Virus record (IMG/VR): IMGVR_UViG_3300047564_002805
Coordinates: 1-31,423 of that record
Length of the DNA stretch: 31,423 bases
Source: a virus
Reading direction: 5' to 3' (one strand)
Below the pieces are notes generated by a model, which worked only from the letters and a program-made list of their open reading frames with translations, was not told the DNA's origin and searched no databases. Positions 1 through 31,423 of this stretch are shown here, in pieces (within the stretch, counting starts at the first letter, position 1; each line of letters starts with the position of its first letter). The translations under genes and the position numbers were made by a program.

Positions 1-2054
1 TTGATATCTAATTTGTTATTTCCTTCTCCAGGTTCATAAACTACAGAATCTCCGGTATAAAATTTGTGTGAAACGACATTAATTGTTTCCGACGCAATAT
101 ACGAACCGGAAAAAGTTACTGTTCGATCAGTTATTAATAAAGGTTCGAAGACATAATTAGGTAATGATTGTGAATTTACAAAAATATTTTGATTTCTATC
201 GATATAAACATTCTGAACGTTTGTGGAATATTTTGAAAGTTCTGGATAATTTAATGAATTTACCTTTAAAATATTTTTTTTCAAAGTATATTTGATAGAT
301 AAATCTATATCTTCAAACCCAACTACAAAAAATGATTTTTTGTTTGATTGACCAGTTATGATGCCATTTTTGACAATTCCTTCGCTGTATAATAATGAAA
401 CAGAATCTCCTATTTTTAAAATGCTATCGTCATACAAAGTTATTTGATAAACTAAGTTAGAAGTATCAACTAAAGTTATATCCTTTACATCATATTTTGT
501 TGTTATATTATAGAACCAATTATCCGCTCTAATATCAGTTAAATTTTTACCTATGGTTTTGATTTTTATTTTTTCATCTGGAGATGAATAATATGGAGAA
601 GACTCAATGTTTACTGAAGATAGAACACCACCAACAAATACCTTAATTTGTTCTGATCCATTATATCCATATGCAAAAGTATTCAGACGAATAGTAGAAT
701 TGATGCCTATATCCTGATTTATTCCATTACAATCTAAAAATTGTGTTGACGTTCTTGACGAATATGATACGACAAAAGATGTTCCATTAGTATTCTGTAC
801 TAAGAGTTCACCTGAATCTGGAAATCCTATGGTAGAATCAACATCAATAAAATCACTGTTAACAGTAACATCTATTGTTGTTTTTGTTTTAGGATGAATA
901 CTAAACTGGCCTAAATTTGAAGAATAAGTATTTTCTTTGGATTGATCTAAACTTATTGTATAATAAAATACATCTCCTCTTTGAATTTTTTCAATTTTAG
1001 CAATTGTTCCTTTTGACTGTGGAATATTTAAATATGCATCTTGATATAACGTTAGATTTTCTAGATCTTCTGGGTTTCCTTCAAATTGTTCTACAACCAA
1101 GTCTCTGAAAATATTATATTGAGCATCAGAAGCTTGAATAACAAAATCTCTTGGTCTAATAATACTTATATCTTCTCCAAAAAGTGCTCTAAAGAGAATC
1201 TCAAAAGAACAGTCAGATCCTTTTGATTGGTAGAATTGTTTTATATTACGAATAAAAGTTGCTTCATTAATTTTTTCATAGAATTCTTCGTCTTCAAATC
1301 CAGGAGTTATTTGAACTTTAATCTTTTTAAAAAATTCTGTGAGGAATATTATACTTAAATTTGTTATTTCAGATCCTAAATTATGCGTATCAATCGAAGT
1401 TTCTTCATAAACTAGTTCGTCGGTAGTACTGTCAGAATCATATGCAGTTGTAGCATTAAATCCTCTAGTACAATTTATAAGTCTATTTCCATTAATTTCA
1501 CAGGTATATGTATTTGAAGAATTATAAACACTAGATTTAGTGTCAATAATTAGTGGAGAATCTGTAAGAACGCTTAGTCCGTCTTCTATAGATAAAATTT
1601 TTGTTGAATTTACAATATTTCCTTGACTATCTCTAATAATAAGTATTTTTCCAATCCAATCAGAGATAACATCTGTGGAAATAATAGAAGTCGATCCTGG
1701 ATTAATTGTAAAAACTGATGTAGTTACTTCTTCATCTATTAATCTTTCATACCATATTATTTCATTATCAATTTTAATTAATCCATAATTTTTTGGAAGA
1801 TCCTTCCCCGAAGATATAAAGATCTCATTTTCAAATTCTAGTGGATATGTAAGTGTTGTTGTTAAATCTAAATTTGCAACACTATCAATCTGGACGTACT
1901 TATCAATATTATGAATTATATCAAGAGCAGCACTTTGATTTTCTTGAGATTTATAATACTGTGATAAAAATTCTACGACTAACGGAAATTCTATTTTAAC
2001 GTACTCTGGTACTAGACTTTCTACAATTGAATAGAATTTAATTGTGTTCTTCAT
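1..2054 (-). CDS. Large virion structural protein, baseplate wedge gp7-like, N-terminal part (runs off left edge)
   Basis: A minus-strand frame is open from the ATG at 2054 to the left edge, giving at least 684 residues without a stop. The N-terminus reads MKNTIKFYSIVESLVPEYVK and the body is beta-rich with many Ser/Thr/Asn/Ile, like phage structural proteins. It starts 1 nt after the gp6 stop, so it is in the gp25-gp6 late operon. In T4 the gene after gp6 is gp7, the large wedge initiator, and cyanophages have a very large structural protein here. The assignment to gp7 rests on position, size and composition; I see no diagnostic motif. The C-terminus is outside the window. Confidence 0.72.
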   Translation of the reverse strand, partial: MKNTIKFYSIVESLVPEYVKIEFPLVVEFLSQYYKSQENQSAALDIIHNIDKYVQIDSVANLDLTTTLTYPLEFENEIFISSGKDLPKNYGLIKIDNEIIWYERLIDEEVTTSVFTINPGSTSIISTDVISDWIGKILIIRDSQGNIVNSTKILSIEDGLSVLTDSPLIIDTKSSVYNSSNTYTCEINGNRLINCTRGFNATTAYDSDSTTDELVYEETSIDTHNLGSEITNLSIIFLTEFFKKIKVQITPGFEDEEFYEKINEATFIRNIKQFYQSKGSDCSFEILFRALFGEDISIIRPRDFVIQASDAQYNIFRDLVVEQFEGNPEDLENLTLYQDAYLNIPQSKGTIAKIEKIQRGDVFYYTISLDQSKENTYSSNLGQFSIHPKTKTTIDVTVNSDFIDVDSTIGFPDSGELLVQNTNGTSFVVSYSSRTSTQFLDCNGINQDIGINSTIRLNTFAYGYNGSEQIKVFVGGVLSSVNIESSPYYSSPDEKIKIKTIGKNLTDIRADNWFYNITTKYDVKDITLVDTSNLVYQITLYDDSILKIGDSVSLLYSEGIVKNGIITGQSNKKSFFVVGFEDIDLSIKYTLKKNILKVNSLNYPELSKYSTNVQNVYIDRNQNIFVNSQSLPNYVFEPLLITDRTVTFSGSYIASETINVVSHKFYTGDSVVYEPGEGNNKLDI

Positions 2055-2055
2055 A

Positions 2056-3972
2056 TTACTTTCTTATAAATTCCCGTGTAGTGTAACTAGATGATGATTT
2101 ATATATTGACCCAGAAATATCGGTTCCGGAAGAAATAGTATCTACTATCATATCAACATTACTATTCTCCACATCAAGCTGTATATACAAATCTTGGAGA
2201 CCAATTATATCATTTGAATATGGAGTTGCTGATATTTCTATAATTGGTTGATTTAGTTTTTCTTTTGAGGTTGATATTAAGTTTGTGGGAGAAATTATAA
2301 TTTCTCCTCTTTCATAATCTACTTTTCCCGCATTTTGATTTATAATTACTGGATTTGATGTCTGAGGATCAATACGGAAGAATATTAGTCTTCCAGTTTT
2401 TAAATCAGAGTTTGGAATATCAGAAAGGTATAAATCAAAATTGTAACCACTCAGTCTAAATCCAGAAGATTTTATATTATATCCTGCAGAATCATTAATA
2501 TTAAATCTATTTCCAAAACAAATCTCATACTCTGAAAACTGACCTAAGACTGCTCTTAAATCCCTTCTCATTGTAACATTTGTAATATTTGATGTTATTG
2601 CTTTATCAGTTTCATCTATTATTTTTAAAAATTTACTATATTTAAATCTAGCTCCGTATTTGTTTAATTCTGAAGAATCCGAATATCTTATTATATTGTT
2701 AATTACTCTAGTTTGAAGTCTATTTGCTGATTGAGATAGATTAGTATTATAGTAGACTGAAGAGTCAAATTCAATATAGAGATATTTTAAATCTACTATT
2801 TCAGTTACAATACCAGCAACACTGTATTTTCTTAGTAGATTTTTTAGATTTTCCTTAATAGAATTTGCAAGAAAATCTCCGGAAATTGGTTTTATGGCGA
2901 TAAAAACTTTTCCATATTTTGGGGGATCAAGTTCCTCTCCTCCAAATACAGAAACAGATTCTGCTTCTGGATATAATGTGGCAATTATAGTTTCATAATC
3001 TTCGGTTGTTACTGCTCTTTTCTGTGAAGAGTATAAACGAGGAGCAAACTTACGAATAGACTCTACGGATTCAATTTCCCTTCCTCCCTGAGAAGAAGAA
3101 TTTGAAGTAATTAATGATATTCCAGTAGAAACAATTCTACCATTATTATCAAATAGTCTACCACTAAAATCGAATGATGTTATCCCATTGGCACTTTCGC
3201 CACCATTACTTACTACATGATATACTTCAACAATATTGTTATTATCTAATTTCTTACCAAAAATTCCATCACCAAAAACAATCTCATATCTTTGATCTTC
3301 TATTTCTTTGATGAAGAAAACTCTAGATTCCGCATCTACAGCACAAAAATCCTTACAGACGTTAAATTTTCTAATTACAGTGCTTTCTGCAGAATTTCTT
3401 ACTTCAACAACTATCGATGAGGTGTCAATATTTGCATTTGAAAGAATAAATCTTTGATTTTTATTATTGCTGTCTACAACAAACCTTTCAAGTAAATAGG
3501 TTCCTTCATATACGTCAATGTTTTCAAAAAATGCAATGTTATTTGTAACTGGAACTGTAATATCGTTTAAAATTGAAAATGTATAACTTTGATTTCCGAA
3601 ATTATTTGAAGAGGAGCATACTGTACCTCTTTGCAAAGTAATTGTTTTTGGATTTGTAGTGAAATTAGATGCATCTACAAAAAATGATATATTTGCCTTT
3701 GCTGATGTTTTAGATCTTGGGACATATCCAATATGCCCTGCAAGAGAAACAACATTCTCTCTAAGAGTTGCACTATCAATAAAGACCTCATTGCTAATCA
3801 TATTAGCATTATATGAGGAAATATAGGTATTATATGCAAGAAGGTCTATGATTGTTGAAAGATTTGAACCTTCAAAATCATAGTCAGTAAAATTTGAATT
3901 AGCTCTCAGATATTCTCTAAGAGAACTTTTAATTTGATCGAAATCTAAATTAGTAAAATTAACTAATGCCAT
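2056..3972 (-). CDS. gp6: Baseplate wedge subunit gp6
   Basis: 638 residues, close to the T4 gp6 length. gp6 forms the inner ring of the tail baseplate and joins adjacent wedges. The N-terminus (about residues 1-100, including EGSNLSTIIDLLAYNTYISS and the following helix) is the conserved T4-like gp6 start. The stretch IVFGDGIFGK at residues 231-240 is the baseplate-J-type signature shared by gp6 homologues. ATG at 3972 directly follows the gp25 stop (TAAATG), implying translational coupling. gp25 upstream and the gp7-like gene downstream reproduce the T4-type wedge order. Confidence 0.93.
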   Translation of the reverse strand: MALVNFTNLDFDQIKSSLREYLRANSNFTDYDFEGSNLSTIIDLLAYNTYISSYNANMISNEVFIDSATLRENVVSLAGHIGYVPRSKTSAKANISFFVDASNFTTNPKTITLQRGTVCSSSNNFGNQSYTFSILNDITVPVTNNIAFFENIDVYEGTYLLERFVVDSNNKNQRFILSNANIDTSSIVVEVRNSAESTVIRKFNVCKDFCAVDAESRVFFIKEIEDQRYEIVFGDGIFGKKLDNNNIVEVYHVVSNGGESANGITSFDFSGRLFDNNGRIVSTGISLITSNSSSQGGREIESVESIRKFAPRLYSSQKRAVTTEDYETIIATLYPEAESVSVFGGEELDPPKYGKVFIAIKPISGDFLANSIKENLKNLLRKYSVAGIVTEIVDLKYLYIEFDSSVYYNTNLSQSANRLQTRVINNIIRYSDSSELNKYGARFKYSKFLKIIDETDKAITSNITNVTMRRDLRAVLGQFSEYEICFGNRFNINDSAGYNIKSSGFRLSGYNFDLYLSDIPNSDLKTGRLIFFRIDPQTSNPVIINQNAGKVDYERGEIIISPTNLISTSKEKLNQPIIEISATPYSNDIIGLQDLYIQLDVENSNVDMIVDTISSGTDISGSIYKSSSSYTTREFIRK

Positions 3973-4374
3973 TTATCGTGTTGGCTGTAGTGCAAATGTT
4001 AGCTGTTGCGGTAAAACATCAATTCCAACTATTCTATATGTAATTGTTACATTAAATTCATTTTCATCATAATTAGGAGTTACTTCTACATTGATGAGTC
4101 TAACTCTTGGTTCATAATTATTAATAGTATTTCTAATTTCATCCTCAATAATAGATGCAGAAACCGCATCCATGTTTTCGAAGAGTTGACGACTGACTCT
4201 TGATCCTAAATTTTGATTGAAGAATCTTTCTCCAGGAAGAGTAAAAACCAAATTACGAATAGAACGGGAAATAGCAGTTTCATTTTTAAGACCAATAAGG
4301 TCATAATTTACAGGGTTAACCTGAAAAGTCATACTTATGTCTTTGAAACCTTTACTTATCCGTTCTACAGGCAT
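3973..4374 (-). CDS. gp25: Baseplate wedge subunit gp25 (lysozyme-like fold)
   Basis: 133 residues, the usual gp25 length. gp25 binds gp6 and nucleates tail sheath assembly at the baseplate. Family features are the internal RSIRNLVFTLPGERFFNQNL block (about residues 37-56), then GSRVSRQLFENMD, and the final beta strands ending near PQQLTFALQ. The ATG at 4374 lies about 22 bp downstream of a T4-late-type box (AATAAATA, 4396-4403). No strong Shine-Dalgarno is visible. It is the first gene of the gp25-gp6-gp7-like operon. Confidence 0.95.
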   Translation of the reverse strand: MPVERISKGFKDISMTFQVNPVNYDLIGLKNETAISRSIRNLVFTLPGERFFNQNLGSRVSRQLFENMDAVSASIIEDEIRNTINNYEPRVRLINVEVTPNYDENEFNVTITYRIVGIDVLPQQLTFALQPTR

Positions 4375-4395
4375 AAAAAATTAATAAATCTATCT

Positions 4396-4403
4396 TATTT
4401 ATT
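4396..4403 (-). promoter_or_regulatory. Late promoter box AATAAATA upstream of gp25
   Basis: Minus-strand AATAAATA matches the T4 late consensus TATAAATA in seven of eight positions. It overlaps the stop codon of the 53-aa gene and sits about 22 bp before the gp25 ATG. T4-type late promoters need only this -10-like box (recognised by gp55/gp33 with the sliding clamp), so no -35 is expected. Confidence 0.7.
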
Positions 4404-4563
4404 ATGGTTTTTTGGATTCATAAAGAGGTTCTGTCCCATATTCCCAATCATCATAGTCATCATCATTTCTGATTTTCTCATGAATCTCATTTTGAACCTC
4501 AAAATTATGTTTTTTTGGTGTTAAATCATCATTAAAGATTTCTCTAAGCATTTTTTGATCCAT
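4402..4563 (-). CDS. Small acidic hypothetical protein (53 aa)
   Basis: Direct translation gives MDQKMLREIFNDDL... ending ...LYESKKP. It is strongly acidic in the C-terminal half (NDDDYDDWEYG). The ATG at 4563 has an AGGAG Shine-Dalgarno six bases upstream, which supports the start. It lies between the 152-aa gene and gp25, and its stop overlaps the gp25 late promoter box. I do not recognise the family. Confidence 0.75.
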   Translation of the reverse strand: MDQKMLREIFNDDLTPKKHNFEVQNEIHEKIRNDDDYDDWEYGTEPLYESKKP

Positions 4564-4572
4564 TTTTAGCTC

Positions 4573-4590
4573 CTGATTTGTTAAAATCAG
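4573..4590 (-). promoter_or_regulatory. Hairpin abutting the Shine-Dalgarno of the 53-aa gene
   Basis: Perfect 7-bp inverted repeat CTGATTT/AAATCAG with a 4-nt loop. On the minus strand the 3' arm ends in CAG, immediately followed by GAGC, so the CAGGAG ribosome site is half inside the stem. No T-run follows it, so it is not a canonical terminator. It may limit ribosome access, or cap the upstream gene's mRNA end. Confidence 0.4.
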
Positions 4591-4607
4591 AACTTTTTAC
4601 GGGGTTG

Positions 4608-5066
4608 CTATCCCGTTTTGACCATATCATAGTCATCTTCAAGAATTTCTTTGAGATATTCATCATCCCACAACTCATAATAAGAAGTTTTTGCTAGATT
4701 TTGCCGAAATTTACGTAATTTTTCAGTTGGTTGCGCTAAAATTAAGTTATATTTCCCATTATTCGTTTGAATTTCATTGATAAATGTGTCATATGACCCA
4801 CAATCTTCAAAAAATTTCCACTTTTCATATTTTTTGTTATATAAATCAACCCAAAATTGAATTGAATCAAGATTCAAATAATCTTCAACGATAAAAATAA
4901 TGACTTGATATCCTTCGATTGGAATAATATCTTCAACCGAGCACTCTACGATCTTAAATATTGCTTTTGAAGCAAAAGGACAAACTGCAAATCCATTCAG
5001 TTCTTCTCTTACCTGTGATACTTCTTTAATCCAATTTAAAATATGAAGTTCTTTTTCGGAATGCAT
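4608..5066 (-). CDS. Conserved hypothetical phage protein (152 aa)
   Basis: Starts MHSEKELHILNWIKEVSQVR and contains NGFAVCPFASKA (residues 24-35), an N-terminal WIKEV...CPFA pattern that I associate with a conserved cyanophage protein near the wedge genes. It looks soluble, with no membrane segment. The C-terminal half is rich in K/Y/E. Its ATG falls directly at the end of the T-tract of a terminator hairpin (5067-5100), so little or no leader separates the two. Function unknown. Confidence 0.8.
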   Translation of the reverse strand: MHSEKELHILNWIKEVSQVREELNGFAVCPFASKAIFKIVECSVEDIIPIEGYQVIIFIVEDYLNLDSIQFWVDLYNKKYEKWKFFEDCGSYDTFINEIQTNNGKYNLILAQPTEKLRKFRQNLAKTSYYELWDDEYLKEILEDDYDMVKTG

Positions 5067-5100
5067 AAAAAAAGAGTGCTTATTTCTATTTAAGCACTCT
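5067..5100 (-). terminator. Rho-independent terminator after the 46-aa basic gene
   Basis: On the minus strand the hairpin AGAGTGCTTA/TAAGCACTCT (10-bp stem) is followed by seven Ts. It ends transcription of the glycosyltransferase/46-aa unit. Unusually, the next gene's ATG (5066) is the next triplet after the T-run. Confidence 0.85.
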
Positions 5101-5107
5101 GATAAAA

Positions 5108-5248
5108 TTATTTTCCTTGTCCTCGATATTTCTTCTTACGTCCATTACGAGAAGTAGCACTCAGTAATGTACGAGGAGAACGTCCTTGACGAGTTTTCTT
5201 AGGTGCTCCAGGTTCAAACAGAGTCTTATTAGATCCACCTTTTGCCAT
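5108..5248 (-). CDS. Small highly basic protein (46 aa)
   Basis: Begins MAKGGSNKTLFEPGAPKK and ends in an RNGRKKKYRGQGK tail, so it is rich in Lys/Arg/Gly and likely nucleic-acid binding or virion-packaged. A strong GGAGGT Shine-Dalgarno lies just before the ATG at 5248. It follows the glycosyltransferase by 14 nt, and both share the N-terminal tripeptide MAK. The stop is followed by a terminator. I believe it is a conserved cyanophage mini-protein of unknown role. Confidence 0.85.
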   Translation of the reverse strand: MAKGGSNKTLFEPGAPKKTRQGRSPRTLLSATSRNGRKKKYRGQGK

Positions 5249-5262
5249 AAATTACCTCCAAA

Positions 5263-6030
5263 TCAAATAATACGAGTTTTCTCATGTCCCACTCTGATAC
5301 GAGGATCGCACCAGATTTCAAGTCCTGCCTCTTTTGCATCAAGACAGAATGAAACATCTTCTCCACACATATCCTGAACTGCACCAGATTCAAAAACTTG
5401 CATCTTCGGAGCAAACCAAGGATATTCAAGATTCTCAAAAACACCTTTCTTAATGAGAACCCAACCAAAACCAGTATAGTCAACTGTGAATGGCTTTCTA
5501 CGCTTGGAAATTGAATCCACGGTTTCATGATTCATCACACCACCGTTCTTACGGAAATCATCTTCCTCTAACCAGTGTGCGACAGATGTTGTGATGCCAT
5601 CTTCGGTTGCATACCAACCAGCGACGATTTCACGCTCATCTCCTTCAGCAGGAAGAGCTACATCACAGAGTTGCCAGAATTTTTGAGTATCAAAAACAAT
5701 GTCACTATCAATCCAGAGTTGATAATCATAATTCAGTTTGCCATCCCAAGGAATTTGCTTGGGACCACGAAGTACATTTGCACCAAGAACCTTACAACGT
5801 GCAAAGTTTACCATCGATGAGTAATCCTGAGAAATCTGAATACTCATTCCATTCTGAACGAGATCAAAACAGAGTTGTACGAATGCCTTCAGAAAAATAA
5901 AAGAGCATCCACGCCCTGGAAGACAAAAGACAATTGACTTGCCCTTCATCCGTTCTTTAATTGCATCAATATCCCATTCTTGTTCTTTGGGTTTTGGTGC
6001 TGTTGCTTTTACTGTAAATCCTTTTGCCAT
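5263..6030 (-). CDS. GT-A type glycosyltransferase-like protein
   Basis: 255 residues. Family-type features are LWIDSDIVFD at residues 105-114, with the DSD metal/nucleotide-sugar motif (108-110); GEDVSFCLDA at 223-232, the acidic acceptor/catalytic region; and GHEK at 248-251, a late His that often completes the metal site. It probably transfers sugar to a phage or host acceptor, but donor and target cannot be read from sequence. The first ~25 residues are Lys/Pro-rich. It is the first gene after a strong promoter (6054-6082) and is cotranscribed with the 46-aa basic protein. Cyanophages commonly carry such a gene near the baseplate cluster. Confidence 0.82.
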   Translation of the reverse strand: MAKGFTVKATAPKPKEQEWDIDAIKERMKGKSIVFCLPGRGCSFIFLKAFVQLCFDLVQNGMSIQISQDYSSMVNFARCKVLGANVLRGPKQIPWDGKLNYDYQLWIDSDIVFDTQKFWQLCDVALPAEGDEREIVAGWYATEDGITTSVAHWLEEDDFRKNGGVMNHETVDSISKRRKPFTVDYTGFGWVLIKKGVFENLEYPWFAPKMQVFESGAVQDMCGEDVSFCLDAKEAGLEIWCDPRIRVGHEKTRII

Positions 6031-6053
6031 AAGTTAAATTAACCTTCAGATCA

Positions 6054-6082
6054 ATTTTATCGTCCTATTTAGTATTTGTCAA
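6054..6082 (-). promoter_or_regulatory. Sigma70-like promoter with embedded late box
   Basis: Minus-strand TTGACA (6077-6082) and TAAAAT (6054-6059) are separated by exactly 17 bp. The spacer also contains CTAAATA (6067-6073), the variant late box reported for cyanophages. The -35 overlaps the stop of the 66-aa gene. It should drive the glycosyltransferase, possibly both early and late. Confidence 0.75.
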
Positions 6083-6279
6083 TATGATGCATTTTGCACT
6101 ATGAGTTTATTCACAGTTACTTCTTCGTATTGCAAATCTTCATCTGAAAAATTATTATCAAGTAACTCAATCATTTTGTGTAACATATCCCATGTCTCAG
6201 AGAATTTTTCCTCTGAAAGGCTGTGATAAATGCACTCGCCCTTTGCGTATATGTGATATAATTTTTCAGTATTTTCCAT
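6079..6279 (-). CDS. Conserved small hypothetical protein (66 aa)
   Basis: Begins MENTEKLYHIYAKGECIYHS. It is soluble, acidic in the middle and ends near NKLIVQNASY. The KLYHIYAKGECIYHSL N-terminus is familiar from T4-like cyanophage small proteins. It lies 20 nt downstream of the 65-aa membrane protein, and its stop overlaps the -35 of the next promoter. Function unknown. Confidence 0.75.
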   Translation of the reverse strand: MENTEKLYHIYAKGECIYHSLSEEKFSETWDMLHKMIELLDNNFSDEDLQYEEVTVNKLIVQNASY

Positions 6280-6299
6280 AAAATTTTTCCGGGAATTTT

Positions 6300-6497
6300 T
6301 TATTTTGTCAATGCATTATATATCATCACTATAAGAATTCCAAGGGGCACTCCAATAAATCGGAAAATTTTATCAGGATATCGGATTATCCATCCCGCAA
6401 AGATTACCTTCCAGAAATTCCAATAGGGGGGTTTTCGTCTCATCATATACTTCCGGGAATTTTTTATGAGATTGATATAGCTTGGTCGATTTGTCAC
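6300..6497 (-). CDS. Small membrane protein (65 aa, GTG start)
   Basis: The frame opens at GTG 6497 (read as Met: TNRPSYINLIKNSRKY) with AGAG just upstream. Two in-frame ATGs follow at residues 18-19 and could be the true start. The C-terminal segment from about residue 45 (FIGVPLGILIVMIYNAL) is a likely transmembrane helix, preceded by a positively charged, aromatic stretch. It is conserved in style with cyanophage small membrane proteins. Function unknown. Confidence 0.65.
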   Translation of the reverse strand: MTNRPSYINLIKNSRKYMMRRKPPYWNFWKVIFAGWIIRYPDKIFRFIGVPLGILIVMIYNALTK

Positions 6498-6650
6498 CTC
6501 TGTAGGTTAGGAAGGACCCAAAATCTTATATATCGGGACAACGCCGCGCCGCGCTATAACAAATCGGCATCAAATCACTGCCGAACCACTATCATCACCT
6601 AAGCATAACATAGAGGGGCACAGAGTGTCAAACCCCGTGCCCCTGTGTTA
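6498..6650. promoter_or_regulatory. GC-rich intergenic control segment with two hairpins
   Basis: No gene is visible. It holds an 8-bp inverted repeat AGGGGCAC/GTGCCCCT (6614-6644), a 6-bp repeat TCGGCA/TGCCGA (6564-6584) and an alternating GCCGCGCCGCGC tract (6543-6554). Neither hairpin has a U-run. A GATATATAAG box at about 6528-6537 on the minus strand could be a -10, but I see no convincing -35. It separates the 46-aa gene from the 65-aa gene. Confidence 0.45.
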
Positions 6651-6791
6651 TCAGAACTCGATAGGATTCAGAGTCGGTTCGTTATCAGCAACCTCAGAAA
6701 CATTATCAGAGGTCAGTGCATCCAGAATCGAAAGAATCTCATCGCCAGTGTTACCTTGTGCCAGCATCGAGAGCATCACAGACTTAGACAT
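6651..6791 (-). CDS. Conserved small hypothetical protein (46 aa)
   Basis: Begins MSKSVMLSMLAQGNTGDEIL and ends ...NEPTLNPIEF. It has an amphipathic helix plus an acidic tail. The MLAQGNTGDEIL motif recurs, to my knowledge, in small cyanophage proteins. Followed by a GC hairpin at 6614-6644. Function unknown. Confidence 0.72.
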   Translation of the reverse strand: MSKSVMLSMLAQGNTGDEILSILDALTSDNVSEVADNEPTLNPIEF

Positions 6792-6835
6792 AATGAAGAA
6801 GAAAAGTGTAAGAAACAGTGTGTGTTGTGAGTGTC

Positions 6836-6841
6836 TTTATA
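6836..6841 (-). promoter_or_regulatory. Possible -10 box (TATAAA) for the 46-aa gene
   Basis: Minus-strand TATAAA lies about 45 bp upstream of the ATG at 6791, in the 78-bp gap after the 82-aa gene. No good -35 is found 17 bp upstream, so this is weak. Confidence 0.3.
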
Positions 6842-6869
6842 GGGCGCATCTCATTCCCTTTTGTGTTAC

Positions 6870-7118
6870 TTAGAAGTCGAACACATCGCTATTGATTTGG
6901 ATCGCATTTACAGCAGGATCATCAAACCGAACACCATCAGGAGTTTGTGTCATAAATTCGCTGATATATTCAACGAAATCCTGATACGAACCGCACTCCA
7001 TGGCGATGTTATATAGACCCTCATCATTGTTGATCCAGAGTGCAACGTTCCAGGTCTCATAATTCTCCCAACCGTTATAGGAAATGTCGAGAGCATTGCT
7101 TTGGAAAGTGGTAGTCAT
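6870..7118 (-). CDS. NYETWN-family small phage protein (82 aa)
   Basis: Contains YNGWENYETWNVALWINNDE (about residues 14-33), the hallmark of a small protein family widespread in phages and plasmids of cyanobacteria and other bacteria. It is soluble and rich in D/N/F at the C-terminus (SDVFDF). No Shine-Dalgarno is visible. Function unknown; the family match is from recall. Confidence 0.82.
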   Translation of the reverse strand: MTTTFQSNALDISYNGWENYETWNVALWINNDEGLYNIAMECGSYQDFVEYISEFMTQTPDGVRFDDPAVNAIQINSDVFDF

Positions 7119-7164
7119 TTGGGGAAAAGTGTAAGGGGGTTTGTGTTAATGAGAATGGAGAGAA

Positions 7165-7338
7165 TCAATCCCACTCGCTTAACCACATCCCGTTACAGAA
7201 CGATTCAACCGAACACTTAAGATTGCGGTCAGTGAGAATAACTTGCTGGAACAGAGATGCATTCAACCAAGTGGGAAACTCTCCAGCGACTTGTATACCA
7301 TCAGCGGTAGGGATTACAACTCGGAAAGTGTTAGACAT
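7165..7338 (-). CDS. Small hypothetical protein (57 aa)
   Basis: Begins MSNTFRVVIPTADGIQVAGE and ends ...NGMWLSEWD. Predicted beta-strand start. It has no Shine-Dalgarno of its own; element copy 1 lies 30 nt upstream of the ATG. Function unknown. Confidence 0.7.
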   Translation of the reverse strand: MSNTFRVVIPTADGIQVAGEFPTWLNASLFQQVILTDRNLKCSVESFCNGMWLSEWD

Positions 7339-7368
7339 TTGGTGAAGAATTGAAGTGGGTTGGTCTTA

Positions 7369-7400
7369 TACTACTGGGACACTTTGCACGTCCCCCCTTT
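7369..7400 (-). promoter_or_regulatory. SD-hairpin element, copy 1 (leader type)
   Basis: On the minus strand: AAAGGGGGG, then stem arm GGAC, loop GTGCAAAGT, arm GTCC, then CAGTAGTATA. AAAGGGGG can pair with the 16S tail CCUCCUUU with one G-U wobble. The next ATG is 30 nt further on, so here the element sits in a leader rather than touching the start. It lies directly after the 70-aa gene. Confidence 0.8.
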
Positions 7401-7407
7401 TAGTAAC

Positions 7408-7620
7408 TCAGTCGCGGGGTGATGTACTCCAAGGCGCATAAATGCCTTCGATTTCACCAAACAAACCCGCAAGATACTTGGGGTCATTCTGAAACGATTT
7501 GGTGATAATCTTACCGTCTTCGATGAAGTTGTAGACGGTGTAATCCTTACGGGTTTCTGTCATCACCTGGTACACTTTACCAGTGTGGGGAGAAGTGTAG
7601 GACGTGTCGGTTGCGCTCAT
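7408..7620 (-). CDS. Small hypothetical protein (70 aa)
   Basis: Begins MSATDTSYTSPHTGKVYQVM and ends GIYAPWSTSPRD. It is soluble with probable beta structure. The ATG at 7620 is fused to element copy 2, which decides the start. Function unknown. Confidence 0.78.
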   Translation of the reverse strand: MSATDTSYTSPHTGKVYQVMTETRKDYTVYNFIEDGKIITKSFQNDPKYLAGLFGEIEGIYAPWSTSPRD

Positions 7621-7651
7621 ACTACTGGGACACTTTCAACGTCCCCCCTTT
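7621..7651 (-). promoter_or_regulatory. SD-hairpin element, copy 2 (ATG-fused type)
   Basis: Minus strand: TGAAAGGGGGG (the TGA is the stop of the 55-aa gene), GGAC-GTTGAAAGT-GTCC hairpin, then CAGTAGT-ATG. The loop differs from the majority GCCC in all three variable bases while the stem is intact. Confidence 0.85.
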
Positions 7652-7818
7652 CATTCAACAACCTGCAGACGTTCTATAAACTCCTCCAGATAGTCTGTCG
7701 GATCGTGACCTAACTCTGCGATACGATTTAACTCATTTAAGATCGCACTCATTTGCTTCACATAAGGTACGCGCATTCTCTCTGTCGTACCCAGAAAAGT
7801 GTAATTCTTCGGTCTCAT
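7651..7818 (-). CDS. Small helical hypothetical protein (55 aa)
   Basis: Begins MRPKNYTFLGTTERMRVPYV and ends EEFIERLQVVE. Mostly helical with an amphipathic C-terminus. The ATG sits one base after a perfect 15-bp inverted repeat (7819-7868); there is no separate Shine-Dalgarno. Its stop abuts element copy 2. Function unknown. Confidence 0.68.
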   Translation of the reverse strand: MRPKNYTFLGTTERMRVPYVKQMSAILNELNRIAELGHDPTDYLEEFIERLQVVE

Positions 7819-7868
7819 AGTTTTGTCCCAAAATACCCCATAATATGTATAAGTTTTGGGACAAAACT
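7819..7868 (-). promoter_or_regulatory. Perfect 15-bp inverted repeat touching a start codon
   Basis: Arms AGTTTTGTCCCAAAA (7819-7833) and TTTTGGGACAAAACT (7854-7868) flank a 20-base loop. On the minus strand the distal arm ends exactly at the ATG of the 55-aa gene. There is no U-run, so a terminator role is doubtful; an operator or structured leader is likelier. Confidence 0.65.
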
Positions 7869-7880
7869 AAAAGTGCGTTT

Positions 7881-8054
7881 CTACCACTTAGAAGGGCAAT
7901 CGAGATCCTCAACGTATGCTTCCACACGCTCAGATGGTTCGAGTTTGAATAGCTTCTCCCAATCAATTTGATGAGGATCGAAATCACTCAGTACGTTCAT
8001 TTCCAGAGTGATCCTATAACGCTGCTTCTGTGCCTGATGATACGCAACTGACAT
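7881..8054 (-). CDS. Small hypothetical protein (57 aa), first gene of a leftward early operon
   Basis: Begins MSVAYHQAQKQRYRITLEMN and ends EDLDCPSKW; acidic C-terminal half. AAAGGAG lies nine bases upstream of the ATG, a clear Shine-Dalgarno. A sigma70-like promoter at 8082-8110 lies just upstream, so this is the first gene of the transcript running left. Function unknown. Confidence 0.8.
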   Translation of the reverse strand: MSVAYHQAQKQRYRITLEMNVLSDFDPHQIDWEKLFKLEPSERVEAYVEDLDCPSKW

Positions 8055-8081
8055 AAGTACGCTCCTTTGAGTTATGGAATC

Positions 8082-8110
8082 ATTCTATAATACTCTGAGG
8101 TAGGTGTCAA
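8082..8110 (-). promoter_or_regulatory. Strong leftward sigma70-like promoter
   Basis: Minus-strand TTGACA (8105-8110) and TAGAAT (8082-8087) with a 17-bp spacer, about 28 bp before the ATG at 8054. A CTAAATA late-like box lies just upstream (8123-8129). It diverges from the plus promoter at 8186-8214. Confidence 0.8.
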
Positions 8111-8128
8111 GTACCTGGAGAGTATTTA

Positions 8129-8183
8129 GGGGCGCTCCGGGGGATTCTGCGCGGGGATTGTGGGGATTTTGTGACGTTGGGGG
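8129..8183 (+). other. Five-run G tract, possible G-quadruplex
   Basis: G-runs at 8129-8132, 8139-8143, 8153-8156, 8162-8165 and 8179-8183 are separated by loops of 6, 9, 5 and 13 bases, in an otherwise AT-rich genome. It lies between the two divergent promoters. Three of the runs are followed by ATT, giving a GGGGATT repeat. Confidence 0.5.
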
Positions 8184-8185
8184 TC

Positions 8186-8214
8186 TAGACATTTTGGAGG
8201 AGTGCTGATATAAT
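8186..8214 (+). promoter_or_regulatory. Rightward sigma70-like promoter with extended -10
   Basis: TAGACA (8186-8191), 17-bp spacer, TATAAT (8209-8214), with TG one base before the -10. It is one of the best promoter matches in the window, yet it points into a region with no plus-strand gene for about 900 bp. A small RNA or tiny peptides are the only visible products. Confidence 0.7.
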
Positions 8215-8241
8215 GCACGCAAAGATAACGACCCCCAGAGA

Positions 8242-8303
8242 CATTTAAATGACTATAAGTTACAAGGTCTGAGAGCATTTAAATGACTATAAGTTACAAG
8301 GTC
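8242..8303. repeat. 28-bp perfect tandem direct repeat
   Basis: Copies at 8242-8269 and 8276-8303, period 34. Each begins with the palindrome CATTTAAATG and ends AAGGTC. In each copy the palindrome's ATG opens a tiny frame MTISYKV (7 codons in copy one, 11 in copy two). It is immediately downstream of the plus promoter and next to an AT-rich tract. Confidence 0.9.
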
Positions 8304-8409
8304 CAGACACACAAATGACAAGAGAGATTGATCGAACGTTTATATTTAAATTAACATTTTTAATTGATTTAATTATAATTTAACCACAATACATTTGATT
8401 TCTAAACAT

Positions 8410-8440
8410 AAAAAAAGAGAGGGATTACCAGTCCCTCTCT
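8410..8440 (-). terminator. Rho-independent terminator (leftward)
   Basis: Minus-strand hairpin AGAGAGGGA/TCCCTCTCT (9-bp stem, 7-nt loop) followed by a T-run. It ends the unit containing the 60-, 66- and 73-aa genes and shields the control region from transcription coming from the right. Confidence 0.85.
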
Positions 8441-8538
8441 ATACACCCAACCACCTAACTTATTGGAAATTATCTATACTCTACGGAAGTCACTTTCTTT
8501 ACTTACTAGAGGCAAACTCCCTTCCTCTTTATCTTGAA

Positions 8539-8712
8539 TTAGTTAAAAAAGTGTGCTAAATCTGCGAGTTCTGATGCAATCTCTTCTACATTATCTTCAG
8601 TGAGTTTGTTGATGAGTTGTTGCACGTCTTCATCAGGTACATAGAACAAATCACCATTGATTTCACTTGCTAACTCTTCAGCACGGGAGAGACATTTGAG
8701 AATCAGGGACAT
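8539..8712 (-). CDS. Small helical acidic protein (57-60 aa)
   Basis: The frame can start at 8721 (MMPMSLIL) or at ATG 8712 (MSLILKCLSRAEELASEING). I prefer 8712 because it reduces overlap with the upstream gene to 35 nt. It is helical and rich in E/D/L, ending ASELADLAHFFN. Last gene before the terminator at 8410-8440. Function unknown. Confidence 0.68.
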   Translation of the reverse strand: MSLILKCLSRAEELASEINGDLFYVPDEDVQQLINKLTEDNVEEIASELADLAHFFN

Positions 8713-8878
8713 AGGCATCATCTAGAATTGATTGAAGTTTGTTAATGTACCGTTCTGCTTTTTGTTTGATCTTGTCTCTATCGTGTGGATTATCAACCAG
8801 GAATTGTGTAAACTCAAAATCGAAAATCACATCACTACAAAGAAAACGAAGTTGAAGGATTTGAGATTCAGTCATCAT
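8678..8878 (-). CDS. Small helical hypothetical protein (65-66 aa)
   Basis: Begins (M)MTESQILQLRFLCSDVIFD; helical with a basic patch KIKQKAERYINKL. Two adjacent ATGs (8878, 8875). The start overlaps the stop of the 73-aa gene (AATGATG), implying coupling. Function unknown. Confidence 0.7.
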   Translation of the reverse strand: MMTESQILQLRFLCSDVIFDFEFTQFLVDNPHDRDKIKQKAERYINKLQSILDDAYVPDSQMSLPC

Positions 8879-9096
8879 TTCAAGTGAGGAAAGATTTGAA
8901 TTTGGAGGTTTAGTTGTTGAAGCAACTCACGAGCAAATATGATTTCACCATACTCAAATCCTGCATCAAAAGCATCATCATAACTACCACTTTCTGAAGG
9001 TGAGTAATCATCACCATACGCTTCATAACAATGCTTACTATGTGCGGTTTCTTTAAGTTTTAGAAGAAGGAATTGGAGTTTTTGAGTGTCAGTCAT
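8875..9096 (-). CDS. Small hypothetical protein (73 aa)
   Basis: Begins MTDTQKLQFLLLKLKETAHS, with an acidic centre DDYSPSESGSYDDAFDAGFE and a helical end. The pattern DAGFEYGEIIFARELL resembles other small cyanophage proteins. It is divergent from the HNH gene, which begins just to its right. Function unknown. Confidence 0.72.
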   Translation of the reverse strand: MTDTQKLQFLLLKLKETAHSKHCYEAYGDDYSPSESGSYDDAFDAGFEYGEIIFARELLQQLNLQIQIFPHLK

Positions 9097-9110
9097 TTGT
9101 GGAGATGTGG

Positions 9111-9121
9111 TATAATAAATA
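9111..9121 (+). promoter_or_regulatory. Late-type promoter for the HNH gene
   Basis: TATAAT and AATAAATA overlap here (9111-9116 and 9114-9121). No -35 is found at 17 bp, so a T4-type late promoter is the better reading. It implies that translation starts at ATG 9141 or 9144 rather than 9099. Confidence 0.55.
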
Positions 9122-9140
9122 CTACAAAGTTAGGTATTTA

Positions 9141-9638
9141 ATGATGAAAGAGCATCCTCTTTACAATAACATTTTAGTGTCGAAAGATGGGAGCATTTAT
9201 AGTACAGGAAAGAACTACAAATCACCTCGCAAACTAAAAGAAAGTGTGGATGAAAGAGGTTATGCAAGAGTGAGAATACAAGTCGGGTTGTATAATCAAA
9301 AGTTGAGAGCAGTTCATAGATTAGTAGCAGAAACTTACTTACCTAATCCACATAATCTATCAGATGTTCACCATAGAGATGATAACCCAACAAACAACAG
9401 TTTAGATAATTTAGAGTGGGTAACTCATAAACAAAACTGTGAACTTTCAAGAGACAACATTGGTAGAAACAAAGCGGCAGAATGGAAGATTTTACACATA
9501 GAAACCAATGAAACTTTTGTGATAAAAAACCTTGCTAAATGGTGCGAAGAAAATAACTTGAATAGGTCAAATCTTCATAAGACATTAACAAAGGTAAATC
9601 ATCACAAAGGTTACAAGATTTTAGAAAAACTTAGTTGA
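9141..9638 (+). CDS. Free-standing HNH homing-type endonuclease
   Basis: 165 residues from ATG 9141 (AGG seven bases upstream). The frame is open to 9099, but that start would precede the promoter. The N-terminal region (KDGSIYSTGK...AVHRLVAETYLP) is NUMOD4-like. The HNH core is HHRDDNPTNNSLDNLEW (residues 77-93), with the His pair and Asn typical of the HNH_3 type. The C-terminus resembles a NUMOD1-type DNA-binding helix (KNLAKWCEENNLNRSNL). It is the only gene opposed to its neighbours and overlaps the convergent 104-aa gene by 8 nt, as expected for an intruding mobile gene. It likely nicks or cuts allelic sites of related phages. Confidence 0.9.
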   Translation: MMKEHPLYNNILVSKDGSIYSTGKNYKSPRKLKESVDERGYARVRIQVGLYNQKLRAVHRLVAETYLPNPHNLSDVHHRDDNPTNNSLDNLEWVTHKQNCELSRDNIGRNKAAEWKILHIETNETFVIKNLAKWCEENNLNRSNLHKTLTKVNHHKGYKILEKLS

Positions 9639-9945
9639 GTTTCATTCCATTGTTGAAAGGAACTGGACCTCCTTCACAGTTAAGAAACCACTCACCTTTC
9701 TTCTGAAAGACATATTCAACTCCTGTACCGTGGGAAGAAAGAATAGCGTTAATTCTGCTTTTAGTTGTTGCAGTTTGATGTCCGCCATCGAACAGTTCCA
9801 GCCAAGTATCACCTACCATCGCAATCAGATTGCTATACAGATAGACGAAACTTACACCTTCAATGTTGATGACTTGAGTGTTGTCCTTTTTCCAATCAAT
9901 CTCTTGGGAGATTGCGCGGTTCATTTGTGCTTCGATCTTACGCAT
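9631..9945 (-). CDS. Conserved small phage protein (104 aa)
   Basis: Begins MRKIEAQMNRAISQEIDWKK and contains LFDGGHQTATTKSRINAIL (about residues 52-70), a pattern I recall from a protein widespread in cyanophages. It is soluble, alpha/beta. No Shine-Dalgarno; element copy 3 lies 23 nt upstream of the ATG. Convergent with the HNH gene. Function unknown. Confidence 0.82.
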   Translation of the reverse strand: MRKIEAQMNRAISQEIDWKKDNTQVINIEGVSFVYLYSNLIAMVGDTWLELFDGGHQTATTKSRINAILSSHGTGVEYVFQKKGEWFLNCEGGPVPFNNGMKLN

Positions 9946-9968
9946 TTTGTGGTTGGGGATTGTGATCT

Positions 9969-10001
9969 ATACTACTGGGACACTTTGGGCGTCCCCCCTT
10001 T
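9969..10001 (-). promoter_or_regulatory. SD-hairpin element, copy 3 (leader type)
   Basis: Minus strand: AAAGGGGGG, GGAC-GCCCAAAGT-GTCC, then CAGTAGTATAGA. The ATG of the 104-aa gene is 23 nt beyond. It lies three bases after the stop of the 95-aa gene. Confidence 0.8.
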
Positions 10002-10004
10002 GAT

Positions 10005-10292
10005 TCAGTTACGAAATGCACCCAGAGAGTTAAACTTCGACCAGATGTTTTTCTCTGCGATACGCTTACCGTCAACTTGGAAAGTATAACGGAGTTGTCC
10101 TTTTACAGTCTTGGAAACTTTACAGGTGAGGCAAATCTCACCGTCACGATTACCATTCCAATCATACTTTGCGAAGTAGTGATGGCAAACTCCATCGAGG
10201 CAATAGTCAACAACACCATTGCGTTGTTGATAGTTTTCCAGAGCAAGTTGCTCCGTGAGTTTGATGGAATCGAAGAGGTCGTTGGTTGTCAT
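10005..10292 (-). CDS. Putative zinc-binding small protein (95 aa)
   Basis: Begins MTTNDLFDSIKLTEQLALEN. Cys31, Cys36, His37, His38, Cys54 and Cys57 (CLDGVCHH...CLTC) could form a zinc site. The C-terminal half is beta-rich. The ATG is fused to element copy 4. Function unknown; nucleic-acid or protein binding is only a guess. Confidence 0.78.
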   Translation of the reverse strand: MTTNDLFDSIKLTEQLALENYQQRNGVVDYCLDGVCHHYFAKYDWNGNRDGEICLTCKVSKTVKGQLRYTFQVDGKRIAEKNIWSKFNSLGAFRN

Positions 10293-10323
10293 ACTACTAG
10301 GACACTTTGCACGTCCCCCCTTT
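10293..10323 (-). promoter_or_regulatory. SD-hairpin element, copy 4 (ATG-fused type)
   Basis: Minus strand: TGAAAGGGGGG (TGA ends the 46-aa gene), GGAC-GTGCAAAGT-GTCC, TAGTAGT-ATG. Same loop as copy 1. Confidence 0.88.
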
Positions 10324-10463
10324 CATTCAACTTCTACCCACTCTCCTTCTACAGTACAAAACTCCAGCAAATAATAGTCGATTGATACACCTTCGATTGC
10401 AGCATCTTGGAGAGTTTGCTGATACTGTTCTTGTGAGAGAATGAAGAAATCAGTTTCAATCAT
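10323..10463 (-). CDS. Small acidic hypothetical protein (46 aa)
   Basis: Begins MIETDFFILSQEQYQQTLQD and ends VEGEWVEVE. Its ATG overlaps the stop of the 37-aa secreted-like peptide (ATGA). Function unknown. Confidence 0.7.
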   Translation of the reverse strand: MIETDFFILSQEQYQQTLQDAAIEGVSIDYYLLEFCTVEGEWVEVE

Positions 10464-10573
10464 TGTTGTGGTTGGATAATATCAGCGACGGTGTGTAATG
10501 TGTTGGAGGTGATGTTGCGAACTCCTGGTGAGAGTAGAAACGCAACGGTGAAAATCAGAAGAATTGTTTTCAC
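10460..10573 (-). CDS. Tiny signal-peptide-like protein (37 aa, GTG start)
   Basis: GTG at 10573 opens KTILLIFTVAFLLSPGVRN..., a basic N-terminus plus hydrophobic core like a signal peptide or single membrane anchor. It ends by ATGA overlap with the next gene. No good Shine-Dalgarno, so the start is uncertain. It is followed and preceded by small genes on the same strand. Confidence 0.5.
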   Translation of the reverse strand: MKTILLIFTVAFLLSPGVRNITSNTLHTVADIIQPQQ

Positions 10574-10608
10574 TTTGCACGGTGGTTTGAGTGTTAAACT
10601 TCTGCGGC

Positions 10609-10743
10609 TCATTTGCAGAAATTAGGATCAATGTTGCAGAATTGTTCTGCGCGTTGTTCTTGTTGTTGGTTCACAGTTGCGATAGCATTTGCACCAAACT
10701 GAATACCAAAGAAAAGTGTAGTAAACAGAAGAACAATTTTCAT
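10609..10743 (-). CDS. Small secreted-like protein with two cysteines (44 aa)
   Basis: Begins MKIVLLFTTLFFGIQFGANA, a canonical-looking signal peptide (charged n-region, hydrophobic core, ANA cleavage-type site at 18-20). The short mature part QQQEQRAEQFCNIDPNFCK has two Cys. The ATG follows the upstream stop by 3 nt. It is possibly a periplasmic or envelope peptide; the role is unknown. Confidence 0.65.
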   Translation of the reverse strand: MKIVLLFTTLFFGIQFGANAIATVNQQQEQRAEQFCNIDPNFCK

Positions 10744-10746
10744 AAA

Positions 10747-10917
10747 TCAGTCAACGACAGAGTAACAAGCAACAGAGGAAGGAATACCAGAGAGTGCTAA
10801 CGAACCATTGCGATCATCAGCATAATCTTGAGCGTCTTCTTCAGAGTAGAAAGGTCCAATATACTCGGGAGAATCGAGAGCATTGGAATCGAAACGGACG
10901 GTGAAAGTGTTAGTCAT
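10747..10917 (-). CDS. Small hypothetical protein (56 aa)
   Basis: Begins MTNTFTVRFDSNALDSPEYI; an FYSEEDAQDYADDRNGSL segment follows. The ATG at 10917 is fused to element copy 5. Function unknown. Confidence 0.75.
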   Translation of the reverse strand: MTNTFTVRFDSNALDSPEYIGPFYSEEDAQDYADDRNGSLALSGIPSSVACYSVVD

Positions 10918-10948
10918 ACTACTAGGACACTTTGGGCGTCCCCCCTTT
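10918..10948 (-). promoter_or_regulatory. SD-hairpin element, copy 5 (ATG-fused type)
   Basis: Minus strand: AAAGGGGGG, GGAC-GCCCAAAGT-GTCC, TAGTAGT-ATG, identical in core to copy 8. It follows the 47-aa gene stop by three bases. Confidence 0.88.
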
Positions 10949-10951
10949 CTA

Positions 10952-11095
10952 TCAGTTAAACTTTGCGTTCACTCCAACTACCTTACAAGTTGGGTTGCGA
11001 GCGAGTGCAGTTTCACGCGCATCTTTGGGTGTGCTAGCATACACTTCCTCAGTGAAGACTTTGCCGCCTTGATAGAGTTTAACTTCGTATTTCAT
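10952..11095 (-). CDS. Small hypothetical protein (47 aa)
   Basis: Begins MKYEVKLYQGGKVFTEEVYA, then ...STPKDARETALARNPTCKVV; a small beta-beta-alpha-beta type. ATGA overlap with the upstream 53-aa gene. Function unknown. Confidence 0.75.
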   Translation of the reverse strand: MKYEVKLYQGGKVFTEEVYASTPKDARETALARNPTCKVVGVNAKFN

Positions 11096-11253
11096 ACAGA
11101 AGGAATAACAGAGATTTCTTTAATGTTGAGACCGCAGAGTTGATTATAGACGCGATTTAGGATAAGTTTGTCTGCGGTCTTTGCGTTGGATTTCTCATAC
11201 CAAATAGTACAACATCCATCTTTAGTTTCAACCATCACGCGATAGTTTTTCAT
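11092..11253 (-). CDS. Small hypothetical protein (53 aa)
   Basis: Begins MKNYRVMVETKDGCCTIWYE; similar in size and strand pattern to the 47-aa product downstream, with which it overlaps by ATGA. It may be a distant paralogue. Function unknown. Confidence 0.72.
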   Translation of the reverse strand: MKNYRVMVETKDGCCTIWYEKSNAKTADKLILNRVYNQLCGLNIKEISVIPSV

Positions 11254-11259
11254 TTCAGT

Positions 11260-11439
11260 TCATTCACCATCAAGAGTTCCTCTATCGTATCCAATTTCTT
11301 CACCAACATCATAACCGTCACTATAACCTTCTTCGTAAAGTGCTCGGGCAAACTTCAAGAGGTTTTCTGGATTGTTTTCATCAATAGGATGAATTGCAAG
11401 AAAATGAGAAGCAAGTTTTAGAAGTTCTTCGTCTTTCAT
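11260..11439 (-). CDS. Small acidic hypothetical protein (59 aa)
   Basis: ATG at 11439 gives MKDEELLKLASHFLAIHPID. The frame extends to TTG at 11445, but ATG is preferred because it clears the upstream stop. It ends in a Gly/Asp/Tyr-rich repeat (GYSDGYDVGEEIGYDRG). Function unknown. Confidence 0.74.
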   Translation of the reverse strand: MKDEELLKLASHFLAIHPIDENNPENLLKFARALYEEGYSDGYDVGEEIGYDRGTLDGE

Positions 11440-11445
11440 AATCAA

Positions 11446-11676
11446 TCAGGCAGGAAGAACACAGAAAGTACCACACCAACCGCGAACCCATTCTAGAGTT
11501 TCACGGTAAGATGTGCGAGGGTTAGACATTTCCATCGTCTTACCATTGCGGGGATTGTGTGCTACAGCGACGAAAGAATAACCTTTGTTCTCATCACCAG
11601 ACTGTTCGATCCACATTTGGTTGACTTTACCTTCCTTCCAATTTGTATGGTAGGAGTAGATTTCAGAAACGATCAT
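11446..11676 (-). CDS. Small hypothetical protein (76 aa)
   Basis: Begins MIVSEIYSYHTNWKEGKVNQ and has RETLEWVRGWCGTFCVLPA at the end, with two Cys. No Shine-Dalgarno; element copy 6 lies in its leader. Function unknown. Confidence 0.76.
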   Translation of the reverse strand: MIVSEIYSYHTNWKEGKVNQMWIEQSGDENKGYSFVAVAHNPRNGKTMEMSNPRTSYRETLEWVRGWCGTFCVLPA

Positions 11677-11693
11677 CGGTTGAGTGTGTGCTT

Positions 11694-11726
11694 ATACTAC
11701 TAGGACACTTTGCGCGTCCCCCCTTT
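11694..11726 (-). promoter_or_regulatory. SD-hairpin element, copy 6 (leader type)
   Basis: Minus strand: AAAGGGGGG, GGAC-GCGCAAAGT-GTCC, TAGTAGTATAAGCAC. The ATG of the 76-aa gene is about 17 nt beyond the element. The TATAAGCAC extension is shared with the G-containing TGTAAGCAC of copies 12 and 13. Confidence 0.82.
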
Positions 11727-11734
11727 GCATCACT

Positions 11735-11998
11735 CTACCAAGTGCCTCTCTGAATGTGGATCTTGCGGATCTCAGCATAAATGAACCGACGCAGTTTATC
11801 ATCTGTGCTACTATCGAACGCAACATAAAGACGATTGAGATATTCATCTTGTGTGGTGCATTTGATACTCTCTTTAGAGCTCATTCCGATGTCGTTGAGT
11901 GTAGAACCTGCCTTAACACGATTTTTTCCGAAGTTCCCAGAAACCCTACCTTGTGTGCGAAGTTTAGGTTTAATCTTGGAGAGATTTGAGTAAGTCAT
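11735..11998 (-). CDS. Basic hypothetical protein (87 aa)
   Basis: Begins MTYSNLSKIKPKLRTQGRVS; the basic, Gly/Ser-rich first third is followed by a helical DEYLNRLYVAFDSSTDDKLR segment. The start overlaps the upstream stop (ATGA). Possibly nucleic-acid binding from charge alone; family unknown. Confidence 0.75.
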   Translation of the reverse strand: MTYSNLSKIKPKLRTQGRVSGNFGKNRVKAGSTLNDIGMSSKESIKCTTQDEYLNRLYVAFDSSTDDKLRRFIYAEIRKIHIQRGTW

Positions 11999-12144
11999 TC
12001 TTCCTCAGTCACAGCATCAAAAAAGAACTCATAAGTTGCAGAACCATTTACACTTGGTTTTGCACTCTTGAACCATTCAACAGGACATTCTTTCAACCAT
12101 TCATTAAAATCTATGTGCTGACTTGTGAGATTTGGTACAGTCAT
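11995..12144 (-). CDS. Small hypothetical protein (49 aa)
   Basis: Begins MTVPNLTSQHIDFNEWLKEC and ends FFDAVTEEE, containing CPVEWFKSAK. ATGA overlap with the downstream 87-aa gene and a 4-nt overlap with the upstream gene. Function unknown. Confidence 0.72.
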   Translation of the reverse strand: MTVPNLTSQHIDFNEWLKECPVEWFKSAKPSVNGSATYEFFFDAVTEEE

Positions 12145-12368
12145 CGTGCTTCAATACTGATGATTTCAATAAACATTTGAGCGAGTTCGATTTGCAACTC
12201 ATCATCTGTGATTGGGACATTAGCATCAACAAACTCCATAGAAAGTTCCATCAAAAGAGTTGTGATACGCTCGTCTTCATACACATAGTTTGCAAAGTCA
12301 CGTTTGAAACCATCACGCAGAAGTTGCAACGATTTTGTGATGCTTTGGTCTTTGGTGGTTTCAGTCAT
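12141..12368 (-). CDS. Helical hypothetical protein (75 aa)
   Basis: Start taken at ATG 12368 (MTETTKDQSITKSLQLLRDG), which overlaps the upstream stop by 8 nt; a longer frame to 12407 would overlap more. Mostly helical, acidic C-terminus (LQIELAQMFIEIISIEAR). Function unknown. Confidence 0.74.
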   Translation of the reverse strand: MTETTKDQSITKSLQLLRDGFKRDFANYVYEDERITTLLMELSMEFVDANVPITDDELQIELAQMFIEIISIEAR

Positions 12369-12582
12369 TTGGGTTGCAATCATAATTGTTGATGATGTTA
12401 CGGGCAAACTTCATAAAATCATATGAGGTCATAGTTTCAGTTTCACCGTGATCGAAACAATAACCATCCAGCATATCTGTTTGGTTGTAAGTATTCACAA
12501 TCAACAAACAAGCATCATAAAGTGCTGCCTGATGTTCTTCCTCAGAGTGAAACTGAAGTGCGTTGTAGGTAGGAATAGTCAT
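12361..12582 (-). CDS. Small hypothetical protein (73 aa)
   Basis: Start at ATG 12582 (MTIPTYNALQFHSEEEHQAA); the longer frame to 12615 runs into the upstream gene. Helical with HGETETMTSYDFMKFARNII. Function unknown. Confidence 0.74.
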   Translation of the reverse strand: MTIPTYNALQFHSEEEHQAALYDACLLIVNTYNQTDMLDGYCFDHGETETMTSYDFMKFARNIINNYDCNPND

Positions 12583-12584
12583 AA

Positions 12585-12938
12585 TCAGCGAGCGTACAGA
12601 TAAGAACCAGACCAATCAGCGTTCTCAAAACACTTCTCACGGGAAGGAATAGAGAGCAGATTGTAACGCTCACCCTTCGCAGGTGCCTTTACACTTGCAG
12701 GTTTCAATACTGAACCAGTTTTCTTATCAATAAAGGCGTGGATGCTATCACGACGGTCTCCAATATACATCCAGATTTTATGATACTTGCGACCAGAACT
12801 ATCCAGTTCATAGAAGTAACCATCGGGTGCATCTTGCTGGAGAGCATCACACAGCATCATACCATACTTAACGATGTTAAGGTAGATTGTGTTGCTTGCA
12901 TCTTTCTGTGCAGCGTATTCAGCGAGAGTGATAGTCAT
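12585..12938 (-). CDS. Conserved-looking hypothetical protein (117 aa)
   Basis: Start at ATG 12938 (MTITLAEYAAQKDASNTIYL). The middle KYHKIWMYIGDRRDSIHAFI and then KKTGSVLKPASVKAPAKGER resemble a compact beta-rich phage protein with a small basic linker. It begins 7 nt after the upstream stop and ends 2 nt before the next ATG. Function unknown. Confidence 0.8.
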   Translation of the reverse strand: MTITLAEYAAQKDASNTIYLNIVKYGMMLCDALQQDAPDGYFYELDSSGRKYHKIWMYIGDRRDSIHAFIDKKTGSVLKPASVKAPAKGERYNLLSIPSREKCFENADWSGSYLYAR

Positions 12939-12945
12939 TTTAGTT

Positions 12946-13140
12946 TCAGAGATTGTTCCAGAGAGCATTAACAACTACGTCAGCAGCACCTGCTACATTA
13001 TCACGCACAATCAGTCGCAGAGTTTCTGCACCTTGCGGATGTTTGTGCATTTCGCGGATATTATCTGCAGTGCGAGGATCATTAGCAGCATCCACAATCA
13101 TTTCAGCGATTTGGTTAATCATTTTATCGTTGGTCCTCAT
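12946..13140 (-). CDS. Small hypothetical protein (64 aa)
   Basis: True start is ATG 13140 (MRTNDKMINQIAEMIVDAAN), fused to element copy 7. The frame is open further upstream only because it reads through the element. Helical; ADNIREMHKHPQGAETLRL in the middle. Function unknown. Confidence 0.8.
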   Translation of the reverse strand: MRTNDKMINQIAEMIVDAANDPRTADNIREMHKHPQGAETLRLIVRDNVAGAADVVVNALWNNL

Positions 13141-13170
13141 ACTACTAGGACACTTTGAGCGTCCCCCCTT
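13141..13170 (-). promoter_or_regulatory. SD-hairpin element, copy 7 (ATG-fused type)
   Basis: Minus strand: TAAGGGGGG (TAA is the ligase-like gene's stop), GGAC-GCTCAAAGT-GTCC, TAGTAGT-ATG. One A fewer in the Shine-Dalgarno part than the others. Confidence 0.87.
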
Positions 13171-14065
13171 ACCAACTCTTTGCAAGATTGAAGTTAGCAC
13201 GGGAGAAACATTCACGATTTACCAACTTAAACATTCCAAACTCATTCGTCATAACGTATCCTTCAGCATCAATACGATTGTATCCGATATAAGCAGCAGG
13301 ACCATCATTGCGGCAGAGGAACAAGCAATCATCTTTGATAGACTTCACCAGCGACCACAAACGGATGAGGTTAGGGTCACAATCAAAGTCATTCACATTA
13401 TCTACAGTAATCTGCTCTCCTGCACGAATAAAATCATTCAATTTCTTGGTAATCTTTGCTGCTTCCTTGTTAGAAACAAACTCACACATCGTAGACATTT
13501 GGCGGGCAAACGCACAAACTTCTTTTACATCAGCGAACGATTCTTGCTGATGAACGATGTAAGCATCAGGTTTCACAAACTTGCAGTAATGTGTATCGGT
13601 GATGATGAACTTCATCGGATACGCTACTGCATCACGCAAATCATTCTCTGCGATGTAGACAGTATGAGGAGCAAGAATAATCTCCTCATTCACCACATCA
13701 GGAAACTTGTAGGTGATAGTATTTGGTTTGTACTCATCACTACCACCAAACCCGATAAAGTCTGCTTGAATGATAGCATTTACACGCGGCAGATAGTCAA
13801 AGCAAGCGTGAAGAATGTTTGCTACATTACCTTCGTGATTTGCATCAATATCTTGATGCGATTCGTTGATTTTGATTTTAACTTTATTGAAGACACTTTT
13901 GGTCCCCACGAAGAAGTTACCAGTCGCAGGATTGATACCAAAAACTACTGCAGGAGCGCCATCAATCTTTACAGACAGATCGCCAGCAGTTACAAACCAA
14001 TCCAGCACAGACAGATCGCCCGTGAGAATAGAATCTTCAGGATGTTGCAGGTGAGTGTTCTTCAT
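13169..14065 (-). CDS. Ligase-like covalent nucleotidyltransferase (298 aa)
   Basis: KIDGAPAVVFG at residues 33-43 fits nucleotidyltransferase motif I (KxDG, with Lys33 the would-be adenylated residue). IIQADFIGFGG (about 98-108) sits where motif III is expected, EGYVM (268-272) matches motif IV, and FKLVN (279-283, Lys280) matches motif V. The order and spacing fit the catalytic domain of ATP-dependent RNA/DNA ligases, with no OB-fold or tail domain. Similar proteins occur in T4-like phages as uncharacterised families. It is probably an RNA end-repair ligase or a related enzyme; substrate unknown. It lies next to the methyltransferase/nuclease operon but is separated from it by a terminator. 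ATG at 14065 is fused to element copy 8. Confidence 0.68.
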   Translation of the reverse strand: MKNTHLQHPEDSILTGDLSVLDWFVTAGDLSVKIDGAPAVVFGINPATGNFFVGTKSVFNKVKIKINESHQDIDANHEGNVANILHACFDYLPRVNAIIQADFIGFGGSDEYKPNTITYKFPDVVNEEIILAPHTVYIAENDLRDAVAYPMKFIITDTHYCKFVKPDAYIVHQQESFADVKEVCAFARQMSTMCEFVSNKEAAKITKKLNDFIRAGEQITVDNVNDFDCDPNLIRLWSLVKSIKDDCLFLCRNDGPAAYIGYNRIDAEGYVMTNEFGMFKLVNRECFSRANFNLAKSW

Positions 14066-14096
14066 ACTACTAGGACACTTTGGGCGTCCCCCCTTT
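14066..14096 (-). promoter_or_regulatory. SD-hairpin element, copy 8 (ATG-fused type)
   Basis: Minus strand: AAAGGGGGG, GGAC-GCCCAAAGT-GTCC, TAGTAGT-ATG. It starts only 8 bases after a terminator T-run, so no separate promoter fits between terminator and gene. Either the terminator leaks or the element itself supports initiation. Confidence 0.88.
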
Positions 14097-14104
14097 CATA
14101 AAAC

Positions 14105-14130
14105 AAAAAAAGGGAACTCATTGAGTTCCC
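14105..14130 (-). terminator. Rho-independent terminator of the nuclease/methyltransferase operon
   Basis: Minus-strand hairpin GGGAACTC/GAGTTCCC (8-bp stem, 3-nt loop) followed by seven Ts, 10 bp after the stop of the 84-aa gene. Confidence 0.88.
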
Positions 14131-14140
14131 ATGTACCACT

Positions 14141-14395
14141 TCAATTAGTGGCGTATTTGGAGCGGATTTGCTGATATTGATCGAGAACATAATCCATTGC
14201 GTTCTTCACATAAGGAAAAACAGTTTGAGTAACTTTACTCACATCTTCACGAAGTTTGTTGACTTCATACTGATGGATTTGCCAGCGAACTTTAATGTCT
14301 TGCAGATATTGCTGGCGAGTGATGAGAACCTCAGGAACTTTCACTTCGTTAGCAACAACTTCAACATTTGCAGTTTGCTTGCGAGCGCGAGGCAT
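14141..14395 (-). CDS. Basic helical hypothetical protein (84 aa)
   Basis: Start at ATG 14395 (MPRARKQTANVEVVANEVKV); the frame further upstream is read-through of element copy 9. The N-terminus is basic, followed by a long helical, coiled-coil-prone region (QYEVNKLREDVSKVTQTVF). Last gene of the nuclease-methyltransferase operon. It might be an accessory factor of that pair, but nothing in the sequence proves it. Confidence 0.76.
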   Translation of the reverse strand: MPRARKQTANVEVVANEVKVPEVLITRQQYLQDIKVRWQIHQYEVNKLREDVSKVTQTVFPYVKNAMDYVLDQYQQIRSKYATN

Positions 14396-14411
14396 AGATT
14401 GGATGCGTCTT

Positions 14412-14444
14412 ACACTACTAGGACACTTTGGGAGTCCCCCCTTT
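14412..14444 (-). promoter_or_regulatory. SD-hairpin element, copy 9 (leader type)
   Basis: Minus strand: TAAAGGGGGG (TAA is the methyltransferase stop), GGAC-TCCCAAAGT-GTCC, TAGTAGTGTAAG. The GTG-TAA after it forms a start-stop pair at the place where other copies have ATG. The real ATG is about 18 nt further. Confidence 0.82.
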
Positions 14445-15522
14445 AGTTCAACGCAGACAATAAAGGATTTTGATATTGCTTGAGAGAATCTGGAAGGTGC
14501 TTCCAAATAGTTTTCTGTATGATGTCGAATCGAAGATTAAATGCACCATTTGTAGACGCAAATGCTACATCAGACCAGTTAATTGATTGCATCACATTAT
14601 CAATCACATCTTTGTCTGCAAGTGCTACAATTCCATAACCTCTACGATGTGGTAGATTCTCAAAGTCATCATAGACTTTTACACTCTCTTCACCGAAACA
14701 CGTTGATGGCAAATAATAGTCACAAGAGTACAGATGTTGTTTGTTTCGTGTGCTTCCTGGTGTGCCACCATCAGAGAGAGAATAGAGTTTGATGATGTTA
14801 GTCAGATCAACAACTTCCTCCTCGATTTTGTAGTCCTTCGCCCAGATCTGAAAGACTACATTTACGGTCACAGTTTTGCCATCAGGATAGTGAAATGAAG
14901 AATCCACAACTTCAGTGTGAATCAGATTCATACCTTTCACTCTTGATTTACAACTACCTTTGCCGTTGCTATCAAACAACTGCGGTAGAATGAAGCATAC
15001 GAAATCAGAGAACTGTGCGGCATGATTGATGAACTTAAGGGCTAAATGTCCTCTGAGTCCAAATGGTGGATTGCCGATACAAATGTTCTTTTGAGTATCA
15101 GGTTTCCACCTTAAAAAGTCTTGTTTCTCTACACCATCACATTGAGGTTCGATGTCAACACCAACACGCTGATAGATGGGTAGAATGTTATAGAAACTAC
15201 CATCACCTGCTGATGGTTCAATAAAGGTGTATTCACGCAAATCTACACCAAGATCACCTAGAATCTTGAGAGTTTGATTGTAACAATACTCAGCAGTATT
15301 TGGATCAGTAAAGAACTGATCCTTTTGCTTTTCAGTAAAGTTAGAGTAAAGAACTGGCACATCTGCTAACCTACACAAATCAAAATAGTATTGTGGAGGA
15401 ACTTCTTTCTTCTCAATCCAACGGTTCACTGTACCTTTATGCAGGTACAGTTCTTGACACACAGTATCAATACCAAACTTTTGATAGATCGGAAGAAAGA
15501 AGTCGTAGATGTTTTTCATCAA
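14443..15522 (-). CDS. N6-adenine DNA methyltransferase with N-terminal HTH
   Basis: 359 residues. SAM-binding motif I is EPSAGDGSF (102-110), an acidic GVDIEP follows (121-126, motif II), and the catalytic NPPF is at 151-154 (motif IV of N6-adenine enzymes). The order I-IV with a C-terminal target-recognition region of about 150 residues fits a gamma-class (M.TaqI-like) enzyme. Residues 15-50 (FGIDTVCQELYLHKGTVNRW...) look like a helix-turn-helix, so the protein may also bind an operator. The start overlaps the nuclease stop (ATGA; ATG 15522 or 15519). It is inferred to protect phage DNA against the adjacent nuclease or the host's enzymes. The recognition sequence cannot be predicted. Confidence 0.88.
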   Translation of the reverse strand: MMKNIYDFFLPIYQKFGIDTVCQELYLHKGTVNRWIEKKEVPPQYYFDLCRLADVPVLYSNFTEKQKDQFFTDPNTAEYCYNQTLKILGDLGVDLREYTFIEPSAGDGSFYNILPIYQRVGVDIEPQCDGVEKQDFLRWKPDTQKNICIGNPPFGLRGHLALKFINHAAQFSDFVCFILPQLFDSNGKGSCKSRVKGMNLIHTEVVDSSFHYPDGKTVTVNVVFQIWAKDYKIEEEVVDLTNIIKLYSLSDGGTPGSTRNKQHLYSCDYYLPSTCFGEESVKVYDDFENLPHRRGYGIVALADKDVIDNVMQSINWSDVAFASTNGAFNLRFDIIQKTIWKHLPDSLKQYQNPLLSALN

Positions 15523-16121
15523 CCAAAGTGCTTAACAAGGTGAGAGACAACCCCAGCATCGTCAGGGTTATTTACGTCATAACAGAAAGTATAACCTGCT
15601 TTGATAGCATTTGCAACAGTAACACGGGAGAAATCAAACTTCCACTTATCCTCTTGAGATTCACGGAGAGTTGCTTTCTTTCCAAGAATAGGATCTTTCT
15701 CATTCTGAAAGAGTTTCTCCATGTTAGCAGGAGTCAGGACAGTAATGTAGATCTTATCATAGTCTACATCAACAAACGTCAATTTGTCCCAGACAGATTT
15801 AGCATAGATGTTCTCATGTTGCCAGTTGGCACTCTTAGCACACGAAAATGCAGTCTTTACTTCATTCTTGAGTTTCTTAATCAGATTGACGAGGATGTCA
15901 TAAGTGCCACCATCTTCAGGGCGGGTGTTACAATCACCATCCCACTTAGATTCAATCTTAGCAACCTCAGTAATGATACGGAAGAGGAACTTTTCACCCC
16001 AACGACCACGCTCATCATTAGTGATAAGAGTCAGAGGTTCAAATGGAGAACCTTTCCATTCTTGATTGCTATTTTCAACTGCTTCCTCAATAGTTTCATT
16101 GAGAATAGAAAGAACTGTCAT
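15519..16121 (-). CDS. PD-(D/E)XK nuclease-like protein, candidate type II restriction enzyme
   Basis: 200 residues. The nuclease pattern is Glu43 in the first helix (RWGEKFLF), Asp75 in GGTYDI, and Glu87-x-Lys89 in NEVKTA, spaced 12 residues after the Asp. This is the classic alpha-beta core D-(x)n-ExK of PD-(D/E)XK enzymes. Size and ATGA fusion to an adenine methyltransferase are typical of a type II restriction endonuclease, but motif-level assignment of this fold is never certain; it could be a DNA-repair or host-DNA-degrading nuclease. Preceded by element copy 10 and a 7-triplet GTG mini-frame that ends on its own start codon. Confidence 0.7.
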   Translation of the reverse strand: MTVLSILNETIEEAVENSNQEWKGSPFEPLTLITNDERGRWGEKFLFRIITEVAKIESKWDGDCNTRPEDGGTYDILVNLIKKLKNEVKTAFSCAKSANWQHENIYAKSVWDKLTFVDVDYDKIYITVLTPANMEKLFQNEKDPILGKKATLRESQEDKWKFDFSRVTVANAIKAGYTFCYDVNNPDDAGVVSHLVKHFG

Positions 16122-16134
16122 GATTTGTGTTGAT

Positions 16135-16167
16135 ACACTATTGGAACATTTTAGGCGTCCCCCCTTT
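16135..16167 (-). promoter_or_regulatory. SD-hairpin element, copy 10 (leader type, shifted stem)
   Basis: Minus strand: AAAGGGGGGAC, loop GCCTAAAAT, then GTTCC, AATAGTGTA. The 3' arm is changed (GTTCC), but pairing is kept by sliding into the G-run: GGGAC/GUUCC with one G-U. A GTG frame in the element ends in TGA overlapping the nuclease ATG. Confidence 0.78.
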
Positions 16168-16168
16168 G

Positions 16169-16342
16169 TTACAATGGGAGTTGTGCTACACTTTTACCCT
16201 TCTTGTGATCTGTGATGTACTTTCGTGCTGATGCCTCAGTCTTACAAAGTTTCTCAAGTTGTTGACCCTTGTGTATAATGAGATACTGTTTTCCATAAGG
16301 AATCGCAGCGTACTCATCTTTATACATTGTGAATCCTTCCAT
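16169..16342 (-). CDS. Small basic hypothetical protein (57 aa), first gene of the nuclease-methyltransferase operon
   Basis: Begins MEGFTMYKDEYAAIPYGKQY and continues ...KTEASARKYITDHKKGKSVA; basic, no HTH seen. It lies directly after the promoter/operator at 16380-16416 and before element copy 10 and the nuclease. Position is like that of controller genes of restriction systems, but the sequence does not look like a C-protein. Function unknown. Confidence 0.75.
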   Translation of the reverse strand: MEGFTMYKDEYAAIPYGKQYLIIHKGQQLEKLCKTEASARKYITDHKKGKSVAQLPL

Positions 16343-16379
16343 TTGTTATACTTTCCAAAAAATCGTTGATTTGGTTGCA

Positions 16380-16416
16380 GCAGACCTATCATAGCACGTC
16401 TGCAGTAGAAATGCAA
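16380..16416 (-). promoter_or_regulatory. Promoter with palindromic operator for the nuclease-methyltransferase operon
   Basis: Minus-strand TTGCAT (16411-16416), 17-bp spacer, TATGAT (16388-16393). A 6-bp inverted repeat GCAGAC/GTCTGC with 12-bp centre (arms 16380-16385 and 16398-16403) brackets the -10, the expected geometry for a dimeric repressor. The -35 overlaps the helicase terminator's T-run. Confidence 0.65.
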
Positions 16417-16440
16417 AAAAATCAGGGTTTGCACCCTGAT
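16414..16440 (-). terminator. Rho-independent terminator after the helicase gene
   Basis: Minus-strand hairpin ATCAGGGT/ACCCTGAT (8-bp stem, 4-nt loop) followed by seven Ts, about 24 bp after the helicase stop. Confidence 0.88.
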
Positions 16441-16463
16441 GGAGACTGGGTTCTCAGTGAGAC

Positions 16464-17705
16464 TCACCTGCGAACCACACTGATGGCAGGTTCCCCCTTC
16501 TGAAAAATAGTATCAACAACAGACTGAACTGCGCGAGCAGTGCTGATACCAACCTTAGAGTACACAGGCACACAAACCAGACCAAACGATTTGCTATACT
16601 GAGTGAGGTTGCCAGGTTCAATACGTCCATCGCGCATACCTTTCGCATCATCGTGATGCAGACGGATGCAACGTCCGATGGTCTGACTGATACCAATGAA
16701 GTCCATATTACGGAGGAAGAGTACCGCTTCCAGACCGCTGACGTTGATACCCTCAGCGAGGATGCTATGGTGTAGAACAACAAACTTTTTGTCGTTATCC
16801 TTACCCCAGGCAGATAGGGTGTCAAAGAATACCTCACGGTTCACTTTGCGACCATCAATCACAGCACCAGTCTTGGCAGTGATATACATCCAAGAGTAAC
16901 CGCGATTCTCTAGTTCGGAGCAGAAATCAGTTTCAGACACCAGAGCAACGATTTGCTTGGTTGCCTTAGAACAGATCAGGATCTTACCGACGCTGTTCTC
17001 ATCAATCGTTTCCAGCAGATTCTCAGCGTCCCGATCATAGTTGGTCTGCTTACCAGTTACCATCGGCAGTTGCTTGACGATAACTTTAGGAGGCACAATG
17101 TATCCACCTTCAACTAGCTCAGGAGCAGGAACTTTGCAGATCACTTGACCGTAGACTGCAGAATCATTCATTCCTGGTTTACCCACAGCAAGCGAATGTT
17201 TGGGGGTAGCAGTGAAGAAGTACGCACGTTTTGCGTTAGCAGAGAAGTGCTCTGTAGCAGGGAAAAAGTGACGCTGAACGCTGTTATGTGCTTCGTCAAA
17301 GTAGATCGTATCCACATCAATCTCTGCGACTTGAAGACGCGACAGAGAGTTGTAGGTGGTTACAATCAGGCGATGATTGTCGGCATTAGCATTAACCCAG
17401 TTGTAAATCTCACGCGGACGAGTAGAAGATTCGTGATGCGTCTCACCACTATGAACGTGGAAGACTTTAGCGTTAGTGATAAACTCCAGAAACTCAGCAG
17501 ACAGTTGCTCTGCAAGCAGAATACGCGGAGCGACTACAACAATGGTCTGAGGAGTTTCAGACTGGAACTCACGCAGAGCATCATAGATCATCTTGAGAGT
17601 CTTTCCACCACCAGTAGGAACAATGATCTGACCTTTGTTATGCTGTTGCATAGCAGCAACACCACGTTCCTGATGAGGGCGAAGTTGAATGTTCATAAGT
17701 TGCAT
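16464..17705 (-). CDS. SF2 DEAH-box helicase
   Basis: 413 residues with all core SF2 motifs: PTGGGKT (30-36, Walker A), DEAH (137-140), TAT (165-167, motif III), LAEGINV (316-322, motif V) and QTIGRCIRL (341-349, motif VI). An N-terminal LRPHQ (8-12) precedes the core like a Q-motif region. It is a compact two-RecA-domain enzyme without obvious accessory domains. T4-like cyanophages carry such a helicase for recombination and replication; UvsW-like activity is possible. ATG 17705 (MQLMN) or ATG 17696. Element copy 11 precedes it by 6 nt and a terminator follows. Confidence 0.93.
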   Translation of the reverse strand: MQLMNIQLRPHQERGVAAMQQHNKGQIIVPTGGGKTLKMIYDALREFQSETPQTIVVVAPRILLAEQLSAEFLEFITNAKVFHVHSGETHHESSTRPREIYNWVNANADNHRLIVTTYNSLSRLQVAEIDVDTIYFDEAHNSVQRHFFPATEHFSANAKRAYFFTATPKHSLAVGKPGMNDSAVYGQVICKVPAPELVEGGYIVPPKVIVKQLPMVTGKQTNYDRDAENLLETIDENSVGKILICSKATKQIVALVSETDFCSELENRGYSWMYITAKTGAVIDGRKVNREVFFDTLSAWGKDNDKKFVVLHHSILAEGINVSGLEAVLFLRNMDFIGISQTIGRCIRLHHDDAKGMRDGRIEPGNLTQYSKSFGLVCVPVYSKVGISTARAVQSVVDTIFQKGEPAISVVRR

Positions 17706-17710
17706 TATCT

Positions 17711-17741
17711 AATACTAGGACAGTTTAGGCGTCCCCCCTTT
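17711..17741 (-). promoter_or_regulatory. SD-hairpin element, copy 11 (leader type)
   Basis: Minus strand: TGAAAGGGGGG (TGA ends the 104-aa gene), GGAC-GCCTAAACT-GTCC, TAGTATTAGATA, then ATG of the helicase. Shortest leader of its type. Confidence 0.82.
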
Positions 17742-18055
17742 CAATCACCCGACATTCCCATTATGATGAGAATACCAAGGACAAGGGAAACAGGAATAGC
17801 AATATACCAGTAAGTTACGAATAAGTAAAGAATAAATCCAATTCCTGCTAACCATACAAGTCCTTCAGTATCTCCAGAACTGAATGAAGAACCTCCACCA
17901 TTGGAGCGAACTTCTCTCAAATTTGTAATCTGCTGAACATCACCGTGCTTAGCATAAATCTGCTGTTTTGCTCCACTAATAGTTGCTGCTTCAACTTCAG
18001 TCGTAATCCTACCGACTTGTGAGTTAACAAATACTTCTGCTCTCCAAGTAGCCAT
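17741..18055 (-). CDS. Two-helix membrane protein (104 aa)
   Basis: Begins MATWRAEVFVNSQVGRITTE; a soluble N-terminal half (about 1-60) with a Gly/Ser linker (SNGGGSSFSSGD), then two hydrophobic segments separated by a short turn (VWLAGIGFILYLFVTYWY and IPVSLVLGILIIMG). A late box at 18081-18087 lies 26 bp upstream. Function unknown; resembles conserved cyanophage membrane proteins. Confidence 0.82.
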   Translation of the reverse strand: MATWRAEVFVNSQVGRITTEVEAATISGAKQQIYAKHGDVQQITNLREVRSNGGGSSFSSGDTEGLVWLAGIGFILYLFVTYWYIAIPVSLVLGILIIMGMSGD

Positions 18056-18079
18056 AATAAAGTTTCAAGTAAGTGTTGA

Positions 18080-18670
18080 TTATTTAGAAGTGTATTTGTG
18101 CTTGAGTTCTTTCTCTGATTTCTTACCAGTTGATTGTAGAACAAGATCTCTCAGTTTTCTTTCACCTTTCTTGTAAAGTGCTTTTCTTTCTTGTGTAGAA
18201 AGTCCTGATGCTTTTTGTGGTTTGTAATCAGGATGTGCTTGTGCTTCTGGTTTCTTAGTTGAAAGAAGTTTAGATGCAGTTTTTGCTACATCTTTTGCCT
18301 TTGGTTTTGCTGCTGGTGCTTCTCCACCACCTTTCTTTGCTGCTGCTCTTGCTTTTGCTGCTGCTCTACGTTCTGCCTTTACCTTTTCAGCATAAGATTG
18401 CTTTACTTCAGCACTTCCACGCTCTTTTTCTGGTTGTTGAACTCTTGTGGATGCTTGTCTTTGAGATCCAATATCTTTGCGTGGTTTGTAATCAACGGGT
18501 TCCATCTTACCACCGCCGACTGCTTTCATACGACGCCTTTCAGGAGCAGATTTCTTACGTTCTGCACCAATTCTTCCACCTTCTCCAGTTTTACGGATTT
18601 GAGAAGAACTCATTACACTAGCATCATAAGATGCTTCAGCAATCAAAACAAATTCCTGAAAGGTTCTCAT
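18080..18670 (-). CDS. Lys/Ala-rich basic protein with capsid-targeting-like N-terminus (candidate internal head protein)
   Basis: 196 residues, rich in Lys, Arg and Ala (for example KVKAERRAAAKARAAAKKGG). The N-terminus MRTFQEFVLIAEASY closely resembles the capsid-targeting sequence of T4 internal proteins (IPI begins MKTYQEFIAEA), and IAE fits the (L/I)xE cleavage rule of the prohead protease. A late box lies at 18695-18701. It is likely packaged in the head and perhaps injected. T4-like cyanophages have similar proteins of unassigned function; the targeting idea is inference. Confidence 0.75.
   Translation of the reverse strand: MRTFQEFVLIAEASYDASVMSSSQIRKTGEGGRIGAERKKSAPERRRMKAVGGGKMEPVDYKPRKDIGSQRQASTRVQQPEKERGSAEVKQSYAEKVKAERRAAAKARAAAKKGGGEAPAAKPKAKDVAKTASKLLSTKKPEAQAHPDYKPQKASGLSTQERKALYKKGERKLRDLVLQSTGKKSEKELKHKYTSK
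18081..18087 (-). promoter_or_regulatory. Late box CTAAATA before the 104-aa membrane protein
   Basis: Minus-strand CTAAATA overlaps the stop of the 196-aa gene and lies 26 bp before the ATG at 18055. Confidence 0.6.
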
Positions 18671-18694
18671 TGGTATCTAAACAGTCTTTTTTAT

Positions 18695-18701
18695 TATTTA
18701 G
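18695..18701 (-). promoter_or_regulatory. Late box CTAAATA before the internal-protein-like gene
   Basis: Minus-strand CTAAATA, 25 bp before ATG 18670 and overlapping the stop of the 70-aa gene. Confidence 0.62.
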
Positions 18702-18910
18702 TTATCTGCAGCATCACGAAGTTTATCTTGAGCGGACTTGCTAATCTTACACACCAAGTCATTATCATAGAAATACTTTACACGTTCACGACGGGCAGCA
18801 AGTAGAATATCATATTCTTCCTGTTGTTGTTTGGTGAAGGTAAAATCTTGCTTGCGCCAGATCTCTTTCAGTTCGTTCAGATGAGGCAGCACGTTCACAG
18901 TTTCGGTCAT
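18698..18910 (-). CDS. Conserved small helical protein (70 aa)
   Basis: Begins MTETVNVLPHLNELKEIWRK, with a central helical EEYDILLAARRERVKYFYDN. I recall the LLAARRxRVK-FYDN pattern from cyanophage small proteins. It begins 2 nt after the upstream stop. Function unknown. Confidence 0.8.
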   Translation of the reverse strand: MTETVNVLPHLNELKEIWRKQDFTFTKQQQEEYDILLAARRERVKYFYDNDLVCKISKSAQDKLRDAADN

Positions 18911-18912
18911 AA

Positions 18913-19050
18913 TCAGAAGTCGTAGGTAGCGTTAATGTATTCAGCGAAGGATTTATCATCAAACTCTTCGTCGATAAAGATGTCGTCTTCTTCGACAAAG
19001 TTGAAGTAACCTTCCTCTTCGATTTGATAGTTGTCGTTGAAAGGATCCAT
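18913..19050 (-). CDS. Very acidic small protein (45 aa)
   Basis: Begins MDPFNDNYQIEEEGYFNFVE; about a third of residues are D/E. The charge pattern could suit a DNA mimic or a partner of basic proteins, but this is only suggestive. No Shine-Dalgarno; element copy 12 lies 13 nt upstream. Confidence 0.72.
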   Translation of the reverse strand: MDPFNDNYQIEEEGYFNFVEEDDIFIDEEFDDKSFAEYINATYDF

Positions 19051-19063
19051 CTTAATGGGTGCT

Positions 19064-19096
19064 TACATTATTAGAACACTTTGGGCGTCCCCCTTT
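19064..19096 (-). promoter_or_regulatory. SD-hairpin element, copy 12 (leader type, shifted stem)
   Basis: Minus strand: AAAGGGGGAC (one G fewer), loop GCCCAAAGT, arm GTTCT, then AATAATGTAAGCACC. GGGAC/GUUCU still pairs with two G-U wobbles. An ATG-TAA start-stop lies five bases after the arm. Confidence 0.76.
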
Positions 19097-19100
19097 CTTA

Positions 19101-19304
19101 TCAACGAGACATAATTGCTTTTAATCTTGCATTTTTTGCTGATTGTTGTGCTCCTGCTTCTCTTGCAAGTTCTCCGTGAACGTGTTTTCTATGTTGAATA
19201 CCACCTTTTGCTTGTTCTCTTGCTTTTGCAACATTAAAAGATGTTGGCGTCATATGAGGATCTTGTTCTTGCAATTTTTCAACAAACTCTCTAAAAGTTA
19301 GCAT
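19101..19304 (-). CDS. Basic small protein with capsid-targeting-like N-terminus (67 aa)
   Basis: MLTFREFVEKLQEQDPHMTP parallels the MRTFQEFV start of the 196-aa protein, and LQE fits the prohead protease rule. The rest is basic and helical (AKAREQAKGGIQHRKHVHGE...). A late box lies at 19325-19331. Likely a second internal head protein; inference only. Confidence 0.7.
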   Translation of the reverse strand: MLTFREFVEKLQEQDPHMTPTSFNVAKAREQAKGGIQHRKHVHGELAREAGAQQSAKNARLKAIMSR

Positions 19305-19319
19305 TTGTCTAGTATGTTT

Positions 19320-19535
19320 TTATGTATTTAGAATGATACACTTCACTGGTTTAGGTTCTGCAGGTACAATATGAGTTCTTACAGCATTAAAGATAATAAA
19401 TGCGTTTGTAATAAAAATAGAAAGAAACATCAAAAGACGGATAAGAGCAATCCTATCCGCCTCATTATCATTTTTACCTGCTTTTTCACCTAAAGACTTT
19501 GCAATCAGTCTCCAGATAGTTTTCTTTTGTTTCAT
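19320..19535 (-). CDS. Single-pass membrane protein (71 aa)
   Basis: MKQKKTIWRLIAKSLGEKAG, a basic amphipathic N-terminus, then a transmembrane segment around residues 31-53 (LIRLLMFLSIFITNAFIIFN). ATGA overlap with the upstream 59-aa gene. Conserved in type with cyanophage small membrane proteins. Function unknown. Confidence 0.8.
   Translation of the reverse strand: MKQKKTIWRLIAKSLGEKAGKNDNEADRIALIRLLMFLSIFITNAFIIFNAVRTHIVPAEPKPVKCIILNT
19325..19331 (-). promoter_or_regulatory. Late box CTAAATA before the 67-aa basic gene
   Basis: Minus-strand CTAAATA inside the last codons of the 71-aa gene, 21 bp before ATG 19304. Confidence 0.6.
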
Positions 19536-19711
19536 TTAGTTGATGCTTTCTGTATTGCAATTTGTTTATAATATTCTCTGAAGACTAACAATCGTGGAGC
19601 ATTGCGACTAGGATGTGCGGGAAGTTGTATAACAACATAATGGTCGCATACAAAATCAATCACACCACACATTTCTTTATAGATGACTGCAGTACCTTCA
19701 GAGAAAATCAT
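19532..19711 (-). CDS. Small hypothetical protein (59 aa)
   Basis: Begins MIFSEGTAVIYKEMCGVIDF, then a beta-rich DHYVVIQLPAHPSRNAPRLL; looks like a small beta-barrel. ATGA overlaps at both ends. Function unknown. Confidence 0.75.
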   Translation of the reverse strand: MIFSEGTAVIYKEMCGVIDFVCDHYVVIQLPAHPSRNAPRLLVFREYYKQIAIQKASTK

Positions 19712-20007
19712 ACAAATGCGGACATAAGAGGATTAAGGTTAAGAGGCATAGCCGTGTAGTCTCGCGTATCTTTGAAATTCACAACTTTACCAACTGTACT
19801 ACTATTTACAGGACTATAGAACTCACACTTTTTGTAGTTGTAAAATCCCCAGATGGTCCTGGTAGGTTTCCCCATATTGTAATCAAACTTGCGGTTGCAG
19901 CACAACCAAATAGAAAAGATACCACGTTTGAACTCTTCAACTTCATAACTATAACCTTCTGGTGCTTTGTGTGTAAACTGAGGAATGAGATCAACTGAGA
20001 GTTTCAT
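19708..20007 (-). CDS. Hypothetical protein (99 aa)
   Basis: ATG 20007 gives MKLSVDLIPQFTHKAPEGYS; contains EEFKRGIFSIWLCCNRKFDY and PTRTIWGFYNYKKCEFYSP, a beta-rich soluble domain with three Cys. Upstream stop overlaps (TGATG). Function unknown. Confidence 0.78.
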   Translation of the reverse strand: MKLSVDLIPQFTHKAPEGYSYEVEEFKRGIFSIWLCCNRKFDYNMGKPTRTIWGFYNYKKCEFYSPVNSSTVGKVVNFKDTRDYTAMPLNLNPLMSAFV

Positions 20008-20168
20008 CAACAATCGTAGTATTTGTCGTATGAGAGCAGTTTAATCTGTTCTTGGAGTTTTAGGATCTCCTTCTGCTGTTCTGTAATCTTCTGTTGCAAA
20101 TCTTCGATGCGGTCTTGGTATTGTTGCTTCAAATCAAATGCAAGACGGTTGATTTCAGGATTACTCAT
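20007..20168 (-). CDS. Coiled-coil small protein (53 aa)
   Basis: Begins MSNPEINRLAFDLKQQYQDR, followed by heptad-like IEDLQQKITEQQKEILKLQE. Almost all coiled coil. TGATG-type overlaps on both sides. Function unknown. Confidence 0.76.
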   Translation of the reverse strand: MSNPEINRLAFDLKQQYQDRIEDLQQKITEQQKEILKLQEQIKLLSYDKYYDC

Positions 20169-20398
20169 CAGGTCGTAAATGCTTCAAGAATACCAGATTC
20201 ATATTCATCAACAAGAGCAAACTTCTGGGAGTTCACTACTCGTTCCATAATCCGATCAGTATAACGATCATCAAACTGCTTTTCTACAATAAGAAGTTCA
20301 AATGCCTCAGTATCAGATTCAGCAATCAGATTGATAAGACCACCACCTTCAGATGCTGGAAAAGGAACCCAGTAATCAACGATATAAAGATACTTCAT
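20168..20398 (-). CDS. Small hypothetical protein (76 aa)
   Basis: Begins MKYLYIVDYWVPFPASEGGG; alpha/beta, with LINLIAESDTEAFELLIVEK. Resembles small proteins where a beta strand is followed by a D/E-AFE helix. Function unknown. Confidence 0.76.
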   Translation of the reverse strand: MKYLYIVDYWVPFPASEGGGLINLIAESDTEAFELLIVEKQFDDRYTDRIMERVVNSQKFALVDEYESGILEAFTT

Positions 20399-20446
20399 TT
20401 GTCTTTGTAAATTACTCCTTTAGTTTAATCGTTAGTTTGGTTTAAG

Positions 20447-20866
20447 TCAATAGCAGGTAGCATTAGCAGCACCAGCACCAAGAACTGCACCTAGAGGAAT
20501 AGCCCAACTCCAAGCGTCTTTTTTAGATACTGCTGCACCAATACCACCACCAAGCAATCCACCAAGAGTTGTTCTTGCGGGAGAACAATAACCCCTACCA
20601 TATCCAGGTTGTGCTATCGGAGCAGCAACTGGAGATTGATACACATTTCCACCATTTGGACGATAATACGTTCCAGTTCCACATTGAACGTTATATCGTT
20701 GTGTATTCACATTTCCTTGAACGTAGTTCCCATAAGCATCATAATAACCAGGAGCATAGTTCTCCTGATAGTTAGTGCAAACTGAATAAATGTTTGTTTG
20801 CTGTGCTTTGACTGGAAGTGATGTAGCAAGTAAAGAGAATGTAATTCCCCAAAGTAATTGTTTCAT
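20447..20866 (-). CDS. Secreted or envelope glycine-zipper protein (139 aa)
   Basis: ATG 20866 gives a signal peptide MKQLLWGITFSLLATSLPVKA with probable cleavage after Ala21. The mature part is Tyr/Asn/Gln-rich with several Cys, and ends in a glycine-zipper segment (LGGLLGGGIGAAVSKKDAW, then IPLGAVLGAGAANA). Likely inserts into or associates with the cell envelope. The longer frame to 20902 is rejected because it lies inside the upstream gene. The start overlaps the upstream stop (TAATG). Confidence 0.82.
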   Translation of the reverse strand: MKQLLWGITFSLLATSLPVKAQQTNIYSVCTNYQENYAPGYYDAYGNYVQGNVNTQRYNVQCGTGTYYRPNGGNVYQSPVAAPIAQPGYGRGYCSPARTTLGGLLGGGIGAAVSKKDAWSWAIPLGAVLGAGAANATCY

Positions 20867-21003
20867 TAGTCTAAGAGAAACTCCTCTAAAATGTAGTCGC
20901 AAGTGACCTCATATTTAGATGCAAGTTCTTCAATATAAGAACAAAAATCTTCAGCAGTCCTATCAATCTGAAGATCTTTGCGGTCTTTGTTATAATCAAT
21001 CAA
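20866..21003 (-). CDS. Small acidic protein (45 aa, TTG start)
   Basis: TTG 21003 opens IDYNKDRKDLQIDRTAEDF... and ends ...YILEEFLLD. A perfect AAAGGAGG Shine-Dalgarno lies eight bases upstream, inside the preceding gene, which decides this unusual start. Ends TAATG with the next gene. Function unknown. Confidence 0.75.
   Translation of the reverse strand: MIDYNKDRKDLQIDRTAEDFCSYIEELASKYEVTCDYILEEFLLD
20912..20918 (-). promoter_or_regulatory. Possible late box CTAAATA before the glycine-zipper gene
   Basis: Minus-strand CTAAATA within the 45-aa gene, 46 bp before ATG 20866. Distance is longer than for the other late boxes. Confidence 0.35.
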
Positions 21004-21127
21004 AAGTTTTTCCTCCTTTAATTTGTTCTTCTTCTCTAGGTCTCATCACCTTGAAATAATAGGTGAGAAGTGATGAGACCACAGCAATCATAGCACAGTA
21101 GATTGCGATTGCAAGTGATAAACTCAT
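20996..21127 (-). CDS. Single-pass membrane protein (43 aa)
   Basis: Begins MSLSLAIAIYCAMIAVVSSL, a transmembrane helix, then a charged tail RPREEEQIKGG. It encodes the Shine-Dalgarno of the next gene and contains an 11-bp inverted repeat (21039-21080). ATGA overlap upstream. Function unknown. Confidence 0.74.
   Translation of the reverse strand: MSLSLAIAIYCAMIAVVSSLLTYYFKVMRPREEEQIKGGKTFD
21039..21080 (-). repeat. 11-bp perfect inverted repeat inside the 43-aa gene
   Basis: GGTCTCATCAC (21039-21049) and GTGATGAGACC (21070-21080) with a 20-base centre. It lies about 20 nt upstream of the AAAGGAGG site of the TTG-start gene in the mRNA, so it could modulate that gene's translation. Confidence 0.6.
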
Positions 21128-21282
21128 CGTATCTGACTGCTAATTGGTTGCTTAATGTTCTCGATTGCTTGACGACGATAGTATTCTTTATACATCACAT
21201 CATCACGTTGAACTAGAAAGACATTCCACCCAATCACAGCAGAGAAAGCAATCAATCCAGCAGCAAGATACTTTGGTTTCAT
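21124..21282 (-). CDS. Single-pass membrane protein (52 aa)
   Basis: Begins MKPKYLAAGLIAFSAVIGWN with a membrane segment (residues 5-25), then a basic RRQAIENIKQP tail. ATGA overlap with the 43-aa membrane gene. Function unknown. Confidence 0.74.
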   Translation of the reverse strand: MKPKYLAAGLIAFSAVIGWNVFLVQRDDVMYKEYYRRQAIENIKQPISSQIR

Positions 21283-21284
21283 AA

Positions 21285-21680
21285 TCAAACGTGAAGAGCA
21301 GCAGAGGGGATTTCAACGATTTTAGGAGTTTCGTGAAGTTCGTAGCACACCCATTCACCTTTCAAAGTGTAGAGATAAGCATACTCTTCAGCATCACCAA
21401 CATACTCAATCAGGTTAGCATCAAGGCGAGGAGGGCAATTCTGACCACGATAGGAGTAATAGTTAGGTCCATAAGATCCATCAGCACTCAAATCCCAACG
21501 TTCATCAGTCCAAGCACAGGACATATCACCACCATCAATCAGTTCGGCAGCAAGTTCTTTGCTATTGTAGTGCGTCTTCAGGATGCGACCCAACCATTCG
21601 GGATAACCATCCCAGTGGTGGTATGCAGAGAGAACAGAACCATCAGCGAGTTCAATACCGATGCGTGAGCGGGTTGCCAT
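21285..21680 (-). CDS. Conserved phage protein (131 aa)
   Basis: Begins MATRSRIGIELADGSVLSAY, followed by HHWDGYPEWLGRIL. The ATRSRIGIE...YxHxDGYP opening is found, as I recall, in a family spread across many phages. Soluble, acidic. Element copy 13 lies in the leader. Function unknown. Confidence 0.86.
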   Translation of the reverse strand: MATRSRIGIELADGSVLSAYHHWDGYPEWLGRILKTHYNSKELAAELIDGGDMSCAWTDERWDLSADGSYGPNYYSYRGQNCPPRLDANLIEYVGDAEEYAYLYTLKGEWVCYELHETPKIVEIPSAALHV

Positions 21681-21693
21681 TGAATGTTGTGCT

Positions 21694-21727
21694 TACATTA
21701 CTAGGGCACTTTAGGCGTCCCCCCTTT
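21694..21727 (-). promoter_or_regulatory. SD-hairpin element, copy 13 (leader type, degenerate)
   Basis: Minus strand: AAAGGGGGG, GGAC-GCCTAAAGT-GCCC, TAGTAATGTAAGCAC. The 3' arm GCCC leaves one A-C mismatch, the weakest stem of the set. An ATG-TAA start-stop follows. ATG of the 131-aa gene is 13 nt on. Confidence 0.74.
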
Positions 21728-21730
21728 CAG

Positions 21731-21898
21731 TCAACCACCTTTCTCCTTCAAACTACGAACAAGATATTCTGTGAATTGTTCTAGTTTTTCTGTATGAACT
21801 TGAGTAATATCGTGATTTATTGCGTTCTTAAGAGCAACCATCTCATCCCATTCAGTTTGTGTGAGTTCACTGGTATTCTTCTTGGAATAAGTCATCAT
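21731..21898 (-). CDS. Small helical protein (54-55 aa)
   Basis: Two adjacent ATGs (21898, 21895) with GGGAG upstream; (M)MTYSKKNTSELTQTEWDEMV and a helical remainder ending LVRSLKEKGG. Stop abuts element copy 13. Function unknown. Confidence 0.75.
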   Translation of the reverse strand: MMTYSKKNTSELTQTEWDEMVALKNAINHDITQVHTEKLEQFTEYLVRSLKEKGG

Positions 21899-21985
21899 TT
21901 TGCTCCCATATATCTTTAAATCCTAACAGTATTTAAGAGAGAAGTGCGATTCCTTAATGATGTCTTTAGAGTGTCGTTACAAAAC

Positions 21986-22213
21986 TTAATCATTATCAAA
22001 GAACGAACCAAAGTTACCTTTACTTCCAGGTCTACGATTATCCAACATATCCATAATCTCCTCAAACTTCTTGCATTGTTCCATATCAAGAAGAATCTTG
22101 GATAGTTGTTGAATAACCAGAGGTTTTTCATTCACAGATGCAGACTTGATTGCTGCTCTCAGATGACTTTCTGCTTCTAACAGATGTTCTAGTGTTTGCT
22201 TACTTAGTGCCAT
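21986..22213 (-). CDS. Conserved small helical protein (75 aa)
   Basis: Begins MALSKQTLEHLLEAESHLRA and ends RRPGSKGNFGSFFDND. Two helices with a Gly/Asp-rich tail. Overlaps the upstream 161-aa gene by 14 nt. Pattern familiar from cyanophages. Function unknown. Confidence 0.78.
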   Translation of the reverse strand: MALSKQTLEHLLEAESHLRAAIKSASVNEKPLVIQQLSKILLDMEQCKKFEEIMDMLDNRRPGSKGNFGSFFDND

Positions 22214-22685
22214 TAACTTTCCTCATTGTAAAGCTACCATCATTATTATCTACCCACTCCACAGTATCACCTTCTTTTAGATTTGCTGCTTCTAACAAAT
22301 CATCGGGAAAGTTAACATAACACTCCCCAGTCAATCCATCAACTTGAACTGGAAGTTGCCACTTAACTACTTTATCTTCTTCAATCACATCATCATTTTC
22401 CCAAAAATCAGTCCAAGATCCCCTACAATATAAAGAATCATCATCAAAGTCACAGAGTACAATGCTATCGTTGCCCTCTTGAATATGACCTACACCATTA
22501 CCATTCAACAATGCAAGAAGTTCATAACACTTTTCAGTTTCATTCTTGTAAGTGTAGTAGTTCTCACTCACTACATCTTTAATCACATCATAAATCTCCT
22601 GCGGTGTTGCTTCACTGCAGGAGATTGCATCGTGCATCCATTCATTCAGTTTTTCAAGTGAATACTTTTTGTAATCAAAGTCCAT
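22200..22685 (-). CDS. Protein with C-terminal AbrB/SpoVT-like domain (161 aa)
   Basis: Start at ATG 22685 (MDFDYKKYSLEKLNEWMHDA); TTG 22691 is less likely. Residues 1-60 are helical, 61-105 acidic and variable. From about 110 the run VQVDGLTGECYVNFPDDLLE, LKEGDTVEW and DGSFTMRKV follows the swapped-hairpin AbrB pattern seen in MazE-type antitoxins and transition regulators. It may bind DNA as a dimer. No toxin gene is evident next to it. Confidence 0.72.
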   Translation of the reverse strand: MDFDYKKYSLEKLNEWMHDAISCSEATPQEIYDVIKDVVSENYYTYKNETEKCYELLALLNGNGVGHIQEGNDSIVLCDFDDDSLYCRGSWTDFWENDDVIEEDKVVKWQLPVQVDGLTGECYVNFPDDLLEAANLKEGDTVEWVDNNDGSFTMRKVNGTK

Positions 22686-22687
22686 AA

Positions 22688-22906
22688 TCAATCTTTGGGT
22701 TTTGGTTTGTTACACTCATTACAATAGTAGGAGAAACCTCCACGAAAGTACTTTACCACCTGATAGTGGTTTTCGTCAAGAGGTTTCTCCTCACCACACT
22801 TATCACACCTCCTCGTCTTTTCTCTGTCGTTTTCGTGCTTTTTTGAGGTCTTTAAGTTCGTCTTTAATGTTCTGATAAGCTGTCTCAGCATCAATCTTTC
22901 CTCCAA
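22688..22906 (-). CDS. Zinc-ribbon mini-protein (up to 72 aa, start uncertain)
   Basis: CDKCGEEKPLDENHYQVVKY (34-53) and YCNECNKPKPKD (61-72) place Cys34, Cys37, Cys62 and Cys65 as a CxxC...CxxC zinc site, a family common in cyanophages. ATG 22906 or 22891 would make it overlap the previous gene by about 100 nt in another frame. No nearer start codon is in frame, which is odd (see findings). The C-terminal domain is firm, the N-terminus is not. Confidence 0.7.
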   Translation of the reverse strand: MEERLMLRQLIRTLKTNLKTSKKHENDREKTRRCDKCGEEKPLDENHYQVVKYFRGGFSYYCNECNKPKPKD

Positions 22907-22985
22907 GTTCTAAAGAACAGATAATATCTACTCTAGTACCAAAATGTGATAGTGCTTTTTCAAAGTTATTCAAATCTTCATACAT
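22803..22985 (-). CDS. Small helical basic-tailed protein (60 aa)
   Basis: ATG 22985 gives [40 protein letters not shown] follows, then a basic tail KKARKRQRKDEEV. Starts by TGATG overlap with ferredoxin. An A6 run near its end lies where a +1 shift would join it to the zinc-ribbon frame. Function unknown. Confidence 0.75.
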   Translation of the reverse strand: MYEDLNNFEKALSHFGTRVDIICSLELGGKIDAETAYQNIKDELKDLKKARKRQRKDEEV

Positions 22986-23275
22986 CAGAGATTCTCCTCT
23001 TGCTCTGTGAGGATAACACAATCAGACATTGGATATGCTACACACAGCAGACTAAATCCTTGGTCCATTTGGTCGTCATCAAGGAAAGTTTGCTCTGAGT
23101 TATCAACCTCACCCTCAACAACTTTACCAGCACAAGAACTACAAGCACCAGCACGGCACGAATAAGGTAGATCTACACCAGCATCTTGTGCTGCTTCAAG
23201 AATATATTGGTCTTCTTCGCACTGAATAACATTTTCAGTACCATCAGCAGAACGGAGAGTAATAGAATAAGCCAT
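22985..23275 (-). CDS. petF: [2Fe-2S] plant-type ferredoxin
   Basis: 96 residues, normal length for cyanobacterial photosynthetic ferredoxin. Cys40, Cys45, Cys48 and Cys78 match CX4CX2CX29C ([10 protein letters not shown]... and LLCVAYP). It carries electrons from photosystem I or to reductases such as phycobilin biosynthesis enzymes and ribonucleotide reductase in the infected host. Cyanophages commonly carry petF as an auxiliary metabolic gene. Follows the coiled-coil gene by 5 nt. Confidence 0.96.
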
Positions 23276-23280
23276 AATCG

Positions 23281-23508
23281 TCAGTTAAAGTTTTCGTAAT
23301 GTTTTGGAGTATTTAGAACAATATCAATTCGTGCATCTACTGCATTAACAGAGTTTCCTAACTCATAAAGGCAGTTTGTAGTTTCTACATTTTCTTCTTC
23401 AAGTTTTATAATACGCTGTTCCAATTCAGAAATCTTTGCATAAAGATCAATCTCTTCTACGATTGGTTTCTTGGATGGTCCAAAGAACCAACGAATAAAG
23501 TTTTTCAT
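23281..23508 (-). CDS. Coiled-coil small protein (75 aa)
   Basis: Begins [20 protein letters not shown], an amphipathic aromatic start, then [20 protein letters not shown] as a coiled coil. Typical of a cyanophage small protein with a [10 protein letters not shown] motif. ATGA overlap upstream. Function unknown. Confidence 0.82.
23310..23316 (-). promoter_or_regulatory. Possible late box CTAAATA before ferredoxin
   Basis: Minus-strand CTAAATA inside the coiled-coil gene, 35 bp before ATG 23275. Could be chance within coding sequence. Confidence 0.35.
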
Positions 23509-23642
23509 ACTAAACCTATCTCTCTCAAATATCGTTGGTATCTCATAAACGATTGAACCCGAATAGGAACACCTAAACTCTCACAACATCTACAATAAGA
23601 TAGAAACTCATACCAGGGACTTGTTGGGTCAGTATCACTCAT
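23505..23642 (-). CDS. Small hypothetical protein (45 aa)
   Basis: Begins MSDTDPTSPWYEFLSYCRCC and ends RYLREIGLV; three clustered Cys (17, 19, 20). Overlaps its neighbours by 8 nt upstream and ATGA downstream. Function unknown. Confidence 0.7.
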   Translation of the reverse strand: MSDTDPTSPWYEFLSYCRCCESLGVPIRVQSFMRYQRYLREIGLV

Positions 23643-23790
23643 CTTTTGTTTGTTTTAGATCAGGATGCGGAGAATACAATGGACCCTGATAGTTTCCTGC
23701 ATGAAAGTTCTTAATAACTTCTAGAACCTCAGGAGTTTCATTCCACTCCCAAGTATTACCATTCTTATCAACAAAAGTGCGTAATGTCAT
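23635..23790 (-). CDS. Small hypothetical protein (51 aa)
   Basis: Begins MTLRTFVDKNGNTWEWNETP; a beta-hairpin KNGNTWEW then a helix and PHPDLKQTKDE tail. GGAG-like GGAAAA precedes. Overlaps the 71-aa gene by 4 nt. Function unknown. Confidence 0.74.
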   Translation of the reverse strand: MTLRTFVDKNGNTWEWNETPEVLEVIKNFHAGNYQGPLYSPHPDLKQTKDE

Positions 23791-24002
23791 AGTTTTCCTC
23801 CAACGATGCTATCATATGTTTTTTCTGGCGATTTGTCAAACTCACCTTCTTGTTTTGCTTTCAAATACCAACGTGTTGCTCTCACACATTCTTCTTCTGT
23901 GAGAGACGTGATAATACCTTTTCCATCGGGATGATGAGATTGCCAAGTTCCCCAACCTTTTTCCTCAACGTAAAAAGCATCATCAATCAATTGTTTTTCC
24001 AT
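23787..24002 (-). CDS. Small hypothetical protein (71 aa)
   Basis: Begins MEKQLIDDAFYVEEKGWGTW, then SLTEEECVRATRWYLKAKQE; soluble. Overlaps the 53-aa upstream gene by 20 nt. Function unknown. Confidence 0.78.
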   Translation of the reverse strand: MEKQLIDDAFYVEEKGWGTWQSHHPDGKGIITSLTEEECVRATRWYLKAKQEGEFDKSPEKTYDSIVGGKL

Positions 24003-24144
24003 AATGACTTAGTTGCCTCTTAAGTTCTATGTTTAATGAGTTTAGATGTGAATATAAAAATGTTTGATACTCGTTACCTTCCAAGAGTTTTGTAAGATTA
24101 TCAATCTGCTGTAGTGCTAACAACAGTTTCGTTGCTTCGTTCAT
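23983..24144 (-). CDS. Small helical protein (53 aa)
   Basis: Begins MNEATKLLLALQQIDNLTKL; nearly all helical, ends RQLSHYGKTID. The start overlaps the stop of the 106-aa gene (4 nt). Function unknown. Confidence 0.74.
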   Translation of the reverse strand: MNEATKLLLALQQIDNLTKLLEGNEYQTFLYSHLNSLNIELKRQLSHYGKTID

Positions 24145-24461
24145 TTTGATTTAGGTTTGCGAGTGCTTCTAGAAGTTCCAGGGGTATCCAACTTTTTGGT
24201 GCTCCGTTTACTTCCACCTGTACTTCTACTACTGGCCTTTCTAGTTCCTTGTTCCACACTGTTCTTGTTTGCTTTACTAGGCTTAGTGGGTTCTCCATCA
24301 CGATAATCAATCTTAATAGTTCTCTTATCCAGTTTATACCGATTCAGGTATTTTTGCAAGTGCTCGTCACACTCAAACCAGCAAACTGAAATCTCTTTCT
24401 TTTCACCAAACTGCAATCGCACAGGAAACTTTTCATAAGGAAACAAAGAGGTATCAATCAT
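24141..24461 (-). CDS. Conserved phage protein with basic tail (106 aa)
   Basis: ATG 24461 gives MIDTSLFPYEKFPVRLQFGE; the N-terminal ~60 residues (LFPYEKFPVRL...HLQKYLNRYKL) match a small cyanophage family I recall. The C-terminal ~45 residues are low-complexity Ser/Lys/Thr/Arg (SSRSTGGSKRSTKKLD), likely disordered and nucleic-acid-binding. ATGA with the DUF4385-like gene. Function unknown. Confidence 0.82.
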   Translation of the reverse strand: MIDTSLFPYEKFPVRLQFGEKKEISVCWFECDEHLQKYLNRYKLDKRTIKIDYRDGEPTKPSKANKNSVEQGTRKASSRSTGGSKRSTKKLDTPGTSRSTRKPKSK

Positions 24462-24919
24462 TCTTGTGCTCTCCACGACTTACGCATCATAACATACTTT
24501 GGGTCTTTTGCTGCTAAATCTCTGTATTCTTTGAAGATTGTTGCTGCTCTTGCTTTTTCGCATACAAGTGCATCTTTGTCCTGGGGTAATACTTTACCAT
24601 CCTTAGAGTATTTTTTCCCACTACTGTGATTTGCATATCTTCTGGCGCGAGTAAATCCCATCTCAAGGAATTTTCGCGCCAAGTCCATACCAATGAAGTC
24701 ACTCTTCCGTGAATAATCCAGGAACATTTCGTATATCTTAACAGCAGACTTCCGAGCAGTAGTCTCATCCTTGAACCTCCAATACTTACAGATATCTTCG
24801 GTGTACGGTCTTACAAGAAGAACTCCCTGCTCCCCCCTGCCTATTCTATATAGTTTTCTTGTACTAAAATCCGTGAAATCTAAAGTTTTGTAATCAAGTG
24901 AGTAATCAAACTCTTTCAT
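24458..24919 (-). CDS. DUF4385-like protein (153 aa)
   Basis: Contains YRIGRGEQGVLLVRPYTEDI, CKYWRFK, DFIGMDLARKFLEMGFTRAR and RYANHSSGKKY, which I recognise as the DUF4385 family found in bacteria and T4-like cyanophages. Function unknown. ATGA overlaps with the 131-aa gene and the 106-aa gene. No membrane segments. Confidence 0.85.
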   Translation of the reverse strand: MKEFDYSLDYKTLDFTDFSTRKLYRIGRGEQGVLLVRPYTEDICKYWRFKDETTARKSAVKIYEMFLDYSRKSDFIGMDLARKFLEMGFTRARRYANHSSGKKYSKDGKVLPQDKDALVCEKARAATIFKEYRDLAAKDPKYVMMRKSWRAQE

Positions 24920-25311
24920 CGTCCAGTCACATCCTCATAATCTTGAAGAACACCTTTCTTAAAATGTAGTTTTAATCGGGGCCAATCTTCCCACTTTCCT
25001 TTCCAACCTTCAGGATAAACTTCCACATATTTGGTTATAGAATGAACCTGATACTTTCCTCGTTGTCCTGTTGGTATCCACTCAAAGTTTAGAAACTTCC
25101 TATCAGCATCATATCGTGGATCGTCTTCGGGGATAATCTCAAAGGTATTTGTACCAGTATAATCAGGACACCACAATACACCTTTGGGGTCCAACCAATA
25201 AGTGGTTAGTGTTCCACCAATACCATCTTCAATATCTTTTGTTTGCATCACTACATTTGTGAAGTGTTCTCCCAAATCATAAGAAGAACGGAAATAATCA
25301 AACATCCCCAT
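24916..25311 (-). CDS. Conserved phage protein (131 aa)
   Basis: Begins MGMFDYFRSSYDLGEHFTNV, then TKDIEDGIGGTLTTYWLDPK. The MGMFDYxRSSYDLG opening and the following Trp-rich beta core are conserved in cyanophage proteins I recall. Function unknown. Confidence 0.85.
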   Translation of the reverse strand: MGMFDYFRSSYDLGEHFTNVVMQTKDIEDGIGGTLTTYWLDPKGVLWCPDYTGTNTFEIIPEDDPRYDADRKFLNFEWIPTGQRGKYQVHSITKYVEVYPEGWKGKWEDWPRLKLHFKKGVLQDYEDVTGR

Positions 25312-25313
25312 CT

Positions 25314-25787
25314 TTATTCTCCAAGAGTATGAATGACTGGTTTTTCGTGTGCTAGGATGCGATAAAGGTCACTATTCTGGGCTGCTGATACTGGAATAAA
25401 CTCTGTGTTAGGATCAAAATCATCATCACGGATTGCCTGGTTAATCACAATAGAACCTTCCTCACCAGAGTATGAACGATGATAGGTCATTTTAGGAATA
25501 ACAAGAGCACCAGAAGAACGGTTAAGATGAACGATATGATAAGGATAACGCCACTCTGGATTGATGAGTTCAAATGTGCGAATACCAGACAGAACACGAT
25601 TGTGATCTACCTGATGATAATGAATATAAAACTGTTTTGCTCCTACAATATCATCAGGAGGACTGATAGCAGGACCAGTATGTACCACTAAATCCTGTGC
25701 GTTTGAATGTTCTACTGAAATATCATAGAATACAACTGCATCCGTTTCACGGAATACTCTGTGCTTCTTAAACTGAACTTCACTCAT
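25314..25787 (-). CDS. Cupin-like protein (157 aa)
   Basis: Alternating beta pattern with QFYIHYHQVDHNRVLSGIRT (about 51-70), IVHLNRSSGALVIPKMTYH and then EGSIVINQAIRD looks like a double-stranded beta-helix of the RmlC/cupin type. Clustered His near HYHQVDH could bind metal. The call is by pattern only; enzyme activity (for example sugar epimerase) is not established. Starts by TAATG overlap. Confidence 0.62.
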   Translation of the reverse strand: MSEVQFKKHRVFRETDAVVFYDISVEHSNAQDLVVHTGPAISPPDDIVGAKQFYIHYHQVDHNRVLSGIRTFELINPEWRYPYHIVHLNRSSGALVIPKMTYHRSYSGEEGSIVINQAIRDDDFDPNTEFIPVSAAQNSDLYRILAHEKPVIHTLGE

Positions 25788-25960
25788 TAGTCTTGGAGAT
25801 TTTGCTGATGTTGTAGTCTATCTATCATATCATAGATATGCGTCTGCGAATACTCAAATGCTTCAAATCGTTGAGGGTTCTTATCTTTCATTTTTGAGAG
25901 CATATTAAGATGGTCCCAGTATGTATTGATTACATACCCATAATGCGCTTCATTCATCAT
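25787..25960 (-). CDS. Small helical protein (56-57 aa)
   Basis: (M)MNEAHYGYVINTYWDHLNML with adjacent ATGs at 25960 and 25957; continues SKMKDKNPQRFEAFEYSQTH. Overlaps upstream by 11 nt. Function unknown. Confidence 0.75.
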   Translation of the reverse strand: MMNEAHYGYVINTYWDHLNMLSKMKDKNPQRFEAFEYSQTHIYDMIDRLQHQQNLQD

Positions 25961-26345
25961 CTAACTCCCCATCAAGATTTACATAATCAATCATATCCCC
26001 CACAAGGTCATCAAGTTTATCAAACATTTCTTTGGTAAATGGGACTGTTTCTACCTTACCAGTTTCTACATCATCCGCCATCTGCATCAGACTCTCAAGA
26101 AACTCTTTTGGGTAAATGTCGTCCTCTAGACTATCCCAAAAATAAAGAGCACACTGCTCCAATGGGTCATCACTTATAAGAAGAGCATATTCTTGATAGT
26201 TATCTCCCAGCAAGTCTCCCCAGTTCTTAAAAGCATACCAACAGTTATACCATCCTTGAATAATACAAGAATGCAAGATATACTCAAACCAGGAGAGTTT
26301 GGTTTTATTCTTATCAGTTCCTAGAAGGGCTCTGCTGAATATCAT
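25950..26345 (-). CDS. Acidic hypothetical protein (131 aa)
   Basis: Begins MIFSRALLGTDKNKTKLSWF, with aromatic-rich GWYNCWYAFKNWGDLLGDNY and an acidic tail (DYVNLDGELDDE). Overlaps the upstream gene by 32 nt. Function unknown. Confidence 0.78.
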   Translation of the reverse strand: MIFSRALLGTDKNKTKLSWFEYILHSCIIQGWYNCWYAFKNWGDLLGDNYQEYALLISDDPLEQCALYFWDSLEDDIYPKEFLESLMQMADDVETGKVETVPFTKEMFDKLDDLVGDMIDYVNLDGELDDE

Positions 26346-26505
26346 TTCGTAAAATAAGAAGTTTACCTAGAATAATGCCGTAATAAGTTTGTGTGAAACT
26401 ATCACCTTCACACCTTTTGATTTCAAGTTTTGTGAGGTGGATTAGACTTTGGATTTCTTCTTCAGACAGTTTCCAATCTGTAATGTTGTGTTCGGTTACT
26501 TTCAT
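26314..26505 (-). CDS. Small helical protein (63 aa)
   Basis: Begins MKVTEHNITDWKLSEEEIQS; a helix LIHLTKLEIKRCEGDSF follows. ATGA with the 62-aa gene. Function unknown. Confidence 0.73.
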   Translation of the reverse strand: MKVTEHNITDWKLSEEEIQSLIHLTKLEIKRCEGDSFTQTYYGIILGKLLILRNDIQQSPSRN

Positions 26506-26690
26506 ATTAGATAATGCGGTTTCTCAGTATCAAAACTCCACCATTTAGCACCTTTCATCTTCAGGCACATCAATAGTGTATCGTGTTCCCCATATTCGCG
26601 TGGTGTGCCCTTATACATATGTCTTCGTTGATAGGCACACTTCCAGACATTATAGTATATCTTTGCCTTTTCGGTGATTTCCATAATCAT
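26502..26690 (-). CDS. Small basic protein (62 aa)
   Basis: ATG 26690 or 26684 (MEITEKAKIYYNVWKCAYQR); contains WKCAYQRRHMYKGTPREYGE. The two ATGs are six bases apart and cannot be separated. A tiny 9-codon frame MTPKEYWDE precedes it (start at about 26721). Function unknown. Confidence 0.74.
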   Translation of the reverse strand: MIMEITEKAKIYYNVWKCAYQRRHMYKGTPREYGEHDTLLMCLKMKGAKWWSFDTEKPHYLI

Positions 26691-26712
26691 TCATCCCAGT
26701 ATTCTTTTGGCG

Positions 26713-26991
26713 TCATACTGTCTCTTCACTATAGTTCACATAAAGATTATCACCACCAATATTCAGGTGATACATCTTGCCGTTGTTGAGATAGATACCC
26801 AACCATACAGCACGGCCCTGTTCCATCACCTCATAATGAACCATCTTCACATCTTCCAGTACAATCTCATCTGGGTTTTTAATAAATCGTGGCATTATAC
26901 TCATTTTGTTCTCCATTCTTTTGTATTCTACACCCATAATGGTTGCAATATCACCTTCTATAAGAACTTTTGATATGTCTATTTCATTCAT
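26713..26991 (-). CDS. Beta-rich hypothetical protein (92 aa)
   Basis: Begins MNEIDISKVLIEGDIATIMG; repeated short beta strands and VWLGIYLNNGKMYHLNIGGD. Overlaps the 139-aa gene by 8 nt. Function unknown. Confidence 0.77.
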   Translation of the reverse strand: MNEIDISKVLIEGDIATIMGVEYKRMENKMSIMPRFIKNPDEIVLEDVKMVHYEVMEQGRAVWLGIYLNNGKMYHLNIGGDNLYVNYSEETV

Positions 26992-27403
26992 CTTTCAAAC
27001 TATCCAATACTTGCAAAATAAAAGCAATAGAGTTCGCATACTCTCTTCCATCCTGTCCTCCCATCACAATATAAGCAATCTCTTTCTCTGCAAGTTCAAT
27101 CCTCTCATTCCTTGTAAGTTCTTGTAGTGTAGGACGATACCAGTTTCCATTCTCATCTTTCTTGAAACCTGCGTGAAGTTTCTCTCTTTGCTCTGCTAGT
27201 TCTCGTTTCTTTTCATCTGTGAGTTTTTCACCGATCATTTCTTCAATCACATCATCATCAGGAATGTAGTTATTGTTCTTCATCATCTTACGAAATTGCT
27301 TTCTACCGTACTCGGTCAGTTCTTTTTTAGATTTGCGTAGTGTTTCAATCTCTTCTTGTGAAAGATAGAAGGCATCAGGAATGTGTCCGTATTCTTCAGT
27401 CAT
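26984..27403 (-). CDS. Helical charged protein (139 aa)
   Basis: Start at ATG 27403 (MTEEYGHIPDAFYLSQEEIE) by TAATG overlap; the longer frame to 27427 is not needed. Highly charged helices (KKRELAEQREKLHAGFKKDE). Function unknown. Confidence 0.8.
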   Translation of the reverse strand: MTEEYGHIPDAFYLSQEEIETLRKSKKELTEYGRKQFRKMMKNNNYIPDDDVIEEMIGEKLTDEKKRELAEQREKLHAGFKKDENGNWYRPTLQELTRNERIELAEKEIAYIVMGGQDGREYANSIAFILQVLDSLKDE

Positions 27404-27630
27404 TAGAAATAGTCCTTCTTCACACATTCTATTTCAAGGTCTTCTACTCGGTCTTGCAAATCCATAATAATCTCAAGGATTTTTAAAGTATCAAGATTTC
27501 CATTCTCATCAGTAATAACTGAAAGATACGATTGATTTATAATCTCCCGTTGTTCTTTAAATGGTTTGAGATAAAACTCTTTTCTTTGTTTTGAAGAATA
27601 TGTGTCCCAATCTGATGGATTATGTCTCAT
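27403..27630 (-). CDS. Small hypothetical protein (75 aa)
   Basis: Begins MRHNPSDWDTYSSKQRKEFY and ends with a coiled-coil-like ILEIIMDLQDRVEDLEIECV. ATGA with the 115-aa gene. Function unknown. Confidence 0.76.
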   Translation of the reverse strand: MRHNPSDWDTYSSKQRKEFYLKPFKEQREIINQSYLSVITDENGNLDTLKILEIIMDLQDRVEDLEIECVKKDYF

Positions 27631-27974
27631 CGTAGTTTATCCCGTAGCATTCTAACACACTTATTCCATCCATCAGAATTCGTATCGTGTTCTTTAGGCA
27701 ACCAGTCCTCCACCAAATCTACAATATCATTACAAGTATCAAAATCATAACCAAGTTCATCATACAATCTATTGTAAAGTGTCTGTGGTTTTGGTTCTGA
27801 CAATCGTTGGTATTTTACACCACCAATTTCAATAATATCGGGAGGTTGTTGGTTAGTCATTTGTGATTTCCTATAAGGACAAGATAATGGTTCAATACAA
27901 CTACCATTTTTTGAGTTGTGTTCTACATCTTCTGGTGCGTAACACCATCCAGAATCAAAATACTTACAGGTCAT
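27627..27974 (-). CDS. Two-part protein with Cys-rich N-terminus (115 aa)
   Basis: MTCKYFDSGWCYAPEDVEHN through SCIEPLSCPYRK gives Cys3, Cys11, Cys26 and Cys32, a probable zinc site in the first 40 residues. An internal Met then opens a second module (MTNQQPPDIIEIGGVKYQRL ... LVEDWLPKE) that looks like a stand-alone small cyanophage protein, so this may be a fusion. Function unknown. Confidence 0.76.
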   Translation of the reverse strand: MTCKYFDSGWCYAPEDVEHNSKNGSCIEPLSCPYRKSQMTNQQPPDIIEIGGVKYQRLSEPKPQTLYNRLYDELGYDFDTCNDIVDLVEDWLPKEHDTNSDGWNKCVRMLRDKLR

Positions 27975-28300
27975 TTCAGTTCTCCATAAGAAAGTTGTTT
28001 GATTTCTTCTTTACTCAAAGGTTCTGTGGGATAATATCCAGAAGGATAATCATTCATACCAGCATCAAAGATAAAAACAGGAATGTCTGCTTTTTTACAA
28101 AACTCTTTGAACTTTTCTCCATTCAGTTCAAACTTACCAACATACTCAACATTTGGATACCTATCCCAAGATGCTACAAGTCCTTGTGGATAATAACCCC
28201 ACTCAAACTCATCAAGTAATTTGATAATATCCTCTACAACTTGAATGTGCTCTGGATTGGTGTAGATGCGTCCGTATCCTTTGTAAGTGAAGGCAGTCAT
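27971..28300 (-). CDS. Hypothetical protein (109 aa)
   Basis: Begins MTAFTYKGYGRIYTNPEHIQ, alpha/beta (IIKLLDEFEWGYYPQGLVAS), ends ...LSYGELK. ATGA via the ACTGAAATGAC junction shared with its neighbours. Function unknown. Confidence 0.77.
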   Translation of the reverse strand: MTAFTYKGYGRIYTNPEHIQVVEDIIKLLDEFEWGYYPQGLVASWDRYPNVEYVGKFELNGEKFKEFCKKADIPVFIFDAGMNDYPSGYYPTEPLSKEEIKQLSYGELK

Positions 28301-28641
28301 TTCAGGTTAAGGAATTCTTTTTCTTCATCAGTCAAGGAAGCAAGGTCTTTCTTGAGTTTTTCAAGTTTTAGTTCCTTTGCCTTTGCCTTTACTGCCTTTT
28401 CTTTCTCCAGTTGCTTCATCCGTTTCTCATACTCTTTGTCGGTTTCTTCACGATGCTTGTAAATGTAATATTCAGTGTATTTTTCACCACCATAATCCCA
28501 TTCATATTCACTTTCAATCCCCTCCCACCCATCATCCAACTCTTTTTGGAGTGAAGCAATAATACTCTCAAGAGGACCATCAAAGTCCCCATAATACTTT
28601 TGAGTTTCTTTGACTTGAATTTTTTTAGGTTTGTTAGTCAT
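28297..28641 (-). CDS. Charged protein with SLTDEEKE tail (114 aa)
   Basis: Begins MTNKPKKIQVKETQKYYGDF; a long charged helix (KQLEKEKAVKAKAKELKLEK) ends in SLTDEEKEFLNLK. The tail is nearly identical to that of the neighbouring 110-aa protein, evidence of local duplication. Function unknown. Confidence 0.78.
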   Translation of the reverse strand: MTNKPKKIQVKETQKYYGDFDGPLESIIASLQKELDDGWEGIESEYEWDYGGEKYTEYYIYKHREETDKEYEKRMKQLEKEKAVKAKAKELKLEKLKKDLASLTDEEKEFLNLK

Positions 28642-28970
28642 TTCAGGTTAAGAAGTTCTTTTTCTTCATCAGTCAAACTGGCAATTAGTGCCTGTCGTTT
28701 TTGTTCTTTGATTTCTTTTTGCTTTTGTTCTTCCAACTCTCCATCAAGAACATCCATCATAGCATCAAAACAATAATTACCCTTGTTCCAATCACTCTCA
28801 CCTTTTTGAGTAATAACTACCTTATAAGGTTCAAATTTGCTGTCAAACTCAAACATATTAAAGATTTTGATTACATAATCACCAGCTTTGTCTTCACGAA
28901 CATTAACACTCAATCCAAGTTTTTCTACTTTGGTGAGCAGTTTGAGAAGTTCAGTTACTTTGATAGTCAT
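28638..28970 (-). CDS. Charged protein with SLTDEEKE tail (110 aa)
   Basis: Start at ATG 28970 (MTIKVTELLKLLTKVEKLGL), 1 nt after the upstream stop; the open frame to 29078 is read-through of the previous gene. N-terminal alpha/beta domain, C-terminal EEQKQKEIKEQKRQ helix and SLTDEEKELLNLK tail shared with the 114-aa protein. Function unknown. Confidence 0.78.
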   Translation of the reverse strand: MTIKVTELLKLLTKVEKLGLSVNVREDKAGDYVIKIFNMFEFDSKFEPYKVVITQKGESDWNKGNYCFDAMMDVLDGELEEQKQKEIKEQKRQALIASLTDEEKELLNLK

Positions 28971-28971
28971 T

Positions 28972-29163
28972 TCAGTTGTTCTCCTGATGATTGAAAACTT
29001 TAGCAAACTCTTCTGCTGCCTCAAATGCAAGTTCAGCACCAAACTTGAACACTTCTCGTCGTTCTTGTTCTGTAGCACTTTGCATATTAGAACAAGTTTT
29101 CAACCACTCTGTATAAAGAGTTTGTCCCAAATCAACAAATCGTTTTTGAGAGAAGTCAGTCAT
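28972..29163 (-). CDS. Small helical protein (63 aa)
   Basis: Begins MTDFSQKRFVDLGQTLYTEW and ends with FEAAEEFAKVFNHQENN. First gene after the 72-bp gap with a TATAAT box (29187-29192). Function unknown. Confidence 0.74.
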   Translation of the reverse strand: MTDFSQKRFVDLGQTLYTEWLKTCSNMQSATEQERREVFKFGAELAFEAAEEFAKVFNHQENN

Positions 29164-29186
29164 CAGGTTTCTGTGTGTATGAAAGT

Positions 29187-29226
29187 ATTATAAGGCATCA
29201 CAGGGCTCTCTGGGTGCCCTTCTGTG
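29187..29226 (-). promoter_or_regulatory. TATAAT box with adjacent hairpin
   Basis: Minus-strand TATAAT (29187-29192) about 24 bp before ATG 29163, without a good -35. Immediately upstream is a hairpin with arms CACA..GGGC and GCCC..TGTG (29199-29226), lacking a U-run. It may mark the boundary of two transcripts. Confidence 0.4.
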
Positions 29227-29234
29227 CCAGTTCT

Positions 29235-29396
29235 TCAAGTGGTCTCAATATTCCCCAAATAATCTTCAAGGGTGATGTTATTATCATCCAAGTATTTTTG
29301 GAGTTCTTCAATATTTTTCATAATCTCTTTGGTATAGAATTTTGTTTTTCCAGTTTGTCTTGCTAATCTTAAGATGTCTTTTTCTTCAAGTGTCAT
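29235..29396 (-). CDS. Small helical protein (53 aa)
   Basis: Begins MTLEEKDILRLARQTGKTKF, helical, ends LEDYLGNIETT. Overlaps the 185-aa gene by 4 nt (ATGA). Function unknown. Confidence 0.75.
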   Translation of the reverse strand: MTLEEKDILRLARQTGKTKFYTKEIMKNIEELQKYLDDNNITLEDYLGNIETT

Positions 29397-29950
29397 TTCT
29401 CACCCACCCATCTAAAAGAAAGACATTTATCCATAAACCAACGAGTAATAGCATTCGGTTTAGTTGGCATATAATACCTCACAAATCCAGCACCAAATGT
29501 ATAATATCCTTCGTGGTTATTTCCTTGTTTGATTACATAGGTGGGTGAGACAAATGAAGAAGTAATACCATTTGATACAAGATAAGATCCTTCTAGTGCT
29601 CCTACTGTAAGTGTGGGTAGGAAAAATCCATTCTTACGGGCATACTCTAAGTTATCAATAATTCTATTGAACTTTTGATTGTAACGATACTCGGCATTTT
29701 CTTTGGATACAGCAAACTTCCTCTTGGTTTTTACCAAAAGTTCATCAAACTTCTCATCCAGTTCTTGTTGGATTTCTTCTAATGACTTGGGTGGTTCTGG
29801 AATATCAAGATAAGGTTTGATTACATCAAAATATTCAAAATCTTCTGTGTAATAAAAGGCACCAACAACATAAGGAAGAATACCTTGAGGTGCTTTTTTA
29901 AGTTTGTTTGGATTGAGTTTATATCCCCTATATCCTATTGGTTTAGTCAT
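29393..29950 (-). CDS. Hypothetical protein (185 aa)
   Basis: Begins MTKPIGYRGYKLNPNKLKKA; a helical charged centre (IQQELDEKFDELLVKTKRKF) and a beta-rich Gly/Tyr/Phe end (HEGYYTFGAGFVRYYMPTKP). No membrane helix. Starts 3 nt after the 69-aa gene. Function unknown. Confidence 0.78.
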   Translation of the reverse strand: MTKPIGYRGYKLNPNKLKKAPQGILPYVVGAFYYTEDFEYFDVIKPYLDIPEPPKSLEEIQQELDEKFDELLVKTKRKFAVSKENAEYRYNQKFNRIIDNLEYARKNGFFLPTLTVGALEGSYLVSNGITSSFVSPTYVIKQGNNHEGYYTFGAGFVRYYMPTKPNAITRWFMDKCLSFRWVGEK

Positions 29951-29953
29951 TTT

Positions 29954-30163
29954 TCATATCTCCAAAATAATGTCACAACCATCTTCTCTTTTATTCAAGG
30001 CACAAACAGATTTTATCACATTTGAGAAGGAACCACCATCCCCAGTCCATACCTCATAATCCTCACCATACTCATTAGTATCAGGAAGAATACTCAAGAT
30101 TTCTTTGAGTTGCCGAATAGTGAGTGTATCAGTTGTGAATGGTTGCTTTCTTATGTCAGTCAT
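29954..30163 (-). CDS. Small conserved-type protein (69 aa)
   Basis: Begins MTDIRKQPFTTDTLTIRQLK; TIRQLKEILSILPDTNEYGE then DYEVWTGDGG resembles a small phage family with an L-x-LP-D-EV pattern. ATGA with the 90-aa gene. Function unknown. Confidence 0.77.
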   Translation of the reverse strand: MTDIRKQPFTTDTLTIRQLKEILSILPDTNEYGEDYEVWTGDGGSFSNVIKSVCALNKREDGCDIILEI

Positions 30164-30432
30164 TTGGTTCCATCACAATAGATATGAGGATAAGTATCAG
30201 GATATTTCACAGGTGGTTTTGAGATTACGGGAGAAACACAAGGAATAGTATTAGGAGGAGTGAGAGGAGTATAAGGAGAACTATAAAGTGGTTGAAATTT
30301 ACTCAAATACTCTTCTACAATATTACAATCCCAAGCATCCTCATAAAACTGCTTACCATAAGCAATAGCATCTTTCCTTTCTGGAAATGCTGCTACAAAT
30401 GTTTCTTTATAATAGAGTGAATAAACTTTCAT
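30160..30432 (-). CDS. Proline-rich-tailed small protein (90 aa)
   Basis: Begins MKVYSLYYKETFVAAFPERK; ERKDAIAYGKQFYEDAWDCN gives the fold, then a Pro/Tyr-rich tail (SSPYTPLTPPNTIP and on), probably disordered. ATGA upstream. Function unknown. Confidence 0.76.
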   Translation of the reverse strand: MKVYSLYYKETFVAAFPERKDAIAYGKQFYEDAWDCNIVEEYLSKFQPLYSSPYTPLTPPNTIPCVSPVISKPPVKYPDTYPHIYCDGTK

Positions 30433-30629
30433 TTCTGGTTCTCTTGAAGTTTCAGGTAATCATACTGTATCTTACATTCTTTTGGTTTTTCCATACAATA
30501 CACAATACCAACATCTTTTCCTACACTCATACCATTATATCCACCAATATTGAAACCAAGAAAGAATATCACAGTAGCAATCGTTGGAATACCAAGTATA
30601 AAAGGAATAATAAGTCCTGGTTCAGTCAT
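30429..30629 (-). CDS. Small membrane protein (66 aa)
   Basis: ATG 30629 gives MTEPGLIIPFILGIPTIATV, a transmembrane helix extending to GFNIGGY, then a soluble tail with two Cys. ATGA with the 73-aa membrane gene. Function unknown. Confidence 0.76.
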   Translation of the reverse strand: MTEPGLIIPFILGIPTIATVIFFLGFNIGGYNGMSVGKDVGIVYCMEKPKECKIQYDYLKLQENQK

Positions 30630-30847
30630 TTCACAAAATCTCCAATCACGGGAACAGCACCACAAATCTCATTCACTCTTCCTACTGTTTGTCCTTTAAG
30701 TGCTTGACGACACTCCAAGTTCTTATTGTATGTTTGTTGAAAGAGTGCCCGTTGTTGTTGGGCATCATAAGTAATAACACCAGCAGCAACGATCATAATA
30801 AAGAATACAGACAAAACTGCCCAATCAATTCCATCAAAGTTTCTCAT
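30626..30847 (-). CDS. Small membrane protein (73 aa)
   Basis: Begins MRNFDGIDWAVLSVFFIMIV, an N-terminal transmembrane helix (about 8-27), then QQQRALFQQTYNKNLECRQA and a second Cys. Adjacent membrane gene downstream suggests the two act together. Function unknown. Confidence 0.77.
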   Translation of the reverse strand: MRNFDGIDWAVLSVFFIMIVAAGVITYDAQQQRALFQQTYNKNLECRQALKGQTVGRVNEICGAVPVIGDFVK

Positions 30848-31029
30848 AGTTTCTCCAGTTCCTCACACAATTCTAACACATCAGCACACATAATCACACC
30901 AGGACTTTGTTGGAGTTGGTTGATGACTTCACGAATAGCAGCAGCAATCACTCTTGCTCTGTCTCCTTGTTGTGGTCGTAGTGTAAGTTCCATCGTAGCA
31001 TCTACGATTTTTTGTGCTCTTTCAGTCAT
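30844..31029 (-). CDS. Small helical protein (61 aa)
   Basis: Start at ATG 31029 (MTERAQKIVDATMELTLRPQ) by ATGA overlap; the GTG 31038 alternative is less likely. Helical with two segments, ends ELCEELEKL. Function unknown. Confidence 0.76.
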   Translation of the reverse strand: MTERAQKIVDATMELTLRPQQGDRARVIAAAIREVINQLQQSPGVIMCADVLELCEELEKL

Positions 31030-31280
31030 TCTTTCCACCCCTCAAAGTATTCAGTAAAAAAGTTAAAATTCAAACCAACCTTACCAACTTGAAAATCTGC
31101 TCCAAATAAAGAAGTAGAAGTGAAAAATGAGAGTAGGATGTGTAATCCACCATTACTATATTCTGCATAAACATCACCATTTACCCAAAGTAATGAACGA
31201 TTGTTGATGATACCAAACTGCCAAGTATGTGAGGTTTCACCTTCATCCCAAACTTTCTTATCGTATTGAAAGAGTTTCAT
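31026..31280 (-). CDS. Conserved-type small protein (84 aa)
   Basis: Begins MKLFQYDKKVWDEGETSHTW, aromatic and beta-rich (WQFGIINNRSLLWVNGDVYA), ends NFFTEYFEGWKE. ATGA overlaps on both sides. Function unknown. Confidence 0.78.
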   Translation of the reverse strand: MKLFQYDKKVWDEGETSHTWQFGIINNRSLLWVNGDVYAEYSNGGLHILLSFFTSTSLFGADFQVGKVGLNFNFFTEYFEGWKE

Positions 31281-31423
31281 TCTTCATCCTCACAAGGGAA
31301 CATTTCGTTGTATGCTTCATCAGTCAGCACAAGATACTCTACATTTTCAGCATCTTTGTGGTCTTCGTAATACACCATACGATAATGGTTGAAGTCGTTG
31401 AGGTCTGTGCTGCCGTATTCTAC
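31277..31423 (-). CDS. C-terminal part of a hypothetical protein (right edge)
   Basis: Open from the right edge to TGA at 31277; 48 residues visible, containing NHYRMVYYEDHKDAENVEYL and an acidic end NEMFPCEDEE. ATGA overlap with the 84-aa gene. The start is outside the window. Function unknown. Confidence 0.72.
   Translation of the reverse strand, partial: VEYGSTDLNDFNHYRMVYYEDHKDAENVEYLVLTDEAYNEMFPCEDEE

Follow-up and report, generated by a model that had tools for sequence, protein, structure and literature searches.

A predicted Type II-like restriction-modification pair of cellular ancestry in a lytic T4-like cyanophage

Does a lytic T4-like phage encode a complete restriction-modification (R-M) system, and if so, against which DNA would it be used? 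Complete R-M systems have been called nearly absent in phages (PMC10734518). The question is raised by a group of genes on the minus strand of the window, by which we mean the whole 31,423-nt stretch of viral DNA analyzed here (IMG/VR record IMGVR_UViG_3300047564_002805). This DNA is part of a T4-like cyanophage and encodes two baseplate wedge families (corresponding to gp6 and gp25 in S-SM2), a UvsW-type helicase (16464-17705) and a DUF6267 protein (13169-14065). Among isolates, Synechococcus myoviruses such as S-SM2 come closest to it at the DNA level (about 70%). We propose, with a probability of roughly 0.85 and on the basis of sequence comparison and a structural model, that positions 15519-16121 and 14443-15519 encode a Type II-like R-M pair of cellular ancestry.

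A sequence-only reading of this DNA had listed the parts of a complete R-M operon, and all of them are present on the minus strand. In the order of transcription, the locus contains a 57-aa gene (16169..16342), the nuclease gene (15519..16121, 200 aa), the methyltransferase gene (14443..15519, 358-359 aa) and an 84-aa gene (14141..14395), with an intrinsic terminator at either end; the two small genes have no assigned function. The terminator before the operon (16421..16440) reads ATCAGGGTGCAAACCCTGAT (ATCAGGG..CCCTGAT) followed by a T run, and the one after it (14112..14130) reads GGGAACTC..GAGTTCCC, again followed by a T run. Terminators were found above chance in the window scan (6 found versus 1.6 expected in shuffles), while the promoter scan as a whole was not above chance (7 found versus 6.2 expected). 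The sigma70-like promoter of the locus (16388..16417) has a -10 box TATGAT at 16393-16388, preceded by TG, which sits within a palindrome read from the sequence (GCAGAC-N12-GTCTGC, 16380-16403). Rfam and tRNA scans of the window gave no matches. The methyltransferase may start at ATG (15519) or TTG (15522) and ends at 14443. With the conserved ATG as its start, its first codon shares 1 nt with the stop codon of the nuclease (TGATG). The two genes do overlap, as had been claimed, although with this start by a single nucleotide and not through an ATGA junction.

The earlier assignment of the methyltransferase as an N6-adenine enzyme is supported by motifs and profiles. Residues 1-64 are HTH-like (HTH models matched one cellular homologue, weakly), motif I (EPSAGDGSF) lies at residues 101-109 and motif IV (NPPF) at 150-153, both being invariant or nearly so among homologues. 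Motif I followed by NPPF is the order typical of gamma-class N6-adenine methyltransferases. M.TaqI was the only PDB profile match (E 3e-4), and the PADLOC Type II model PDLC03280 (MTase_II) matched over residues 66-349 (2.7e-55). By its motif order and TaqI profile, the protein is thus a predicted gamma-class, TaqI-like methyltransferase with a putative C-terminal recognition domain.

The nuclease was identified through its residues and its predicted fold. Glu43, Asp75, Glu87 and Lys89 were invariant in 28 viral homologues from IMG/VR, down to 29% identity, and with cellular homologues added Asp75, Glu87, Lys89, Q101 and K161 were still invariant, while Glu43 was replaced by Gln in some. Judged from these alignments, such conservation is far beyond chance, and E43, D75 and E87-x-K89 form the residue pattern of PD-(D/E)XK enzymes. 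The AlphaFold model of 15519-16121, built with the 28 homologues, reached a pLDDT of 87.1 and placed E43 in helix 35-53, D75 in strand 74-78 and E87/K89 in strand 84-93, which is the expected layout. The features that characterize the PD-(D/E)XK superfamily, namely an alpha-beta core, D...(D/E)-x-K on adjacent strands and E on the preceding helix, are therefore all found in the modeled protein. Foldseek searches of the PDB with the model gave as top matches the restriction enzymes NhoI, Eco15I and ThaI, MepB, and the PD-(D/E)XK homing enzyme I-Ssp6803I, with EcoRV lower. As the TM-scores were moderate (0.35-0.5), these matches support a PD-(D/E)XK fold for the model and not a close relative.

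The structures of NhoI and Eco15I (N-terminal domain) are complexes with methylated DNA targets, and their place among the top matches suggests a different reading, in which the nuclease cuts modified DNA as they do and the methyltransferase has another purpose. We regard this as very improbable: the TM-scores are low, the ordinary restriction enzymes ThaI and EcoRV appear in the same list, and a nuclease that requires methylation and is permanently tied to a methyltransferase would be a danger to its own genome, except where the two enzymes have different sites.

Direct sequence searches with the nuclease returned little. The window protein matched nothing in Pfam or NCBIfam, where 13 of the 28 homologues matched NOV_C weakly, and it gave no direct match to the PADLOC REase_II models. 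PDB sequence-profile searches returned no restriction enzyme; their sole match, bicaudal C (E 0.003), covers an 'RGxxGE' segment and was treated as chance. Among 50,697 phage records no match was obtained even at E 10, so that no isolate in that collection has the nuclease, and a pattern scan of GTDB genomes for the nuclease found nothing. The cellular loci described below were found instead through the methyltransferase.

We then looked at the linkage of the two genes in other viruses. The methyltransferase was present in 49 IMG/VR viral contigs, three of which begin inside or just before the gene and were set aside; in the remaining 46, which hold upstream DNA, the nuclease was directly upstream of the methyltransferase in every case (46/46), although some of these contigs are near-identical and the independent lineages are fewer. 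Where measured, the two genes overlapped by up to 8 nt or were separated by a gap within 8 nt. Fold and adjacency thus agree with the earlier proposal that a T4-like myovirus carries a PD-(D/E)XK-type nuclease linked to an N6-adenine methyltransferase; neither of the two computational results named beforehand as counting against it, a model lacking the PD-(D/E)XK core or homologues whose genes are never neighbors, was obtained. One 8.9-kb contig (L004) carries the nuclease and no methyltransferase in the 6.8 kb covered; it begins 178 nt upstream of the nuclease. The neighbors of the pair vary, since in two contigs (L008, L031) it lies beside unrelated genes and in others on either side of uvsW, so that the pair moves as a unit. 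The viral methyltransferases form one clade (SH-aLRT 99), and on the contigs compared the lineage extends across T4-like cyanophages and into some other phages from the environment.

Both genes showed dN/dS values of 0.06-0.13 in six virus pairs, indicating purifying selection and therefore maintenance of both proteins. This bears on the possibility that the methyltransferase is an orphan, kept for anti-restriction or regulation, beside a nuclease that is a decaying relic. In the isolate phages KIL1 and phAPEC8, related methyltransferases (27-30% identity) do stand alone, but none of the 28 nucleases is disrupted and their catalytic residues do not vary, and together with the dN/dS values this makes a relic the least probable of the readings that we considered.

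Relatives of the pair also occur in cells. A genome scan based on the methyltransferase profile identified 46 cellular methyltransferase loci, in Rickettsiales, Bacilli, Mollicutes, Patescibacteria, Gammaproteobacteria and others, the nearest being 41-49% identical with the HTH part included. In about 25 of these loci a homologue of the phage nuclease adjoins the methyltransferase, nearly always directly downstream, and the partner nucleases match the PADLOC REase_II models PDLC03498 or PDLC03515 (in L118 over the full length, 5e-44). These cellular pairs (L085, L086, L087, L090, L093, L094, L105 and others) share with the viral ones the same two families, the HTH-like N-terminus and the adjacency. 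They differ in that their nucleases are only about 15-25% identical to that of the window; moreover, the phage methyltransferase matches a PADLOC family directly (PDLC03280), whereas the phage nuclease matches no REase_II model and is linked to them via the cellular intermediates. Since both families stand side by side in these cellular loci, which tie them to PADLOC Type II restriction enzymes, we assign an R-M identity to the phage pair, and its membership of a Type II lineage, which rests on these cellular pairs, is most likely. The earlier reading had put the system forward as a candidate for an undescribed one, which is too strong; it appears rather to be a Type II R-M system that descends from cellular ones and occurs here in a group of viruses that seldom have a complete set.

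A second difference concerns gene order, as the cellular tandem pairs are methyltransferase-first while all viral loci are nuclease-first. With the viral methyltransferases in one clade, the simplest reading of the compared loci is a single change of order, close to the root of the viral branch.

The two genes of the window also appear to have different recent histories. The window methyltransferase groups with those of L038, L040, L042 and L045 (84-86% identity), whose nucleases are about 43-47% identical to that of the window. The window nuclease groups instead with those of L061, L067, L005 and L053 (71-83%), whose methyltransferases are about 65-68% identical. Each gene tree rejects the grouping of the other (AU p 3e-6 and 2e-61), and DNA similarity along the locus switches near both ends of the nuclease gene. 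The trees and the similarity switches indicate that the window nuclease was swapped in under a resident methyltransferase. If R-M is what the pair does, the mark of one methyltransferase lineage has to protect against both nuclease types, from which we infer that the two types would share one recognition site. Such swaps, confined to the nuclease allele, provide a natural way to test whether restriction enzymes still recognize the same site after diverging.

A gene that has moved between lineages independently of its neighbors, and whose fold matches include I-Ssp6803I, might also be a homing or selfish endonuclease that happens to lie beside a methyltransferase. We find this hard to credit. 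Homing enzymes need no methyltransferase, while this nuclease is constantly coupled to one methyltransferase family in viruses and cells, and its cellular homologues match Type II restriction-enzyme models. We therefore retain the R-M pair as the best explanation.

How the pair might be controlled was approached through the surrounding elements. The operon claim holds for the nuclease and methyltransferase, which form a conserved unit, and not for the small genes, which vary. The 57-aa gene, a neighbor and not a constant partner, is absent beside some pairs and lies 3.6 kb away in L063, and its relatives occur in isolate cyanophages where the nuclease search found no match; the 84-aa gene is likewise missing or distant at several pair loci. 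The 57-aa gene was consequently rejected as a dedicated C-protein. The palindrome was rejected as an operator because it is not kept in the closest relatives (L011/L013). The control of timing suggested earlier for the 57-aa gene was thus not supported, nor was such a role for the palindrome.

In the window and its near relatives, the nuclease is preceded by the phage's own copy of a repeated intergenic element. In the window this copy (16135..16164) lies immediately before the nuclease gene and consists of a GGGGGGACG block and an AAA.TGT... half; the L003 and L060 groups have another repeated element at this place. The copy at 16135..16164 is a candidate promoter/operator of the pair. With each phage's own repeated element before the nuclease, and small genes and palindrome inconstant, the pair seems to be wired into the general expression program of each phage and not into a private R-M controller. 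A second copy (14412..14441), like the first on the minus strand, directly follows the methyltransferase stop codon. We also observed that the 5' block of the element is phage-specific and uniform within each phage.

In the mechanism that we propose, the enzymatic activities, the shared recognition site, the timing and the identity of the victim DNA are all inferred. At an early or middle stage of infection, a single coupled message would give rise to both nuclease and methyltransferase. The methyltransferase would add N6-methyladenine at a specific site in replicating phage DNA, and virion DNA would thus be already protected on entering the next cell. Wherever this site is unmethylated, whether in host DNA, in the DNA of pair-free phages infecting the same cell, or in both, the nuclease would cut it. 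A lytic phage would not have to hold its nuclease back for the sake of the host, and its own DNA would already bear the mark on entry, so that the nuclease-first order would be tolerable. Taken together, the virus-specific nuclease-first branch may serve lytic T4-like phages as a weapon against the DNA of hosts and of rival phages. The order would then have been reversed because DNA that enters the cell methylated does not require a protected start, and the exchange of nuclease alleles beside a constant methyltransferase would resemble an arms race. We put this forward tentatively, at slightly less than even odds.

Two narrower uses of the pair can be weighed separately. The first is that it mainly excludes co-infecting phages without the pair, as was proposed for Marseillevirus R-M (PMC7253447). 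This use would fit the exchange of nuclease alleles between phages and the patchiness of the pair, whose nuclease is in no isolate phage of the 50,697-record collection, but patchiness equally fits drift or host-linked selection, and we consider rival exclusion a reasonable possibility that falls short of being probable. The second is that the pair mainly degrades host DNA, for nucleotide recycling or host shut-off, while the methyltransferase spares phage DNA. The restriction enzymes of chloroviruses are believed to break down the chromatin of the host at an early stage of infection (PMC7019647), and a nuclease-first order would favor early cutting of host DNA. The one observation behind a host-DNA victim in our data is that the 46 cellular methyltransferase loci include none from a cyanobacterium, so that hosts may be unprotected; the scan used two short patterns, which host copies could escape. 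Moreover, a methyltransferase made simultaneously would methylate host DNA too, and Marseillevirus, with a comparable pair, leaves host DNA undegraded (PMC7253447). Host degradation as the main use is in our estimate also a possibility, slightly less likely than rival exclusion.

A complete predicted R-M pair in T4-like cyanophages and other environmental phages, forming a single viral lineage under purifying selection, would mean, if active, that lytic phages use a bacterial immune system offensively. The pair also suggests a way, open to experiment, in which host DNA could be cut by cyanophages while their own is spared.

Several known systems resemble the pair in part. In Synechococcus phage S-SM2, SSM2_066 ('restriction enzyme type II R/M system 1') lies near a uvsW-like helicase, as the window nuclease does. 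SSM2_066 and SSM2_067 were rejected as homologues, the former having no detectable homology to the nuclease and the latter being unrelated to the methyltransferase. The lone adenine methyltransferases of Pseudomonas phage KIL1, phAPEC8 and rV5-like phages have a related catalytic domain (27-30% identity), but they match without the HTH-like N-terminus, and the annotated neighbors in KIL1 and phAPEC8 include no linked nuclease. The temperate phage NrS-3 also encodes an adjacent Type II nuclease and N6-adenine methyltransferase (R.Nph3I / M.Nph3I; PMC10734518); there the nuclease is annotated as BglII-like and activity is proven, whereas the window pair is predicted, and the likeness noted here is one of description. 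Chloroviruses and marseilleviruses carry virus-encoded nuclease and methyltransferase neighbors of prokaryotic type as well (PMC7019647, PMC7253447), although these are viruses of eukaryotes with different enzymes (for example GATC-type CviAI), whose function has been studied there; Marseillevirus also transcribes its nuclease before its methyltransferase, in a proposed attack on rival viruses (PMC7253447). Viral R-M is therefore known already, and what is new here, judged against the open literature, is a predicted virus-specific, order-reversed Type II lineage.

We found a two-part intergenic element in 13 copies on the window minus strand, with 30-nt matches starting at 7368, 7619, 9969, 10291, 10916, 11694, 13139, 14064, 14412, 16135, 17709, 19065 and 21695. 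The copies at 16135, just upstream of the nuclease gene (15519-16121), and at 14412, directly after the stop of the methyltransferase gene (14443-15519), flank the pair. The element lies between genes, often with a stop codon directly 5' and the next start just 3', and it was also found in the compared loci L002, L011, L015, L129, L132 (Synechococcus phage S-SM2), L147, L157, L167, L172, L183 and L188.

The 3' half, AAAGTGTCCyAGTAGTAT, is common to different phages. The 5' block differs from phage to phage, yet is near-uniform across the copies of one phage, reading GGGGGGACG in the window, GGGGGGTCG in S-SM2, and CTGGGGCCTTG, TGGGCCCTG, AATAGCTCACC, AGTTACTCACC and TTGGATCCT in other phages carrying the element. 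A comparison with Rfam gave no match. The element resembles a promoter or an activator box whose copies undergo concerted evolution, perhaps tied to a phage-specific regulator.

Other phage groups bearing the pair (L003, L005, L006, L060 and L062) carry a different intergenic element, TATATT(A/G)AAAGAGTCAA, 5' of the nuclease gene, which in L003 and L060 precedes further genes as well. The window also contains a 28-nt direct repeat, CATTTAAATGACTATAAGTTACAAGGTC, at 8242-8303, in two perfect copies spaced 34 nt start to start.

At two loci, the pair is followed, after a few intervening genes, by a second, different DNA methyltransferase gene with a TSPPYYGLRDYG motif (L031, 5219-5476; L033, 5962-7080). 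An HNH endonuclease gene in the window (9099-9638, plus strand; phrog_59, 2.6e-28), oriented against the majority of genes, is likely a mobile endonuclease.

In the window, the pair lies near a uvsW-like helicase gene (16464-17705). In S-SM2, an annotated type II restriction enzyme, SSM2_066 (15720-16247), unrelated to the nuclease of the window, is encoded near the same helicase (at 13166-14365 in that phage), and therefore nuclease genes may preferentially accumulate around uvsW, as at a hotspot.
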